In this document: positions 1-64,000 of the stretch, piece by piece
Position numbering within the stretch: position 1 is the stretch's first letter
How the letters are laid out: each line of letters begins with the position of its first letter
Assembly (NCBI GenBank): GCA_013204595.1
Contig: JABMNK010000133.1
Location: 1-64,000, forward strand
Direction: 5' to 3'
Length of the DNA stretch: 64,000 bases
Source: Flammeovirgaceae bacterium
Lineage (GTDB): Bacteria > Bacteroidota > Bacteroidia > Cytophagales > Cyclobacteriaceae
Position numbers and translations under genes: made by a program
The notes under the pieces: model-generated
What the model saw: only the letters and a program-made list of their open reading frames with translations
Told to the model about the DNA's origin: nothing
The model's database searches: none

Positions 1-91
1 AATTAATGAACTTGCATTTCTCTTCTTTCCCATTGTAGTTAAATTTAAGTGTTTACTCTGTTTAAAACACTCTCTTATAATTTAACCCTTA

Positions 92-376
92 TTAGTTCAC
101 TTTTTGCTGACGGTATACAAATGGGGCACCTGGTATGCGTACATAAGGGATTAATTTAATCAGTAGTGCAGAATTTATCCCATAGATTTTACCTAAATCC
201 AGACCTACCTTGAAGCTGCCCCCACTTTCGCGAAACTTGACGATACGTTGGGCAATTCGCATACTGAAGCCCAGTTTTCTTAGATCTTCAAAAGGGAGTA
301 GATTGGGATTAAATTTAAAGGGACCGGTGGCCGAGTCAATGCGAGGAACGGCTTTGAGTTCAAAGGAATTTCTCAC
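92..376 (-). CDS. ComEA-like helix-hairpin-helix domain protein (C-terminal part of a split gene)
   Basis: A 94-residue ORF starting at GTG. Residues about 20-80 form a helix-hairpin-helix unit of the ComEA type: FKFNPN, then a KLGFSMRIAQRIVKFRESGG helix pair, then DLGKIYGI and the closing LIPYVRI. In the family this domain binds DNA non-specifically and serves DNA uptake or repair. Bacteroidota homologues normally carry an N-terminal membrane segment and often several such units; here there is one, and the membrane segment lies in a separate upstream ORF (378-548) in another frame. The domain is clear. Whether the gene works as two coupled ORFs, by frameshifting, or is decayed cannot be told from the sequence. 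Confidence 0.6.
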   Translation of the reverse strand: MRNSFELKAVPRIDSATGPFKFNPNLLPFEDLRKLGFSMRIAQRIVKFRESGGSFKVGLDLGKIYGINSALLIKLIPYVRIPGAPFVYRQQKVN

Positions 377-377
377 T

Positions 378-548
378 TCATGACTCCAAATCTATGGTGG
401 GAATTGATTTTTTATAGTTTCCGATGGTGCTGATTAATGGAAAAATGATAGCGCTTACAAATATAAGCGCTATCATGACCAGCACGCCATTGGCCTTTTT
501 TCTTGAAAATCCTAGTAGATTGGTAAGATAAATACGGATTCTTTTCAT
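378..548 (-). CDS. Membrane-anchor N-terminal part of the split ComEA-like gene
   Basis: A 56-residue ORF starting with ATG. It reads MKRIRIYLTNLLGFSRKKAN and then a single hydrophobic span (VLVMIALIFVSAIIFPLIS). FGFSR-x2-ANG before a membrane span is how Bacteroidota ComEA-like proteins usually begin. It stops with TGA at 378-380, one nucleotide before the GTG start of the helix-hairpin-helix ORF (374-376), which is in the +1 frame relative to it. Together they would make one small ComEA-like protein of about 150 residues. A one-base sequencing error, a real frameshift mutation or translational coupling would all explain this. Confidence 0.5.
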   Translation of the reverse strand: MKRIRIYLTNLLGFSRKKANGVLVMIALIFVSAIIFPLISTIGNYKKSIPTIDLES

Positions 549-621
549 GATCAATATGTGGATTCAATTATTTTTTATTGAAGAATGTGGATTATCAGTT
601 CAATATAAAAAACATTGAAGC

Positions 622-629
622 TATTTTTG
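622..629 (+). promoter_or_regulatory. Candidate -7 element upstream of hemA
   Basis: TATTTTTG matches the Bacteroidota -7 consensus TAnnTTTG and lies 21 nt before the hemA ATG. The -33 position is poor: TTC rather than TTG at 599-601, spaced 20 nt. Only the -7 match supports it. Confidence 0.3.
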
Positions 630-650
630 CACTCCGATTAATTCTTTTAC

Positions 651-1910
651 ATGTACGAAGATTTAAAAGTTGTTGGTTTTTCTCATGATACTTCTCCTAT
701 AGAAATTAGGGAGAGTGTGGCTTTTTCTGAAGATCAGAACAAAATGTTTCTTGATAAGCTCAAGGAGCTACTGGGTATTGAGGAGGCCTTGATTCTTTCG
801 ACCTGTAATCGTACAGAAATTTATTATTCAGCGGAAGCTGATTTGACAGATGAAATAATATCCTTGATCAAGTTGGTCAAAGGAGTCGGAACTGCCATCG
901 ATGATTTTGTTTGGGTGAAGGCTGACCTTGATGCTTTGAAACATCTTTTTAGAGTTTCTTTGGGTCTTGAGGCCAAAGTTTTGGGAGATATTCAGATCTC
1001 CAACCAAGTCAAAAAGGCCTATCAATATTCTGCTGATCAGCATCTTTCAGGACCGTTTTTTCATAGGTTGATGCATTCTATTTTTTATACAAATAAACGA
1101 GTAGTTCAAGAAACAGCGTTTCGAGACGGAGCCGCATCGGTTTCTTACGCCTGTGTTGGCATTACCCAACAGTTCATTCAAAATTTCGTCAATCCAAAGG
1201 TCTTAATATTGGGTTTGGGAGAGATCGGTCGTGACGTTGCGGATAATTTAGAAGGCATCAATGCCACCATCACGTTATGTAATCGCAGTAATGAGATCGC
1301 TAGTGTCTTATCTAAGCAGTACAATTATGACATGATAGGATTTGAGCAGGTGCTCAGTCATCTCCCCGAATTTGATGTCATTATTTCTTCTCTTTCAGTA
1401 GCAGAGCCCTTTGTCAAGGCAATTCATATTCCAGTTCAAAAATTATCACAGCGACTTTTTATTGATTTGTCCGTCCCTAGAAGTATTGATGTCGAGTTGG
1501 ATGCAATGGAAGGGGTTATATTGTACAATGTCGATCAAATTGAAGAACAAACTTCTGGTATTCTGGAACGTCGTAGAGCGGCTATCAGCCAAGTTGAATC
1601 CATAATGGATGAAACATTGGGTGAATTAAAACATTGGTCCATGGAAATGGAAGTTTCGCCTACGATAAAAAAATTAAAAAAGGCTCTTGAAGACATTAGA
1701 AAAGAAGAACTTGCGCGGTACGTTTCTAAGGCCACAATTTCTGAAATAGAATTGATGGACAAGGTTACCAAAAGTATTGTTCAAAAAGTATTAAAATTGC
1801 CAGTGCTACAATTAAAAGCAGCTTGTCAGCGAGGTGAAGCTGAAACCCTCGTTGAAGTACTTAATGACCTTTTCAATCTACAAAAAGATGAGGTCTCTAT
1901 TAAAAAATAA
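651..1910 (+). CDS. hemA: Glutamyl-tRNA reductase
   Basis: Catalyses the NADPH-dependent reduction of glutamyl-tRNA to glutamate-1-semialdehyde, the first committed step of C5 tetrapyrrole synthesis in the cytosol. At 419 residues it has the family's usual length and three-domain order. The catalytic domain holds the nucleophile Cys52 in STCNRTEIY. The linker motif LGDIQISNQVK is at 111-121, where the family more often has Glu than Asp113. The NADPH domain carries GLGEIG at 188-193. An alpha-helical dimerisation domain follows. Its partner hemE is also in the window (33.2-34.3 kb) but not linked. There is no Shine-Dalgarno sequence. The assignment is firm. Confidence 0.96.
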   Translation: MYEDLKVVGFSHDTSPIEIRESVAFSEDQNKMFLDKLKELLGIEEALILSTCNRTEIYYSAEADLTDEIISLIKLVKGVGTAIDDFVWVKADLDALKHLFRVSLGLEAKVLGDIQISNQVKKAYQYSADQHLSGPFFHRLMHSIFYTNKRVVQETAFRDGAASVSYACVGITQQFIQNFVNPKVLILGLGEIGRDVADNLEGINATITLCNRSNEIASVLSKQYNYDMIGFEQVLSHLPEFDVIISSLSVAEPFVKAIHIPVQKLSQRLFIDLSVPRSIDVELDAMEGVILYNVDQIEEQTSGILERRRAAISQVESIMDETLGELKHWSMEMEVSPTIKKLKKALEDIRKEELARYVSKATISEIELMDKVTKSIVQKVLKLPVLQLKAACQRGEAETLVEVLNDLFNLQKDEVSIKK

Positions 1911-1933
1911 TCTTTGATTGCTTGGTGGTAAGT

Positions 1934-4084
1934 ATGCGTATCACGCTGACTTTGACTTGTATCTTTTTTGCTTCTTTTTGTTGGGGTCAGGTTTCTTATG
2001 AAGTTTTTGATAAGGGATTTTATCAAGGTGTTAAAGACCAATATGGAGAAATCATTATTGAGCCTATTTATGATCAAATAGGCTGGTCTGATGGAGATTT
2101 TCAATTGATTGGCGAGTTAGTTGGATACCTTGATAACGGAAAATGGGGCTTGCTCAATTTAAAAACGAAAAAAAGAACCCGTGCGATATATTATGCTCTC
2201 ACTCCTCAAAGTGGTACGTACATCTTGGCTGCTGTTAAGGGCAACCTAACAAATCAATTATTTTATGGAATTCTAGATGATCAAGGAAACGTTAAAATAA
2301 TATGCAGATACTTTTCAATTGAGGCTAATGAAGTGGGCTATGAGGTTGCTAGCTATGACCAAAAGGAAATCAAAATAGGCTTTTATAATTCAAGTTTCCA
2401 AGACATTATAAGCCCGATTTATAAGGACATCGAGTTAATCAATGAAGATCTGTTATTTGCCAGAGATTTTTCTGGAAAAGGCTCATTGTTTCGTGTAGAT
2501 GGAATGGAAACTTCTTCGGAGAAATATGATGACTTCACCTTGTTAAAAGATGGATTACGAGTTGAGTCGGAGGGTCGTTATGGGTTGCTATCATTAGACG
2601 CATCTAAAACCCTTTTAAAGGTCAATTATAAGGAGATAATGAGTGTTTCAGAGTATATCGAATTCCCTCAATGGCAAGTGATGGATTTGAATTTAAATAT
2701 TTTATCTGCCTTATTTGCGGACTCAATAGATTATAGCGTTTCTCAGACTTTATCAAGCTATAATGGACGTCAAAGACTATCGACTATCGACAACGTTCCC
2801 CAATCGGTTCATCCTTTTGTTATTCGTGAACGCATTGGGTCAGAATTTTTAATTACCAAAGAGATGTACAATGGTAAATGGTCTGTTTTATCCTCAATTG
2901 GTGCTCCACTGATTTCTAATCAAGATTCTATATTTTTTGATGATTTATTTTTATTTGGGAGTTCAAAAGGAAAATGGGATATCTATAATAAATCAGCAAG
3001 GAAATTAAATTCGGAATCTTATGAGTCAGTTCTACCAAATATATTTTCGCTAGTACCTGTGAAAAGTGGAGGCTATTGGGGATTTATAGATTTCAAAGGG
3101 CTTGAAGTAATTTCATTGAAATATGATGCTTTGGGTTCAAGTTATGGCCAAAAGTTGGCTGTTAATTATTTAACTAAATGGGGAGTTATTGATCTTTTCG
3201 ATAATTGGATTTTGGCCCCTATATATGAGCACATTCAATTGGGCCCTTATGGAATAATTGCTCAAAGAGGCGAAAGGACCTTTTTGATTTCATATAATGG
3301 AGAAGTCTTATACGAGACTTTTGGAGCGCTGATAGATAGCGGGGCATTTTTGGAAATTATTGGCCAAAACCAGCGCAAAGGAGCCATCTCCTATCAAGGA
3401 AAAATCATAGTGGACCCCATCTATGAGGAGGTTGGGATGGTAGGAGATTATTTTTGGGCGCTTCAGGACCAAAGGGCCGTTCTAATAGATGATGACGGAA
3501 AGTTGCGTGTACAGCCATCCGCCGGCATTTCACGATTTATAGGTTACCATGACGAGAAATATATGATTCAAAAAGATGGGCGATATGGATTTGTTGATTT
3601 GAATGGAAAGTTGCTAATTGCCAATCGCTATGATAGCTTACTTCATTTTTCAGATGAACGAGCTGGCTTCAAGTTGGGAGATAGGTGGGGGTTTATAGAT
3701 TTCAATGAACACCTATTGGTGCAGCCAAATTATGATCAGGTGTTTCCTTTTGAACATAACTTATCCATTGTCCGTATGTCAGAAGATTATGGACTCATCG
3801 ATCCGTTTGGAAAATTGGTTCTTTCGCTTGAATACGATCACATAGATCGAATTCAAGATAATTATTTGCTTTATCAAAATCAAAAAGTAGGTATTGCCGA
3901 TCTTACTGGGCAGTTAATTTTAAGAACAGATTATGATTCAATAGTACCCATTTCTCAAAATCTCTTGATAGTTGAGCAAGACAAACGACAAGGACTACTA
4001 GATTTTCAGGGTTATCTGAAACTAAATTTCAATTATGAGACAATTCAACTAAAAGGAGATCACCTTATTTTAAAATTATTATAA
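1934..4084 (+). CDS. Exported WG-repeat protein
   Basis: A 716-residue protein built almost entirely of WG repeats, each a short beta unit around WGFID/YGLL followed by a hydrophobic I-x-P-x-YD segment; roughly a dozen copies are visible. The first 18 or so residues from ATG 1934 form a signal peptide ending near FCWGQ, so export to the periplasm or surface is expected. An in-frame TTG at 1922 would add four residues and is less likely. WG-repeat proteins are common in Bacteroidota and have no established biochemical function; protein binding is usually assumed. The gene begins 23 nt after hemA and its stop codon overlaps the convergent M16 gene by 6 nt. Confidence 0.85.
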   Translation: MRITLTLTCIFFASFCWGQVSYEVFDKGFYQGVKDQYGEIIIEPIYDQIGWSDGDFQLIGELVGYLDNGKWGLLNLKTKKRTRAIYYALTPQSGTYILAAVKGNLTNQLFYGILDDQGNVKIICRYFSIEANEVGYEVASYDQKEIKIGFYNSSFQDIISPIYKDIELINEDLLFARDFSGKGSLFRVDGMETSSEKYDDFTLLKDGLRVESEGRYGLLSLDASKTLLKVNYKEIMSVSEYIEFPQWQVMDLNLNILSALFADSIDYSVSQTLSSYNGRQRLSTIDNVPQSVHPFVIRERIGSEFLITKEMYNGKWSVLSSIGAPLISNQDSIFFDDLFLFGSSKGKWDIYNKSARKLNSESYESVLPNIFSLVPVKSGGYWGFIDFKGLEVISLKYDALGSSYGQKLAVNYLTKWGVIDLFDNWILAPIYEHIQLGPYGIIAQRGERTFLISYNGEVLYETFGALIDSGAFLEIIGQNQRKGAISYQGKIIVDPIYEEVGMVGDYFWALQDQRAVLIDDDGKLRVQPSAGISRFIGYHDEKYMIQKDGRYGFVDLNGKLLIANRYDSLLHFSDERAGFKLGDRWGFIDFNEHLLVQPNYDQVFPFEHNLSIVRMSEDYGLIDPFGKLVLSLEYDHIDRIQDNYLLYQNQKVGIADLTGQLILRTDYDSIVPISQNLLIVEQDKRQGLLDFQGYLKLNFNYETIQLKGDHLILKLL

Positions 4085-5338
4085 CATCATGAGCGAGGTG
4101 GTTGGAGCGCTCAAAACATACTTCTGGATCATTTCTGAAATATCTCTTGACTGGATAGTATTGAGGGTATTCAAGTAGTCCTTCAGGAAATCTTCTGCAA
4201 GATTATTTATAAATAAAGAACTATAGACAGAGGTTACGTCTAAGATTGTATTCATTGAGCCAAGAAATTTACCTCTTAAAAAATTTTTCAGCATTTCTGT
4301 TTCTGAATTTGACGGATAATTATGGGCGAGTTCATTTATTGCGCCATGAATTTCATTTAATGCCTCTGCTGATTTCTCTCGTTTTAATTCACTTGAAATG
4401 GTCCAATAAGAGGAGTTACCGGCATGTGAAATTGCAGCATGAATCCCGTAGGTCAATCCTTTTTCTTCTCTTATTTTTTTCATAAGACGGGATCCAAAAA
4501 AGCCACCTAGTAGTTTGACAGCAATATTCAACTTATGAATATCCGAATGCGACCGGTTAATTGTGATTCCGCCAAGTCTTAAGGACGCTTGCGTACTGGC
4601 TTGACCCTCAATCACATGATGCTGACTGTTGGTATTCAGTGCAAATTGGGGTGTTGCATGTTGAAAAATGGTCAGCTTATTCAGTATTTGATTGATTTGG
4701 TCCATTTCTTTGTTTCCAATCGCGCCTCCTAAAATTAATTTAGGTTCATTGGTGAATTTGGTATTGAAAAAATTGACTGTTTCATCTAGAGTACATTGTT
4801 CAATAGCGAAGACGTCGAGACTTTTTCCATAGGGATGCACATTCCCGAATAGAAGTTTATTAAACTCTATTGAGGCAAAGTAAGGATTTTTGGCTAACTG
4901 TGATTTTATTAATTGAGCCTTAATGGATTTATTGATATTAAATTCTTCCAAAGGAAAGCTTGGGCTACAGAGTAGTTCTTCCAATAGGTTGAGGCTTTGT
5001 CCAAGATGCTTTTTAGTAGTATATAATTTAATTGAAGAATAATCTACCGAGGTGTGAATCTCAATGTGCGATCCAAGGGTTTCATATGCAACGCTAACTT
5101 CTTCTGCAGTTTTGTTTAAGGTGCCGCCAAGTAGCATTTTACCTGTCATGTAGGCGGTGCCCGCTTGATGCTCAAACCAACCCCCACTTTTGAATATCAA
5201 TTCTATAAAACATATCGGATGGAGGTCACCTGAAACGATTAAACAATCAACCTGGTTTTCTAATCTGACTATTTTTGATGTTCTTAATTGAAAATCTGAT
5301 AATGAATAGGCATGAGGTATAAGAGTCCTATCCAACAT
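4079..5338 (-). CDS. M16-family peptidase homologue lacking the HxxEH zinc motif
   Basis: About 419 residues from ATG 5338, with the two-lobed M16 (pitrilysin/insulinase) fold: GGWFEHQAGTAYMTGKMLLGG at the N-terminal lobe and REEKGLTYGIHAAISH in the C-terminal lobe, typical of the M16 substrate-binding RxxxGLxYxI element. Where active members have HxxEH this one reads AYMTG, so no zinc site is visible. M16 enzymes often work as an active plus an inactive subunit, and this looks like the inactive type. A longer frame starts at 5449 but would overlap porV by 122 nt; ATG 5338 overlaps it by 11 nt and is preferred. No active M16 partner is seen in the window. Confidence 0.8.
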   Translation of the reverse strand: MLDRTLIPHAYSLSDFQLRTSKIVRLENQVDCLIVSGDLHPICFIELIFKSGGWFEHQAGTAYMTGKMLLGGTLNKTAEEVSVAYETLGSHIEIHTSVDYSSIKLYTTKKHLGQSLNLLEELLCSPSFPLEEFNINKSIKAQLIKSQLAKNPYFASIEFNKLLFGNVHPYGKSLDVFAIEQCTLDETVNFFNTKFTNEPKLILGGAIGNKEMDQINQILNKLTIFQHATPQFALNTNSQHHVIEGQASTQASLRLGGITINRSHSDIHKLNIAVKLLGGFFGSRLMKKIREEKGLTYGIHAAISHAGNSSYWTISSELKREKSAEALNEIHGAINELAHNYPSNSETEMLKNFLRGKFLGSMNTILDVTSVYSSLFINNLAEDFLKDYLNTLNTIQSRDISEMIQKYVLSAPTTSLMML

Positions 5339-6545
5339 TTCTGGGTGGCTTCGGACTTTGTTTTTTATCGAAGTTAAATAAAAAAGAAACCCGGAGGGTA
5401 TCGCCAAGCGGGTTGTTTTGGTCTTTTGGGATAAGATAAGAAAAGTCAAAACCGAAGACCTGGTACCTAAGGCCTAAACCAACAGTCGCATATTTACGGT
5501 CACCTTTGTATTGGCTTTCAATGAAATAACCCGTCCTTACTGCAACAATTTCTCGATACCAATATTCCACACCAATTGAATAGGTGAATTCTTTCAGTTC
5601 TTCACTAGCCCCATCTGGCGCATCACCAAAGGAACCAAAGGTGCCTTTTAGAAACGACCTATTTGGATCTTTTCCACTTTCGATGGTTAAATCCCCATTG
5701 GAATCATAGACAAGGTTTCCATCGCTGTCTTTAACGTAGATTGGTGGAGTAGGTACCATCAATTTATTAACATCAAAAGCCATGGTGAATGAATTATAAT
5801 CGTCCACATTGATTTTCCAAGCAGCTCCTACTCTTAAATTGGCAGGAATGAAATCTTCATATTCTTCACTTGTGTAACTTATTTTTTGACCAATATTAGA
5901 AAAATGTAACCCAACAGAAAGATCAGTTGCCAATCCTTTGACGGCAATAGGGGTGATGTAATACACACCCAAATCAAATGCGAGACTCTTGCCAGTGTTG
6001 GCACTGGCCGCACCCGTACTATTGCCTGTAAGGTTTGACCAAATATATCTAATGCTCAGTCCGCCACTCAAATTTTCCAATAGTTTTCTAGAGTAAGTGG
6101 CATCTATGGCAAGTTCCCTCGGATTTTCAATCCCTTCAGGAGCACCCGTAATAGAGGTTAACTGAATTTCTCCCAAGTCAAAATACCTTAGGCTGGCTCC
6201 AAAGGATTGAATAGGATCAATTTTTTTATAAAATGATAAATAGTTCAATGACATGTCATCAACAATATTCCCCAGCCAAGGTGAATACGACATCGAAAAG
6301 CCCATATCCTTGTCAATGAAGGCTAGTTTTGCGTTGTTCCAATGAATACTTTGAGCGTCAGGGGATGTAGCCACCCCAGCATCTCCCATAGCTGATCCCC
6401 TACTATCCGGTGCGAAACCTAAAAATGGGACAGCGACTGAAATAGGATTGTAGTCTTGCTGACCTGTGATTCTGGTCTGTCCAATGGTTAAAAGGGGAAT
6501 TAGCCAGCCAATCGTAAGTATTAATATTTTTTTCTGAAAATTCAT
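5328..6545 (-). CDS. porV: Type IX secretion outer-membrane protein PorV (LptO)
   Basis: A 405-residue beta-barrel with a signal peptide (MNFQKKILILTIGWLIPLLTI, then GQ). The mature start carries the PorV/PorQ signature VPFLGFAPDSRGSAMGDAGV, followed by AQSIHWNNAKLAF, SYSPWLGNIVDDMSLNYLSF and a barrel ending in alternating hydrophobic strands. In the family PorV shuttles T9SS cargo from the SprA translocon to the PorU attachment complex on the outer membrane. It lies 17 nt downstream of porU in the same direction, an arrangement conserved in many Bacteroidota. The family assignment is firm. Confidence 0.95.
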   Translation of the reverse strand: MNFQKKILILTIGWLIPLLTIGQTRITGQQDYNPISVAVPFLGFAPDSRGSAMGDAGVATSPDAQSIHWNNAKLAFIDKDMGFSMSYSPWLGNIVDDMSLNYLSFYKKIDPIQSFGASLRYFDLGEIQLTSITGAPEGIENPRELAIDATYSRKLLENLSGGLSIRYIWSNLTGNSTGAASANTGKSLAFDLGVYYITPIAVKGLATDLSVGLHFSNIGQKISYTSEEYEDFIPANLRVGAAWKINVDDYNSFTMAFDVNKLMVPTPPIYVKDSDGNLVYDSNGDLTIESGKDPNRSFLKGTFGSFGDAPDGASEELKEFTYSIGVEYWYREIVAVRTGYFIESQYKGDRKYATVGLGLRYQVFGFDFSYLIPKDQNNPLGDTLRVSFLFNFDKKQSPKPPRNVG

Positions 6546-6562
6546 TTTTTTGTTTGGTATGC

Positions 6563-9500
6563 CTATTTAATGATTAAGAGTTTATTAATGACCGTGCCAA
6601 TGGCGCCATCCGAGTTACTCTTTACATTTATTTTACATAAATAGATTCCGTTACTAAAAACACTTTGGTTCAAAACTACTGATATATCATCGATTATCTG
6701 AGGACTATCATCTATTTTAAACGATTCTTCTTTGATAATTTGGCCGTGAAGGTCATAAATCACTAGGTTAACATCTAATGCTTCCCCTTTTCGATCATGC
6801 TCAAAAGTAAAAGTCGTTTTATCATAAGCAGGATTCGGGTAATTTTTTACGTTATATAAGAGTATTTGAGGATCATCTTTGACTGTGAAATTAACGAAAG
6901 TAGTATTCACATTATTGTGCAGGTCTGATATTTTTAAAACGCCAAAATGAGCCCCAATAGGGAGATCTCTTAATGGAAATACGATACTCCCAGATTGATA
7001 AGTGTTCAAGTCGGCCCTATAATAGTTATTGAGTATGTATTGAGTGCCGTCTTCTAGCGTCAAAGTAATGTCTTGATTGATTCCTATTCCAGAGGTATTA
7101 ATGCCACTTTCGTCGCTGATTTTGGCAATGAAAAGGCTACTGGAACCTATGACACCACCATTTTTAAATGAATAATCGTCCATGAAAATATTGACTATTG
7201 GAGGATCTTCATCTTGGAGGGGATTTTCTGCAGATCCTCCTATGACAACGGACAGATTAGACCCACTCGCGTCACTAGACAAGTCTTCTGATTGTGCATA
7301 TAGTGTTATTTTACCTTGTTCAAATCTGTAGCTAATATTTTTTGGTAGGATAAATTCAATTTCAAATAGTCCATTTGAAATTGTTGCAAGCCCATCAAAA
7401 AGTTTGTTTTCTCTTACCGTATAATTGAATTTACTACTTTCTTGCCCTAAGGTTTGTTTTTCAATAAGTCGGTCAAAAACGGCGACACTTACCGTACCAT
7501 TGAAGTTTTCAATTGGACTGCTATCTAGACCTTTGACAACACCCTTTAATGAAATTCGTTCTAATGCACTTAAGGTATCTTTCTGATCTGGACCTAGCAG
7601 CTTTTCGTTAATCGATGTGAGGTAAACCTTATTCTTAGGGTATTGAAGCATTAGCATTGGATCCCCTAGTAAAGAAAAATTGCGATTATAGGGTCCCGAG
7701 AGACTTTCGTTTTTTGTCAGCCGCATGATGTCGCCCAATCGCAAAAATGCTCCTTGCTCGGTTTTGAAAAGATTACTATGAAAAGCTGCATTGACCAAAT
7801 AATTGGAGGTGGCATAGACCGGTCGGGTGGTAGTCAGCAAGGCGATAGCCCCTCCATTTTGATTAAGCAATAGTTTTTCTGCACCAGAAGCCCCAAAAGT
7901 AGGATCGTCATATCGTCCAAATTCACATGTTGCTGTTACGAATATTGGCAAATAGAAGCGATTGGTCATTTCGGAAATAAATTGGTCATTTAACACATTC
8001 TCACTAGCCCATTGTTTCTCATTTCCATGCCCCAAATAATTGACCATAAAAGTGCCATTTTCTAAGGCAGTTTTCAGTGCGGATTGTGTGAGAGGTGCCA
8101 ATTCTTTGTTGCTAAGTATTTCTTGTTTAACGGCATCAATGTATAGCTTGTTGATTGTTGTTTGAGGTTGAAAATCTTCCATATAATCAGACAAGCTTTC
8201 TGCATCTGAAACATGTCTATTGCCATCCCCATCATCCACAACATAGGTTAAGCTATTTTTCCATGCCCCATTCATTCGTTCACTCGTGGCATATCGGATA
8301 ATTTTATTTACTACGCCGTTCGCTTCATTCATCGTTTTTACTGGAAGGCGACCAATACCTATTTCCATGGTATGATCCCCAGCGTATGATTCGGTCCAAA
8401 TACCTTCTGCTTCTTCCATGAATCCAAAATAATCATCGGAAGAATAGCTTTGGACAGGATCAATAGCATTTTGTGATTCATAGACGGGTACAAAGTTTGT
8501 ATTGTTGGATATTCTGTATTTGTAATCATATGAGCAGTCACCAAAGAGGAGCGCATATCGGAAGGTGGCATTTTTTTTCCAGTAGAATCTAATGGCATCT
8601 CGAATGGCGGTAACATCTTGCATGCCAGACGAAAACTCGTTATATATCTCAGTGGTGGTAACCACTGCAATATCTAATTGATCGTGCGTGAGGTGAAAGT
8701 TGGCCAATCGTTTTGCTTCAACTAAAAAGTCCGGATGTGTGATGATGATTCCGTCGCGAGGACTCAGTATACTGATGTTTTGATTCTTTATTTTATTGAT
8801 TTTGAAGGGATTAGGTGCTTGATAGTTGGAAAAGGCTACCAAACGTTCAGTCCCGGTGTTCTTTACTGTAAACCTGACTTTAGTGCCTGTGGTGATTAGG
8901 GGAATTTGACTGATTACATTATTTGTTACCTCCCAAACTTCGAGAGGGTCAGTGTCGGTCATTTCATAAGTAATAAATGATTCATTGATGGAAGGATTTG
9001 AAAATGACAAAATATTTTGTTCAATGATCAATTCACGTTCATAAGTCAAACATATTTGATCTAAATAGCCTAGTAGCACATCGTATCCAGGAACATTTGG
9101 TAGGGTTAACCCCAAAATCGTTTCGGTGCTCTGAGGAATAAATTGAAACTCCCCTGTTTGAATATTTCCTTTTATCTCATAGGTGCTTCCTGTTCCTGTA
9201 AGGATGTTTTCGTAAGGAATGGATCCTAAAAAAGATCCATTATGAAAAACTTCAAAAGCCCCATCTAAATCACTCCGACCAACAATTCGAATACTTGCAT
9301 TTACGGTACTTAAAGCATTGGGTGTATGAAATTGATAATTTCTACTTTCTCCAGATCTAAAATACCTTTCTAGCCACATTTTTCCTGAATTTCCCAATAA
9401 ATTTTCTTCATCTTGCTCATGCGCGATGCGCGCCATAAAGCTATTGGTGATGGAAGATTGTTCAGGCAGGGCTGACTGCTCGGAGATGCGCGCTCCTTTG

Positions 9501-9922
9501 GCGCCGCCTGATGTAATGAAATAATAAGAGGTATCGCAATAGTTATTTTTCTCAAAGACCCAATGATCGACGGACCAGGTGAAATTATTTGGTCCTTTGG
9601 CATAAAAAAGAAGCTGATCGGTATTATGGAAGGTACCATCCTCAAGGCCATAGGCCTTTAAGCTATTTTCCAGTAAGCCAGCGGGTCGCTCGGCGTCATT
9701 TGCTTGCGGGAGCATACCGACACCATTACCAAAAATTTTTATGGTATTTGGATCGCTATAATCTATTCCAATTTGATCAAGGAAGGCCTTGTCTATTTTA
9801 TAGATTCCTTCTTCTGTAACGCCTATTTTAAACCAATCACCTTGGCTCAACACATTTAATTGTCCAAATGTTGCGAAGGGGATTAAAGAAATAAATACAA
9901 CAAGATTTCTCACAATAATCAA
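6563..9922 (-). CDS. porU: Type IX secretion sortase PorU (C25 peptidase)
   Basis: A 1119-residue surface protein with a signal peptide (residues 1-20). The gingipain-like C25 peptidase domain spans about 390-760; its catalytic His is H632 in NYLGHGNE and its Cys is C666 in TATCEFGRYDDP. An Ig-like region follows, and then a C-terminal sorting-type domain beginning YPNPAYDKTTF. In the family PorU removes the C-terminal signal from T9SS cargo and attaches it to the cell surface; it keeps its own C-terminal domain to bind PorV. The length is normal. The next gene is porV, consistent with one operon. Confidence 0.95.
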   Translation of the reverse strand: MIIVRNLVVFISLIPFATFGQLNVLSQGDWFKIGVTEEGIYKIDKAFLDQIGIDYSDPNTIKIFGNGVGMLPQANDAERPAGLLENSLKAYGLEDGTFHNTDQLLFYAKGPNNFTWSVDHWVFEKNNYCDTSYYFITSGGAKGARISEQSALPEQSSITNSFMARIAHEQDEENLLGNSGKMWLERYFRSGESRNYQFHTPNALSTVNASIRIVGRSDLDGAFEVFHNGSFLGSIPYENILTGTGSTYEIKGNIQTGEFQFIPQSTETILGLTLPNVPGYDVLLGYLDQICLTYERELIIEQNILSFSNPSINESFITYEMTDTDPLEVWEVTNNVISQIPLITTGTKVRFTVKNTGTERLVAFSNYQAPNPFKINKIKNQNISILSPRDGIIITHPDFLVEAKRLANFHLTHDQLDIAVVTTTEIYNEFSSGMQDVTAIRDAIRFYWKKNATFRYALLFGDCSYDYKYRISNNTNFVPVYESQNAIDPVQSYSSDDYFGFMEEAEGIWTESYAGDHTMEIGIGRLPVKTMNEANGVVNKIIRYATSERMNGAWKNSLTYVVDDGDGNRHVSDAESLSDYMEDFQPQTTINKLYIDAVKQEILSNKELAPLTQSALKTALENGTFMVNYLGHGNEKQWASENVLNDQFISEMTNRFYLPIFVTATCEFGRYDDPTFGASGAEKLLLNQNGGAIALLTTTRPVYATSNYLVNAAFHSNLFKTEQGAFLRLGDIMRLTKNESLSGPYNRNFSLLGDPMLMLQYPKNKVYLTSINEKLLGPDQKDTLSALERISLKGVVKGLDSSPIENFNGTVSVAVFDRLIEKQTLGQESSKFNYTVRENKLFDGLATISNGLFEIEFILPKNISYRFEQGKITLYAQSEDLSSDASGSNLSVVIGGSAENPLQDEDPPIVNIFMDDYSFKNGGVIGSSSLFIAKISDESGINTSGIGINQDITLTLEDGTQYILNNYYRADLNTYQSGSIVFPLRDLPIGAHFGVLKISDLHNNVNTTFVNFTVKDDPQILLYNVKNYPNPAYDKTTFTFEHDRKGEALDVNLVIYDLHGQIIKEESFKIDDSPQIIDDISVVLNQSVFSNGIYLCKINVKSNSDGAIGTVINKLLIIK

Positions 9923-9953
9923 AACGCCAATTGATCTATAAAATTATGACAAT

Positions 9954-10637
9954 TCAATTTTTAAAGGTTGACTTGAGGAAGAGGGTTCCGGCTATTGAAG
10001 TGATAATGTAGCTAGGGATCAAATAAGGAATGACTTGGGCTCCAAAGATGAGACTTCCGAGAAGCATACCAAAAATGAAAACGAATTTGAGCTCATTCCC
10101 ATTCCACTTATAATGCTTAAATTTAAAATTGATCATTTTTATTGGAGCTGTCATAAGGATACAAACTATTAAGGTATAGCCAAAGGTAAAAAATGGCCAT
10201 TCAGTGATAAAACTGAGTTGCGTAATGGTTAAGGTCAAAAATGCAGCGGCTGGGGTGGGCAATCCTAGGAAAAACGAAGTTTGGTCATCGTCGAGATTAA
10301 ATTTGGCGAGTCGAATGACTGCAAAAATAGCAATTAAAATAGCGGTGTAAGAAAGCCAAATAGGTGCCTGTTCAATAGAAGTATACTTAAATAGATAAAG
10401 CGCGGGGAGGACTCCGAAGCTAATGGCATCGGCGAATGAATCTAGTTCTTTGCCCATAGGGCTTGCAACATTTAAAAGTCGCGCTGCAAATCCATCAAAA
10501 AAGTCAAAAATAGCTGCAATTATGACAAAATATAAGGTGTTTTTTAAATTACCCTCAAAAACATTGATGATCCCCAAGACGCCTATGAGCAGGTTAGCCA
10601 CTGTTAGTAAATTAGGTATTTGTTTGATGATTTTCAA
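9954..10637 (-). CDS. pssA: CDP-diacylglycerol-serine O-phosphatidyltransferase
   Basis: Inner-membrane enzyme making phosphatidylserine, precursor of phosphatidylethanolamine. The CDP-alcohol phosphotransferase signature is intact: D48-G49, A52-R53, G62, D66 and D70 in DGFAARLLNVASPMGKELD. Its 227 residues carry six to eight membrane spans, as usual for the Gram-positive/Bacteroidota class II enzyme. The start overlaps the stop of the upstream hydrolase by 4 nt, so the two are probably translated together. Confidence 0.93.
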   Translation of the reverse strand: MKIIKQIPNLLTVANLLIGVLGIINVFEGNLKNTLYFVIIAAIFDFFDGFAARLLNVASPMGKELDSFADAISFGVLPALYLFKYTSIEQAPIWLSYTAILIAIFAVIRLAKFNLDDDQTSFFLGLPTPAAAFLTLTITQLSFITEWPFFTFGYTLIVCILMTAPIKMINFKFKHYKWNGNELKFVFIFGMLLGSLIFGAQVIPYLIPSYIITSIAGTLFLKSTFKN

Positions 10638-11272
10638 GGCCTTACAAATGGATTATGTTTTTTCTCATGGCCAACGGAGGTACTGGGGCCATGCCCTGGG
10701 AAAATTAAGACATCATCGGGCAAATTAAATACTTGGTTTTTAATGCTTTTTTCCAAAGTTTGGAAATCGCCACCAGGTAAATCTGAGCGTCCTACACTTT
10801 CTTTGAAAATAACATCGCCTGCGATAAGCACCTTTTCTTGGACATGATAAAACATGAGGTGACCAGGCGCATGACCAGGTGCGAACCGAATCCGCAACTG
10901 TTCTGCTCCAAATTCAATAAGGTCATTTTCATTTAGCAATTTATTTGGAGTGGCTTCCTCATAATTGACAATACCCCAATTGGGAGCATAGGCTGTTACC
11001 GATTTAAGGGTTTCCAATTCTAATGCAGGAATGTATAGTGGGATATTGTATAAATTTTGCAAATAAAGATTACCTAGGACATGATCGATGTGGCAATGCG
11101 TATTGACAATCAAAACAGGCTTTAACTCATTTTTTGATATATATTCTGTCAGTTCTTTTTTTTCAAAGTCTTCATAGCAACCGGGGTCTACGATAACAGT
11201 CTCTCTATTTTTACTGATTAGAAGATAAGTATTTTCATAGAAAGCGTTGAATACAAATGATTTGATGTCCAT
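10634..11272 (-). CDS. Metallo-beta-lactamase-fold hydrolase (glyoxalase II-like)
   Basis: A 212-residue cytosolic hydrolase of the small YcbL/glyoxalase II-like group. Metal ligands are all visible: THCHIDH at 58-64 (H59, H61, D63, H64), GHAPGH at 133-138, D153 in GDVIF and H194 in FPGHGP. The family hydrolyses thioesters such as S-lactoylglutathione, but the true substrate is unknown here since no glutathione genes are nearby. It precedes pssA with a 4-nt overlap and is divergent from the FAD oxidoreductase at 11319. Confidence 0.88.
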   Translation of the reverse strand: MDIKSFVFNAFYENTYLLISKNRETVIVDPGCYEDFEKKELTEYISKNELKPVLIVNTHCHIDHVLGNLYLQNLYNIPLYIPALELETLKSVTAYAPNWGIVNYEEATPNKLLNENDLIEFGAEQLRIRFAPGHAPGHLMFYHVQEKVLIAGDVIFKESVGRSDLPGGDFQTLEKSIKNQVFNLPDDVLIFPGHGPSTSVGHEKKHNPFVRP

Positions 11273-11318
11273 TGATAAAGCATTTTGCTACAAATTTGCT
11301 TAAAAAGTCTTTAAGACA

Positions 11319-12356
11319 GTGCAAAAGATAGAAGTTTTGATTGTGGGTCAGGGATTGGCGGGAAGTTTATTGGCTTTGGAGCTCGAAAAAAGAGGAAGAA
11401 AAATACATGTTGTAGATAATAATCCATCGACGAGCTCTTCCAAAGTGGCTGCGGGTCTTTACAATCCTATCACGGGTAGAAAAATGACAAAAACTTGGAT
11501 GGCCGATGAGTTATTTCCAAATTTAGGTAATTATTATGAAGCATTGGAAAAAAGGCTTCATGCCTCTTTTCATGAAAGAAAAAAGCTTTACAGACTCTTC
11601 AATAACATGGAAGAGCAAAATGATTGGTCATTGAGAACGGTAGAAATAGGCTATGATGCCTTTATAAAAGGCACTCAAAACGTTTCTGCGGGTATTTTGA
11701 AATTAAATGATCATTTAGGTGGCTTTTATCCCAATTTCTCTGGGGTGCTTGACGTTAAGCTACTAGTTGAAAAGTGTAAAGAGTATTTGGTTAGTCAAGG
11801 ATTATATACGCAGCAGCAGGTGCCGATGAGTGAATGGGATTTTCAGGAAAATCAGCTCAATATGGGATCCATACAAGCGGAGCAAGTAATTTTTTGTGAG
11901 GGGCCTCGAATGGTTGAAAACCCCCTTTGGACCGAGGTTAAGCACAATTTGGTTAAGGGAGAAATTTTAGATGTCAAGTGTTCGTTACCTTCGAATCAAA
12001 TATTCAGTAAAGGGATCTTCATAATTCCAAAGCAAGGTTATTTCAGGGTGGGCTCGACCTATGATTGGAATGACCAAATCCCTGAGCCTACAGCGAAAGG
12101 TAAAAGAGAACTATTGAGTAGATTGGGCAAGTTGTATTTGGATGAAGTGGAAATAATTAATCACCAGTCAGGTATTCGTCCAGCTTCTTTTGATCGAAGA
12201 CCTTTTGTAGGATTTCATAATAAATTTAAAAATGTCGGTATATTTAATGGGTTTGGCAGCAAAGGTGTTTCTTTGATTCCTTATTTTGCTAACCAAATGG
12301 CGGATCATATTTGTTTTGGGAAAAAATTACCTGATGAAGTAAATCCAAATCGTTGA
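11319..12356 (+). CDS. FAD-dependent oxidoreductase (DAO family)
   Basis: A 345-residue flavoprotein starting at GTG. The N-terminus has the Rossmann dinucleotide fold, GQGLAG at about 10-15, and the acidic end VVDNN. An active-site-like segment SSKVAAGLYNPITGRKM matches the DAO (glycine/D-amino-acid oxidase) group, and GIRPASFDRRPFVG with IFNGFGSKGVSL near the C-terminus is the second FAD contact. The substrate is unknown. Only 3 nt separate it from the next gene, so co-transcription is likely. Confidence 0.85.
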   Translation: MQKIEVLIVGQGLAGSLLALELEKRGRKIHVVDNNPSTSSSKVAAGLYNPITGRKMTKTWMADELFPNLGNYYEALEKRLHASFHERKKLYRLFNNMEEQNDWSLRTVEIGYDAFIKGTQNVSAGILKLNDHLGGFYPNFSGVLDVKLLVEKCKEYLVSQGLYTQQQVPMSEWDFQENQLNMGSIQAEQVIFCEGPRMVENPLWTEVKHNLVKGEILDVKCSLPSNQIFSKGIFIIPKQGYFRVGSTYDWNDQIPEPTAKGKRELLSRLGKLYLDEVEIINHQSGIRPASFDRRPFVGFHNKFKNVGIFNGFGSKGVSLIPYFANQMADHICFGKKLPDEVNPNR

Positions 12357-12359
12357 TTT

Positions 12360-15300
12360 ATGAAAATAGTAATCACTTTTTTCTTTCTTATTTGTTGCAC
12401 TGTGACCTTTCCGTCACTGGGTCAATATTATGCTACAGATTTTGGTCAAAATCGCATTCAGTATAAAAATTTTGATTGGGTGTATTATAGTACCAACCAT
12501 TTTGATGTATTTTATTATGCAGAAGGAGGCAAATATGCGAAAGAGGCCATTGATTTTTTAGAGGACGAATTCAAGAGATTAACTGATGTTTTGGGGTATG
12601 CACCTTATTCGAAGACCAAAATAATTATTTATAATTCAGTAACTGATCTGCAGCAAAGTAATATTGGTATCGATGATGCCGTATTCACGATTGGAGGTGA
12701 AATGAGCTTTTCAAAATTACAAATTGAAATGGCGCATCCAGGGGTGGCGCATCAATTTAAAGAGCAGTTGGTCTATAAACTATCTAAGGTTTTAATTAAT
12801 GATATGCTTTTTGGGGGCAATTTCAGAGAAGTCATTCAAAGTTCTTATTTACTGAAGCTTCCAGATTGGTTCATTGAAGGGGCTGCTCGTTATTTGGCAT
12901 TTGGATGGGATGTAACTATGGATGACTTCATGCGTGATTACTTGACCTCCAAGCGAGCCAAAAAAGCAGAGAAAAAAATTGAAGGGGAACAAGCAGGCTT
13001 GTTAGGTCAAGCTATTTGGAATTATATCGCGATTCAATATGGAAACTCCAACATATCAAACATACTCAATCTCACTAGGATCATGCACAAAGAAGATGTC
13101 AGTATATCGAATGCATTGGGCGTAGGTTATAAACAATTTTCAGGAAATTGGAGAGCTTTCTATTTGAAAGGTGGAAAAGAAATAAGTGAAGGCTATGTGA
13201 GCATTGACGATCAAAAAATGATTGCAAAAATGAAAAATGAGGCGGTACACTTAAACAACGTGGCAGTTAGTGAATCAGGTCGATATATAGCGTATTCAGA
13301 AAACACCCAAGGTAAAGTGATACTCTATCTTTATGACAATACCACGGGTACTCAAAAGCGAATCATGATGAATGGGTACAAGGTGGATGAGGATCAAGTC
13401 GATCGTGAAATGCCATTGATAGATTTCGCCGGAGATGATTTTTTGGGCGTTATTTATTTTCAACGTGGGTCTCTATATTTGGTCACCATCAACATTGAAA
13501 CGGGTGTCAGAAGTGAAAAACCATTGACGCGGTTCAATCAGATCAATAGTTTTTCTTTAAATCAAAATGGACGACTTGCCATTATCAGCGGAGATTTAGA
13601 TGGTAAAACCGATTTATTTTTGGTAAGTGTATTGAGAAATTCGCTGAGACGGATTACCTCAGATATTTTTGATGACATTGACCCAACGTTTGTACCAGGT
13701 ACAGCTGCGATTGTTTTTAGTTCTAATCGGACTTCTGATTCGCTTTCGATAGCGAATACGTCTATTAAAAATTTAAGTGCAGATTTTAACCTATTCATGT
13801 TTGATTTGGATACTAGCGAGACTAAGTTTCTCAGAATCACCCATACCAACACAAGAGACACTAAGCCAATGGTCAAAAACGAGTATGAAATGTTTTTTTT
13901 AAGTGATCAAAGAGGTATTAATAATGTATTCAAGTATTCTTTTAAAAGTGGCACTCAGACACAGGTGACTAATTTTAATAGTAGCGTGAAGAATTTTGAC
14001 CTTCACTTTAATGAAAATGGAATGGTTTTCATTGCGTTAAATGGGGGTATTGATGAAATTTTCTATTATCGAAATATCGATTTAGAGTCTCCTAAATTTG
14101 CCCCTCAGACGCCTCGAAAGAATTATAACCAAGCTAAATTCATGGCCAAGGTTTTAAACTTGAGAGAAATAGAACGTCTAAAAAATGATGCAGCAGCGCA
14201 GAAAAATAACATAGAAGCGGAAGTAATTAGCTCAAAAAATGAGCCATATACGGAAGGTCAAAAGGATAGTTTGGATCAAACGAAAATAGTAATCGATCCA
14301 GAAGATTTTGTCTTTAATGAAAGGGTGACCTCAGATCAGGGTGATCAAATTGATACTGAAAATTATAAGTTCGGTATTAATCAAGGTAAGAAAAAATCAA
14401 ATAGTGCGCTACAAATCGATTCTTTTTTTAACAATTACGCACGTTTAGAAAACGAAAATCAAATTTATGGACCTATACAATACAACCCAAAATTCAGTTC
14501 GAATAACTTAATTTTTTCTCCTGGAATAGATGCCTTAAGGGGTTTTGGTTTTTTAGTTGAAACCCAAATTTCTGATATGTTGGGAAATCATGTATTAACA
14601 GCCGGAGGTTTTGTCAGCTCAAGTCTGAAGCAAGGGGATTTGTTTGCCGAGTATAAATATTTAAAATATTGGCTTGATTTTAAAGTGAAGCTCATTCGAA
14701 AGTCCCTTTATTTTGAAAATGATGAAGAAGATTTCTTAAGGCAAAGTTATAAATTGAACGGGGTCGTCATCGGCGCTGCATTGCCGTTAACCAATAGGTT
14801 TAGAATTGAGTTAGATCCTTTTGTTCAGCAAACCAATTTCAGGAACTTACAGTACCAAACTGTCAATGCAAATACCACGGTACCTTTTGCAGAAGACGAA
14901 CAGGTTCTGTTTACAGGATTCAAGGCTAGGGGTGTCTATGATAACATTTTAGAAAGGAGTTTTAATGTTTTGCAAGGAACAAGAGCGTTGATTGAATTTG
15001 GATATAACCAGTCCTTTTCTCAAGAAAAGTCATTCAATCTTTTCCGAATAGATGTAAGACATTATCAAAAAATACATAATGAGCTTACGTTCGCCACGCG
15101 ACTTTATTTTGGTAAGTCTTTTGGTCAGCATCCACAAAAATTTCTTTTGGGCGGGGTCCCTAATTGGTTTTTGGCCCAAACGGAGACGCATTCAGTTAGT
15201 GATCCCTTGAATGTTAATAATGAAACGAACAACACGAATTTACTGTTTACTGAATTTGTCACCAACATGAGAGGTTATAATTATAATGAGAAATTTGGTA

Positions 15301-15659
15301 CAGCTACCGTACTCTTAAATATGGAATTGAGATGGCCAGTTTTTCAATATTTTTCAAGATATTCCATCAAATCTAGTTTTTTGAGAAATTTCATGCTGAT
15401 TGCATTTGGTGATATTGGTTCAGTGTGGGATGGAAAGGCACCCTTCACGCGTGAAAATAGCACTAAGTTTGTTCAATATGCCGAAGCGCCCTTTACGGCA
15501 AGTATTGCCAATTATGAAAGCCCTTGGCTTTCAAGTTATGGACTTGGTATGCGAATGGCTTTGCTTGGCTATTATCTTAAGTTGGATTACGCGGTGCCGG
15601 TACAAGATTTTACTAGACAATCTTCAAGATTTACCGTTTCTATAGGTTTAGATTTTTAA
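12360..15659 (+). CDS. Large TolB-propeller / outer-membrane barrel protein
   Basis: A 1099-residue exported protein with a signal peptide ending near SLGQ. Residues about 40-280 resemble the peptidase-MA-like region of Bacteroidota TolB-like proteins (LPDWFIEGAARYLAFGWD), but no HExxH motif is present, so protease activity is doubtful. Residues about 290-580 form a TolB/WD40-like beta-propeller with repeats such as RITSDIFDDIDPTFVPG. After a low-complexity linker, the C-terminal 400 residues look like a surface-antigen (Omp85-type) barrel ending in VSIGLDF with a terminal Phe. Homologues are often called biopolymer transporter Tol; function is unproven. Confidence 0.8.
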   Translation: MKIVITFFFLICCTVTFPSLGQYYATDFGQNRIQYKNFDWVYYSTNHFDVFYYAEGGKYAKEAIDFLEDEFKRLTDVLGYAPYSKTKIIIYNSVTDLQQSNIGIDDAVFTIGGEMSFSKLQIEMAHPGVAHQFKEQLVYKLSKVLINDMLFGGNFREVIQSSYLLKLPDWFIEGAARYLAFGWDVTMDDFMRDYLTSKRAKKAEKKIEGEQAGLLGQAIWNYIAIQYGNSNISNILNLTRIMHKEDVSISNALGVGYKQFSGNWRAFYLKGGKEISEGYVSIDDQKMIAKMKNEAVHLNNVAVSESGRYIAYSENTQGKVILYLYDNTTGTQKRIMMNGYKVDEDQVDREMPLIDFAGDDFLGVIYFQRGSLYLVTINIETGVRSEKPLTRFNQINSFSLNQNGRLAIISGDLDGKTDLFLVSVLRNSLRRITSDIFDDIDPTFVPGTAAIVFSSNRTSDSLSIANTSIKNLSADFNLFMFDLDTSETKFLRITHTNTRDTKPMVKNEYEMFFLSDQRGINNVFKYSFKSGTQTQVTNFNSSVKNFDLHFNENGMVFIALNGGIDEIFYYRNIDLESPKFAPQTPRKNYNQAKFMAKVLNLREIERLKNDAAAQKNNIEAEVISSKNEPYTEGQKDSLDQTKIVIDPEDFVFNERVTSDQGDQIDTENYKFGINQGKKKSNSALQIDSFFNNYARLENENQIYGPIQYNPKFSSNNLIFSPGIDALRGFGFLVETQISDMLGNHVLTAGGFVSSSLKQGDLFAEYKYLKYWLDFKVKLIRKSLYFENDEEDFLRQSYKLNGVVIGAALPLTNRFRIELDPFVQQTNFRNLQYQTVNANTTVPFAEDEQVLFTGFKARGVYDNILERSFNVLQGTRALIEFGYNQSFSQEKSFNLFRIDVRHYQKIHNELTFATRLYFGKSFGQHPQKFLLGGVPNWFLAQTETHSVSDPLNVNNETNNTNLLFTEFVTNMRGYNYNEKFGTATVLLNMELRWPVFQYFSRYSIKSSFLRNFMLIAFGDIGSVWDGKAPFTRENSTKFVQYAEAPFTASIANYESPWLSSYGLGMRMALLGYYLKLDYAVPVQDFTRQSSRFTVSIGLDF

Positions 15660-15668
15660 AAAGAGAAT

Positions 15669-16550
15669 ATGATTACATCAATGACTGGGTTTGGTTCTGC
15701 CGAAAAAATAAGTGATAAGTATTCTCTAAAAGTCGAAATTAAAACGCTCAATAGTAAGTTTTTTGATGCGTCTTTTCGATTACCAAGAGAGTTTGTGAAA
15801 TGGGAAATAGAGATTAAAAATCTTCTGGAGAATGGGTTGGGAAGAGGTAAAATAAACTTGGGCATTGATTTTAATATTAAGCATTTTGATCAACCCCCCA
15901 TCCAAATTAATCAAAATCTGTTTGATGCCTATTATCAAAAACTAGTGGAAGTAAGCAATTCGCTGGGTGTAAATGGAAGTATAGAACTTTTTAAGATGGC
16001 TTTTAATATGCCCAATGTGGTACAGCATCAAGATGAGGCTACGAATTACATTACTTATGAGGAATTAAAGTCTGTTTTGGAGATGGCGCTCTCGAATTGT
16101 AATGAATTTAGAGCCAATGAAGGCGCTCGATTGGAAGCAGCCCTACTTGAATCCCGTTTGAATATTGAATTAGGCCTTGAGGAGGTCAAAAAACTTGATT
16201 CTGGAAGAATTCAAAATTTAAAAACTCGAATCCATACGGCGCTTAAGGAAATTAAAGATAAAGTCAAAGTGGATGAAAATAGATTTGAACAAGAGCTCAT
16301 TTATTATATCGAGAAATTGGATTTAACTGAGGAGAAAATACGATTAGCAAGCCATTTGACTTATTTTGACGAAGTGATCGCAGATCCATTGGCGCCGAGC
16401 GGTAAAAAATTGGGATTCCTTGCCCAAGAGTTGGGTAGGGAAATCAATACCATCGGTTCTAAGGCAAATGACGCAGGCATACAGCGGGCAGTCATAGGCA
16501 TGAAAGAAGAACTTGAGAAAATCAAAGAACAAATTCTAAATATCCTATGA
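15669..16550 (+). CDS. yicC: YicC-family endoribonuclease
   Basis: A 293-residue protein of normal YicC length. The N-terminus MITSMTGFG and the C-terminal block DPLAPSGKKLGFLAQELGRE followed by NTIGSKAND are the two diagnostic family signatures. YicC in E. coli is a metal-dependent endoribonuclease linked to small RNA turnover; the role in Bacteroidota is not established. It starts 9 nt after the preceding large protein and is followed by the MazG-like gene. Confidence 0.92.
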   Translation: MITSMTGFGSAEKISDKYSLKVEIKTLNSKFFDASFRLPREFVKWEIEIKNLLENGLGRGKINLGIDFNIKHFDQPPIQINQNLFDAYYQKLVEVSNSLGVNGSIELFKMAFNMPNVVQHQDEATNYITYEELKSVLEMALSNCNEFRANEGARLEAALLESRLNIELGLEEVKKLDSGRIQNLKTRIHTALKEIKDKVKVDENRFEQELIYYIEKLDLTEEKIRLASHLTYFDEVIADPLAPSGKKLGFLAQELGREINTIGSKANDAGIQRAVIGMKEELEKIKEQILNIL

Positions 16551-16585
16551 TGCATGAAGTATGAGACTATTAAATGTTATTATTT

Positions 16586-16912
16586 ATGACAATAAAAGAT
16601 GCTCAACAACAAGTAGATCAATGGATCAATTCGACGGGAGTCAGGTACTTCAGTGAATTAACGAATATGGTTATTTTAACAGAGGAGGTAGGTGAAATGG
16701 CTCGTATTATCGCCCGTAAGTATGGAGACCAGTCCTTTAAGAAATCAGATGAAGGCTATGATTTGGCAGATGAGATGGCCGATGTACTTTGGGTACTTAT
16801 GTGTTTGGCTAACCAGACGGGTATAGATTTGACAGACGCCTTAGCCAACAATATTAAAAAAAAGAATTTGAGGGATGTTAATCGTCATAAGAATAATTCA
16901 AAATTGACCTAA
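16586..16912 (+). CDS. MazG-like nucleotide pyrophosphohydrolase
   Basis: About 108 residues from ATG 16586; an upstream in-frame ATG at 16574 adds MLLF and is less likely. The all-alpha NTP-PPase fold is shown by LTEEVGEMARII (the ExxE metal motif) and LADEMADVLWVLMCLAN (the ExxD motif). Members hydrolyse non-canonical or excess NTPs or dNTPs to the monophosphate, as house-cleaning enzymes. It sits between yicC and the DUF2721 gene, all on the same strand. Confidence 0.85.
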   Translation: MTIKDAQQQVDQWINSTGVRYFSELTNMVILTEEVGEMARIIARKYGDQSFKKSDEGYDLADEMADVLWVLMCLANQTGIDLTDALANNIKKKNLRDVNRHKNNSKLT

Positions 16913-17323
16913 GTGGAGATCTCAATCAATATTCCAGCACTTCTTTTTCCAGCGATTTCTTTGTTGTTATTGGCCTATACCAATCGATTTTTGGCCATCG
17001 CACAGATTATAAGGCAATTACACGGAAAATACCTTCAACATCCAGAGAAGGGATTTATCGTGGGGCAAATTAAAAATTTGAGAAGGCGTTTATTTTTAAT
17101 TCGAGATATGCAAATATTGGGTGTGTTGAGTTTTTTCTTCTGTGTACTTAGTATGATATTGATATTTAATTCAGAAATCGAATGGGGAGAATATGCGTTT
17201 GCCTTGTCCTTAATCCTGTTGCTAGGCTCATTGGTATTTTCACTTCGCGAAATTCAAATTTCTACCAAAGCATTGGATTTGGAAATGGATGATATGGAAT
17301 TGGGTGAAAGACCTAGATTTTAA
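16913..17323 (+). CDS. DUF2721 membrane protein
   Basis: A 136-residue membrane protein starting at GTG, directly abutting the MazG stop codon. The N-terminus IPALLFPAISLLLLAYTNRF matches DUF2721, followed by a basic cytoplasmic loop (KNLRRRLFLIRD) and two more membrane spans. The biochemical role of DUF2721 is unknown. Its end overlaps the convergent comB gene by 11 nt. Confidence 0.8.
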   Translation: MEISINIPALLFPAISLLLLAYTNRFLAIAQIIRQLHGKYLQHPEKGFIVGQIKNLRRRLFLIRDMQILGVLSFFFCVLSMILIFNSEIEWGEYAFALSLILLLGSLVFSLREIQISTKALDLEMDDMELGERPRF

Positions 17324-18023
17324 TAATTTTACCGCCTTCCATTTTCCCTATCACTAAGGGGTAATAATCGTTTTGAATGCAAAATGCAATGTCTTTGGTC
17401 ACTCCAAAGCGAGCCAATCGTTGGGCATGACCTGATTTTTCAGCCGCCCCTATGAGGTCATTTTTATTTATTTGATACAGATCATAAGCCATTTGAGCAC
17501 TGTCATCACTCAGTGAATAGCTCTTTTGAATTAATTTACTAATCAAACTACCAGCGTAAAGTGTATCTTCAAGATTAGGCGTGCCCTTCCATCCAGCACA
17601 ATGAATGACCAAGGGAAGTTTTTGAGAAAGTAAATAGGATGCTGTGGCACTAATATTAAGAAAAGCCCCTATGATGATCTGATCAGCGTCCGTGGACTTG
17701 GAGAGTGCCAAAGTACCATTGGTGGTAGAGATAGCCACTTCCTTATGGGCTACTTTACCCATATATTCAAATGGCGAATTGCCAAGGTCAAAGTTTTCTA
17801 TTTTGATGCCGCCCCTTTCACCTGCGGTGAGCATCCCTTGTGCGCCCAGTGTTAGGCATTCGGCAACGGTACTTACGGGATAGACGGCTTTTACGTTTTC
17901 AGCTAAAGCGGTAATAATACAGGAAGTTGCCCTGAAAACATCTACCACCACGGCTATCTTACCTTTTAATTGATGTTGGTGAATTAATTCTGGAGTGAGA
18001 CAAACTTCAATTGTCAGTGCCAT
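17313..18023 (-). CDS. comB: 2-phosphosulfolactate phosphatase-like protein (ComB)
   Basis: A 236-residue protein matching ComB: VVVDVFRATSCIITAL at the N-terminus, GERGGIKIENFDLGNSP in the middle and STTNGTLAL with HCAGWKGTPNLEDTL further on. In methanogens ComB dephosphorylates 2-phosphosulfolactate in coenzyme M synthesis. Bacteria that lack coenzyme M keep homologues whose role is not settled; sulfolactate or another sulfonate is possible. No comA, comC or other sulfonate gene is visible here. It starts 7 nt after gcvT. Confidence 0.85.
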   Translation of the reverse strand: MALTIEVCLTPELIHQHQLKGKIAVVVDVFRATSCIITALAENVKAVYPVSTVAECLTLGAQGMLTAGERGGIKIENFDLGNSPFEYMGKVAHKEVAISTTNGTLALSKSTDADQIIIGAFLNISATASYLLSQKLPLVIHCAGWKGTPNLEDTLYAGSLISKLIQKSYSLSDDSAQMAYDLYQINKNDLIGAAEKSGHAQRLARFGVTKDIAFCIQNDYYPLVIGKMEGGKIIKI

Positions 18024-18030
18024 AGGAGGA

Positions 18031-19113
18031 TTAAATAAAAGGGAGTTTACAAACTTTTGCAGCTACTTGTTTAGCGCGAATCTCAATGAAAATTTCAGTG
18101 CCCACTTGATGGTGCCCAGTCTGTACATAACCCAAGCCTATTCCTTTATTTAAAGTTGGACTCATGGTTCCAGAGGTGACTTTGCCTATGATCGTTCCTT
18201 GTTGATCAACAATGGGATAATCATGACGTGGAATACCTTTATCAACGATTTCAAAAGCAATTAATTTTCTTGTCACACCTTGTTCTTTTTGTTTACCAAT
18301 GGCTTCGGAATTAATGAAGGGTTTGGTGAACTTGGTAATCCAACTCAGACCGGCTTCTATGGGTGAAGTGGTATCATCTATGTCATTCCCATATAGACAG
18401 TAGCCCATCTCAAGTCTTAAGGTGTCTCTGGCACCTAGTCCAATGGGTTTAATATCATAAGGAGCACCAGCTTCAAATATTTTATTCCAAACGGTGGCGG
18501 CCTTTTCAGATTTTACATAGAGTTCAAACCCACCCGCGCCAGTATATCCTGTAGCTGATATGATTACATTATCTACATCGGCAAACTTCCCTTGTGTAAA
18601 ATGATAAAATTTTATGGCGTCAAGATCGACACTCGTCAGTGACTGTAAGGTTTTTGAGGCATTTGGTCCTTGTACTGCAAAAAGGCAGATATCGTCTGAA
18701 ATATTGGTTAATTCCGCACCTTTTGAATTGTGCGAATTAATCCAGCGCCAATCTTTTTCAATATTAGAGGCATTGACCACCAGCATATAATCTTCATCTT
18801 TAAATTTATAGACAATTAGGTCATCAATAATGCCGCCTGAGGCATTGGGCAAACACGAATATTGTGCTTGACCATCAATCAGTTGAGAGGCATCATTGCT
18901 TGTGATCATTTGGATTAAATCAAGGGCATGAGGTCCTGTAACCTTAAATTCACCCATGTGAGAAACGTCAAAAACCCCAACACCTTCTCTTACAGCAAAA
19001 TGTTCATCTTTATCAGAACTATATCTGACGGGCATTTCAAAACCGCCGAATGGGATAATTTTGGCATCAAGTGCCTGGTGTATGTGATGTAGTGGAACTC
19101 GTTTATTTTCCAT
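18031..19113 (-). CDS. gcvT: Aminomethyltransferase, glycine cleavage T protein
   Basis: A 360-residue T protein that moves the aminomethyl group from lipoylated H protein to tetrahydrofolate, releasing ammonia. Family signatures are present: [10 protein letters not shown] near the start, [11 protein letters not shown], the folate-site region [15 protein letters not shown] and [20 protein letters not shown]. Length is normal. The H and P proteins are not in the window. It lies between xth and comB with 7-nt gaps on both sides, indicating one transcript. Confidence 0.95.
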
Positions 19114-19120
19114 AGGAAAT

Positions 19121-19897
19121 TTAAATATTTATTTTGATGGCAACTGGGCAGTGATCAGAACCAAAACGGTCATTGTAAATCAGGGCATTGGTCAAGTTAG
19201 TTTCAAGCTTTGAAGAAATCAAAAAATAGTCGATTCTCCAACCAACATTACGTTGACGGGCTTGGAATCGGTAGTTCCACCAGCTATATTTCACTTCGTC
19301 AGGAAAAGATTTCCGAAAAGTATCTAGATATCCTGCATCTAGTAAGTTTTGTAACCCGTCAATTTCCTTTTGGGTGTATCCACTAGATACATTATAATTT
19401 TCTTTTGGTCGTGCGATATCAATGGGCTGATGAGCAACATTGAGATCCCCACAAATCACCACGGGTTTAGATTTCTCTAAGTTAAGGAGGTAATTTTTGA
19501 AGGCAATATCCCAGGATGTTCTGTATTCTAATCTTTTTAGGCCTTCCCCAGAATTAGGTGTATAGACTGTTACTAGAAAATAGTTATCGTATTCGGCCGT
19601 AATAATTCTTCCTTCTTGATCATGTTCTTCAATCCCCATATCATAAGAAATGGATAAAGGTTTTTGCTTAGAAATGATCGCGGTTCCGGAGTAGCCTTTT
19701 CTGGCTTTGGAAGAATTCGTGTAGACATAATAATCGCTCATTACTGAAAGGGCAATTTTGGCGTCTTCAGGCTGTGCCTTGATTTCTTGCAGACAAAGTA
19801 CGTCTGGAGCTAGTTCCTTAATGTCTTTTAAGAAATCTTTTTTGATAATGGCCCTGATACCATTGACGTTCCAGGAAACAAGATGAATGTTTGACAT
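19121..19897 (-). CDS. xth: Exodeoxyribonuclease III (AP endonuclease)
   Basis: A 258-residue EEP-fold nuclease of the ExoA/Xth type, cutting abasic sites and removing 3' blocks in base excision repair. Catalytic residues are visible in order: SWNVNGIRA, the metal Glu in [16 protein letters not shown], the [20 protein letters not shown] segment and the terminal GSDHCPV. The length is typical. It is placed between rnhB and gcvT. Confidence 0.95.
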
Positions 19898-19977
19898 GGG
19901 CGCTAATTTAAGAAGACCGCGTCACATCTGAGGTGTCATTAACCGCTGATTTTAATTTCTCATTAAAAGTTACCTGT

Positions 19978-20580
19978 TCATTTAACGAAAAGCGCTAATT
20001 GCCTAGGTAATAACTGAAAGGTTTTCCTATGATGGGGGCTTATGCCATGCTTGCGAAGTCCTTCTCTATGTTTGATTGTGGGATATCCTACATTGGTATC
20101 CCATCCATAGTAAGGGAATTCGATTGCCAAATCATGCATAAGTTGATCTCGGTAGGTTTTGGCTAGCACGGAAGCGGCAGCGATAGCGTAAAATTTTTCG
20201 TCACCCTTTATGATACATTTGTAGGCAATCTCATTGTGTGGCTTATATCTGTTACCGTCAATTAAAAGGAGCTGGGGTTTCATTTTGAGCGTATCGATCG
20301 CACGTTGCATGGCAAGAAAAGATGCGTTGAGAATATTTATTGAGTCTATCTCTTGAGCAGTAACTAAACCGATGGCGTAGGCCAATGCAGTAGTTTCAAT
20401 TTCCAATTTGAGTTCCGATCGCTGAGAAGCACGGAGTTGTTTTGAATCGTTTAAAAAAGCATGTTTAAAATCTTTGGGTAAAATTACTGCGCTAGCGACC
20501 ACTGGACCAGCCAAGCAACCTCTGCCTGCTTCGTCGCATCCTGCTTCTATTTTTAAAAGATCAAAATAAGCTTTAAGCAT
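19978..20580 (-). CDS. rnhB: Ribonuclease HII
   Basis: A 200-residue RNase HII that removes ribonucleotides and RNA from RNA-DNA hybrids. The first two catalytic acids are D16-E17 in the signature GCDEAGRGCLAGPVVA; further conserved parts are DSKQL, LLIDGNRY and IIKGDEKFYAIAAASVLAKT, with the last acid in the following YRDQLMHDLA. It lies 15 nt downstream of the large propeller gene. The assignment is firm. Confidence 0.96.
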   Translation of the reverse strand: MLKAYFDLLKIEAGCDEAGRGCLAGPVVASAVILPKDFKHAFLNDSKQLRASQRSELKLEIETTALAYAIGLVTAQEIDSINILNASFLAMQRAIDTLKMKPQLLLIDGNRYKPHNEIAYKCIIKGDEKFYAIAAASVLAKTYRDQLMHDLAIEFPYYGWDTNVGYPTIKHREGLRKHGISPHHRKTFQLLPRQLALFVK

Positions 20581-20595
20581 TTAGCGAGTAAAGAA

Positions 20596-23500
20596 CTATT
20601 GAATGTATATTTTCTTGATTTGATGGATCCCAGCGGATTCTAAACGAACAAGGTAAATGCCAGATTTAAGGTCACCTTTTTCAAAAAGTAATTGGTTAGT
20701 TGAGGCTTCAAGTTCATATTCGCGGAGTATTTTTCCCTGAAGGTCCATCATGGTTAATATCCCTTTGTTTAGTAGTTTATATTTGATTTTTGCTGAGGTA
20801 CTAATCGGATTTGGATAGATGCTGAGCGTCATAGGGCTTTCATAGGGCAAGGCCAACGGAACATCTTGGATGTAGAGATCATCAATAACCCATCCCCATG
20901 CACTAACGCCTGGATCAGAATAGAGTCGGAATCTGATGAGCACAATATCTGCAGGTTCAAAAGTTTCCAACATATCAATAGTTCTGTCCTTATAGAGGTC
21001 ACTAGTCCCATCTTTTTGGGTATTGTAAAATTGAGCCCACTCTGGGTAAGCATTCGCATCATAACCAGCTAAAAAGGGAATCCAGTTGATTCCATCGCTC
21101 GAACCTTCGACAATGACGTAATCCCAAAATTCGGCATCTCCATAGACGGTGCCAGTTTCGCCAGTTTCTACAATGGCGACTTCCTTGAAAGTAATAGTGG
21201 CATTAGTTGAACCAATAATAATAGGCGTTTTTAAAACAGTCACTAGCTCGGTAGATAACGGATAGTCATGGTCCGAATGTAGGGCGATATCGGGAAATCC
21301 CGATTTGTAGGCACTAGAAAATCCTTGAAAGGCAAAATCATCATAAGCGTTATTGAAATCATGCTTGAAATCCCTTTTAGCTTCAAATACTTCATATAAT
21401 AATTGAGTGCTTTCAACGGATTCAAATTCGGCGCCATTGGAATAGGCCAGTGCTTTGATCTTTTTTAATCCATTGATCTTGAGATTATCTATGGTAAAAG
21501 TTCGGGTTCCTAGCTCTTGCTTGGCTAGGGTGTGAATCACTTGGTTATTGACTACAATCTGCGTAGAATCAAAGGTGTCACTATAGGTCATCAGGAAGGA
21601 TGTTTTACCTTCTGTATCAATTGATACCAGATCAATGTTTGGCGCAAAAATGATATTTTCTTTTACTTCTTGAAGGGTCACTGACCATATCCCGCGACCG
21701 TAGGTACCCAATACAATTTGATCATCTTGAATTTTCATAGAATAGATTTTTACCAATGGAAGATTTGACGATAGTAACGCCCATGAGTTGCCGCCATCCA
21801 AGCTTTCCACAATACCAATTTCGGTACCCACCCAGATGTGATCAGGATCATTTGGGAAACAAAGTAGGGTGTGTGTGGCGACATTGGGAAATCCACGAGT
21901 ACTTGCTTTAGACGTACCGTCAAAGCCTGAAATATCTGTCCAAGTCTGTCCTAAATCGCTCGTCTTCAATATCTTGGGAAATCTATCTATTGAGAATAGG
22001 GCAAACGCCGTTTGTGCATCACTAGGGTGAGTTGCCAATCCCGAGAGATTACCCATATTAAATTCAGAATAATTTTCAGTGGGCTCAAAAGAGGCTCCTG
22101 CATCTTGAGAAACGAATATTCGATAATCTTCACTGAGGTAACCACCTGTCCAAATTGTTTTGGGATCAGCCATCGACACTTTGATGTCGTTATAGTTTGT
22201 AAATAGCCAATAATCAGAATCCACATTTGTTGATTTCCAATTATTACCAAAATCATTGGAAACATAAACGCCCGTTTTACCTATTGCAAACAGACGGTCG
22301 GGATAGCGCCTCGAATTCGACAGTCGAGACAAAAAAGGCCCATCATCCGCAGCAATACCGGAAGAAGCTTTTTGCCAAGTGGTGCCGCCATTTGTACTAG
22401 CATAAAATCGGTTAAAATAGATTGATCCGATTATTTTGTTTCCGTCACGGTTGTTCCATATGGCTTCAAATCCGTCGCCACCTAGCGCGAAATTGTAATT
22501 AGTGGAGGCGCTAGACGAAGTGCCTTTTGGCGTGTAAAAAGAGCCGTTGTCTTGCGTGCCGCCAATATATCTATCTTCTCCTGGCATTTTATCGGCGCCA
22601 TAAAGCTGTGTCGTGTTATAACCTAGGCTTACATATTCAAAGTCTTTATCGGCATGACCAGGTTGCTTCGAGTTTTTTGAAAGATAAATGCCCCCATCAT
22701 TGGTGCTTAAAAGATTGAAAGTTGAATCATTCTGATTCAAATTGAGCGCGTGAAAACTGTGATGATCTGGGTGTATACCGTCTTCTGATCTGGGTAGGTA
22801 TTGAGCTATGGAGTTATTGCCTTCATAATTACGATAGGCGTCTGCGATGCTGAAAGTTTCTCTAATAATGGTTTCTCTTTGAACTTTCCCAATTTTCAAA
22901 TTAGATGTAGGGAGCGATATTGGATCAAAATCAAATCCCTCCACGCCAACAGGCCAGAAGAAATACATTCGGTTATAAGTTTGTCCACCATTTAAGGCAA
23001 TAGCGCTATCGGGCAATTCAGCATAGTCTATCAAGTGAATAAAGAGATATTCTCTTGACTGGTCAGCAGCAGGTCCTGTGGTTAAAGCTGGGATCAAATT
23101 CCACGTACTATCTTCTTGTTGATCCCTAAAGGAAACCATTAGTTGTTGGTCATTAGTGAGATCCCAAACTTGAAAGGGCACTTCTACATAATCTTGATAA
23201 ATATAATTTGCATCTGGTACGCCAGCACCCATGCCGCTGACGGTAAAGCGGTGCGCTTTTTGAGTGCCTTGGCCGAAGCGAACTTCAATATTTACAATAT
23301 TGGCATATCCCACAGCTCCAACATCAAGTGTACCACCCGAGTAATCTCCTGAGAAGTTGATATATGACATGAAGACATCTGTTCCCACGTCTTCTTTCTC
23401 AAGTATGTTATTAGTTTTGGATGTTTCCGTAGCTGTAAATTCCCAGATATTTACACCTCCAACATAGACTTTATTTGAATCAAAGGGATGTGCCAATACT

Positions 23501-24609
23501 GCATTATCGTACGAACCCTGGCCCCCGAGAACATCAAAATTATCCTCATCTTTTGCTTCACTTACCTGAGACCAAGTTTCTGCCCCGTCTTTCGATAGGA
23601 ACACATTCCCATCTTCATTTACAGCCCAAATCAATCCGGCAGCCACTGTTGAAATACTTAATTCAATTCTCCCGCTCGCATTTAAGCCAGAACTTTTTAA
23701 AGACCACGTATTACCACCATCGATTGATTTATAAATCCCTTTGTGTCGCACACTTGCATACTGAATATCCCAATTATCGTAGTCACTGGCTACCATATCT
23801 ACAATGAGTCCATTCTGGAAGGTCAGACTTTTGGACCAAGAAATCCCACCATCGATTGATTTATAAATACCTGAAGAAATGGTGAAAGGGTCCCATGAGC
23901 TATTTCTTCCCACGACGACAAGTTGATTCTCGTTTGTTGGATTTACCGTAATTCTTCCGATCATTTGAAGGTCTGGAATGGTCAATGGATTTATTATTGG
24001 AAACCAAGATTCACCGTGATTAGTTGATTTGAACAATCCTTGACCATTAATATTCCCAGCATTTTGCTCCCCGGTGCCAGCATATAATACATTGGGATTC
24101 GTAGCCGATTGAGCCAATGCATTGGTGCCCAAGTTTGGCAAGCCAACTGAGGAGGTTTTCCAAGTAGCGCCCCCATTAGTGGTTTTCCAAATACCGCCAG
24201 ATGCGGCTCCAGCAAACCAAGTGTTTTGAGTGGGATCAGCCGCATCAACGATTAGGGCTCGTGTCCTGCCAGCATAGTTGGCAGGACCCCGTTCAACAAA
24301 AGTATAGACGTCTGTTGCTCTAGCTCTTTGTGCATTATTTTTCATTTTATTATAGGCGTCCCATTGATAGCCTGCTTGATAGGTTGGCGCTTCTTGACCA
24401 TATCCAGTTCTGATCATTTTTTCTATTTCAGCAAATATTTCTGGATGGTCTGATTCCTCATTTTCTGTCTCCTTTTCTAGTCCTTTTGATTGCTTATCAG
24501 TGGTCCTTATAATTTCGTAGTTGCTGGAATTTTCTGGGGAAGATTCTTGGTTAATAAGGATTAGAAAAAGAGAAGAAACTAGAAAGATGAATAAAAAAAT
24601 GCGCTTCAT
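20596..24609 (-). CDS. T9SS-sorted Asp-box (VPS10/BNR) propeller protein
   Basis: A 1337-residue secreted protein. An N-terminal hydrophobic segment (residues 4-19) acts as the export signal. Sialidase-type Asp-boxes of the form S-x-D-x-G-x-T-W occur at about 143-150, 195-202, 251-258, 295-302 and 339-346, with four or five more in the second half, indicating one or two sortilin-like propellers. A roughly 260-residue stretch after 390 lacks the boxes and may be an inserted domain. A lectin-like region precedes a C-terminal T9SS type A sorting domain starting LSIYPNPIS. PorU/PorV in this window would process it. Binding partner or substrate is unknown. Confidence 0.88.
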   Translation of the reverse strand: MKRIFLFIFLVSSLFLILINQESSPENSSNYEIIRTTDKQSKGLEKETENEESDHPEIFAEIEKMIRTGYGQEAPTYQAGYQWDAYNKMKNNAQRARATDVYTFVERGPANYAGRTRALIVDAADPTQNTWFAGAASGGIWKTTNGGATWKTSSVGLPNLGTNALAQSATNPNVLYAGTGEQNAGNINGQGLFKSTNHGESWFPIINPLTIPDLQMIGRITVNPTNENQLVVVGRNSSWDPFTISSGIYKSIDGGISWSKSLTFQNGLIVDMVASDYDNWDIQYASVRHKGIYKSIDGGNTWSLKSSGLNASGRIELSISTVAAGLIWAVNEDGNVFLSKDGAETWSQVSEAKDEDNFDVLGGQGSYDNAVLAHPFDSNKVYVGGVNIWEFTATETSKTNNILEKEDVGTDVFMSYINFSGDYSGGTLDVGAVGYANIVNIEVRFGQGTQKAHRFTVSGMGAGVPDANYIYQDYVEVPFQVWDLTNDQQLMVSFRDQQEDSTWNLIPALTTGPAADQSREYLFIHLIDYAELPDSAIALNGGQTYNRMYFFWPVGVEGFDFDPISLPTSNLKIGKVQRETIIRETFSIADAYRNYEGNNSIAQYLPRSEDGIHPDHHSFHALNLNQNDSTFNLLSTNDGGIYLSKNSKQPGHADKDFEYVSLGYNTTQLYGADKMPGEDRYIGGTQDNGSFYTPKGTSSSASTNYNFALGGDGFEAIWNNRDGNKIIGSIYFNRFYASTNGGTTWQKASSGIAADDGPFLSRLSNSRRYPDRLFAIGKTGVYVSNDFGNNWKSTNVDSDYWLFTNYNDIKVSMADPKTIWTGGYLSEDYRIFVSQDAGASFEPTENYSEFNMGNLSGLATHPSDAQTAFALFSIDRFPKILKTSDLGQTWTDISGFDGTSKASTRGFPNVATHTLLCFPNDPDHIWVGTEIGIVESLDGGNSWALLSSNLPLVKIYSMKIQDDQIVLGTYGRGIWSVTLQEVKENIIFAPNIDLVSIDTEGKTSFLMTYSDTFDSTQIVVNNQVIHTLAKQELGTRTFTIDNLKINGLKKIKALAYSNGAEFESVESTQLLYEVFEAKRDFKHDFNNAYDDFAFQGFSSAYKSGFPDIALHSDHDYPLSTELVTVLKTPIIIGSTNATITFKEVAIVETGETGTVYGDAEFWDYVIVEGSSDGINWIPFLAGYDANAYPEWAQFYNTQKDGTSDLYKDRTIDMLETFEPADIVLIRFRLYSDPGVSAWGWVIDDLYIQDVPLALPYESPMTLSIYPNPISTSAKIKYKLLNKGILTMMDLQGKILREYELEASTNQLLFEKGDLKSGIYLVRLESAGIHQIKKIYIQ

Positions 24610-25095
24610 ATTTTATTTTAAGTTCATGACGATGCGTTAACCCTAAGGGTTTGGCACAATAAATTCAAAAATATTGATTTTATCTTTAAATCTAGTTTAA
24701 TAAATAACATTATTGATCACTTAAGATTAATTTTGGTTTCTTTTCGACAAATAGGGTATAAATCATGATTCATCTTATATTTCTGGATAAAAAAAGACAG
24801 TCAACGAATTCATGAAAATAGGTGGATAGTGCGTGCAAAGATTAGGTCGTTAATTCAAGTTGACAATCTAGTCTTTATGGTAAGCGGTATTTTAAGAATT
24901 TCGCTATCGGTATCATTTTTATTTTCGACTATTTCAATATTACATAGGGAAAAACGGGTGTCTTTGCGGTGAGTATTACTTTGAGATATCCATGAGGAGG
25001 GCTATGTGAGAATTAAAAGAAGAAACAGTTACCCCTGCCATTCACTGGATAGAGATATGAGTTTGGGATAGACAGAAATGGAAGGTTTTTAGATC

Positions 25096-25120
25096 AAAAA
25101 CCCGCCCTCGCAAAAGGGCG
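25096..25120 (-). terminator. Intrinsic-terminator-like hairpin, minus strand
   Basis: CGCCCT at 25103-25108 pairs with AGGGCG at 25115-25120 around a 6-nt loop. On the minus strand the stem is followed by GG and then TTTTT. No annotated gene is upstream of it on that strand, so it may end a small unrecognised RNA or be a relic. Confidence 0.5.
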
Positions 25121-25249
25121 TTGAGATGTGTCTTAATGGCCAAATACCCTATAGCGGGAGTCGCGTAGGTCTACTGAACATAGATTGTATTGTTTGAAAT
25201 TTTATAATTTTTCTGATGATTAATTAAAGACGTTCGCGAAGAATAGGTC

Positions 25250-25278
25250 TTGTTCCTTGGTTCATGTCAGTAACTTTA
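25250..25278 (+). promoter_or_regulatory. Bacteroidota-type promoter of the MATE gene
   Basis: TTG at 25250-25252, an 18-nt spacer, then TAACTTTA at 25271-25278, one mismatch from TAnnTTTG. The implied transcript has a leader of about 75 nt before ATG 25362. Confidence 0.55.
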
Positions 25279-25361
25279 AGGGAGTAACCATTCTTCATAA
25301 ATAAGGGACTCGACTGCTGGGTATAAATGTTTAAATTCGCCCCGAATTCTTACATAATTTA

Positions 25362-26666
25362 ATGACCATAAAGGAACATTTTAGAAAAAACATTGTACTG
25401 GCATTGCCGGTCATCATAGGACAACTGGGTCATATTATGGTATCGGTAGCAGATACGATGATGGTAGGAAGAATAGGGGTAATTCCGCTGGCAGGCGCCA
25501 CTTTTGCAGGTACTTTTTTTCATGTATTCATGCTTTTTGGGATAGGCGTGAGTTATGCCATAACACCTTTAGTAGCAGCAGATCCTTCAAATAGGTCGAA
25601 ATTGCTTGTCTATTTGCAGAATGGGTTCCTATTAAATGGAGTGCTAGCCATATTGATGTGTTTCTCTGTATTAATTTTAGCACCCTTTCTGCATTTATTT
25701 GGTCAGGAACCTGAAGTTGCGATAGCGGCGAAACCTTATCTCGTTATTATTTCATTCTCGCTCTTACCGATGATGATTTTTCAGGCTTTCAGACAATTTT
25801 CGGAAGGACAATCTAATACTTTTAGCCCCATGATTGTTTCAATTGTGGCCAACATGATCAATATTGGTTTAAACTATTTATTTATCTATGGAAAGTTTGG
25901 CTTTCCAGTAATGGGATTGAATGGAGCGGGTTATGCTACCTTGATTTCTAGATTTATCATGGTTTTATTGATGATGTTTTTGATTCGAGACTTATGGAAA
26001 GGGTTCAAATGGAAGTTTGATGTAGGCGTAGTTAGGAAATTATTACACATTGGAATTCCCTCCGGCTTACAATATGTTTTTGAGATTGGCGCGTTTTCAA
26101 TGGCCGCCATTATGGTAGGTTGGATTAGCGCGGAAGCTTTGGCGGCGCATCAAATAGCGCTGAATATGGTGGCCGTGACCTATATGGCCGCGTCAGGGTT
26201 AGGCGCAGCAGCAGCCATTCGCATAGGGAATCAAATGGGGAAAAAGGATCTTAGCAATTTAAAACGGGCAGGGGTCTCTAGTTTTGTTTTGGTGGTGATA
26301 TTCATGGCATTAGCGGCTATGTTAATCGTGCTATTTCGTAGCTTTTTGGTGGATTTGTACATTGATGAAATAGCGGTAAAAGAAATAGCCTTAGGATTGC
26401 TGATTATTGCAGCGGGGTTTCAAATTTCAGATGGCCTCCAAGCAGTTGGATTAGGCGTATTAAGAGGGTTAATGGATGTCAAAGTCCCTACTCTGGTGAC
26501 TTTTTTTGTGTATTGGATTTGTGCCATACCGGGAAGTTACTTGTTGGCATTTACCTTTGAGATGGGGGTCTCGGGAGTGTGGTATGCTTTGTCTGCGGCC
26601 CTTTCGTTAGCGGCCCTTTTGCATATCATCCGATTTATCTATTTGACTCGCAGACTTCAATTTTAG
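25362..26666 (+). CDS. MATE-family efflux transporter
   Basis: A 434-residue inner-membrane protein with 12 predicted spans and the NorM/DinF-like MATE repeat structure. The N-terminus has ALPVIIGQLGHIMVSVADTMM and GRIGVIPLAGATFAG; the second half repeats the pattern with IGIPSGLQYVFEIGAFSMAA. MATE proteins export cationic drugs and metabolites using sodium or proton gradients. It has its own promoter and is followed by an MFS exporter with a separate promoter. Substrate cannot be told from sequence. Confidence 0.92.
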   Translation: MTIKEHFRKNIVLALPVIIGQLGHIMVSVADTMMVGRIGVIPLAGATFAGTFFHVFMLFGIGVSYAITPLVAADPSNRSKLLVYLQNGFLLNGVLAILMCFSVLILAPFLHLFGQEPEVAIAAKPYLVIISFSLLPMMIFQAFRQFSEGQSNTFSPMIVSIVANMINIGLNYLFIYGKFGFPVMGLNGAGYATLISRFIMVLLMMFLIRDLWKGFKWKFDVGVVRKLLHIGIPSGLQYVFEIGAFSMAAIMVGWISAEALAAHQIALNMVAVTYMAASGLGAAAAIRIGNQMGKKDLSNLKRAGVSSFVLVVIFMALAAMLIVLFRSFLVDLYIDEIAVKEIALGLLIIAAGFQISDGLQAVGLGVLRGLMDVKVPTLVTFFVYWICAIPGSYLLAFTFEMGVSGVWYALSAALSLAALLHIIRFIYLTRRLQF

Positions 26667-26804
26667 TGTCCAGCTATTGGGTTTTATTCGAGCTAAAGAC
26701 CACGCCACCCCTCACACTGTAAGAGAGAGTAGATCACTTGAGATTTTTTTTTGGAATGTGGAAAGTGTTCATTTTTTCTGTAATGGTGTTCGGCAAAACA
26801 ATCA

Positions 26805-26834
26805 TTTGGTTTAAATGATAATAAGCTAGTTTTG
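26805..26834 (+). promoter_or_regulatory. Bacteroidota-type promoter of the TetA-like exporter
   Basis: TTTG at 26805-26808, an 18-nt spacer and a full TAGTTTTG -7 element at 26827-26834, which is a perfect match to the consensus. The leader to ATG 26852 would be about 10 nt. Confidence 0.65.
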
Positions 26835-26851
26835 CGCCACTCAATTCTGAA

Positions 26852-28069
26852 ATGAAAAATCAAAAGGCCGCGCTAGGGTTTATTTTTGTTACCGTCCTTA
26901 TCGATGTGATCGGTTTGGGAATTATTATTCCGGTTATTCCAAAATTAATCATGGAATTGAGTGGTGAAAATGTAAGCCAGGCATCTAGATATGGGGGATG
27001 GCTGATGTTCATTTATGCGTTTATGCAATTTATTTTCTCACCAATACTCGGGGGTTTGAGCGATAAATTTGGTAGGCGCCCGATTCTACTTTTTTCACTA
27101 TTTGGCTTAGGTATAGATTACTTGCTGGTGGCTTTTTCATCAAGTCTTTGGTGGTTGTTTTTGGCAAGACTAATCGCAGGAATTGGTGGGGCCAGTTTCA
27201 CAACGGCATCTGCTTATATAGCAGATATCTCGACGCCAGAAAAGCGCACGCAAAATTTCGGCATGTTGGGTGCGGCATTTGGCTTGGGGTTTATCATTGG
27301 TCCAGTTATAGGGGGTATACTCGGTGATATTGGATCAAGAATCCCCTTTTTTGCAGCGGCTGCTATAGCCCTATTAAATTGGCTTTATGGCTATTTTATG
27401 GTGCCTGAATCACTGCCAAAAGAAAATAGAAGACCTTTTACGATGGCTCGAGCAAACCCATTTGGAACATTTAAGCAGCTTAAAAAGCATCCTTTGATCA
27501 TTGGGTTATCAATTACGTTATTTTATATTTATATAGCCCATCATGCCACACAATCTACCTGGGCGTATTTTACCATTGAGCGTTTTCAATGGGATGAAGC
27601 ACAGGTAGGCTATTCATTTGGGTATGTTGGTTTGATGATTGTCCTTGTGCAAGGGGTGATCATCAGACATGCCGTGCGGATATTGGGACAGGTAAAAGCC
27701 ATATATGTCGGGCTTTCTTTTAACATGCTGGGAATGCTTTTAATTGCGTTTTCTACTGAGGGATGGATGATTTATGTGGTCATGTTTCCGTATGCAATGG
27801 GCGGATTAGCTGGGCCCACCATGCAAGCTTTGATGTCCACTAAAGTTAATCCAGACGAACAAGGAGAGCTACAAGGGGGACTCACTAGTTTAATGAGCAT
27901 TACTTCTATTATAGGGCCACCATTGATGACGACCATTTTCGCCTATTTTACTTCTGATGATGCCCCTTTCTACTTTCCAGGATCGCCTTTTATTCTAGGC
28001 ACTATTTTGTGTGGGATTGGCTTCATATTTGCCATTCGTACTTTACGAGGAATTAATAAGCCTTCGTAG
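26852..28069 (+). CDS. MFS transporter, TetA/TCR-like
   Basis: A 405-residue 12-span major facilitator. The N-terminus VLIDVIGLGIIIPVIPKLIM and motif A GGLSDKFGRRPIL at about 67-79 match the TCR/Tet drug:proton antiporter group, as do FLARLIAGIGGASFTTASAY and GPVIGGILGD (antiporter motif C). Many Bacteroidota carry such chromosomal genes without tetracycline resistance, so the substrate is open. It lies alone behind its own promoter, next to the MATE exporter. Confidence 0.9.
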   Translation: MKNQKAALGFIFVTVLIDVIGLGIIIPVIPKLIMELSGENVSQASRYGGWLMFIYAFMQFIFSPILGGLSDKFGRRPILLFSLFGLGIDYLLVAFSSSLWWLFLARLIAGIGGASFTTASAYIADISTPEKRTQNFGMLGAAFGLGFIIGPVIGGILGDIGSRIPFFAAAAIALLNWLYGYFMVPESLPKENRRPFTMARANPFGTFKQLKKHPLIIGLSITLFYIYIAHHATQSTWAYFTIERFQWDEAQVGYSFGYVGLMIVLVQGVIIRHAVRILGQVKAIYVGLSFNMLGMLLIAFSTEGWMIYVVMFPYAMGGLAGPTMQALMSTKVNPDEQGELQGGLTSLMSITSIIGPPLMTTIFAYFTSDDAPFYFPGSPFILGTILCGIGFIFAIRTLRGINKPS

Positions 28070-28186
28070 CTTTCTATGCTTTTTTTTGGTAGAATTAATA
28101 TCTTCAAGTAGGTTAATTAATTAATTTATTCATTTTTGGGTAATATTTTTAGAAAAATGTATCTAAGATGATACAGGGTGAATTAG

Positions 28187-29620
28187 ATGAATTTACGAAA
28201 GATATTTTTTTCCTTTTTAGTATTGATAGTTCTGTTTTGCAGTTTCATTCTTTTCAAAACATTGACTTTTAAATCCTTACAACGCAACTACCAAAAGGTT
28301 GCAAGTGTGACGGTTCCGGAATCGGCGATTAGGAGATTTCAAGATGCATTGGCATTTAGAACTATTTCTTATAGTGATCCTTTATTGTTGGATACGACTG
28401 CATTTTCAGGATTTTTGAGATACGTAGCAACTGCTTTTCCATTGGTCGATAGCTTACTGGAAAAAAGAATTTTGGGAGGTTATACCTTGCTCTATCAATG
28501 GAGTGGTCAGTCGGATTCCAGTCCAGCCTTAATTTATTCTCACTATGATGTAGTACCAGTAGATTCTGCTTCGTTGACCAAGTGGGAGGCGCCACCTTTT
28601 TCAGGAGATATTCTTGATGGATATATTTATGGTCGTGGGGCTTTGGATGACAAGGTTGGGGTCCTAGCTACGCTAGAAGCGATGGAGCTACTGCTTTCAA
28701 AAGGATTTCGACCTGCTAGAACCTTGTATTTTGGCTTTGGTCATGATGAAGAAGTGGGAGGGAATAATGGGGCAGGTTTAATAGTATCGTATTTGAAAAA
28801 AAATGGGGTCAAATTAAAATTTTCGCTTGATGAAGGGGCACCTCTTATGGATGGGAAGTTGGTTGGAATCACGCGACCTGTTGCCCTGATAGGAACTGCA
28901 GAGAAGGGTTATGTTTCTTATAAACTAACCATTAATACCTTAGGGGGTCACTCTTCAACGCCGACGGAGGATAACACTATAGGGTCTTTGGCAAAAGCGA
29001 TTGTTCAATTGGAACAAAATCAATTTGATTACCTAATAGCACCAGTCGCGGAGCAACTTAGATATCTAGGGCCAGAAATGCACTTTTTTAGACGAATGGT
29101 ATTTGCCAATTTATGGATGACTGAATCCATGATTTTGAAACAATTGAATGCCCATACAACGACAGCACCCACCATGATTGAAGGGGGAATAAAAGACAAC
29201 GTGATCCCTACTACCGCCTCGGTTGTGATAAATTTCCGGATAATGCCCGGTCAAAGCATACAAGAAGTATATGATCATGTTTTAGAGGTAGTAAATGATC
29301 CTAGGATTCAAATCACCCCACTACCAAGCGGAGGATATGAAGCTTCGCCCGTTTCTAGTGCTAATACTGAAGCATTTGAACTACTTGAAAAGACTGTCAA
29401 ACAAGTCTTTGGAGACGTAGTGGTTTCACCTTTTTTATTGCCTGCGGGGACTGATTCTAAGTATTTCGTGACTATTTCAGAAAGTAGTTACCGAATGAAT
29501 CCTGCGAAAATATCGGGGATATCAGCGGCGGGATTTCATGGATTGAACGAGCGAATTTCAGTCGAATCTTACCTGTCTTCGGTCCAATTTTATCATCAAT
29601 TGATCGTCAATATTGAATAA
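28187..29620 (+). CDS. M20-family metallopeptidase (carboxypeptidase S-like)
   Basis: A 477-residue dizinc hydrolase with an N-terminal membrane anchor (residues about 8-25), suggesting a periplasmic location. The metal ligands are intact: H119 and D121 in YSHYDVVPVD, D154 in GRGALDDKVG, the E188-E189 pair in GHDEEVGG, and a C-terminal His in GFHGLNERIS. It resembles the PM20D1/carboxypeptidase S subfamily, which acts on peptides or N-acyl amino acids. It is a single gene. Confidence 0.9.
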   Translation: MNLRKIFFSFLVLIVLFCSFILFKTLTFKSLQRNYQKVASVTVPESAIRRFQDALAFRTISYSDPLLLDTTAFSGFLRYVATAFPLVDSLLEKRILGGYTLLYQWSGQSDSSPALIYSHYDVVPVDSASLTKWEAPPFSGDILDGYIYGRGALDDKVGVLATLEAMELLLSKGFRPARTLYFGFGHDEEVGGNNGAGLIVSYLKKNGVKLKFSLDEGAPLMDGKLVGITRPVALIGTAEKGYVSYKLTINTLGGHSSTPTEDNTIGSLAKAIVQLEQNQFDYLIAPVAEQLRYLGPEMHFFRRMVFANLWMTESMILKQLNAHTTTAPTMIEGGIKDNVIPTTASVVINFRIMPGQSIQEVYDHVLEVVNDPRIQITPLPSGGYEASPVSSANTEAFELLEKTVKQVFGDVVVSPFLLPAGTDSKYFVTISESSYRMNPAKISGISAAGFHGLNERISVESYLSSVQFYHQLIVNIE

Positions 29621-29900
29621 ATATTTGTTTGTTTATATAAAGCATCAAACTTTTTGAAGTGATTAGTTACTTAATAGATGATGGATTTTAGTTAAGTTTA
29701 TTTATATTAATGCATTAGTATTGGAAGTTAAGGTCCTAAAACATTGATTAGGTCATTTTTTTTTGTTAAATTCGCCGACTTTAGTATGATCAAAGGAGGT
29801 CGTTTTTAGCCTTAAAACTTGAATTTAAGCATTACAAATCCGGACATCTGAGTAAAGCCTTTATCCAGTTAAATTAGAATTTAATAACTAACTAACACGT

Positions 29901-30773
29901 ATGCGACAATTAAAGATAACCCAATCCATTACCAACAGACGTGAAAGTCATACCCTAGAGAAGTACTTTACTGAGGTAAGTAATGTTTCGATGATTACGC
30001 CTGATGAAGAAGTGAATCTAGCCCAAAGAATTCGTGAAGGGGATCAATTGGCATTAGAAAAGTTAGTTAAATCCAATTTAAGATTTGTCGTTTCAGTTGC
30101 TAAGCAATACCAGAACAGAAGCTTACCTCTTAATGATTTGATCAACGAAGGAAATCTAGGTTTGATCAAGGCAGCTAAGAAATTTGATGAAACAAAAGGA
30201 TTTAAGTTCATATCCTATGCGGTATGGTGGATCAGGCAGTCGATCATGCAGGCATTGGCTGAGCAGTCTAGGATTGTCAGGTTACCTATGAACAAGTCCG
30301 GAGCGATAAATCAGATCAGAAGGGCTTATGCTGAATTGGAGCAAAAATATGAGCGTGAGCCAACCGAAGAAGAGTTAGCTGAAATTTTGGATATGAAGCC
30401 AAGTGAAATTCGAAATACTCTTGGAGCGGAGGTGAAGCAAACCTCCATGGATGCACCATTTGGTGAAGAAGAATCGGGCTCGTTACTCGATGTTTTGGAA
30501 AATGTAACTACAGGACCAACCGATGGGCAGTTGGTGTTTAATGATTCATTAAAGGTAGAAACACTCAGGGCGTTGTCTACGTTGACAGCTCGAGAAAGAG
30601 AGGTGATCATGATGAGTTTTGGAATTGGATTGGACAATCCTTACACCTTAGAGGAAATTGGAGATGCAATGGGACTCACTAGAGAACGCGTTCGACAAAT
30701 ACGAGAAAAGGCACTACAGAAATTGCGTGAGCCGAGTAAGAATCGAAGACTTAAAGAGTTTTGTGCTTCTTAA
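29901..30773 (+). CDS. rpoD: Primary RNA polymerase sigma factor (RpoD/SigA)
   Basis: A 290-residue primary sigma factor of the short Bacteroidota form, lacking region 1.1. Region 1.2 includes TLEKYFTEVSNVSMI; region 2 has LINEGNLGLIKAAKKFDE and FISYAVWWIRQSIMQAL; region 3 follows from IVRLPMNKSG; region 4 ends in LEEIGDAMGLTRERVRQIRE. Divergent -10-recognition residues in this phylum fit the TAnnTTTG promoters seen in the window. It is transcribed alone and ends with a strong terminator at 30797-30821. Confidence 0.96.
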   Translation: MRQLKITQSITNRRESHTLEKYFTEVSNVSMITPDEEVNLAQRIREGDQLALEKLVKSNLRFVVSVAKQYQNRSLPLNDLINEGNLGLIKAAKKFDETKGFKFISYAVWWIRQSIMQALAEQSRIVRLPMNKSGAINQIRRAYAELEQKYEREPTEEELAEILDMKPSEIRNTLGAEVKQTSMDAPFGEEESGSLLDVLENVTTGPTDGQLVFNDSLKVETLRALSTLTAREREVIMMSFGIGLDNPYTLEEIGDAMGLTRERVRQIREKALQKLREPSKNRRLKEFCAS

Positions 30774-30796
30774 TTACTGCTCATCTACAAAATATT

Positions 30797-30821
30797 AAAG
30801 GCTTCTTCGGGAGCTTTTTTT
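30797..30821 (+). terminator. Intrinsic terminator of rpoD
   Basis: GCTTC (30801-30805) pairs with GGAGC (30810-30814) around a stable TTCG tetraloop, flanked by AAA and TTT that can extend the stem, with a T-run from 30815. Confidence 0.8.
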
Positions 30822-31004
30822 ATATAAAAGAGATTGTATAATACGGTTGATGAGCCTATGATCTTCATTATTTTGGTCTTAAAAGACTAAAAAAAATGGA
30901 AGTTCTCTTTAAGGAAAGGCCAAAAAAACAGAAATGAAGATTCTAATGATGGGACCATCAGATATAGAATTAGTTAGAGTTATTAAAAACAACACATAAT
31001 CTTG

Positions 31005-31033
31005 TTGCAAGAGAATCATTAATGGTAATTTTG
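31005..31033 (+). promoter_or_regulatory. Bacteroidota-type promoter of aspC
   Basis: TTG at 31005-31007, an 18-nt spacer and TAATTTTG at 31026-31033, a perfect -7 match. The leader to ATG 31056 is about 15 nt. Confidence 0.65.
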
Positions 31034-31055
31034 CGCAATTAATTAAAAAAGATAA

Positions 31056-32240
31056 ATGGATTTACTTTCTGAACGAATAAAAGCAATGTCTGAGTCAGCG
31101 ACATTGGCGATGGCTGCAAGGGCTAGGGAAATGAAGCAAAAAGGAGTTGATGTGATCGGCTTAAGTTTGGGAGAGCCTGATTTCAAGACACCTAAACATA
31201 TTCAAGAAGGAGCTAAAGCTGCGATTGATGAGCAAAAGTATTTTGCGTATCCACCGGTTAATGGTTACTTAGATCTCAGAGAGGCTATTAGTGAAAAATT
31301 CAAAAGAGAAAATCACCTTAATTATACGGCTTCTCAAATCGTTGTATCCAATGGGGCCAAGCAGTCCATTGCAAATATTTTTTTGGCATTATTAAATCCC
31401 GGGGACGAAGTTATTATTTATTCACCTTTTTGGGTGAGCTATTCTGCTTTAGTCGAATTGGCGGAGGGTAAATGTGTGTTTATTAAGGGGGCTTTAAAGG
31501 ATGATTTTAAAGCTAGTGCGGCTCAGTTAAAGGCTGCAATCACGCCAAAAACAAAGGCAGTTATTTTTTCTTCACCTTGTAATCCAACCGGTTCTGTTTT
31601 CTCTAGGGGAGATCTTGAGGCTATGGCTTCGGTATTGAGTGCGCATCCCAATATTGTGGTTATTTCAGATGAAATTTATGAGTTGATCAATTTTGTAGGC
31701 GAACATGTCAGTATTGGATCTATTGCAGGTATGCAAGACCGTACAGTAACGGTCAATGGTTTCGCAAAAGGGTTTGCCATGACAGGATGGAGGGTTGGCT
31801 ATATTGGTGCTCCATTATGGTTAGCTCAGGCTGCCAATAAAGTTCAAGGGCAGATTACCTCAGCAAATTGCTCTATTGCCCAACGTGCAGCATTGACGGC
31901 ATTGACTGCTCCGCAGCAAGCGTCAAAAGAAATGGCTAACGCGTATTATCATCGACGGGCGTTGGTATATGAATTATTAAAAGAAATACCAGGAATAGAG
32001 GCCAATATGCCTCAAGGTGCTTTTTACTTTTTCCCAGATGTCAGTAGTTATTTTGGAAAAAAAGACATTAAAGATTCTGCTGATCTGTGTCTGTATTTAT
32101 TAGAAGAAGCGCATGTGTCATTGGTTTCTGGAGAAGGATTTGGAGAGCCAAATTGTTTGAGACTTTCTTATGCAGCCTCTGAAGATGATTTACGAACCGC
32201 ACTAGAACGCATCACCAATGCACTGAAAAAACTAATCTAA
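31056..32240 (+). CDS. aspC: Pyridoxal-phosphate aspartate aminotransferase
   Basis: A 394-residue class I aminotransferase (Ib-type aspartate aminotransferase). The PLP-binding Lys is K238 in NGFAKGFAMTGWRVGY; N176 of NPTG, D205 and Y208 of SDEIYE and R246 complete the cofactor site, and LRLSYA near the C-terminus holds the carboxylate-binding Arg. It interconverts aspartate and oxaloacetate with glutamate as partner, and may accept related amino acids. It has its own promoter; the heptose-kinase-like gene follows after 4 nt. Confidence 0.92.
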   Translation: MDLLSERIKAMSESATLAMAARAREMKQKGVDVIGLSLGEPDFKTPKHIQEGAKAAIDEQKYFAYPPVNGYLDLREAISEKFKRENHLNYTASQIVVSNGAKQSIANIFLALLNPGDEVIIYSPFWVSYSALVELAEGKCVFIKGALKDDFKASAAQLKAAITPKTKAVIFSSPCNPTGSVFSRGDLEAMASVLSAHPNIVVISDEIYELINFVGEHVSIGSIAGMQDRTVTVNGFAKGFAMTGWRVGYIGAPLWLAQAANKVQGQITSANCSIAQRAALTALTAPQQASKEMANAYYHRRALVYELLKEIPGIEANMPQGAFYFFPDVSSYFGKKDIKDSADLCLYLLEEAHVSLVSGEGFGEPNCLRLSYAASEDDLRTALERITNALKKLI

Positions 32241-32244
32241 GGGT

Positions 32245-33255
32245 ATGCAGTTTAATGGGCTTGAAGCGTTATTTGAAGCATTTAAAGAGCTAAAGATCCT
32301 TATCATAGGGGATGTCATGTTGGACGCCTACATTTATGGATCTGTAGATAGGATATCACCCGAAGCCCCCGTGCCCGTTTTAAATGTAACTTCTAGAGAT
32401 GAGCGCCTCGGCGGGGCAGCTAATGTCGCTTTGAATGTTCGCTCTTTTGGTGCGACACCCGTGCTTTGTTCGGTAATAGGCGAAGATCTTACCGGAGAAA
32501 ATTTTTTGAAATTAATATCGGAAAGTGGCATGTCTACTCAAGGAATGATCAAAAGTGATCTGAGGATGACGACACGAAAAAATCGAGTTATTTCGACGGG
32601 CCATCAGCTGTTGAGGATTGATGAGGAGCAAAGTGACTTATTATGCAAGAAGGATCAGCAAACGTTTTTGGAGCGAATTTCAGCGTTATTACCTAACTGT
32701 AACGCCGTAATTCTTCAAGATTACGATAAGGGCTGCTTGGATGAAGTCGTTATTGAACAAGTTATTGCCGAAGCTCGGCGTCTGAAAATTCCCGTTGCGG
32801 TAGACCCCAAAAAGCGTAATTTCAGTCACTACAAAGGAGCAACTCTTTTTAAACCCAATTTAAATGAATTGAGGGAGGGAATGAAAATGGACATTAATCC
32901 TGGGGATTTAGATTCAATTGTCAAAGCAATTTTTGCATTGGATCATAAAATTTCTTGCGAAAATTATTTGGTGACACTTTCCGAATATGGTGTTTTTGCC
33001 AAAAACAAAGAAGAAGAAGTCCGCCACCCCGCACATATCAGGTCTATTGCGGATGTATCAGGTGCCGGTGATACTGTGATCGCTATAGCGGCGCTAGGGA
33101 TTGCCTTGAATTTACCTCTGGCCTTTTGGGCTGAATTGGCCAATCTTGGAGGAGGAATTGTGTGCGAGCATTCTGGCGTAGTTCCTATTGATGTTAAGTT
33201 ACTTCTAGCAGAGGCCTCAGCCGATCAAATACTGCTTAATTTTTTCAAGAATTAA
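32245..33255 (+). CDS. rfaE1: PfkB-family heptose-7-phosphate kinase (HldE/RfaE kinase domain)
   Basis: A 336-residue ribokinase-fold enzyme. The N-terminal block [20 protein letters not shown] and [17 protein letters not shown] match the RfaE/HldE kinase domain, and [15 protein letters not shown] is the PfkB anion-hole and catalytic motif. In the ADP-heptose pathway it phosphorylates heptose-7-phosphate for lipopolysaccharide cores. The nucleotidyltransferase domain fused in E. coli HldE is absent, and no other heptose gene lies nearby, so substrate is only inferred. The end overlaps convergent hemE by 11 nt. Confidence 0.82.
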
Positions 33256-34267
33256 ATTTTTTTACTGCTTCGATAAATATTTTGACTTGATCTGGGTGGG
33301 TATCCGGATAGACGCCATGTCCTAAATTGGCAATGTGCGGATGACCTATGAACTGTTTCATCATCTGGTCGGTCGCCTTTTCTATTTGATTTTTATCACC
33401 ATAGAGTATTGCTGGATCTAAGTTTCCCTGCAACGTTTTGTCAGCCAACAAGCGCTTGGCTTTCTGAATGTCCATATTCCAATCCAGTCCTATAGTTTGA
33501 CAGGATAAATTATTCATATCTTTCATTGCAAAATAAGCACCTTTCGCAAAAACGGTGACAGGAACTGTCTCGAGTGAGCGTACTATTTGTTCAATATAGG
33601 GTAGTGAAAATTCGCGATATTGACTAGGGGAAAGGATACCCGCCCATGAATCAAATATTTGAACCAGATCCGCCCCTGCAGCTACTTGTCTTTTCAGATA
33701 ATTGAGGGTGCTCTTGGTAATCAGTTCAAGCACCTGATGAGCAAGTTGGGGTTGTTGAATTAAAAATTTCCGGGCCTCAGAAAAAGTTTTACTTCCACCA
33801 CCCTCCACCATATACGAAAATATGGTCCACGGAGCACCTGCAAACCCAATGAGAGGTACGCGGCTATTGAGTTCGGCTTTAACGATTTTTATGGCGTCAT
33901 AAACATAGGTTAATTCATCGCCTTCAATGATATGTAATTGATCTAGGTCTTGTATGGTTTTTAAGGTTTTTGGAAAATAGGGCCCTTTTTTTTCAAGCAT
34001 TTGATAAGTCAAACCCATAGCCTCAGGTACCACTAATATATCTGAAAAAATAATGGCCGCGTCGACATCAAGCAAGTCCACCGGCTGCAGGGTCACCTCT
34101 GCAGCTAACTCTGGAGTTTCTACGAGTTCCTTGAAGCCACTCAGTTTTGCTCGGATCTTTCTGTATTCGGGCAAAATCCTCCCAGCTTGTCGCATGAGCC
34201 ATACAGGGGTCCTTTCTGTGATTTCACCTTTTGCTGCTCTAAGGATTAGGTCATTTTTTAATTGCAT
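33245..34267 (-). CDS. hemE: Uroporphyrinogen decarboxylase
   Basis: A 340-residue cytosolic enzyme that decarboxylates uroporphyrinogen III to coproporphyrinogen III. Family signatures are clear: [17 protein letters not shown] near residues 20-36, the catalytic Asp in [30 protein letters not shown], and the C-terminal [10 protein letters not shown]. Length is standard. It is the only haem gene here besides hemA. A TATCTTTG box lies 5 nt upstream of the ATG, suggesting a near-leaderless transcript. Confidence 0.96.
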
Positions 34268-34271
34268 GGCG

Positions 34272-34279
34272 CAAAGATA
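34272..34279 (-). promoter_or_regulatory. Candidate -7 element of hemE
   Basis: TATCTTTG on the minus strand, a full match to TAnnTTTG, ends 4 nt before the hemE ATG. No TTG is at the expected -33 spacing, so this rests on the -7 match alone. Confidence 0.35.
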
Positions 34280-34435
34280 ATTGGGTAGTATTTCAACGGC
34301 CTATCTTTTTTGAGATGTTTTTTATTTAAAGTAATAGCACCAATAGTCAGCCTGAAATTATCGTCTATTTTGTTAATAAGGCCGGTTAAAAAATAAAAAT
34401 TTCTTGAAATATCGAATGACAATGATTTCAACATC

Positions 34436-34948
34436 TCAAAATCCATCAAGTAATCTTGTGATGGTATTTTCTGCATAAAAGAAAAGGGTGCTTTCAACTA
34501 AAGCCCAAAAAAAAGCACTTAATGACATCCATTTGATGATATCAATTTTTCTACTACTGAAGGCATTAATGAGGATTGCCCCCACTACTGGGCTTAGGAT
34601 AATAGGGGTAAAAAACGCTACTCCTTTAATGCCATAAGCGTTCCAGATTTTGATAAATTTTCGTTTTTTAGTCGTGAACACTTTCTTTTTTTTCGTTTTA
34701 AAAAGATATCGTGTCAGTTGTTTGATCTGCTCGCTAAAATAAGTGATAATTAAAACGGTCGACATCATGCCCGCGGCAGTTAAAAGTGTCGTTAACAAAA
34801 CACCCATATTCAACCCAATACCCAAGGAAGGCCCCAAAATAAATCGAAAAGAACTCGATAGATAAACCACAAGATATTCCATAGATGCTTTTTTTGTGAT
34901 CAGTTTGTCACTGAGGTAATAATTTGTTTTTTCGAAAGGGTAATACAT
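34436..34948 (-). CDS. Small multi-span membrane protein of unknown function
   Basis: Up to 170 residues; ATG 34882 (giving 148 residues starting MEYLVVYLSSSF) is an alternative start because the first 22 residues are hydrophilic. Four hydrophobic segments surround a strongly basic loop (KTKKKKVFTTKKRKFIKIW). The segment GIKGVAFFTPIILSPVVGAI recalls small multidrug-export-like proteins of Bacteroidota, but that link is weak. It is upstream of hemE on the same strand with a 168-nt gap and divergent from the M42-like peptidase. Confidence 0.7.
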   Translation of the reverse strand: MYYPFEKTNYYLSDKLITKKASMEYLVVYLSSSFRFILGPSLGIGLNMGVLLTTLLTAAGMMSTVLIITYFSEQIKQLTRYLFKTKKKKVFTTKKRKFIKIWNAYGIKGVAFFTPIILSPVVGAILINAFSSRKIDIIKWMSLSAFFWALVESTLFFYAENTITRLLDGF

Positions 34949-34976
34949 CTTTGCTTTCCAAAATCATTAACTGTTT

Positions 34977-35885
34977 GTGAAATTACTCGAAAAATTGGTA
35001 AATGTCCATTCACCATCTGGTGAAGAGTTTAGAATGAAGGAATTTCTTTTGAACTACATAACTGAACAGATGCATACATGGAAGGTGCTTCCTGAACTTA
35101 TATATGGTGAAGAATTTCAGGATACCGTCATGATGATTTTTGGTAAGCCTCGCACAGCCATTTTTGCCCATATGGATTCGATAGGTTTTACGGTAAGATA
35201 TGCGGATCAACTCGTACCGATTGGTGGACCAGAGGCCGAAATGGGGTTTGAGCTGACGGGACATGATGCGATGGGGCCGATACATTGTAAACTGCGTGTT
35301 CAAGAGGGGCATTTGTTTTATGATTTTCCTAGAGGAATTCAACGAGGCACCTCACTCGTCTTTAAATCAAATTTTAGATTGACGGAAAAATATGTTCAAT
35401 CGCCTTACCTTGATAATCGCCTCGGCATGTATAATGCACTTAAGGTTGCCGAAACCTTAGAAAATGGAGTTATTGCTTTTACTGCTTATGAAGAACATGG
35501 CGGAGGAACCGTTCCTTTTTTATTGAAGTATTTAATGGAACGGTATCCTTTAAGGAGTGCCTTAGTTAGCGACATTACTTGGGTTACCGAAGGGGTAATG
35601 CCGGGCAAAGGTGTGGCTATTTCCTTGAGAGATCGCAACATCCCAAGAAAATTTTTCTTAGATAAAATAATACAATTGGCTGAAAAAAGTGGCATACCTT
35701 ACCAACTGGAGGTTGAAGGTAATGGGTCGAGTGATGGTCGAGAAATTCAAGCTTCCCCCTATCCTATAGACTGGTGTTTTATTGGTGCGCCAGAAGATTA
35801 TGTACATTCACCAGATGAAAAAGTTAATTTAAAAGATATCAAGGCCATGATTAGTATGTACCAATACCTCATGAAGAACCTTTAA
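34977..35885 (+). CDS. M42/M20-like metallopeptidase
   Basis: A 302-residue zinc aminopeptidase-like protein, beginning at GTG. The family order is visible: VNVHSPSGEE at the start, AIFAHMDSIGFTVR with the first His-x-Asp ligand pair, PYLDNRLGMYNAL with the bridging Asp, TAYEEHGGGTVP with the Glu pair, LVSDITWV with another Asp, and a terminal IGAPEDYVHSPDEKV with the last His. It is somewhat shorter than the usual 340-360 residues of M42 enzymes. Presumably it trims peptides in the cytosol. adk follows 32 nt later. Confidence 0.82.
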   Translation: MKLLEKLVNVHSPSGEEFRMKEFLLNYITEQMHTWKVLPELIYGEEFQDTVMMIFGKPRTAIFAHMDSIGFTVRYADQLVPIGGPEAEMGFELTGHDAMGPIHCKLRVQEGHLFYDFPRGIQRGTSLVFKSNFRLTEKYVQSPYLDNRLGMYNALKVAETLENGVIAFTAYEEHGGGTVPFLLKYLMERYPLRSALVSDITWVTEGVMPGKGVAISLRDRNIPRKFFLDKIIQLAEKSGIPYQLEVEGNGSSDGREIQASPYPIDWCFIGAPEDYVHSPDEKVNLKDIKAMISMYQYLMKNL

Positions 35886-35917
35886 CTTGACTATCTTTAT
35901 CTCTTTAATTTTAAAAT

Positions 35918-36493
35918 ATGTTAAATATTGTACTTTTTGGACCTCCAGGAGCTGGTAAGGGTACCCAGAGCGAAAACATAGTTAAAAAGTATGAGTTGGT
36001 GCATTTGTCTACAGGGGATCTTTTTAGAAAACACTTGGGGGACGGCACGCCATTAGGTACCTTGGCGCAAGGGTATATGGATGAGGGTAATTTAGTTCCT
36101 GATGAAGTGGTCATTAAAATGGTTGAGGACAAAATAGCGGAGGAAACAGGGGCTAAAGGATTTATTTTTGATGGATTTCCTCGGACAGTTCCCCAAGCGG
36201 AAGCATTAGATGGGATGCTCGAAAAATTTAGTTATTCCATTTCAAAGATGCTGGCACTTGAAGTATCCCCAAATGAATTACGCGCTCGTCTGAGAAGTCG
36301 AGGTAAAACCTCTGGGCGGGTAGATGATCAAGATGATGCTAAAATTGACAATAGAATTAATATTTACAATGAAGAGACTACGCCAGTAGTTGATTATTAT
36401 CATAAACAAAATAAATTTTGCAGTATTGATGGTGTTGGATCAATAGCCACAATTTTTAATGCGATTTGCAAAGAACTAGATCCGTTTAACTAA
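35918..36493 (+). CDS. adk: Adenylate kinase
   Basis: A 191-residue short-form adenylate kinase, which interconverts ATP, AMP and ADP. The P-loop GPPGAGKGTQ is at residues 8-17, the AMP-binding part is STGDLFRKHL, the core FDGFPRTVPQAEAL is standard, and the lid is the short zinc-free type (RGKTSGRVDDQDD). Translation starts at ATG, 6 nt upstream of which nothing resembles a ribosome site. The obg gene begins 6 nt after its stop, so the two are likely co-transcribed. Confidence 0.96.
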   Translation: MLNIVLFGPPGAGKGTQSENIVKKYELVHLSTGDLFRKHLGDGTPLGTLAQGYMDEGNLVPDEVVIKMVEDKIAEETGAKGFIFDGFPRTVPQAEALDGMLEKFSYSISKMLALEVSPNELRARLRSRGKTSGRVDDQDDAKIDNRINIYNEETTPVVDYYHKQNKFCSIDGVGSIATIFNAICKELDPFN

Positions 36494-36499
36494 AAGATA

Positions 36500-37483
36500 T
36501 TGGCTTCGAATTTTATTGATTATGTAAAGTTTTTTGGACGTTCAGGTGCAGGAGGCGCTGGTTCTGTTCATTTTCGCAGAGAGAAACATGTGCCCAAAGG
36601 AGGCCCTGATGGTGGAGATGGTGGTCGAGGGGGACACATTAGCCTAAAAGGTAATAGTCAACTCTGGACCTTGCTACACTTAAAGTTCAGGAAACATGTC
36701 AGAGCCCAAGCAGGAGGTGCTGGAAGTGGTCAAAATAGTTTTGGAGCAGATGGCGACGATATTACCCTTGAAGTACCTATTGGTACTATTGCTCGAGATG
36801 CTGAAACAGGAGAAAAGCTGATGGAAATCCTGGAAGATGGGCATACTCAAATTCTACTCAAAGGGGGCCGCGGTGGTCAGGGAAATACGCACTACAAAAC
36901 GGCGACTAATCAAACACCAAGCTATGCGCAACCGGGTGAGGATGCTATTGAAAAGGCGATTATTCTAGAACTTAAATTATTAGCAGATGTGGGATTAGTG
37001 GGATTTCCAAATGCAGGTAAATCGACCTTGTTATCTGCGATATCTGCTGCAAAGCCTGAAATCGCAGACTATCCCTTTACAACACTAACGCCCAATTTGG
37101 GGGTGGTAGATTACCGTGATGGAAAATCTTTCGTTATGGCAGACATACCTGGAATCATTGAAGGTGCTGCTGAAGGTAAAGGTCTTGGAACAAGATTTTT
37201 AAGACATATTGAGCGCAACAGCATATTGCTTTTTATGGTTCCGGCAGATGCTGATGATATCAAAACGCAATATTTAATTTTGCTTAAGGAACTTGAGAAG
37301 CACAACCCGCAGTTATTGGATAAGCAACGAATTTTGGCCATTTCAAAGTCGGATTTATTAGATGAGGAACTTCAAACTGAAATTTCAGCAGAACTGACAG
37401 AAGTGCCACATTTGTATATTTCAAGTTGGGAATCAAAAGGGTTGGTTGAGTTGAAGGATCGTATCTGGAAATTTCTTAATTAG
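36500..37483 (+). CDS. obg: Obg/CgtA GTPase
   Basis: A 327-residue ribosome-associated GTPase for 50S assembly and stress control. The glycine-rich Obg fold fills residues 1-158, beginning [20 protein letters not shown]. The G domain has the P-loop GFPNAGKST at 168-176, [11 protein letters not shown] (switch I), DIPGIIEGA (G3) and SKSDLLD (G4). The variable C-terminal OCT domain is absent, as in many Bacteroidota. The start codon is TTG, fixed by alignment with the family N-terminus and by the 6-nt gap from adk. Confidence 0.95.
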
Positions 37484-37488
37484 GTGTC

Positions 37489-37507
37489 TGTCATATTGTC
37501 ACAATAT
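37489..37507 (+). promoter_or_regulatory. Operator-like repeats upstream of grpE-dnaJ
   Basis: Two direct TGTCA copies (37489-37493 and 37497-37501), 8 nt apart, overlap a perfect palindrome ATATTGT-C-ACAATAT at 37493-37507. They lie 60-80 nt before the grpE ATG, in the promoter region. This is a plausible heat-shock control site, but I cannot name its regulator. Confidence 0.4.
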
Positions 37508-37567
37508 TTTATTTTGGCAATAAAATTGTGTAATACACTAGTGTTAAGAAAATTGAATATTTGATCT

Positions 37568-38131
37568 ATGACCAAGAAGAAAAAAAAAGATGGAAGTTCG
37601 CTTTCGGACGAGCTCAAAAAAAATAAATCCGAAGCAGCAGATACGGTAGATGTAGCCACCCAAAAGGAAGAAGAGCCTTCGGAAATAGATGAGTTGGAAA
37701 CGCTGATTGCGCAAGTAGCTGAGCAAAAGGACAAATATTTAAGACTGTATTCAGAATTTGAGAATTTCCGAAGAAGAACGGCAAAAGAACGTTTGGAATT
37801 AATAAGCACAGCTAATCGCGACTTAATGGAGGCATTAGTTCCTGTTTCGGATGATTTTGAGCGGGCGTTAAAAGCTGGAACAGAGGGGGTAATTGAAGGT
37901 GTTGAGCTTATATTCAACAAGTTTAAAAACATTCTTGAGTCCAAAGGATTGAAAAAAATGGAAGTCAGTCGAGGAGATGATTTTAATGGAGATTTCCATG
38001 AAGCAATCACACAAATCCCAGTCCCAGAAAAAAAGTTGGCAGGTAAAATAGTTGACGTTGTCGAGCCTGGTTATTTTTTAGGAGAAAAAGTGATTCGATT
38101 CGCTAAAGTTGTTACAGGAGCCAAGGAATAA
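37568..38131 (+). CDS. grpE: Nucleotide exchange factor GrpE
   Basis: A 187-residue co-chaperone that releases ADP from DnaK. A charged N-terminus with KKKKK and acidic stretches leads into a long coiled-coil (about 50-110, EFENFRRRTAKERLEL) and the C-terminal beta-wing domain (GVELIFNKFKNILESKGL and PGYFLGEKVIRFAKVVT). Only 1 nt separates its stop from the dnaJ start, so the pair is one operon. dnaK is not in the window. Confidence 0.95.
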   Translation: MTKKKKKDGSSLSDELKKNKSEAADTVDVATQKEEEPSEIDELETLIAQVAEQKDKYLRLYSEFENFRRRTAKERLELISTANRDLMEALVPVSDDFERALKAGTEGVIEGVELIFNKFKNILESKGLKKMEVSRGDDFNGDFHEAITQIPVPEKKLAGKIVDVVEPGYFLGEKVIRFAKVVTGAKE

Positions 38132-38132
38132 T

Positions 38133-39260
38133 ATGAGTAAAAGAGATTATTACGAAATATTGGAAGTCGATCGTAATGCCACGGCAGAAGAGATCAAAAA
38201 GTCTTATCGAAAAATCGCGATCAAGTATCATCCTGATAAAAATCCCGATGATAAGGCTTCTGAGGATAAATTTAAAGAGGCAGCTGAAGCCTATGAAATT
38301 TTAGGTAATCAAGAGAAGCGAAGTCGTTATGACAGGTTTGGTCACCAGGGAGTAGGTGGGGCCGGAGGATTTTCAGGTGGCTCCATGAATATGGAGGATA
38401 TTTTTTCGCAGTTTGGAGATGTTTTTGGTGGTGGAGGTGGCGGAAGCCCTTTTGATAGTTTTTTTGGAGGAGGTTCTTCTAGAAGCGGTCGCAGAATGCG
38501 AAAAGGCACGAATTTAAGGATCAAAATAAAAATGAACCTTCAGGAAATCGCTGAAGGTGTTGAAAAGAAAATTAAGGTAAATCGCCTAATGGTAGATCCA
38601 GCTACTACCTTTAGATCGTGCCCATCTTGTCAAGGAACAGGACAAGTCAAAAAAGTAATGAATACCATGTTGGGCCAAATGATGACTTCTTCGACTTGCC
38701 CCTCTTGTGGCGGCGCAGGGGAAGTGGTAGATCAAAAGGGCGCAGGATCGGATAATTCAGGCATGAATCGAATCGAAGAAGTTATTTCAATTAAAATACC
38801 CTCCGGTGTTACAGAAGGAATGCAGCTTTCAATGTCTGGTAAGGGCAATGAAGTGGCAGGTGGGGTTGCAGGAGATTTATTGATCGTCATAGAGGAAATT
38901 GAAGACGATAAGCTTAAGCGAGATGGAAACAATGTCATCTATGATCTTTACTTGTCTTTTCTTGATGCGGCCCTAGGTGCTTCCCTTGAGGTTCCGACGA
39001 TTGATGGTAAGGTCAAAATAAAAATTGATTCAGGAACACAAAGTGGTAAGATGTTGCGTCTGAAGGGTAAAGGAATTAAAGATATTGATGGGTATAAAAG
39101 AGGAGATCAATTAATTCACATCAATGTTTGGACACCTAAGGTTCTTACTAAAGAAGAGCGTGTTATTTTGGAAGGACTTCAAGATTCTAAAAATTTCGTT
39201 CCAGATCCCTCTAAAAATGAGAAAGGGTTTTACGAAAAAATGAGAGAATTTTTTGAGTGA
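38133..39260 (+). CDS. dnaJ: Chaperone DnaJ with a reduced zinc-binding domain
   Basis: 375 residues from ATG 38133; an upstream TTG/ATG frame to 38109 would overlap grpE and is not needed. The J domain has HPD at 33-35, followed by a Gly/Phe-rich region (about 72-115). The zinc-binding domain holds only two CxxCxGxG motifs (C163/C166 and C189/C192) rather than the four of E. coli DnaJ. The C-terminal substrate domains are intact (GLKIPSGV-like IKIPSGVTEGMQL and IDSGTQSGKMLRLKGKG). It delivers unfolded protein to DnaK and triggers its ATPase. Confidence 0.93.
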   Translation: MSKRDYYEILEVDRNATAEEIKKSYRKIAIKYHPDKNPDDKASEDKFKEAAEAYEILGNQEKRSRYDRFGHQGVGGAGGFSGGSMNMEDIFSQFGDVFGGGGGGSPFDSFFGGGSSRSGRRMRKGTNLRIKIKMNLQEIAEGVEKKIKVNRLMVDPATTFRSCPSCQGTGQVKKVMNTMLGQMMTSSTCPSCGGAGEVVDQKGAGSDNSGMNRIEEVISIKIPSGVTEGMQLSMSGKGNEVAGGVAGDLLIVIEEIEDDKLKRDGNNVIYDLYLSFLDAALGASLEVPTIDGKVKIKIDSGTQSGKMLRLKGKGIKDIDGYKRGDQLIHINVWTPKVLTKEERVILEGLQDSKNFVPDPSKNEKGFYEKMREFFE

Positions 39261-39311
39261 TTTACGCTTAAATGTAACATCTAAATAATCTAGGCCAACA
39301 GTTGCCATTTG

Positions 39312-39974
39312 CTACTTATCTGTGGTTTGATCTTTCAGGATTCCTTCGGTGATTAAGTATTGTGCGGCGATATAAGTGGTCATGATTGCTGTGGCGCCAT
39401 AGGACAGCGGAGCTACGAATTTATTTAGCGCCAATAACGAATCTGATATTAAAAAGAGACCAGCCCCCAAAGTGACTAGAACATAGCTTTGATCCGGTGT
39501 TTTTCCTTTTCTTAGTCGTGCCACAGCCGCCATTCCGATGAGACTCAAGCCATATATCAAAACAGGAAAAAATAAATTACCTACATGCGGGAGGAGTACA
39601 TAAAACAGAAAGACAGCGTATACGAGATAAGATAAAATGGGTCTTAAGTTAAAAGTAATACCGTCAACTGTTGAGCGCTGAAATAATATAATATAGCATA
39701 TTTGTGTGGCAAAGAAGAAGGCGACGCCAAAAAGAAAATACTGTTCGGGTAGCATTAGTGCCAAATCACCAAACCAGGCAAATAAAAGGGCGGCCCAAAG
39801 GAGTAAGGTTCTGCTTGTGACTTGGTTCATTTGAGATTGATAGACATAATACAGTAGCAACGGCATCAATAACGGTTTTGAGTAGTTGAGCAAGTCTTCA
39901 TTTGAGAGAATATGGCCGGCAATATTTATAATCCCAAACACTAAATAAATATATCGGATGAATTGAGGTTTCAT
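39312..39974 (-). CDS. YhhN-family lysoplasmalogenase-like membrane protein
   Basis: A 220-residue protein with about eight membrane spans. The pattern LLWAALLFAWFGDLALMLPE and GAGLFLISDSLLALNKF matches YhhN/TMEM86 proteins, whose characterised members hydrolyse lysoplasmalogens. The aspartates in FGDLALM and ISDSLLA are the conserved pair. Its start overlaps the stop of the upstream MFS gene by 4 nt. Substrate in this organism is unknown. Confidence 0.85.
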   Translation of the reverse strand: MKPQFIRYIYLVFGIINIAGHILSNEDLLNYSKPLLMPLLLYYVYQSQMNQVTSRTLLLWAALLFAWFGDLALMLPEQYFLFGVAFFFATQICYIILFQRSTVDGITFNLRPILSYLVYAVFLFYVLLPHVGNLFFPVLIYGLSLIGMAAVARLRKGKTPDQSYVLVTLGAGLFLISDSLLALNKFVAPLSYGATAIMTTYIAAQYLITEGILKDQTTDK

Positions 39975-41116
39975 CTTTTTTTGGTTAACAGCAATAGAAA
40001 TGCAAGCAATGAAAATAAACCAGATCCAACAAACAAAAATGGAAATCTTTCATTAACCCCCTGATACAAGGAGCCAGTGATCAGAGCACCCAATCCAATA
40101 CCCACTTCTAAGAAAATAAATAAGGTGGAAATGCCTCTGCCTATATTTTTCACTAGAGACAAGTCTATGGCCCATGCAAATAACGTCGGCGAGTTGAGGC
40201 CATATCCGATGCCAAACATGAATGCACCCACGAAATAAGTGGTCGTATTGTTAGAAAAACCGATCACTATCATACTTATGAACAGCCAAAACGTGCTAAA
40301 TCTTAAAACAGCAATGCGTCCATATTTATCTGAAAGTTTACCACCTATAATCCTTACGAGTAACGAGGAGCCTGTAAAGAAAGAAAAGAATAATCCCCTG
40401 TTTTCAATGCCTAAAAAGCCACTAAAATTGGGAGAAAGTGTGATGATCGTGCCAAAGGAAAAGGTCGTTAAGATCATGATCACGGACGGGGGTAATACCG
40501 AGGATTCATAGAGGTCTTCTCTTTTTATCTTCAACAGTGAGAGCTTGAATGGCTCTTTGGTAATTAACGTTTCTTTCATGCCAAAGAGAATGGCTACCGA
40601 GCCAATAGAAAAAAGGGAGCTGCAATAAAATAAGGTGTTGATATCGTAGTTTAAGAAAATCCAAGACCCTAGAATAGGGGCAGAGGCCATCCCAATGGTC
40701 CCAAACATACTTAACATCCCGAGCGCCTCGCCTCGGCGATGTACGGGTATGATATCTGCAACATAGGCCGAAGTTCCTGTCGGCTTAAACCCTGCGCTGA
40801 AGCCATGAAGTAGCCGGATCAAAAGAAAGCCAAAGACTGTCGTTGTCAGGGGATAGATGAGAGCAGCCAAACCGCTAATGGTCGCACCTACAACCATCAC
40901 AGGTATTCGTCCCCATCGATCTGTCAATTTCCCACTGAAGGGCCGTGAAATAGCGGCGCTTAAAGTAAATAAAGATACGATCAGTCCTAGGTATTCTTGT
41001 CCCTTTAAGCTAGCCAGATAGTCTGGTAGTTCGGGAAGAATCATCGAAAAGGACGAAAAGAAAAGAAAGGAACTTGCGCAAAGTAACCAAAAATTAAGGG
41101 TATATATTTTAGCCAT
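39971..41116 (-). CDS. MFS transporter
   Basis: A 381-residue major facilitator with 12 predicted spans. Motif A appears as GKLTDRWGRIPVM in the first half and is echoed as GKLSDKYGRIAVL in the second. LLHGFSAGFKPTGTSAYVADI is the usual fourth-span region. Substrate is unknown; drug or metabolite export is the general expectation. A 4-nt overlap joins it to the downstream YhhN gene. Confidence 0.87.
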   Translation of the reverse strand: MAKIYTLNFWLLCASSFLFFSSFSMILPELPDYLASLKGQEYLGLIVSLFTLSAAISRPFSGKLTDRWGRIPVMVVGATISGLAALIYPLTTTVFGFLLIRLLHGFSAGFKPTGTSAYVADIIPVHRRGEALGMLSMFGTIGMASAPILGSWIFLNYDINTLFYCSSLFSIGSVAILFGMKETLITKEPFKLSLLKIKREDLYESSVLPPSVIMILTTFSFGTIITLSPNFSGFLGIENRGLFFSFFTGSSLLVRIIGGKLSDKYGRIAVLRFSTFWLFISMIVIGFSNNTTTYFVGAFMFGIGYGLNSPTLFAWAIDLSLVKNIGRGISTLFIFLEVGIGLGALITGSLYQGVNERFPFLFVGSGLFSLLAFLLLLTKKR

Positions 41117-41158
41117 TTTAGTTACCTAACAAAGGGTGTCTATGGGTATGTTAATTTT

Positions 41159-42242
41159 TCAATTCTGCTGTCGAAGCAAAAATGTTTTGATGTAATCGGT
41201 AATATCCCCATCCAATACATTTTGAACATCAGTCCTTTCATATCCTGTGCGCGCATCCTTTATCAATTTATAGGGATGCAAGACATAATTTCGGATTTGT
41301 GAGCCAAAATCAATTTTCATTTTGCCGGCTTCTATCTTGTCTCTTTCAGCATTTTGCTTTTCGACTTCTATTTGATAGAGTCGCGATTTAAGCATATTCA
41401 TGGCCCTTTCCTTATTGCCCAATTGAGATCTATCCTCTTGGCAAACGACCACTATGCCTGTTGGTTTATGCGTCAACTGCACTTTGGTTTCTACTTTATT
41501 CACATTTTGACCTCCAGCACCTCCTGATCTCGAAGTATGCATTTCCACATCATTAGGATTGATTTCAATCTGAATACTATCATCCACGACGGGATACACA
41601 TAGACAGAAGCAAAAGAAGTATGTCGCCTACCTCCGCTATCAAATGGAGAAATTCTTACCAAACGATGTACTCCATTTTCTGATTTAAGAAAGCCATAGG
41701 CCAAAGGCCCGTCAAATTCTAGGGTAACAGATTTTACGCCGGCGACGTCACCTGGTTGAAATTCAACTTCTTTTACTTTGTAGCCGTTTGATTCCCCCCA
41801 CATGATGTACATGCGCATTAAAATCCCTGCCCAATCATTGCTTTCAGTGCCGCCTGCTCCGGGATTGATTTGCAGCATAGCCGAAAGTTGGTCTTCTTCT
41901 GACGAGAGCATTTTCCGGAGCTCCAAGTCTTCTACACCCTTTATCGCTAATTGATAGGCGTGTTCTACTTCAGAAACAGCAACTTCGCCCATTTCTAAGA
42001 ACTCATAAAGGGTCTCAGTATCTCCAACGGCCTCTTGGAGTTTTTCGTAACTGTTTGTCCAAGATTTTTTACCTTGGATCACTTTCATTGTTTTTTCCGC
42101 TTCATCTGGATTTGTCCAGAAGTCGGGTTGGGACGATACTAATTCAAGCTCTTCGAGCTCTTTCTTCTTATTATCGTAGTCAAAGATACCTCCTCAAGGC
42201 CGTTACACGGACCTTCAAGTCTTTTAATTGATCAGCTGTCAT
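41159..42242 (-). CDS. prfB: Peptide chain release factor 2, with programmed +1 frameshift
   Basis: RF2 ends translation at UGA and UAA. A short frame starts at ATG 42242 and gives 20 residues ([20 protein letters not shown]) before TGA at 42182-42180. After CTT (42185-42183) one T is skipped and translation continues [13 protein letters not shown] into the long frame, giving 360 residues. The stop-codon-recognising SPF is near 198-200, and the peptidyl-tRNA hydrolysing GGQ near 243-245 lies in [13 protein letters not shown]. Without the frameshift the long frame would begin only at ATG 42088 and lack the N-terminal domain. The length matches family norms. Confidence 0.95.
42179..42194 (-). 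promoter_or_regulatory. prfB programmed frameshift signal
   Basis: On the minus strand the order is AGGAGG (42194-42189), TAT, the slippery CTT (42185-42183), TGA, then C. This matches the classical RF2 autoregulatory site, with a Shine-Dalgarno-like box 3 nt before CTT TGA C. Low RF2 lets the ribosome slip +1 instead of stopping, so RF2 controls its own level. Confidence 0.92.
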
Positions 42243-42422
42243 GGGATCAAAAACTTTGTTTAGTGAAAAATTTATTGTAGCACGAAGATAGATAAAAGGT
42301 GGAGATAAACAGGCCGCAATTCTAGATTGCCAAAATTATTCTAATAAATAGCACCAACTTAGGCAGCTAAATTTTTATCACGGTTTTGCTTCTTCGAGCA
42401 ATTTTTCTATTTATGGTCTCAC

Positions 42423-42791
42423 TCATTTAATCCTTTGCCTGTTGAATAGGACCGTATCGTTCAATATCAATTTCCAATGGCCAATTGTTGGATAATATTG
42501 CCATCTATTTTCATGAATGACCCATTCATCTGTAACCACAAACAATCCAGAATCTTCTGACCAAAGATCCTTTTCGTCAATGGTTATTTTCACAACAGGC
42601 AGCGAATGGCCGAATTGAGTTAATAAACGATCACTAGAGAGGTACGTTGAATCTTTTATTTCAACAATTGAGGAATCTATTGATACAGAATCTGCTTCCC
42701 CGATATCGAGAGAGGGGTCATGTTCTATTTCTTTGTCATCTGAATGACAACTACTGAGTTGAAGAAATGCAAAAGTCAAAAAGCCAATCAA
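42423..42791 (-). CDS. Small lipoprotein of unknown function
   Basis: A 122-residue protein beginning at TTG 42791 as MIGFLTFAFLQLSSCHSDDK, with lipobox LSSC and Cys15; acidic residues follow, as in surface-exposed Bacteroidota lipoproteins. The remainder (DEWVIHENRWQYYPTIGHW) is not a family I recognise. The frame is open upstream to the ilvE stop and has no ATG or GTG; an ATT at 42848 would give a better signal peptide with a basic n-region (SPRKNSSSAK). Expression and start are therefore uncertain. Confidence 0.55.
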   Translation of the reverse strand: MIGFLTFAFLQLSSCHSDDKEIEHDPSLDIGEADSVSIDSSIVEIKDSTYLSSDRLLTQFGHSLPVVKITIDEKDLWSEDSGLFVVTDEWVIHENRWQYYPTIGHWKLILNDTVLFNRQRIK

Positions 42792-42857
42792 TAAAACACT
42801 AAAAGATCCAATAGGTTTTGCTGATGATGAATTCTTCCTTGGAGAAATATTATATTT

Positions 42858-43922
42858 TTAATCTAAGACCTTATAAATCCATCCATGTTTATCTTCCAAA
42901 ACACCAGATTTGATTTGGTTAAGATTTTCTAAAAAACCCTGAGAATATTGGCTAAGACGCACATCTGGCATTTCATAATTGACTCCATTGAGTCCGATAG
43001 ATTGAATGGGAGCAACGGTGGCAGCGGTTCCTACGCCAAAAGCCTCTTGCAAAATTCCTTTTTTGAGGGCATCAATGATTTCTGTAACTTTAATTGGTCT
43101 TTCTTCAACCTTCATACCCTTGTCTCTGGCGAGGGTTAGGATGCTATCTCTGGTGATTCCTTTTAATATAGTGTCCCCAGTGGGTGCTGTTATCAGCGTG
43201 TCATTGATGACAAACATAAGATTCATGGTTCCGGATTCTTCGACATACTCATGGGACACACTATCTGTCCAGATTAGCTGATCATATCCTTCTTTTTGCG
43301 CTTCTAAAGCAGGTCTTAGTGCAGCGGCATAATTACCGCCAGTTTTTGCGAAACCAGTACCGCCGGCTGTAGCACGCGTATATTGGGTTTCTATTTTTAC
43401 CTTCACTGGTTGGGAATAATAGGACTCAACTGGACCTGTGATAATCATAAATGTATAGGTATCGGACGGGCGTATACCGACATAAGGATCCATTGCAAAC
43501 TGAAAGGGCCTCACGTATAAGGAAGTACCCGCATGCTGGGTAATCCAACCTTGATCCAATTTCAGTAACTCTGTAAGACCTTCCATAAACAAGGACTCAG
43601 GAACGGCAGGCATACACATGCGTTCTGCACTTTTGATCATCCTTTTTGCGTTGTCCGAGGGTCTAAAAACAACTACTTCATTATGCAGATTGCGATACGC
43701 TTTGAGACCTTCAAAAATGGTTGAGGCATAATGCAAGGTAGTGTTGGCAGGGCTTATGCTGATGTTCCCGTAAGGAACTATCCTATAATCTTGCCATTGC
43801 CCATTGGCAAAATCAGCGACAAACATGTGATCTGAATAGATTTTCCCGAATACTGGACTTTTCAAATCAGTGGATGCTAATCTAGGGTGAGAAGTCTTTG
43901 AGACAGCGATGTTCATTGACAA
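42858..43922 (-). CDS. ilvE: Branched-chain amino acid aminotransferase
   Basis: A 354-residue class IV PLP enzyme for the last step of valine, leucine and isoleucine synthesis and the first step of their breakdown. Visible signatures are IFEGLKAYRN at about 69, YVRPFQFAMDPYVG, the lysine in the TAGGTGFAKTGGNYAAAL region, DSVSHEYVEESGTMNLMFV and LKGITRDSIL. Length is typical. It is 2 nt downstream of the cobalamin adenosyltransferase gene. Confidence 0.94.
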   Translation of the reverse strand: MSMNIAVSKTSHPRLASTDLKSPVFGKIYSDHMFVADFANGQWQDYRIVPYGNISISPANTTLHYASTIFEGLKAYRNLHNEVVVFRPSDNAKRMIKSAERMCMPAVPESLFMEGLTELLKLDQGWITQHAGTSLYVRPFQFAMDPYVGIRPSDTYTFMIITGPVESYYSQPVKVKIETQYTRATAGGTGFAKTGGNYAAALRPALEAQKEGYDQLIWTDSVSHEYVEESGTMNLMFVINDTLITAPTGDTILKGITRDSILTLARDKGMKVEERPIKVTEIIDALKKGILQEAFGVGTAATVAPIQSIGLNGVNYEMPDVRLSQYSQGFLENLNQIKSGVLEDKHGWIYKVLD

Positions 43923-43924
43923 GG

Positions 43925-44500
43925 TTATTTAAAATATTGATTCTTTTGATCGGATATCCAAAGGGTTTCAGGGGAATCTAACGCTTTGGCTATTGTTCTA
44001 GCAAGAATAAAGAAATAATCGGATAGTCGATTGATATAAGGGATGATATTTTTTTCTGTTTCTTGAATTTCCGACCATTTAATAATGGATCTTTCGGCTC
44101 TTCGGCATACTGTACGACAGACATGACAAGTTGAGACAATTTCATGACCACCAGGCAAAATAAATGCAGTAAGTTTTGGGAGATCCTGATCATATTCATC
44201 GATCCATTGCTCTAGTAATTTGATCTCGCGCTCCGTGATTTCAGGAAGGTTCATTTCCTTGAATTCTGTAGCACAAGCCAATAGGGATCCCAATATGAAC
44301 AAATCATGTTGAATTTTAAAAAGCTGATCTTTGACTTTCTCTTGAGCGGATAATTTATCTCGAAGCAACCCCACAAAGGCATTAAGCTCGTCCACGTTTC
44401 CATAGGCTTCAATTTGCAGATCTGACTTGGGCACTTTTTTACCTCCTAATAATGACGTATTCCCCTTATCCCCTGTTTTGGTGTAGATTTTATTTGCCAA
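43925..44500 (-). CDS. PduO-type cob(I)alamin adenosyltransferase
   Basis: A 191-residue trimeric enzyme that makes adenosylcobalamin from cob(I)alamin and ATP. The N-terminus IYTKTGDKGNTSLLGG is the family ATP-binding signature, and YGNVDELNAFVGLLRD and CRRAERSII are the other conserved parts. It is placed between the ABC ATPase and ilvE with 2-nt gaps on each side. Confidence 0.93.
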   Translation of the reverse strand: MANKIYTKTGDKGNTSLLGGKKVPKSDLQIEAYGNVDELNAFVGLLRDKLSAQEKVKDQLFKIQHDLFILGSLLACATEFKEMNLPEITEREIKLLEQWIDEYDQDLPKLTAFILPGGHEIVSTCHVCRTVCRRAERSIIKWSEIQETEKNIIPYINRLSDYFFILARTIAKALDSPETLWISDQKNQYFK

Positions 44501-44502
44501 AA

Positions 44503-45213
44503 TCAGATTAATTGAGATTTGATGATATCTTTATTTTCTAGATCTGTCTCTATGAATCCATCACGTAATCGCACAATTCGATGGGCAAGCTTGGAAATAT
44601 CATCCTCGTGCGTTACCATCACAATGGTGTTGCCTTCTTCGTGCAATTTTTCAAATAAATCCATAATAGAATAGGAAGTTTTGGAGTCTAAATTTCCTGT
44701 GGGCTCATCAGCTAAAATGATGCTAGGATCATTGACTAAAGCACGCGCAATAGCCACTCTTTGTCTTTGCCCACCTGATAGTTCATTGGGTTTGTGATAC
44801 GCCCTATCACCTAATCCTACTCTTTCCAGCACTTCATAGGCTTTTTCTTCACGCTCGTTCTTGGAAAAACCAGCATAAACCAATGGCAAAGCAACGTTTT
44901 CAAGAGAAGAAGCACGTGGCAAGAGATTGAACGTCTGAAAAACAAAGCCTATTTCTTTGTTTCTAATTTCCGCAAGTTCATTCTCAGTAAGATCACTTAC
45001 ATCATTGTTATTGAGAACATACCTGCCTGATGAAGGCGTGTCTAGGCATCCAATAATATTCATAAGGGTTGATTTTCCTGAACCTGAGGGGCCCATAAAA
45101 GCGACGTACTCTCCCTTATTAATGGTAATAGATACCGAGTTGAGCGCATGAATGATCTCGCTTCCCATCACATATTTTTTTGCGATTTCGGTAGTTTTTA
45201 TAATTTCTGGCAT
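44503..45213 (-). CDS. ABC transporter ATP-binding protein (MacB/LolD type)
   Basis: A 236-residue ATPase of the MacB/LolD class. Walker [10 protein letters not shown] is at 41-49, the Q-loop is in [11 protein letters not shown], the signature LSGGQ at 145-149, Walker B with the catalytic Glu at IILADEP (167-171) and the H-loop in VMVTHEDD. The membrane partner is not in the window, so export or lipoprotein release cannot be decided. It is first in an apparent operon with the adenosyltransferase and ilvE. Confidence 0.92.
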
Positions 45214-45316
45214 ATTCTGTTTAATAAGGTAAAGTTATCAAATCTTAGCATCCTTTATTACACGAAAAAAAAATCTTTTTGGTTAGTTTTTTTTCAATTA
45301 GTTATTGTCCGCCGTG

Positions 45317-45985
45317 TTAATAAAATTTTACTACAGGCACTCTGGATGAAAGGTTGTGTCCTTCCAAAACCTCTTTAATCTGATTTGAAATTTCTTTTGA
45401 TTGTGTCCATTTCGTGAAATCGGCTTGTGGCATTTGTTTTCTGTTAGCGGGCGTGTCGATGGTTCCAGGGACCAATAGTGAAGTGAACACATGATCGGTA
45501 ATACTTGACTCATTCAATGAATGGGTTAACTGTAGTAGCATGCTTTTTGAAATCGTATAAGGCAATAAATGCGCACTATTACCTTCAAATACAGGCCGAG
45601 CGCCTATTATGAAGAGATGACCCCCTCCCGTTTCAGTCATCCATTTATGGACAGGTCGAATCACATTGATGGCAGTAAAAAAATTTAATTTGAACATTTC
45701 CTCGTAATCAGCAACGGTGGCATTGTATAAATTATTCATGGCAAATCCTCCAACGAGTAATATTGCGGCTTGAAGACTTTCGGTTTCTTTTCTTAGGTCA
45801 GAAATAAATTTTTCTGTTGCCAATTCATCAAATAAGTTTACCGGATAATATTTGATGTTCTGGCTATCGGACGCACCCTTGTTAGGGGAAGTTGTCCCGA
45901 AAATCTGAAATCCATTTTCTGAAAAGTACTGGGTCACTGGCTTACCTAAACCGCCTAAAGCACCAGTAATGAGTAAATTTTTCAT
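45317..45985 (-). CDS. Short-chain dehydrogenase/reductase
   Basis: A 222-residue NAD(P)-dependent oxidoreductase. The dinucleotide motif is GALGGLG at 8-14 and the catalytic Tyr-x3-Lys is in LPYTISKSM. It is slightly shorter than typical SDRs (about 250). The substrate is unknown. Divergent from the alkyltransferase-like gene with 29 nt between them. Confidence 0.87.
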   Translation of the reverse strand: MKNLLITGALGGLGKPVTQYFSENGFQIFGTTSPNKGASDSQNIKYYPVNLFDELATEKFISDLRKETESLQAAILLVGGFAMNNLYNATVADYEEMFKLNFFTAINVIRPVHKWMTETGGGHLFIIGARPVFEGNSAHLLPYTISKSMLLQLTHSLNESSITDHVFTSLLVPGTIDTPANRKQMPQADFTKWTQSKEISNQIKEVLEGHNLSSRVPVVKFY

Positions 45986-46014
45986 TTTGAGATTAATTAT
46001 ATTGCATTAATAAG

Positions 46015-46347
46015 ATGAGTCAAAGATCGTCATTTTTTCAAGATGTTTATGATGTAGTGAAACTGATACCAAAGGGGAGGGTCACTTCCTATGGGGCTAT
46101 TGGAAAATACCTTGGGATGACCTCCAGTGCCAGAATGGTGGGTTGGGCGATGAACGCTTCTCATCATAACCGAGAAGTCCCTGCACACAGAGTGGTCAAT
46201 CGTTCAGGTGTTCTGACAGGGAAGCATTTTTTTGATCGCCCCAACCGCATGCAAGAACTATTGATAGCAGAAGGGATTGAAGTGATTGATGATCAGATTC
46301 AGCATTTCGAAGCTGTATTTTGGGATCCTAGTGAGGTATTACTTTGA
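46015..46347 (+). CDS. Alkyltransferase-like DNA repair protein (ATL)
   Basis: A 110-residue protein of the MGMT fold. The DNA-binding helix-turn-helix includes GRVTSYGAIGKYLG and SARMVGWAMN, but the active site reads PAHRV (56-60): Ala57 replaces the alkyl-accepting Cys of PCHRV. Such ATL proteins bind O6-alkylguanine without repairing it and pass the lesion to nucleotide excision repair. It lacks the N-terminal MGMT domain. Its stop overlaps the convergent symporter by 9 nt. Confidence 0.9.
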   Translation: MSQRSSFFQDVYDVVKLIPKGRVTSYGAIGKYLGMTSSARMVGWAMNASHHNREVPAHRVVNRSGVLTGKHFFDRPNRMQELLIAEGIEVIDDQIQHFEAVFWDPSEVLL

Positions 46348-47781
46348 TCGCTTACTGGTCAAAAAAAGTCCTAAAAAGGTAATTCCGCCGTTGAGTATCA
46401 GTAATTCAAAGCCAAATCGATAGCCATTTAGCCAGCTTTCTGAATGAGTACTTAAGATATAACAAATAATAGGCGAAATCAGGCAAATAAGGGGTACCCA
46501 TCGATCCTTGACTAATCGGGTAGTATAAACCCCAAAGGCAAACATCCCTAGTAATGGGCCATAGGTATAGCCGGCAATTGAAAAAATAGAATTAATAACA
46601 CTTTGATCATTAATAGCCTTAAAAAGAAGAATCACCAGTACTAGCATGACAGAGAATCCTAGGTGAACACGCAATTTAATATGTTTTTTAGCTTCGAAAT
46701 TTTCAGGTTTAAAGTTTAAGAAATCAATACAAAAGGAAGTTGTTAGGGCGGTCAAGGCGGAGTCAGCACTAGAGTAAGCTGCCGCTGTAATTCCTAAAAT
46801 GAAACCAACACCGGCAATCATAGAAAAATGACCGATGGCTAGAAAGGGGAAAAGGCGATCAGTTCCATCAGGAATTATGATATGGTTGAAATCAACATAA
46901 GCATAAAGCAAAACCCCTAGAATCATAAAAAGGAGATTGACTGGTATCAAGCTTAAACTCATCCAATAGACGTTTTTTTGGGCATCTTTCAAATTTCGAC
47001 AGGTTAGGTTTTTTTGCATCATGTCTTGATCAAGTCCTGTCATGACGATGGCTATAAAGGCTCCCGCAAAGAATTGTTTGAAGAAATTTCGATTGTGCTG
47101 CCAATCCCAATTAAAAATGGTCGTCTTAGGGTCGCTGTATAGATGACTTGTCAAATCACGCCAACTCCAATTGAGATCTTCTTTTATCACAAAGATGCAA
47201 ATGACAACTGAAATAAGCATAAAGGCAGTTTGCAGGGTATCCGTCCAAACAATAGTTTTGATACCCCCACGGAATGTGTATAGCCAAATCAAAAGCACAG
47301 CAGAAACTACGGACAGCCAAAAAGGAAGCTCAAAGGCGCCAAAAATGGCTATCTGGAGTACGCTAGCTACAAGAAAGAGGCGGAAGGAAGCACCTATCAC
47401 CCTACTTAGAAGGAAAAAGAAAGCCCCTGATTTATAAGACCAAAAGCCAAGTCGCTTCTCTAAATAGGTATAAATCGAGATCAAATTATATTTATAATAA
47501 AGCGGCAGTAATACTTGTGCGATGACCATATACCCCAATAGATAGCCTAGAACCATTTGGAAGTAATAAAAATTGCTATTCCCAACTTCTCCAGGAACGG
47601 AGATGAAGGTAACCCCAGAGAGCGAGGCTCCGATCATCCCGAAAGCAACTACATACCATGGGGATTGACGATTTCCATTAAAAAAAGCATCTGCCGTAGC
47701 GTTTTTTGAGGTGACCATGGAGATGCAGATGAGCAACAAGAAATAACCTCCAATAATGGACAATACTAAAATGGGATTCAT
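46339..47781 (-). CDS. Sodium/solute symporter (SSS family)
   Basis: A 480-residue membrane carrier with about 13 spans. The N-terminus NATADAFFNGNRQSPWYVVA with VAFGMIGASLSGVTFISVPG and the central GLDQDMMQKNLTCRNLKDAQ match sodium:solute symporters of the SSS family. ITAAAYSSADSALTALTTSF is the usual sodium-site segment. Substrate is unknown, since sugars, amino acids and nucleosides are all carried by relatives. It is divergent from clpS. Confidence 0.9.
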   Translation of the reverse strand: MNPILVLSIIGGYFLLLICISMVTSKNATADAFFNGNRQSPWYVVAFGMIGASLSGVTFISVPGEVGNSNFYYFQMVLGYLLGYMVIAQVLLPLYYKYNLISIYTYLEKRLGFWSYKSGAFFFLLSRVIGASFRLFLVASVLQIAIFGAFELPFWLSVVSAVLLIWLYTFRGGIKTIVWTDTLQTAFMLISVVICIFVIKEDLNWSWRDLTSHLYSDPKTTIFNWDWQHNRNFFKQFFAGAFIAIVMTGLDQDMMQKNLTCRNLKDAQKNVYWMSLSLIPVNLLFMILGVLLYAYVDFNHIIIPDGTDRLFPFLAIGHFSMIAGVGFILGITAAAYSSADSALTALTTSFCIDFLNFKPENFEAKKHIKLRVHLGFSVMLVLVILLFKAINDQSVINSIFSIAGYTYGPLLGMFAFGVYTTRLVKDRWVPLICLISPIICYILSTHSESWLNGYRFGFELLILNGGITFLGLFLTSKRSK

Positions 47782-47801
47782 GCTTTAGTGGGTTCAGATA
47801 G

Positions 47802-47830
47802 TTGCAAAATAATAGTTATTGATAACTTTG
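47802..47830 (+). promoter_or_regulatory. Bacteroidota-type promoter of clpS-recR
   Basis: TTG at 47802-47804, an 18-nt spacer and TAACTTTG at 47823-47830, a perfect -7 match. The leader to ATG 47847 is about 10 nt. Confidence 0.7.
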
Positions 47831-47846
47831 TAACAAAATATTATCA

Positions 47847-48134
47847 ATGAAAATGATTTTTGAGACAGACACTGAAGAGCTGGTTGATGTCGAAGAGGAT
47901 GTTGATCAGGAAAAAGAAAGGGATTTAGTGGTTTATAACGATGATTATAACACTTTTGAGCATGTAACAGCTACCTTGATAAAAGTTTGCAAGCACAGTC
48001 CTATTCAAGCGGAACAATGCACATATATCATCCATTACAAAGGAAAATGTCAAGTTAAAAAAGGGACATTTAAAGAATTGAAGCCGATGCGAGAAGCTAT
48101 TTCAGGGGCGGGAATCAAAGCAGCGATTGAATAG
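47847..48134 (+). CDS. clpS: ClpS, Clp protease adaptor
   Basis: A 95-residue N-end-rule adaptor for ClpAP-type proteases. A disordered acidic N-terminus is followed by the core VVYNDDYNTFEHVTATLIKV, matching the ClpS substrate-binding segment with its Asn-Asp pair, then CTYIIHYKGKCQVKKG. It starts immediately upstream of recR with no gap. Confidence 0.92.
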   Translation: MKMIFETDTEELVDVEEDVDQEKERDLVVYNDDYNTFEHVTATLIKVCKHSPIQAEQCTYIIHYKGKCQVKKGTFKELKPMREAISGAGIKAAIE

Positions 48135-48746
48135 ATGGAGTATACTTCAAAATTGGTTGGGCAAGCGGTAGAAGAAATATCAAAATTACCTGGAATAGGC
48201 AAAAAATCCGCCCTTCGCCTGGTAATGCATTTGCTCAAACAGCCAAAAGAACACACGGAATTACTTACTGTTTCGCTCAATGAGCTGCGGGCAGGAATTA
48301 AATATTGTGGTACCTGCCATATCATTAGTGATTCTTCCGATTGCACCTGTAAAACGATGTCGGTAGATCCATCGATTATTTGTGTAGTTGAAGAAACTCC
48401 GGATGTTTTGGCGATTAGAAATACAGGTCAATACAATGGGATGTTTCATGTACTTGGGGGCAGGATCTCTCCAATTGATGGGATTGGCCCAGACGAAATT
48501 GCCATTTCGAGTCTTATTAAGCGGATCGAATCAAGTGCTGGAGAAGTCAAAGAGGTCGTTTTAGCACTCAGTGGCACCCTAGAAGGAGATACTACTGCTT
48601 TTTATCTTACTCGACAATTAGAGGCTTTAAATATCTTGGTAACTTCCATAACGAGAGGAATACCGGTCGGGGGAGAGCTTGAATACGCTGATGAGGTAAC
48701 CTTGGGCAGAAGTATTCTTACGCGTAGTCAGGTCAAGACTTATTAA
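48135..48746 (+). CDS. recR: Recombination mediator RecR
   Basis: A 203-residue protein of the RecFOR pathway that helps load RecA onto gapped DNA. The N-terminal helix-hairpin-helix is ISKLPGIGKKSALRLVMHLL, a four-Cys zinc site follows (CGTCHIISDSSDCTC), then the Toprim core ICVVEETPDVLAIRNTG and the terminal TRGIPVGGELEYADEVTLGR. Its ATG directly follows the clpS stop. Confidence 0.96.
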   Translation: MEYTSKLVGQAVEEISKLPGIGKKSALRLVMHLLKQPKEHTELLTVSLNELRAGIKYCGTCHIISDSSDCTCKTMSVDPSIICVVEETPDVLAIRNTGQYNGMFHVLGGRISPIDGIGPDEIAISSLIKRIESSAGEVKEVVLALSGTLEGDTTAFYLTRQLEALNILVTSITRGIPVGGELEYADEVTLGRSILTRSQVKTY

Positions 48747-49100
48747 GACAATCTCTATCTTCAGCGAGTCGATAAAAACTTATCAAGGTGAAAATCAATT
48801 TTGACCATAACCAATTCGCTACTCGATATAGGTAAGAAAGAATCAAGCAAATAGTGGCTAGGAAAGTTGTGATCACTGCTATCTAAATACCTAGATCTTT
48901 TCCAGGTCATTGGATTTATGTCTAACTAATCGGCAAATAAAATTACAATAATTTAGATTTAATAGAAAAATTTAAAAATATCTACAATGAAATATATGTT
49001 TTCTCATAAAATTTTGTTTAATTAAAAATAAATGGAACATAATTCTCGATGATTCTGTTTTTTGAATAAGCTTATTTTGACAAACTAAACATACAAAACA
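48747..49100. other. Intergenic region upstream of the rhodopsin gene
   Basis: About 350 bp of very AT-rich DNA with no ORF or RNA gene that I can support. A TTATTTTG box at 49072-49079 resembles a -7 element with one mismatch but has no matching TTG at -33. The region likely holds the rhodopsin promoter. Confidence 0.45.
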
Positions 49101-49823
49101 ATGAATATATTACTAAATGCTATTTTGGCCCCCGGTGATTATGTGGGGTTTACGTTTTTTATAGGCAGCATGGCGATGTTGGCAGCTACTGTTTTTTTCT
49201 TTTTAGAAATGGGTAACGTGGCTGGAAAATGGAGAACTTCCCTGTTGATTTCTGGGCTAATTACTTTTATCGCAGCAGTTCATTATTTCTACATGAGAGA
49301 TTTTTGGGTAACGAACCAGACGTCTCCAACAGAATTTAGATATATTGACTGGATTTTGACTGTTCCTTTGATGTGTGTTGAGTTCTATTTGATTTTGAAA
49401 GCCTTTGGCGCGAAAATGGACCTTCTATGGAAAATGATTGTATATTCTCTTTGGATGCTTATTTTTGGCTATTTGGGAGAGACTGTTTTCAGAGATTCGA
49501 GTGCAATGTGGGGTGCCATCTCAACTTTAGGTTATGTTGGTATCTTTTATGAAGTATGGTTTGGATCTGCTAAAAAGCTATCTCAAGGATCAAATGATCC
49601 TCATTTACAAAAAGCGTTCAATACCTTAGCTTGGTTTATATTAGTTGGTTGGGCTATTTATCCTATTGGTTATATGGCTATACCCGGTGGATTATTAAGT
49701 GGGGTTTTACCTTTAGAATCTTTAGATATCATTTATAATATTGGAGATGCTATAAATAAAATCGGTTTTGGATTAGTGATTTATTCATTGGCTATAAGCA
49801 GCGGTAAAAAAGCGGAAGCGTAG
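49101..49823 (+). CDS. Proteorhodopsin, light-driven proton pump
   Basis: A 240-residue seven-helix membrane protein. Helix C reads RYIDWILTVPLMCVEFYLIL: D83 is the Schiff-base proton acceptor, T87 the middle residue and E94 the proton donor (the DTE set of proton pumps), and R80 is conserved. Met91 sits at the position that sets colour in proteorhodopsin (105 in the GPR numbering), consistent with green absorption. His61 matches the proton-affinity His75. Helix G has K220, the retinal Lys, in GDAINKIGFGL. It would build a proton gradient in light. The retinal enzyme gene blh follows in the same direction. Confidence 0.97.
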   Translation: MNILLNAILAPGDYVGFTFFIGSMAMLAATVFFFLEMGNVAGKWRTSLLISGLITFIAAVHYFYMRDFWVTNQTSPTEFRYIDWILTVPLMCVEFYLILKAFGAKMDLLWKMIVYSLWMLIFGYLGETVFRDSSAMWGAISTLGYVGIFYEVWFGSAKKLSQGSNDPHLQKAFNTLAWFILVGWAIYPIGYMAIPGGLLSGVLPLESLDIIYNIGDAINKIGFGLVIYSLAISSGKKAEA

Positions 49824-49840
49824 TAGTAAAAAATTAATTA

Positions 49841-49870
49841 AAAGAGGGTATTTTAATGCCCTCTTTTTTT
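49841..49870 (+). terminator. Terminator or attenuator between rhodopsin and blh
   Basis: AAAGAGGG at 49841-49848 pairs with CCCTCTTT at 49859-49866 around a 10-nt loop, followed by T to 49870. The T-tract ends right before ATG 49871, the likely blh start. An upstream in-frame ATG (49856) lies inside the loop. Readthrough would be needed for blh expression from the rhodopsin promoter. Confidence 0.8.
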
Positions 49871-50776
49871 ATGATTAAATATTTACAATACGGATTGGCT
49901 TTGGTTGTGGGATCACTTTATTTGGTGTTTATCCCTGACGATGATGTGACAAATATAGTTGCACTGACTGCTATTTTATTTTTTGGTGTCCCCCATGGAG
50001 CTATTGATCACAAAATCCATCTCAAATTCTCAAAAAAAAGTAGCGTTAAAAAATTCATTTTAATTTATGTCTTAGTGGGTTTGGGCTTTCTTTTATGGTG
50101 GGTTTTGATGCCACTGAAAGCGTTGTTGATATTTATTATTTTGTCGGCTTATCATTTTGGACAAGAATTGATTGAGGATATTGCCGAAACCCCAAAAGAC
50201 CCTATTCTTAATTTAAGTTGGGGATTAATTGTGCTAGTAAGTCCAATTATTTTGAAATTCAATGAACTGATGCCGACCTTAAATTTCATTGGCGTACAAC
50301 CGGCATCAACTATCTCGAAGGAAATCCAAATAATTACGATTTTAGTGATTCACTTGCTGAGCTACTCTTATTTGGGTTATCTTTTTTTTAAAGGAGTGAT
50401 TCATAAAACAGCCGTTTTTCGTTTGGTCCTTTTTTCTATTTACTTAATGCTGAGTTATTTCATACTTCCCTTTATTGTCGCTTTTGCTCTTTATTTCGTT
50501 TTATTTCATTCAATCAATGCGATGCGGCACCAATTTTTTTGGATGAAAGACCGCACTACTGAATATACATTCGTTTCTTTCTTAAAAGACCTAAGTCCTT
50601 TTACCTTACTGACCATTGTGGGAATGTCTGGTTTGATTTATTATTTAGATCCCGCTGACTGGTCTGTGTTTTTTACCTATTTTTTTGTCTTTATTTCTTT
50701 ATTGACCTTACCGCATGCCATTCTGTTTGATGAACTGTATTTATCCAAGAATACCACAAATCAGCCCAAAGGGTAA
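49871..50776 (+). CDS. blh: Blh, beta-carotene 15,15'-dioxygenase
   Basis: 301 residues from ATG 49871 (the 49856 ATG adds MPSFF and sits in a terminator loop). It is a membrane enzyme that splits beta-carotene into two retinals, the chromophore of the adjacent rhodopsin. Histidine landmarks match Brp/Blh proteins: PHGAIDH (H42, H47), SAYHFGQE (H95), LFHSINAMRH (H213, H220) and LPHAILFDE (H282). About eight spans are predicted. No carotenoid synthesis genes are in the window, so the precursor must come from elsewhere in the genome. Confidence 0.95.
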   Translation: MIKYLQYGLALVVGSLYLVFIPDDDVTNIVALTAILFFGVPHGAIDHKIHLKFSKKSSVKKFILIYVLVGLGFLLWWVLMPLKALLIFIILSAYHFGQELIEDIAETPKDPILNLSWGLIVLVSPIILKFNELMPTLNFIGVQPASTISKEIQIITILVIHLLSYSYLGYLFFKGVIHKTAVFRLVLFSIYLMLSYFILPFIVAFALYFVLFHSINAMRHQFFWMKDRTTEYTFVSFLKDLSPFTLLTIVGMSGLIYYLDPADWSVFFTYFFVFISLLTLPHAILFDELYLSKNTTNQPKG

Positions 50777-50828
50777 GTGCGTTTTTCATTCAGGTCTTTA
50801 TTATCCGCCCGCTGCTATATTCAAGGCT

Positions 50829-50858
50829 AACTCAACCCCAGTTGCGGAGTTTTTTTTT
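50829..50858 (+). terminator. Intrinsic terminator after blh
   Basis: AACTCAAC (50829-50836) pairs with GTTG and AGTT (50841-50844 and 50848-50851, bulge CGG) around loop CCCA, then T to 50858. It ends 2 nt before the stop codon of the convergent membrane gene. Confidence 0.72.
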
Positions 50859-50859
50859 G

Positions 50860-51798
50860 TTAACCCAATTCCTCCTCAAATTTATTGTGAATCATTAGGA
50901 TGAGCAGGCCGAATACGATGGCACCGATAATGAGTCCTATGTTTAATAGTCCAGTTACTGAGAAGGATAAGCGAATCAAGATGGTTGAAATGATAAATCC
51001 AGAATTACGGATGACCTTATGAAATTTATCTGTATAATAAAAGGAGGCTAATAATAAAATCACGTCTACCACGATCAAAAGGGTGAAAAACTCATCAAAA
51101 AATATGTTGTTGATATCTTTAAATGAGGTTTCAATCACGACCTCAAGATTGAAAAGGGCAAACATCCAATTTGAAAAACTATACGTCGCAATAATGATGA
51201 GTATAGGAACTAAACTGGCCGCTATGACTTTTTTCAATGTTATAAAACCATCAATATTACTCGTTATTATTTTTCTAGGTTCTGAATGTTTAGGTCTACT
51301 TTGCTTGTAAAAAAGATAGAGTAGATAAAACATTACCACGGAGGCAATAATGTCGAAAGTAAATTGCAAGTCATTTTTAATTTCAAACCAATTAGAGGAA
51401 AGTTTTAATTCCGACAGGTCTTTGAAAAGCCGTCTGATGACGATGAGCGTGATGATCTCATATTGTTTGCCAATATAAGTGGTTATGGATCTTGGTAAAT
51501 AGTAGATAACCAGGTAGACTTCATACAATAAAATAAATGAAAAAGGGGTATAGATGGCTGCTATGGGACTGTCAAAAAGACTAGATGCTAAGTGGATTAA
51601 TTTGAGTTGAACTAATAAAATAAGTATCAGATGTACTACAAAACTCCCTATTGCAATACTTAAAATGACTTTCTCACTTCTTTTTTTAGTGGTCTCGGAA
51701 AGTAAGTAACGAAATATATTTTGGATATTATTTTTCAGGTTTTGAGATTTTACGGAACGTAGATAAGTTGTTTTGAAGGCCAAAAAAACGTTGCCCAC
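50860..51798 (-). CDS. Multi-span membrane protein of unknown function
   Basis: A 312-residue protein with about seven or eight hydrophobic spans: two or three near 45-105, then about 150, 190, 232, 265 and 285. A conserved-looking soluble loop RSITTYIGKQYEIITLIVIR with RRLFKDLSELKLSSN lies between spans near residues 110-145. The carboxy end is acidic (NKFEEELG). I do not recognise its family. It converges on the rhodopsin-blh pair and has no operon partner, so a link with light sensing is only positional. Confidence 0.75.
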   Translation of the reverse strand: MGNVFLAFKTTYLRSVKSQNLKNNIQNIFRYLLSETTKKRSEKVILSIAIGSFVVHLILILLVQLKLIHLASSLFDSPIAAIYTPFSFILLYEVYLVIYYLPRSITTYIGKQYEIITLIVIRRLFKDLSELKLSSNWFEIKNDLQFTFDIIASVVMFYLLYLFYKQSRPKHSEPRKIITSNIDGFITLKKVIAASLVPILIIIATYSFSNWMFALFNLEVVIETSFKDINNIFFDEFFTLLIVVDVILLLASFYYTDKFHKVIRNSGFIISTILIRLSFSVTGLLNIGLIIGAIVFGLLILMIHNKFEEELG

Positions 51799-52133
51799 TA
51801 ATTAAGTTAATTTACTTACTAATTTAACGAAATCCAACGTAATTACCTCAAAATATAGTTTGTGAATATTAATAAAAGCTGGAGTATGTCGAGTTTAATC
51901 AAGGTAGTTATTCCCTTTTTTAAAGTGCTGTAAATTCACCTTCTAGTGGTAATCATTCCTATTAAATAATGGTATTTGACAGGTTATTATGGATGATTTT
52001 AGAGGATTAGTGACAAAAGGCCTTATTTCCCGATAGTTGCTTTTCATTAGGGGTGAATCTAGAGGGCTGAAATCATAGAACTAACTTTTTTTAATTACTG
52101 TTAATAAATTACACATTTTAGAGACCGTTTGTT
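51799..52133. other. Intergenic region between divergent genes
   Basis: About 335 bp of AT-rich DNA between the membrane protein and the alpha/beta hydrolase. I see no RNA gene, ORF or strong repeat; both promoters should lie here but none matches the phylum consensus clearly. Confidence 0.4.
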
Positions 52134-52922
52134 ATGATTAATTTCAATGTCATTTCTAATCCTAAATCAAACATTTGGATTGTATTCATTCATGGGGCTG
52201 GGGGGAGTATTCGAACGTGGAATCGTCAAGTGGGAGCTTTGCAGCAACATGCTAAATTGTTGTTATTGGATTTGAGGGATCATGGGGCATCTGAGCCGGT
52301 CAACCCCTCGCCAGACCAATATGATTTTGCATTGATCTCCAGTGACATCAAAGAAGTAATGGATCATTTAGAGATATCAAAGGCCCATTTCATTACCCTT
52401 TCCTTGGGAACTGTATTGATTCAGGATTTTTCAATGCGTTATCCCAGTTATATCGGGAAAGTAGTGATGGCTGGAGGTGTTTTTAAGGCCAATTTCATTT
52501 TAAAATGCTTCATCCACACTGCAAAAACATTAAATAACATCTTACCATTCGCTACGATGTATCGTTTATGCTCCTATATACTCATGCCGCGAAAAAGAAA
52601 CCAAACTTCTCGAAAAATATATCAACGTGAAGCACAGAAGTTGACCAGAGCGTCATACATGCGCTGGGTTTCGCTTTCCAAATATTTTATAAAATCATTG
52701 AAGCTCTTTTCTAAGACCAAAAGTTCCTTTGAGAACCTCATTATTATGGGAGGACAAGATTATGTCTTTCTCAGTGGAGCTCGGAAGTATTCAAAAAATC
52801 AGCCTAAATCAACGTTTATTATTATCCCTACTGTGGGTCATATTTGTAATATAGATGGTAGAAATGCATTTAATAATCATGTCATTGAGTTTTTATTTCA
52901 AAATCAATTAGCGGGCAAATAG
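52134..52922 (+). CDS. Alpha/beta-fold hydrolase
   Basis: A 262-residue alpha/beta hydrolase. The oxyanion-hole motif is HGAGG at 20-24, the nucleophile elbow is TLSLGT with S90 (the first Gly of GxSxG is Thr88), an acid is likely the Asp in GGQDYVF and the His is in VGHICN. The cap region holds many basic residues (MPRKRNQTSRKIYQREAQK). Substrate is unknown. It stands alone. Confidence 0.85.
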   Translation: MINFNVISNPKSNIWIVFIHGAGGSIRTWNRQVGALQQHAKLLLLDLRDHGASEPVNPSPDQYDFALISSDIKEVMDHLEISKAHFITLSLGTVLIQDFSMRYPSYIGKVVMAGGVFKANFILKCFIHTAKTLNNILPFATMYRLCSYILMPRKRNQTSRKIYQREAQKLTRASYMRWVSLSKYFIKSLKLFSKTKSSFENLIIMGGQDYVFLSGARKYSKNQPKSTFIIIPTVGHICNIDGRNAFNNHVIEFLFQNQLAGK

Positions 52923-52992
52923 TTCAAAAAGTCAATGATTCGTACGCTAGTTTTTTCACATAATTAGAGATTCTCAAATACCCATTGAGCGG

Positions 52993-55740
52993 TTACTCTT
53001 TTTTGGATACTTTGGGCTGAGGATTGAACCAAAATGAGGTGTTGATGGGGTGTACTTTCGCCACGTTTTGATTGAATAACAATGCGTTAAATAGGATTCG
53101 AAAAGTCCCCATCGGTTGGCCGCGCCACTGTGGCTGAAACCCTAGTAATATCACATGTCCGCTACCATGATGTACGTCTAGGGCGGCCGCATATCCATTC
53201 AAATAGTTACTTCCCAATAAATATCCAGAACTCAATGCAGATCCGTCGGTTTGGTATTTGGCCAATGCTTCACCCTTAAATCCTTCTAAAGTGCCAAATA
53301 CGGGACTTCTAGAGACAATGACATGGGTTTGTGGTGGCATGCCGGCCATAATTGGATGCGTTTCATTAGTGGTCACTTCCAAAATAGAGCCACCTGTGAA
53401 AAAATCTTCGCTTTCCAAAGATCCTACAACATTCTTTACGGGCAAGAAAAGTGATTCAATGGCGAAATCACTACTTTGATTCATACATACCAAAGTACCT
53501 CCTGTAGTCACGAAATGATTCAAATTCCGAATACCCTGATGGCCAAGCCCTCCTTCGTACTGAGGCGGGACAACTCCCTTTTGGTAACCATTTTCAATCA
53601 TACCAGGTCTTTCAGAGGCCATAAGTATGATATCAAATCGATCATTTAGATTACCCGAAGTAAAGTCTGAGTTGCGAAGGCTTGTATAAGGGATAGCAAA
53701 TTGATCAAGAATCCATCGGGTCCAGCCCATGTCCATGCTGGCACTCCATGGGCGGTAGACACCTATTCTCGGGTGAACGGCTGTGCCGCTCGAGGTATTG
53801 GTTAAGGAGCCATTTATGGCAAAGTCCGATACCCATTGATTGATTTGACTACGCGAAGCACCCGCTATCAGGTATTTGTGCTCTTTTTCAACATATTTAA
53901 CGTTCAATTTTTTTGCCCAAGCTTCAGCCATGACTCGAAAGCTATTATTTTCTTTGGGATCTAATAGTACGTTGGCACCGGCACCTTTTAGGCTACCAGG
54001 GAGTGGCTGAATACCCGCCGCTACTGCATTTGTATTGAAGCCAACACCTGGTGCAAAATCAACTTTACTTACGTCCGATCCACTCTTATTGTCCCAAGAT
54101 ACAGGAATCCCTTCAACAGGAACCAAGGCGTTTCTGACCGATTCTGGTAATGGAGAGGAGGCTGCGATAACTGCCAATTCAAGTTGATAATGTAATGTCC
54201 ATCCCGCGGCGTCATAAGGCTGTTCTGGAGGACCTCCTGGATATTCCCGGAGATCTGGATATACCTGAACATCAAGTAGTTGTCTTGGTAATTCGGCAAA
54301 TTCTTGGTCCATAGGGATGACCCAAGTACCCTTTGGATAGGCAATGCCATCAAATAGAATGTCTTGATTTAATTGAGAAATTTGCACACCGTTGAACGCG
54401 AGTCGTTTCAAAAGTTCAACGGGTCTAATGGGGTCGCGTTGTTTTTGAGGAATGAAATAAGCATAGGGGGGTTCGGATCGGTACTTTTCGATTGTTTTTT
54501 TTGCTGATTGATATTTATTGAAAAGGAGCACGTCAGAGTATTTGGAAGCATAATCAAGGACTGCGATTGAGGCCGTTTGCATATAGGTAACAGCATCTGC
54601 CAACCGCCACCAACCGCCTTTCCACGGACTTGAATAAAGAGATTCTAATCGAAAATCTTTTTTGTCCTCAGGAAAATCCTTCAATGTGTAGAAGTAAGGG
54701 GTAGCGTACCGATATAAGGCAGTTTCAGTCCAGAAGGATGGGATATTTTGCAATACAGGCAAATAATCCAAATAACCAGGGTACCAAGCGTCAAATCCTT
54801 TGCCCATGTGAACAGCACCAGGTAATCCTGCCGTTTCAAGTTCTTGTGCGATGGCCATTCCAATCATGTTAATTTCTCGACCTACGATGGCAGGCATTTG
54901 GGTGGCCACAGGCTCTGCAAAAGGAGGCAGCCAAATGCGGGTAGGAAAAGGAGAAGATTGGTGATGGACATGGATGATGTTTGGCTCCCATTCACGCCAC
55001 ACCCTTGTGACGTTTCTAGATTCAATCATGTTGATCATGTAACCATCCCGGTCATTGTCATGTCCGACATATTTCTGATAAAGCCAAGGTACCGGCGCAG
55101 CTTCATAAGGCGTTCCTACATTTTCGGCATACCAATTGGCGACGATGTCTTGACCATCTGGATTAAGCGATGGCCATAGTAAGAGCACCACGTCGTCAAG
55201 AATTCTTTTGACTTTTTCATCTTCGGCATGGCTGATTAAATAATGAGCCAACGAAATGGTATGTTGCGCACCGGCGACTTCGGTTGCGTGCAACCCACCA
55301 TCAATATGGACGATGGGTTTGCCTTCTTTGGAGAGCGCCTTGGCTTGGGCGACGGTAAGTTCTCCGGGATGCGCAAGCAATTGCGAGATTTCTTTGTATC
55401 GTTCGATATGCTCCGAATTTTCCTTGGAAGTAATGATGGCATAATACCAAGGTCTGCCTTCGGAGGTTTCGCCTAAGTATTTCAGGGTTACCAGGTCACT
55501 CGCTGCGGCGAGTTGGTGGAAATAGTCCAAAGATTGCTCGTAGTTGGCCAGCTTGAAATCTGTGCCAATTTCAAATCCAAATACAGATTCAGGCGTAGGA
55601 ATGGTAACTTTTTGGGCGAAACTTATCGGTGCCCACATGAATATCATCAACAGACTGGTGGCTATTCGTCTTAATAGGTCACTTTGACTTCTACAAATAG
55701 TTTTGAGCATCATGGATAGGTCTAGGTCTTTTATTTTCAT
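52993..55740 (-). CDS. M14-family zinc carboxypeptidase-like protein
   Basis: A 915-residue exported protein with a signal peptide ending at SFAQ. The M14 peptidase domain covers about 50-400; the first zinc motif is H151-x2-E154 in DGGLHATEVAG, and LWPSLNPDGQD follows. RVWREWEPNIIHVHHQSS contains further His that may complete the site. The large C-terminal half is not a domain I recognise; it may carry a class I glutamine-amidotransferase-like fold (GHQGIRNLNHFVTTGGTLVC). Many marine Bacteroidota have this architecture for peptide use. Confidence 0.85.
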   Translation of the reverse strand: MKIKDLDLSMMLKTICRSQSDLLRRIATSLLMIFMWAPISFAQKVTIPTPESVFGFEIGTDFKLANYEQSLDYFHQLAAASDLVTLKYLGETSEGRPWYYAIITSKENSEHIERYKEISQLLAHPGELTVAQAKALSKEGKPIVHIDGGLHATEVAGAQHTISLAHYLISHAEDEKVKRILDDVVLLLWPSLNPDGQDIVANWYAENVGTPYEAAPVPWLYQKYVGHDNDRDGYMINMIESRNVTRVWREWEPNIIHVHHQSSPFPTRIWLPPFAEPVATQMPAIVGREINMIGMAIAQELETAGLPGAVHMGKGFDAWYPGYLDYLPVLQNIPSFWTETALYRYATPYFYTLKDFPEDKKDFRLESLYSSPWKGGWWRLADAVTYMQTASIAVLDYASKYSDVLLFNKYQSAKKTIEKYRSEPPYAYFIPQKQRDPIRPVELLKRLAFNGVQISQLNQDILFDGIAYPKGTWVIPMDQEFAELPRQLLDVQVYPDLREYPGGPPEQPYDAAGWTLHYQLELAVIAASSPLPESVRNALVPVEGIPVSWDNKSGSDVSKVDFAPGVGFNTNAVAAGIQPLPGSLKGAGANVLLDPKENNSFRVMAEAWAKKLNVKYVEKEHKYLIAGASRSQINQWVSDFAINGSLTNTSSGTAVHPRIGVYRPWSASMDMGWTRWILDQFAIPYTSLRNSDFTSGNLNDRFDIILMASERPGMIENGYQKGVVPPQYEGGLGHQGIRNLNHFVTTGGTLVCMNQSSDFAIESLFLPVKNVVGSLESEDFFTGGSILEVTTNETHPIMAGMPPQTHVIVSRSPVFGTLEGFKGEALAKYQTDGSALSSGYLLGSNYLNGYAAALDVHHGSGHVILLGFQPQWRGQPMGTFRILFNALLFNQNVAKVHPINTSFWFNPQPKVSKKE

Positions 55741-55794
55741 TGGGTCATATTTATTAAACGCATTACGTTAATCAATTAATAAGGCCTTAAGATG

Positions 55795-55838
55795 CAAAAA
55801 AACCCCTATTGGTGCAAAATAATAGCCCAACGGGGGTT
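55795..55838 (-). terminator. Intrinsic terminator of the 55856 gene
   Basis: On the minus strand the stem is AACCCC with TTGG, pairing with CCAA and GGGGTT (55801-55812 with 55827-55838), followed by a run of T. It separates the upstream small membrane gene from the M14 peptidase gene. Confidence 0.75.
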
Positions 55839-55855
55839 CTTACTATTTGATCGTT

Positions 55856-56260
55856 TTATTTTTGCTTATCAAGCGTCCAGCCTATAGCAGCACCCGCAAA
55901 GGCACCCAACGCGGCGGATATAACCGTATCAGTGATTACAAAGGAGGTTTCATAAAAGCTTAGCATGCTTAAATTATTCAAGTTGGCAATCATCCAAATA
56001 CCGCCGGCAAACCATATTCCATTTAAAGCACCACTTTTCAGGGTATTAAAGTTCATTTTATCAAAGCTATAGGCCATCAAAAGTGACTGAACAAGGCCAG
56101 CGCCCATTCCAATCATCAAATCGGGCTCTGTTTTGATGGAGGCAGGATATTTTTCCATCAATGCGACCATCAGTTTTTCATAATAGAGAAAATAGGAGAT
56201 AGATCCAAATATAAAAGAGGCGACAAAGCCCGCTAAAGTGGTTAGTATTAATTTTTTCAT
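55856..56260 (-). CDS. Small membrane protein (four-span, DUF1761-like)
   Basis: 134 residues from ATG 56260; the frame opens at 56338 but the extra 26 residues are hydrophilic and lack a start context. Four hydrophobic segments with small-residue motifs (TLAGFVASFIFGSISYFLYY and ALGAFAGAAIGWTLD) suggest a small integral membrane protein. It resembles DUF1761-type proteins loosely; function is unknown. It is followed by a strong terminator. Confidence 0.65.
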   Translation of the reverse strand: MKKLILTTLAGFVASFIFGSISYFLYYEKLMVALMEKYPASIKTEPDLMIGMGAGLVQSLLMAYSFDKMNFNTLKSGALNGIWFAGGIWMIANLNNLSMLSFYETSFVITDTVISAALGAFAGAAIGWTLDKQK

Positions 56261-56457
56261 TAGTATAAGGGTTGATTGTTTTTTCCTACTCGTATGGCTT
56301 TTCGGTTGCGCCCCGTTTTTAGTGCTTTCTGGCTCCAATCACTAAGAAAGATAAACAACTTTTCGAAAACAAACAGCTACTTTTAAACTAATCTCATCAC
56401 GTTAACTAAGTAATTTCATTATTTTAGGGACGATGCTAGCTACGCGCATCAAAATAT

Positions 56458-57342
56458 TTAATCAATAAACCTTTTGGTAAGATCCCCATAGGCATCAATA
56501 CGCCTATCTCTAAAGAAAGGCCATATCCTCCTGACTTTTTCTGTTTTACTTTTATCAATCTCGATTACATGATGGCAAGGATGGGTTTGATCCGCTTCCC
56601 ACAGAATTTCTCCTTGAGGCCCCGCGACAAAGCTAGAGCCCCAAAATTCAATGCCTTGAGTGACTTGCGTCCAGTTGGGTTCAAATCCCACCCGATTCAC
56701 ACTGATGACGGGTAATCCATTGGCGATGGCATGGGCCCGCTGCGCGATCATCCAGGCTTCGCGTTGGCGGGTTTTTTCTGCAGTTGTATCCGTTTTTTCA
56801 TAGCCAATGGCTGTTGGATAGATGAGTAATTCTGCCCCAGCTAGGGCCATCAATCTAGCCGCTTCAGGATACCATTGATCCCAGCAAATGAGTACGCCAA
56901 TTTTGCCTAAGGAGGTTTGTATCGGATGAAACCCTATATCGCCAGGCGTAAAATAGAATTTTTCATAGTATGCAGGATCATCTGGAATGTGCATTTTCCT
57001 ATATCTTCCTGCCTCTGTCCCATCTTTGTCAAATACGACAGCGGTATTGTGATAGATGCCCGACGCTCTTTTTTCAAAAAGTGAGGTGACCAATACGATA
57101 CCCAAAGATTTAGCAATGGTGGAAAAACGATCATAAGTAGGACCAGGAAAGGGCTCTGCCAAGTCAAACATGGCGGGTTCTTCTGCTTGACAAAAATAAA
57201 TGCTGCTGTGTAATTCTTGAAGGACGATCAGCTTAGCACCTTTTGCCGCACATTCTTGAATTTCAGTAAGACTTTTCGCGATATTTTCTTCCTTTTTTTC
57301 GGAACAACTTTGTTGAACAATTCCAACCTTTAATTTCCCCAT
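56458..57342 (-). CDS. aguB: N-carbamoylputrescine amidase
   Basis: A 294-residue nitrilase-superfamily enzyme that converts N-carbamoylputrescine to putrescine, ammonia and CO2. The catalytic triad is E43 (LIVLQELHSS), K116 (YRKMHIPDD) and C153 (VLICWDQWYPE). The SVNRVGFEPN segment is typical of AguB. It lies 58 nt downstream of aguA, which supplies its substrate, so the two form the agmatine route to putrescine. Confidence 0.94.
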   Translation of the reverse strand: MGKLKVGIVQQSCSEKKEENIAKSLTEIQECAAKGAKLIVLQELHSSIYFCQAEEPAMFDLAEPFPGPTYDRFSTIAKSLGIVLVTSLFEKRASGIYHNTAVVFDKDGTEAGRYRKMHIPDDPAYYEKFYFTPGDIGFHPIQTSLGKIGVLICWDQWYPEAARLMALAGAELLIYPTAIGYEKTDTTAEKTRQREAWMIAQRAHAIANGLPVISVNRVGFEPNWTQVTQGIEFWGSSFVAGPQGEILWEADQTHPCHHVIEIDKSKTEKVRRIWPFFRDRRIDAYGDLTKRFID

Positions 57343-57400
57343 AGTAGTTCAATTTTAAAGTAATTTAATGGCAATTTGTATAATTATAAAATTGACGATC

Positions 57401-58438
57401 TTAACTTGGTGTCAGGGAGACGCCAATGGGATATTGCATACTGACGCAATGCAATGACCCGTGCTGTTGAATTAGGGCTACACAATCAATGCCAATGACC
57501 TGACGATCTGGAAACAATTGGCCAATAATTTCCAAAGCTTTTGCATCTTGTGGGACCCGGTAGGTAGGCACCAATACAGCGCCATTGAGGATTAAAAAAT
57601 TCGCATAGGTCGCTGGCAATCGTGAGCCTTCATGATCATAGCATGCCTCAGGGAACGGAAGCGGCACTAAGTCAAAGCAATCCCCATCCTCATTCATAAA
57701 GGATTTTAGTTGTGATTCCATCCGTTGGAGCTGCAGGTAATGCTCATCTGAAGGATCATCACATGCCACATAGGCAATGGTATTTGCCTTGCAAAATCTA
57801 GCAAGGGTATCAATATGTGAATCTGTATCGTCTCCGGCAAGATAGCCATGGTTCAGCCATAGTACTTTCCGGGTACCAAATACCTGCTCCAAGTGATGTC
57901 TGATTTGCTGCTGGGAGCGATCAGGATTTCTATTTTCAGAAAGCAAACATTTGGTAGTGGTGAGCAAAGTGCCCAGTCCATTGGAATCGATAGCTCCGCC
58001 CTCCAATACAAATATCTGAGTTTCAATCTGATTCTGGCGCCATATTGTTTTGGTAAGTTCAGCGGTGAGTTGATTGTCAAGGGAGGCCTCAAATTTTTTA
58101 CCCCAACCATTGAAGGTAAAATCCAATAATAATGGATCATTTCCCTGATAGATGGTGATGGCCCCATGGTCACGTGCCCATGTATCATTGGATTTTACTT
58201 TTACAAAATGAATTGGAAAAGGCGTTTTGTTTTTAAATAGTTTCGATACTTTATTAATCGAGTGGCAACCTACCAGAACAGGCTGAAATTTCGCGGAGGT
58301 TTCAATAATTTTCAAAAAACAAGCAACTACCTCGGGGTACATATAGGCCCAATCACTATTTTTATGAGGAAAAGTAAACTGGACAAAACTTTGAGGTTCC
58401 CATTCGGCGGGTAGTCTTCTACTTTTCGTTGAGTTCAT
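57401..58438 (-). CDS. aguA: Agmatine deiminase
   Basis: A 345-residue guanidino-group hydrolase turning agmatine into N-carbamoylputrescine. The N-terminal RRLPAEWEPQSFVQFTFPHK, the WARDHGAI loop, EGGAIDSNGLGTLLTT, DTDSHIDTLARF and the nucleophile C331 near the C-terminus (GSLHCVSMQYP) match the family. No arginine decarboxylase gene is in the window. A TAACTTTG -7 box lies about 50 nt upstream. Confidence 0.95.
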   Translation of the reverse strand: MNSTKSRRLPAEWEPQSFVQFTFPHKNSDWAYMYPEVVACFLKIIETSAKFQPVLVGCHSINKVSKLFKNKTPFPIHFVKVKSNDTWARDHGAITIYQGNDPLLLDFTFNGWGKKFEASLDNQLTAELTKTIWRQNQIETQIFVLEGGAIDSNGLGTLLTTTKCLLSENRNPDRSQQQIRHHLEQVFGTRKVLWLNHGYLAGDDTDSHIDTLARFCKANTIAYVACDDPSDEHYLQLQRMESQLKSFMNEDGDCFDLVPLPFPEACYDHEGSRLPATYANFLILNGAVLVPTYRVPQDAKALEIIGQLFPDRQVIGIDCVALIQQHGSLHCVSMQYPIGVSLTPS

Positions 58439-58488
58439 TTTATGTAAGTGTTTGAGGGAGTGGTCGAGTAGTCAATATTCAAGCAGCG

Positions 58489-58496
58489 CAAAGTTA
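58489..58496 (-). promoter_or_regulatory. Candidate -7 element of aguA
   Basis: TAACTTTG on the minus strand is a perfect match to TAnnTTTG and lies about 50 nt before the aguA ATG. A good TTG at -33 is not present. Confidence 0.35.
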
Positions 58497-58645
58497 ATGG
58501 GCTTTATTTTCATGAGACTTAACTTTAACAATTGCTTCAGTATTTTGAGTTCCATAAACGTCTATGAATGGATATTTTTTATAAATATTGATTGGCATTA
58601 AAAAATTATTGATTATGTTCCGTTAAACTAATAAACCAACAATAC

Positions 58646-59581
58646 ATGAAACATAAAATCAAACTGAGCTTCCTTTTGCTATTTGCATTTGGAGCAGTCG
58701 CATTTGCACAAAAGAAAAATGAGAATGGCAAAATCTATGATCAACATCCAGGTATCGATCTGATGAAAAAATTCACTGAAGCTTATGTCATCGGAGACCG
58801 CGTAACCTTATCAACCCTTTTGACGGATGACTTTGTTGCCTATAATGCGCTGGGCACCAATAAGGACGACAAAGGAAAGGACAGAGAGGCCCTCATTAAC
58901 GAATCGGTGTACTGGAGCAGTCAATTGAAGGGATTTAAAATCACCAAAAGAGGGAAGTCATATCCGGATGCATTAGAATATAAGGAGTCGGGTACATGGA
59001 TAGACACTTATGATGTTTTTTATGGTATCGATAAGGAGACGGGATTTAAAATAGAGACGCCAATGGATAGGTCTTTTATTTTAAGTAAGGATGGGACGCA
59101 AATACGAATACTCTTGTCCCGATTCAATACAGCCACTTTTGGCAAATATATGAATACCTTTAAGGTGGTAGAAAACGGCACCATTTACAGAGACCACCCT
59201 TATATAAACACCGTAAGAAAAATGGTTTCCTCTCTCGAGCTGGGTGATTTGAACCTATGCTATGAGCAGTTTACAGAAGAGGCTAAATTTTCTGACATTA
59301 ACGCGCCAAGAGGAGTCACCCATTCAAAAGCGGAGGAGCGAAAGCAAGTGACCGATCTACTAAACGTCTATGATATCGTGAGTCTTGATGAATGGGGTTA
59401 TCCAGATTATTTAGCCTATAATGGAGATGGATCTACGGTGCTTTCGTGGTGGGTCTTTCGTTTCGTTAAAAAAGATACCGGTGAAAAGGTGGAGCTTTTT
59501 ATGCATTTGAGCCATAACTTTAATAATGACGGAAAAATAACCAATCAGGTGGCTTACTATAATGGAAATTTATTAAAGTAA
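58646..59581 (+). CDS. Exported protein with two NTF2/SnoaL-like domains
   Basis: A 311-residue protein with a signal peptide ending AFAQ. It is an internal duplication: the first copy begins YDQHPGIDLMKKFTEAYVIG and the second, near residue 180, YRDHPYINTVRKMVSSLELG. Each is a cone-shaped NTF2/SnoaL-like domain. Members bind small ligands or act as isomerases, hydrolases or scaffolds; no catalytic residues are certain. It ends in the 16-bp bidirectional terminator shared with the convergent oxidoreductase. Confidence 0.78.
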   Translation: MKHKIKLSFLLLFAFGAVAFAQKKNENGKIYDQHPGIDLMKKFTEAYVIGDRVTLSTLLTDDFVAYNALGTNKDDKGKDREALINESVYWSSQLKGFKITKRGKSYPDALEYKESGTWIDTYDVFYGIDKETGFKIETPMDRSFILSKDGTQIRILLSRFNTATFGKYMNTFKVVENGTIYRDHPYINTVRKMVSSLELGDLNLCYEQFTEEAKFSDINAPRGVTHSKAEERKQVTDLLNVYDIVSLDEWGYPDYLAYNGDGSTVLSWWVFRFVKKDTGEKVELFMHLSHNFNNDGKITNQVAYYNGNLLK

Positions 59582-59603
59582 TCATCATTGAGTCTTACAT
59601 AAG

Positions 59604-59641
59604 AAAAAAGCCTTCTTTCAACTTTGAAAGAAGGCTTTTTT
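59604..59641. terminator. Bidirectional intrinsic terminator
   Basis: A perfect 16-bp stem: AAAAAAGCCTTCTTTC at 59604-59619 and its complement at 59626-59641, around a 6-nt loop. A and T runs on both sides make it work in both directions between two convergent genes. Confidence 0.92.
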
Positions 59642-59659
59642 ATGCTGTGTTTTGAAAAA

Positions 59660-61000
59660 TCAGAACGTTCGGTAGTCGCCTTTTAAGAACTCATTGGCTT
59701 TTTCTTCGGAAAACTTGGCCTGTGCAGTGTCCCAATGTAATGTTTCATTTGGGAAGCGCCCAGCAATGACACCCAAAAGGATAGTTTCCGTCAGCTTGGC
59801 TGAGTAGGAAAAGGGAGCGCTGGTAGTGGTCTTTCCAAGGCAAGCATCCACAAATTGGTGATAGTGCATTTTTCCTTCTGCTTCATAATTCCTTATTGGT
59901 GTGCCCAATTCAAAGGAATTAATCAAATCTGTATCTAGTTCTTGATACACCCCGTCTACGATGTGCCTTGGCAATTCCATAAAATGTGGCAGCAGTAAAT
60001 TTCCTTTTTCTCCAATAAACATAGCGCCTTGATCCGGTAGGGGATCGCCATTGGGCAATTCTAGATCGCTGTGCATTTCAGGTGCACCAGGCCCATCGTA
60101 CCAAACCCATTTTAATGTTTCAGCGGTATATTCGGTCGCTGGAAATTCGTAGGTTACGACGTTGTTTTCGGGATATCCAAAACCTGTGGGTTGTCGACAA
60201 CTTGTTGTAATGGTTTTCGGAACGTCTAATTTCAAAGCATTATATGGCGTGTCAAATATATGGACACCCATGTCACCTAAAGTACCACATCCGTAATCCA
60301 TCAATTTCCTCCAATTTGCAGGATGGTAAACATTTTCTTTAAATTCGCGTTCTTTGGAGGTTCCGAGCCATAAATTCCAATCTAGGTGCGCGGGTACCGG
60401 ATCACTTCCCTCAGGTGCCACGCCGTCGTAGCCCCAATTTTTTGGGCACCAAGCTCTCACTGTGCTAACCTTTCCAATAATTCCAGATTGAATCAACAAA
60501 GTTGCCAATTTGTAATCATAAAAGGAGTGAACTTGAATGCCCATTTGGGTGACGAGATTTTTTTCTGTGGCCATCGTTCGCATTGCCCTTGCTTCTGATA
60601 CATGATGGGTGAGTGGCTTTTGACAGTAGACTGGCTTGTCATGGCTCATGGCCATCATAGAAGCGGGAGCGTGGGTGTGATCAGGGGTTGAGACGATTAC
60701 GGCATCAATTTGATCTTTCATTTCTTTAAAAAGATCTCGATAGTCGATGAAGGTTTTTGCATTAGGGTGAAGTTTAAGTGCCGCAGCTAAGTTATTAGCG
60801 TCGACATCACACAAGGCCACTACATCCACCATTTGATGAGAGGAAATAGCATTAAGATCCTCACCACCCATACTGCCAACACCTATATGAGCAGTTCGTA
60901 GTCGTTTTCCCCCAAGGCCATCCCAGGTGCATCCGGGCAATAAGGTCAGTACAGATAGTGCACCAGCACCTCGTAAGAATTCGCGTTTGTTCATTTTCAT
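59660..61000 (-). CDS. Gfo/Idh/MocA-family oxidoreductase
   Basis: A 446-residue NAD-dependent sugar oxidoreductase with a Tat-like signal (NKREFLRGAG) and possible lipobox LLPGC. The dinucleotide motif GVGSMG is at 40-45 and the catalytic Lys is in QKP at 127-129 (QKP replaces the common EKP). LWLGTSKEREFKEN and GCGTLGDMGVHIFDT are typical of the large secreted members found with sugar degradation genes. The DUF1080 protein gene lies 10 nt upstream on the same strand. Confidence 0.88.
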   Translation of the reverse strand: MKMNKREFLRGAGALSVLTLLPGCTWDGLGGKRLRTAHIGVGSMGGEDLNAISSHQMVDVVALCDVDANNLAAALKLHPNAKTFIDYRDLFKEMKDQIDAVIVSTPDHTHAPASMMAMSHDKPVYCQKPLTHHVSEARAMRTMATEKNLVTQMGIQVHSFYDYKLATLLIQSGIIGKVSTVRAWCPKNWGYDGVAPEGSDPVPAHLDWNLWLGTSKEREFKENVYHPANWRKLMDYGCGTLGDMGVHIFDTPYNALKLDVPKTITTSCRQPTGFGYPENNVVTYEFPATEYTAETLKWVWYDGPGAPEMHSDLELPNGDPLPDQGAMFIGEKGNLLLPHFMELPRHIVDGVYQELDTDLINSFELGTPIRNYEAEGKMHYHQFVDACLGKTTTSAPFSYSAKLTETILLGVIAGRFPNETLHWDTAQAKFSEEKANEFLKGDYRTF

Positions 61001-61010
61001 TATTTTCGAC

Positions 61011-61769
61011 TTAAAGTTTTTTAATTTTTATATTTCTAAACCAGATGGGGCTTGCGTGATCTTGCAGTCCGATAAAACCGGTCTTAAATTTTCCGTAATC
61101 GGGACTTGTTTTCCATTTATCTGAATTCTTTTTTTCATACCAATCTTCAGACCAAGGAACGAACGAAAGAAGTTTTTGCCCATTGAGCCAATGTTCAACT
61201 TTTTCAGGCGTAAAGATAATTTTCGAGGTATTCCAAGAATCTGTAGGGTGTAAGATTTTAGTTTTAGGATCAGCAGCATGCATAGCGTAATCTGAGCCTG
61301 TCTTCTGGAGGGGCTTTAATTCAGAAGGATTCTCTGTGTAACCTAAGCTTAAATTGTAAGAGGTGATGTCGTGAATTTTGGTATAATTCTCGTCATCAAT
61401 GAGTTGATATTCTGGAGAAACTATCGGGGGGGAGTCAAACCCTTCTTTCAAATGATAAAAAATCCCACTATTTCCGCCCGCTGGTAATTTCCATTCAAGA
61501 GAGAGTTCAAAATTGTCAAATTCTTCACCGTAGAAGATGATGTCTTTTCCGCCTGTATAATCTTGCTCTAAGCCCAATTCAGTATCAAAGGTCAGCGAGC
61601 CCTCTTCAATGGTCCATCCCGGAGGCATGGTGGTGCCATTGTATCCACGCCAGCCATCTAAACTTGACCCATCAAACAAATAGATCCAGTCGGAGGCTTC
61701 TTTTGGAGGAGTGCAGGCACAAAAGACAGAGAAGATCAGGGCACATAGCAATATATTTTTTGTCAACAT
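61011..61769 (-). CDS. DUF1080 3-keto-disaccharide hydrolase-like lipoprotein
   Basis: About 252 residues from ATG 61769, with a lipoprotein signal ending CACTPP. The ORF extends to 61787, but the promoter is too close for that start. The DUF1080 (concanavalin-like) pattern is clear: WIYLFDGSSLDGWRGYNGTT, LSLEWKLPAGGNSGIFYHL and TGFIGLQDHASPIWFRNIKI. Characterised relatives cleave 3-keto-disaccharides; the downstream oxidoreductase could make or use the 3-keto sugar. Confidence 0.85.
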   Translation of the reverse strand: MLTKNILLCALIFSVFCACTPPKEASDWIYLFDGSSLDGWRGYNGTTMPPGWTIEEGSLTFDTELGLEQDYTGGKDIIFYGEEFDNFELSLEWKLPAGGNSGIFYHLKEGFDSPPIVSPEYQLIDDENYTKIHDITSYNLSLGYTENPSELKPLQKTGSDYAMHAADPKTKILHPTDSWNTSKIIFTPEKVEHWLNGQKLLSFVPWSEDWYEKKNSDKWKTSPDYGKFKTGFIGLQDHASPIWFRNIKIKKL

Positions 61770-61792
61770 ACTTTTTTTAAAATTCATAAGCT

Positions 61793-61821
61793 TAAAGTTA
61801 CGGAAAAATTTCTTTTGGCAA
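61793..61821 (-). promoter_or_regulatory. Bacteroidota-type promoter of the DUF1080 operon
   Basis: TTG (61821-61819), an 18-nt spacer and TAACTTTA (61800-61793) on the minus strand; one mismatch at the last -7 base. Transcription would start near 61786, favouring translation from ATG 61769. Confidence 0.55.
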
Positions 61822-61931
61822 GAAAAGGAATTTTGTTCGTTTAGCTATACCACTCACTAATTTAAAGATTGAATGGAAAAATAAGGTGAGAAATGTGATA
61901 GTCGGTTTTGTGAGAAGATTTAAATGACGCA

Positions 61932-61965
61932 ATTTTAGATGCCACATCTAAAATAAATGTGGCAT
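61932..61965. repeat. Two overlapping inverted repeats
   Basis: ATTTTAGAT/ATCTAAAAT (61932-61940 and 61946-61954) and ATGCCACAT/ATGTGGCAT (61939-61947 and 61957-61965) are both perfect 9-bp inverted repeats. They share bases, so only one hairpin can form at a time. They lie between divergent genes. Confidence 0.8.
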
Positions 61966-62067
61966 TGAACTAAGATCGATGATTTTTATATCAAGCTATT
62001 TTTTATGCGAAGGGTAAGGAGTTTATCGTGATCATTCTTTATCTTTCGCCATAACAAATAAGCTATT

Positions 62068-62802
62068 TTGCAGTACTTTTTATATACGAGTATTTTTTTA
62101 TTTTTTTTGCTGCATTGTCGAGCAAAAGAGGATATAGCCGCGTCTAAGATGGCCAATAATGATCTTGAGGAATCAGCGGTAACCCAAGAAATAATTTCTT
62201 TAACGTATCTTGCTTTGGGTGATAGTTATACGATTGGTGAAAGTGTCGTAGAAGCGGAACGTTGGCCCAACCAATTGAAAGAAGTGCTATCAAAAGTTCA
62301 AATCGTCATTGATTCTGTGACCATCATTGCTAAAACAGGTTGGCGTACGGATAATCTAAAAATGGCCATGGCAGCAGATCAAAAGTTTGATTATGGCATG
62401 GTTTCATTATTAATTGGGGTCAATAACCAGTACCAAGGGCGCTCGCCTGAGAGCTATGAACCTGAATTTGAAGAATTGTTGAATTTGGCTATCGCTCGGG
62501 CGGATGGAAATAATCGTAAGGTATTTGTGCTATCAATTCCGGACTATGGATTTACACCCTTTGGGGCGGAAAATCAATCCACTATTACGACCAAATTAAA
62601 GGAATATAATGAGATAAATAAGCGATTGACCTTGGAAAAGAACGTCTGGTATTTTGATATTACCCCCATTTCTCAAGAGGGACTCGAGAACACCAACCTT
62701 GTGGCAGAAGATCACCTACATCCATCAGGGTTTCAATATTCGTTGTGGGTTGAAGAAATCATGAAATCCAAAGCATTTTTGGATAGTTTAAGGATTCCAT
62801 AG
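62068..62802 (+). CDS. SGNH/GDSL-family lipid-anchored hydrolase
   Basis: A 244-residue esterase-like protein. Block I is ALGDSYTIGE with S53, block III is LLIGVNNQYQ with N119/N120 and the Asp/His pair is D215/H218 in EDHLHPSG. The N-terminus starts at TTG: upstream is an in-frame TAA, and the next ATG would remove the hydrophobic signal (LYTSIFLFFLLHC) that likely makes it a lipoprotein. Substrate is unknown. The acyl-CoA-synthetase-like gene follows 129 nt later. Confidence 0.8.
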   Translation: MQYFLYTSIFLFFLLHCRAKEDIAASKMANNDLEESAVTQEIISLTYLALGDSYTIGESVVEAERWPNQLKEVLSKVQIVIDSVTIIAKTGWRTDNLKMAMAADQKFDYGMVSLLIGVNNQYQGRSPESYEPEFEELLNLAIARADGNNRKVFVLSIPDYGFTPFGAENQSTITTKLKEYNEINKRLTLEKNVWYFDITPISQEGLENTNLVAEDHLHPSGFQYSLWVEEIMKSKAFLDSLRIP

Positions 62803-62931
62803 TTGCTGTTTGCTTTGCACCTAAAGAAGTGATATTTTGTTTTTTTAAGTCATCGAGATGATAGGGTTTATAGCTCATTGATGGGTGGGTAATCAGAGAA
62901 TCTAGGCTTTATATATTTAGTTTTATTCATC

Positions 62932-64000
62932 ATGATTCAACTTATTGAACGGGCGTCTTATTATACCAATCAGCTAGCGATAATCGCTGAAGGACAGACG
63001 TTTACTTATCAACAGTTATTGGAGCGTTCTCGCTCCATTGCCAGATATCTCTTGGATGGAAAAGCAGATTTGGATGGTGCTAGAATTGTTTTTATGGTGA
63101 CGCCAGGATTTGATTATGTCGCCATTCAATGGGGGATTTGGTTGGCGGGTGGTGTGGCTGTACCACTAAATCCAGGAAGTCCCATTGTGGTCAGTGCCTA
63201 TGTGATAGCCGATACGGCTGCTGAAATGGTGATTGCCTCTGTGCCATATCAAGATCTTTTTCATGACTATTGCGGCTCCCAGGGCATAGCTTTAAAGGAG
63301 CCCGTGGCATTGGATAGTCCAATGGGAGAGTTACCAACTGTTGAAGTGTATAGAAATGCCATGATTCTTTATACTAGTGGTACCACCGGAAAACCCAAAG
63401 GGGTCGTCACGACCCACATCAACATCCAATCGCAAATCACTTCGCTCGTTCAAGCATGGGATTGGTCTGCAAATGATCATATTTTGAATGTGTTACCCTT
63501 GCATCACGTGCATGGGATTATCAATGTTTTGGGGTGTGCACTTTGGTCAGGCGCGACTTGTGAATTTTTAAATAAATTTGATTCTAAGAATGTTTTTGAG
63601 ATCCTATCTAAAGAGTCAATGACCCTTTTTATGGCGGTGCCAACTATTTATCATCAATTGATTCAATATTGGGAATCATTAGCTGATATTGATCGCAAAA
63701 GGATTTCAATGGCTTTATCCAAGTTGCGATTGATGGTTTCAGGATCAGCAGCCCTTCCTGTTTCCGTTTTGGAAAAATGGAAAGCGCTCAGTGGTCAGAC
63801 CCTGTTGGAACGCTATGGGATGACAGAAATCGGAATGGCGATTAGCAATCCCTACGTTGGAACACGTCGACCTGGGTATATCGGTGCTGCTTTACCTGGA
63901 GTAAAAGTGCGCATAGTTGATGAACAATTTAAGGATCTCATCGATGAAGCGCAAGGTGAGATATTGGTGAAAGGTCCGGGCGTTTTTAAAGAGTACTGGG
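62932..64000 (+). CDS. Malonyl-CoA synthetase-like AMP-forming acyl-CoA synthetase (partial, 3' end cut)
   Basis: The first 356 residues of an adenylate-forming enzyme, running off the window. The P-loop TSGTTGKPKG is at 148-157, and YGMTEIGMAISNP at 295-307 is the A5 motif. PLHHVHGIINVLGCALWSGA and YGMTEIGMA closely recall MatB/ACSF3-type malonyl-CoA synthetases, which load malonate onto CoA. Other dicarboxylate or short-chain acyl-CoA synthetases cannot be excluded without the C-terminal domain. Confidence 0.85.
   Translation, partial: MIQLIERASYYTNQLAIIAEGQTFTYQQLLERSRSIARYLLDGKADLDGARIVFMVTPGFDYVAIQWGIWLAGGVAVPLNPGSPIVVSAYVIADTAAEMVIASVPYQDLFHDYCGSQGIALKEPVALDSPMGELPTVEVYRNAMILYTSGTTGKPKGVVTTHINIQSQITSLVQAWDWSANDHILNVLPLHHVHGIINVLGCALWSGATCEFLNKFDSKNVFEILSKESMTLFMAVPTIYHQLIQYWESLADIDRKRISMALSKLRLMVSGSAALPVSVLEKWKALSGQTLLERYGMTEIGMAISNPYVGTRRPGYIGAALPGVKVRIVDEQFKDLIDEAQGEILVKGPGVFKEYW

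Follow-up and report, generated by a model that had tools for sequence, protein, structure and literature searches.

The rhodopsin-blh locus and its junction

The window (the whole 64,000-nucleotide stretch of DNA that was analysed) encodes, on the forward strand, a proteorhodopsin-like rhodopsin of 240 amino acids (49101-49823; PF01036, E 1.1e-44), whose closest solved chains are the proteorhodopsins 9jov and 9jou. This is followed on the same strand by blh, encoding a beta-carotene 15,15'-dioxygenase of 301 amino acids (49871-50776; TIGR03753, 159.8 bits, cut-off 95.25; PF15461). The rhodopsin, read over 49101-49820, carries RYIDWILTVPLMCVEF, which we take to be the D-T-E pattern found in proteorhodopsins that pump protons, the spectral-tuning position being occupied by Met. 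The sequence upstream of rhodopsin (48940-49100) aligned poorly with genus relatives, which resemble one another; the promoter context of the window's rhodopsin seems to differ from theirs, though the downstream junction is conserved. The genome of one relative (G144) contained two blh copies (G144:C16:36894-37793 and G144:C1:19830-20729), each 89% identical to the query, representing either duplication or assembly redundancy.

A hairpin occupies the 47-nt gap between the rhodopsin stop (49823) and the blh ATG (49871), where positions 49840-49873 read AAAAGAGGGTAT-TTTA-ATGCCCTCTTTTTTTATG. The core stem consists of 8 bp (49844-49851 paired with 49856-49863), and four A-U pairs lengthen it to 12 bp spanning 49840-49867. 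The 5' arm (49840-49851, forward strand) was identified by sequence, terminator scan and fold, and the 4-nt loop TTTA (49852-49855, forward strand) by scan and fold. The 3' arm (49856-49867, forward strand) opens with an in-frame ATG, which is GTG in several relatives. A T7 tract, the putative U-tract, lies directly after the core stem (49864-49870, forward strand); the first four of its residues are also base-paired in the 12-bp form of the stem. With 12 bp, 4 G-C pairs and -14.6 kcal/mol, the hairpin has the stable stem-loop, and with T7 the T-tract, of an intrinsic terminator. Sequence, fold and shuffles all confirm the description in the sequence-only reading of an 8-bp GC-containing stem with a 7-T tail reaching 49870 and an ATG at 49871. 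Its placement of a second ATG (49856) within the loop was mistaken, as the three bases of this ATG belong to the 3' arm, where they make up the pairs closest to the loop.

The junction was the top terminator-like site of the surrounding 12 kb; since that scan overall returned fewer sites than its shuffles, the site was judged by its own fold. Positions 49826-49890 folded at -19.3 kcal/mol (z = -5.9), a value equalled by none of 200 shuffles, and only 1 of 2000 dinucleotide shuffles of the 47-nt gap alone folded as well. An Rfam search of the junction returned no family at threshold, and sub-threshold matches to L20_leader and MicX were judged to be chance.

Conservation within the genus

Comparison of the junction among close relatives, which the sequence-only reading had proposed as a check, found the hairpin, T7 and abutting ATG in 8/8 genus-level relatives (rhodopsin 86-96% identical) and absent from none. 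The ten inner stem pairs form in all nine genomes (the window plus eight relatives), three of them changing pairing type (e.g. G-C, G-U, A-U), and the T7 tract is invariant in 9/9. Covariation counts in the stem within the genus were not above those of shuffles, and covariation proof of structure is therefore weak at this level; that unrelated sequences in other families are predicted to fold alike at the same place is a stronger structural argument. Among genus relatives, the sequence that separates the stem from the rhodopsin stop is variable, and the bases from the stem through codon 10 of blh are near-invariant. Furthermore, 6 of 7 synonymous sites in the first blh codons are identical, compared with 35% overall, a modest signal (p = 0.008).

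Association of the hairpin with rhodopsin across Bacteroidota

A single detector was applied throughout, which scored a gene as capped when a hairpin with a T-tail and a folding energy of at most -10 kcal/mol lay within 85 nt of it. A cap followed 82 of 97 Bacteroidota rhodopsin genes versus 32 of 397 other ORFs of the same loci; these loci are phylogenetically related and the counts are therefore not independent. With the same detector, a cap followed 0 of 32 blh genes; in the genome from which the window comes, 48 of 748 ORFs had one, as did 0.2% of shuffled rhodopsin 3' regions, a control for base composition only. By gene order, a terminator was present in about 31 of 33 rho-blh gaps (exceptions being L039, with an imperfect hairpin and no T-tract, and L099, with a short tail) and in 2 of 26 blh-rho gaps, and the hairpin therefore tracks the rhodopsin 3' end. 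Rhodopsin is also capped in loci that have blh on its upstream side, mostly from Saprospiraceae, and in those of Flavobacteriaceae with blh on the opposite strand; this points to rhodopsin's own terminator and gives no support to the hairpin as a blh-specific control element. By this comparison of loci, the hairpin is best assigned to rhodopsin and need not have arisen for blh, which sits behind the rhodopsin cap in the window's lineage and several others.

In several families, the genes for retinal synthesis come just past the rhodopsin cap, either blh itself or a crtY-like gene with blh behind it. The order rhodopsin, hairpin, crtY-like gene was observed in L011, L012, L015, L018, L021, L026, L031, L086, L088, L095, L098 and L063, with crtY starting 7-51 nt from the stem and blh located farther downstream in most. 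The crtY-like gene behind the cap gave clear matches to TIGR01790 (lycopene-cyclase family), below the cut-off of that model. In L111, an ORF lying 657 nt past the rhodopsin stop encodes, in a single frame, both a cyclase C-terminus and a Blh domain, and open frames of 650-684 aa surround the Blh match in G104, G140, G236, G393, G409 and G506; these are apparent lycopene cyclase-Blh fusions. Many Chitinophagaceae-type junctions (L089, L094, L100-L105, L108 and L110) carry a related hairpin, roughly GGCCYATGT...ACATRGGCC, whose sequence likeness goes beyond the needs of a plain terminator.

The blh start and its translation initiation region

The assignment of ATG 49871 as the probable blh start is favoured by relatives, including two (L045 and L091) in which the hairpin lacks an in-frame ATG and the blh start comes after the T-tract. 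A start at 49856 was rejected on comparison with homologues. The 5' arm contains GAGGG, which mimics a Shine-Dalgarno sequence at a distance fitting for a start at 49856; sequences of this type are not recognised by Bacteroidia ribosomes, according to PMC9976891, and the mimic is not retained in other families.

The blh translation initiation region (-30 to +20; 49841-49890, forward strand) is A-poor and structured (-13.8 kcal/mol). Among 350 sampled genes of the same genome, 0.6% were as structured and 0.9% as A-poor. Initiation in Flavobacterium is favoured by low structure and by A at -3, -6, -12 and -13, and genes tend not to carry additional AUGs close to their starts (PMC6847099, PMC8710568). 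The bases of blh at these positions are T, T, C and G, and an additional AUG lies at -15; rhodopsin carries A at every one of the four, and the fold of its start region is 0.0 kcal/mol. By the rules published for Flavobacterium, the blh start would thus be exceptionally poor and that of rhodopsin ideal. Start-region energies refer to the close clade, distant blh starts having been left out because start assignment is unreliable there. The poor start could be a by-product of terminator position. A wider pairing over the blh AUG appeared in the fold of the window's junction and is not kept in relatives, and the suggestion that the hairpin hides or exposes the start finds no support.

Proposed mechanism and alternative explanations

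The distance from the stem end to the first in-frame blh ATG has a median of 14 nt and is at most 40 nt in 28 of 32 cases; the median is 40 nt where another gene follows a capped rhodopsin, and other pairs with a terminator in the window's own genome have a median of 77 nt. The distance to blh thus appears mostly too short for a promoter. In the window there is no space at all between the T-tract and the ATG, so a transcript can include blh only by running through the hairpin or by beginning inside it.

From the anatomy, its conservation, the link to rhodopsin rather than to blh, and the unusual start region, we infer that termination occurs at the junction, that it is partial and that it affects the dose of blh. 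The simplest account is a leaky rhodopsin terminator that, combined with a poor start site, holds blh well below rhodopsin, and we give this a probability of roughly 0.6. Most polymerases leaving rhodopsin would stop in the U-tract, yielding a monocistronic rhodopsin mRNA with a 3' hairpin, and a minority would read through to produce a rho-blh mRNA. On the latter, the blh AUG would lie right behind a stable hairpin and a U run, outside the A-rich context favoured in Bacteroidota, and blh would therefore be weakly translated. Termination and weak initiation would jointly keep the catalytic enzyme far under the stoichiometric opsin, blh probably being made by leak-through alone and at a far lower level. 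The earlier proposal that blh is set below rhodopsin therefore keeps its core, as architecture, conservation, the lack of promoter room and the poor start all predict it, and loses the notion of an element specific to blh. In Dokdonia PRO95, where the gene layout differs, blh was weakly expressed (PMC3587595, reported indirectly), and low blh may therefore be general and reachable by other routes.

It is unlikely that the hairpin is instead a full terminator of rhodopsin and that a separate weak promoter, lying within the 3' end of rhodopsin or overlapping with the hairpin, drives blh. The terminator is strong for this AT-rich genome, and a consensus scan gave a sigma-70-like match in the rhodopsin 3' end (49712-49739), such matches occurring at chance level. 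However, a promoter within rhodopsin would still feed transcripts into the same terminator, and the post-stem space is too small for a promoter in most rho-blh loci. No TAnnTTTG box was found within 250 nt upstream of blh in the window, and none is conserved in relatives; both promoter scans are weak tests because they also missed rhodopsin's own promoter. A role mainly in mRNA stability is likewise judged unlikely. In this scheme the hairpin would halt 3' exonucleases once a rho-blh transcript had been processed, and the rhodopsin part would outlast the blh part. The hairpin shares its position and ratio logic with the puf intercistronic hairpin (PMC11354728), and the T-tract is poor or missing in a few capped loci (L039, L099), but T-tracts are present in nearly all loci and are needless for a plain stability hairpin. 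The two roles can coexist.

Very little weight falls on a conditional gate, in which read-through or access to the blh start would respond to light, to temperature, to carotenoid state or to translation through the 3' end of rhodopsin. The near-invariant bases from the stem to codon 10 within the genus leave space for such an added function, yet no conserved alternative fold or upstream sensor was found, the stretch from the rhodopsin stop to the stem is variable, and the junction belongs to no Rfam family at threshold. Least probable of all, and very improbable in itself, is chance or genome compaction, by which a terminator happens to adjoin a start codon. A control sample of 937 kb, taken by regions and covering about 31% of the window's genome (470 co-directional pairs), did contain at least one further case of a strong terminator placed directly against an ATG (L150, before a TPR-protein gene) along with a weak one (L148). 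The L150 arrangement is kept in 0 of 7 genus relatives, against 8/8 for rho-T7-ATG-blh.

Opsin and retinal are needed one-to-one, the retinal-making enzyme is catalytic, and surplus blh could drain beta-carotene. The cap behind most rhodopsin genes suggests that Bacteroidota may fix this ratio by gene order together with a terminator, a consideration that would matter for the transfer of rhodopsin-blh pairs to other hosts. A conditional gate, if true, would match retinal synthesis to opsin demand at the RNA level.

Comparison with known systems

The junction resembles a Rho-independent (intrinsic) terminator in its GC-containing stem, short loop and T-tract after a stop codon, and differs in that the T-tract leads without interruption to the start codon of the following gene, which belongs to the same pathway. 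Neither an anti-terminator nor a sensor, as expected of an attenuator or riboswitch, was found conserved at the junction. Full-text literature searches of incomplete coverage retrieved no description of this rhodopsin-blh element, and searches for leaky intra-operon terminators yielded nothing useful. In the cyanobacterial cpcBA-cpc linker operons, a leaky terminator lies behind an abundant operon product; the rhodopsin-blh terminator, which would likewise be leaky, is distinguished by being joined to an extremely poor start context. In the puf operon of Rhodobacter, a hairpin similarly separates an abundant light-harvesting gene from a scarcer partner. That intercistronic hairpin sets the protein ratio via mRNA decay (PMC11354728, citing Klug 1987), whereas the rhodopsin-blh T-tract points to termination. 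The junction is best read as an example of the known setting of gene ratios by an intercistronic hairpin rather than a new type of switch.
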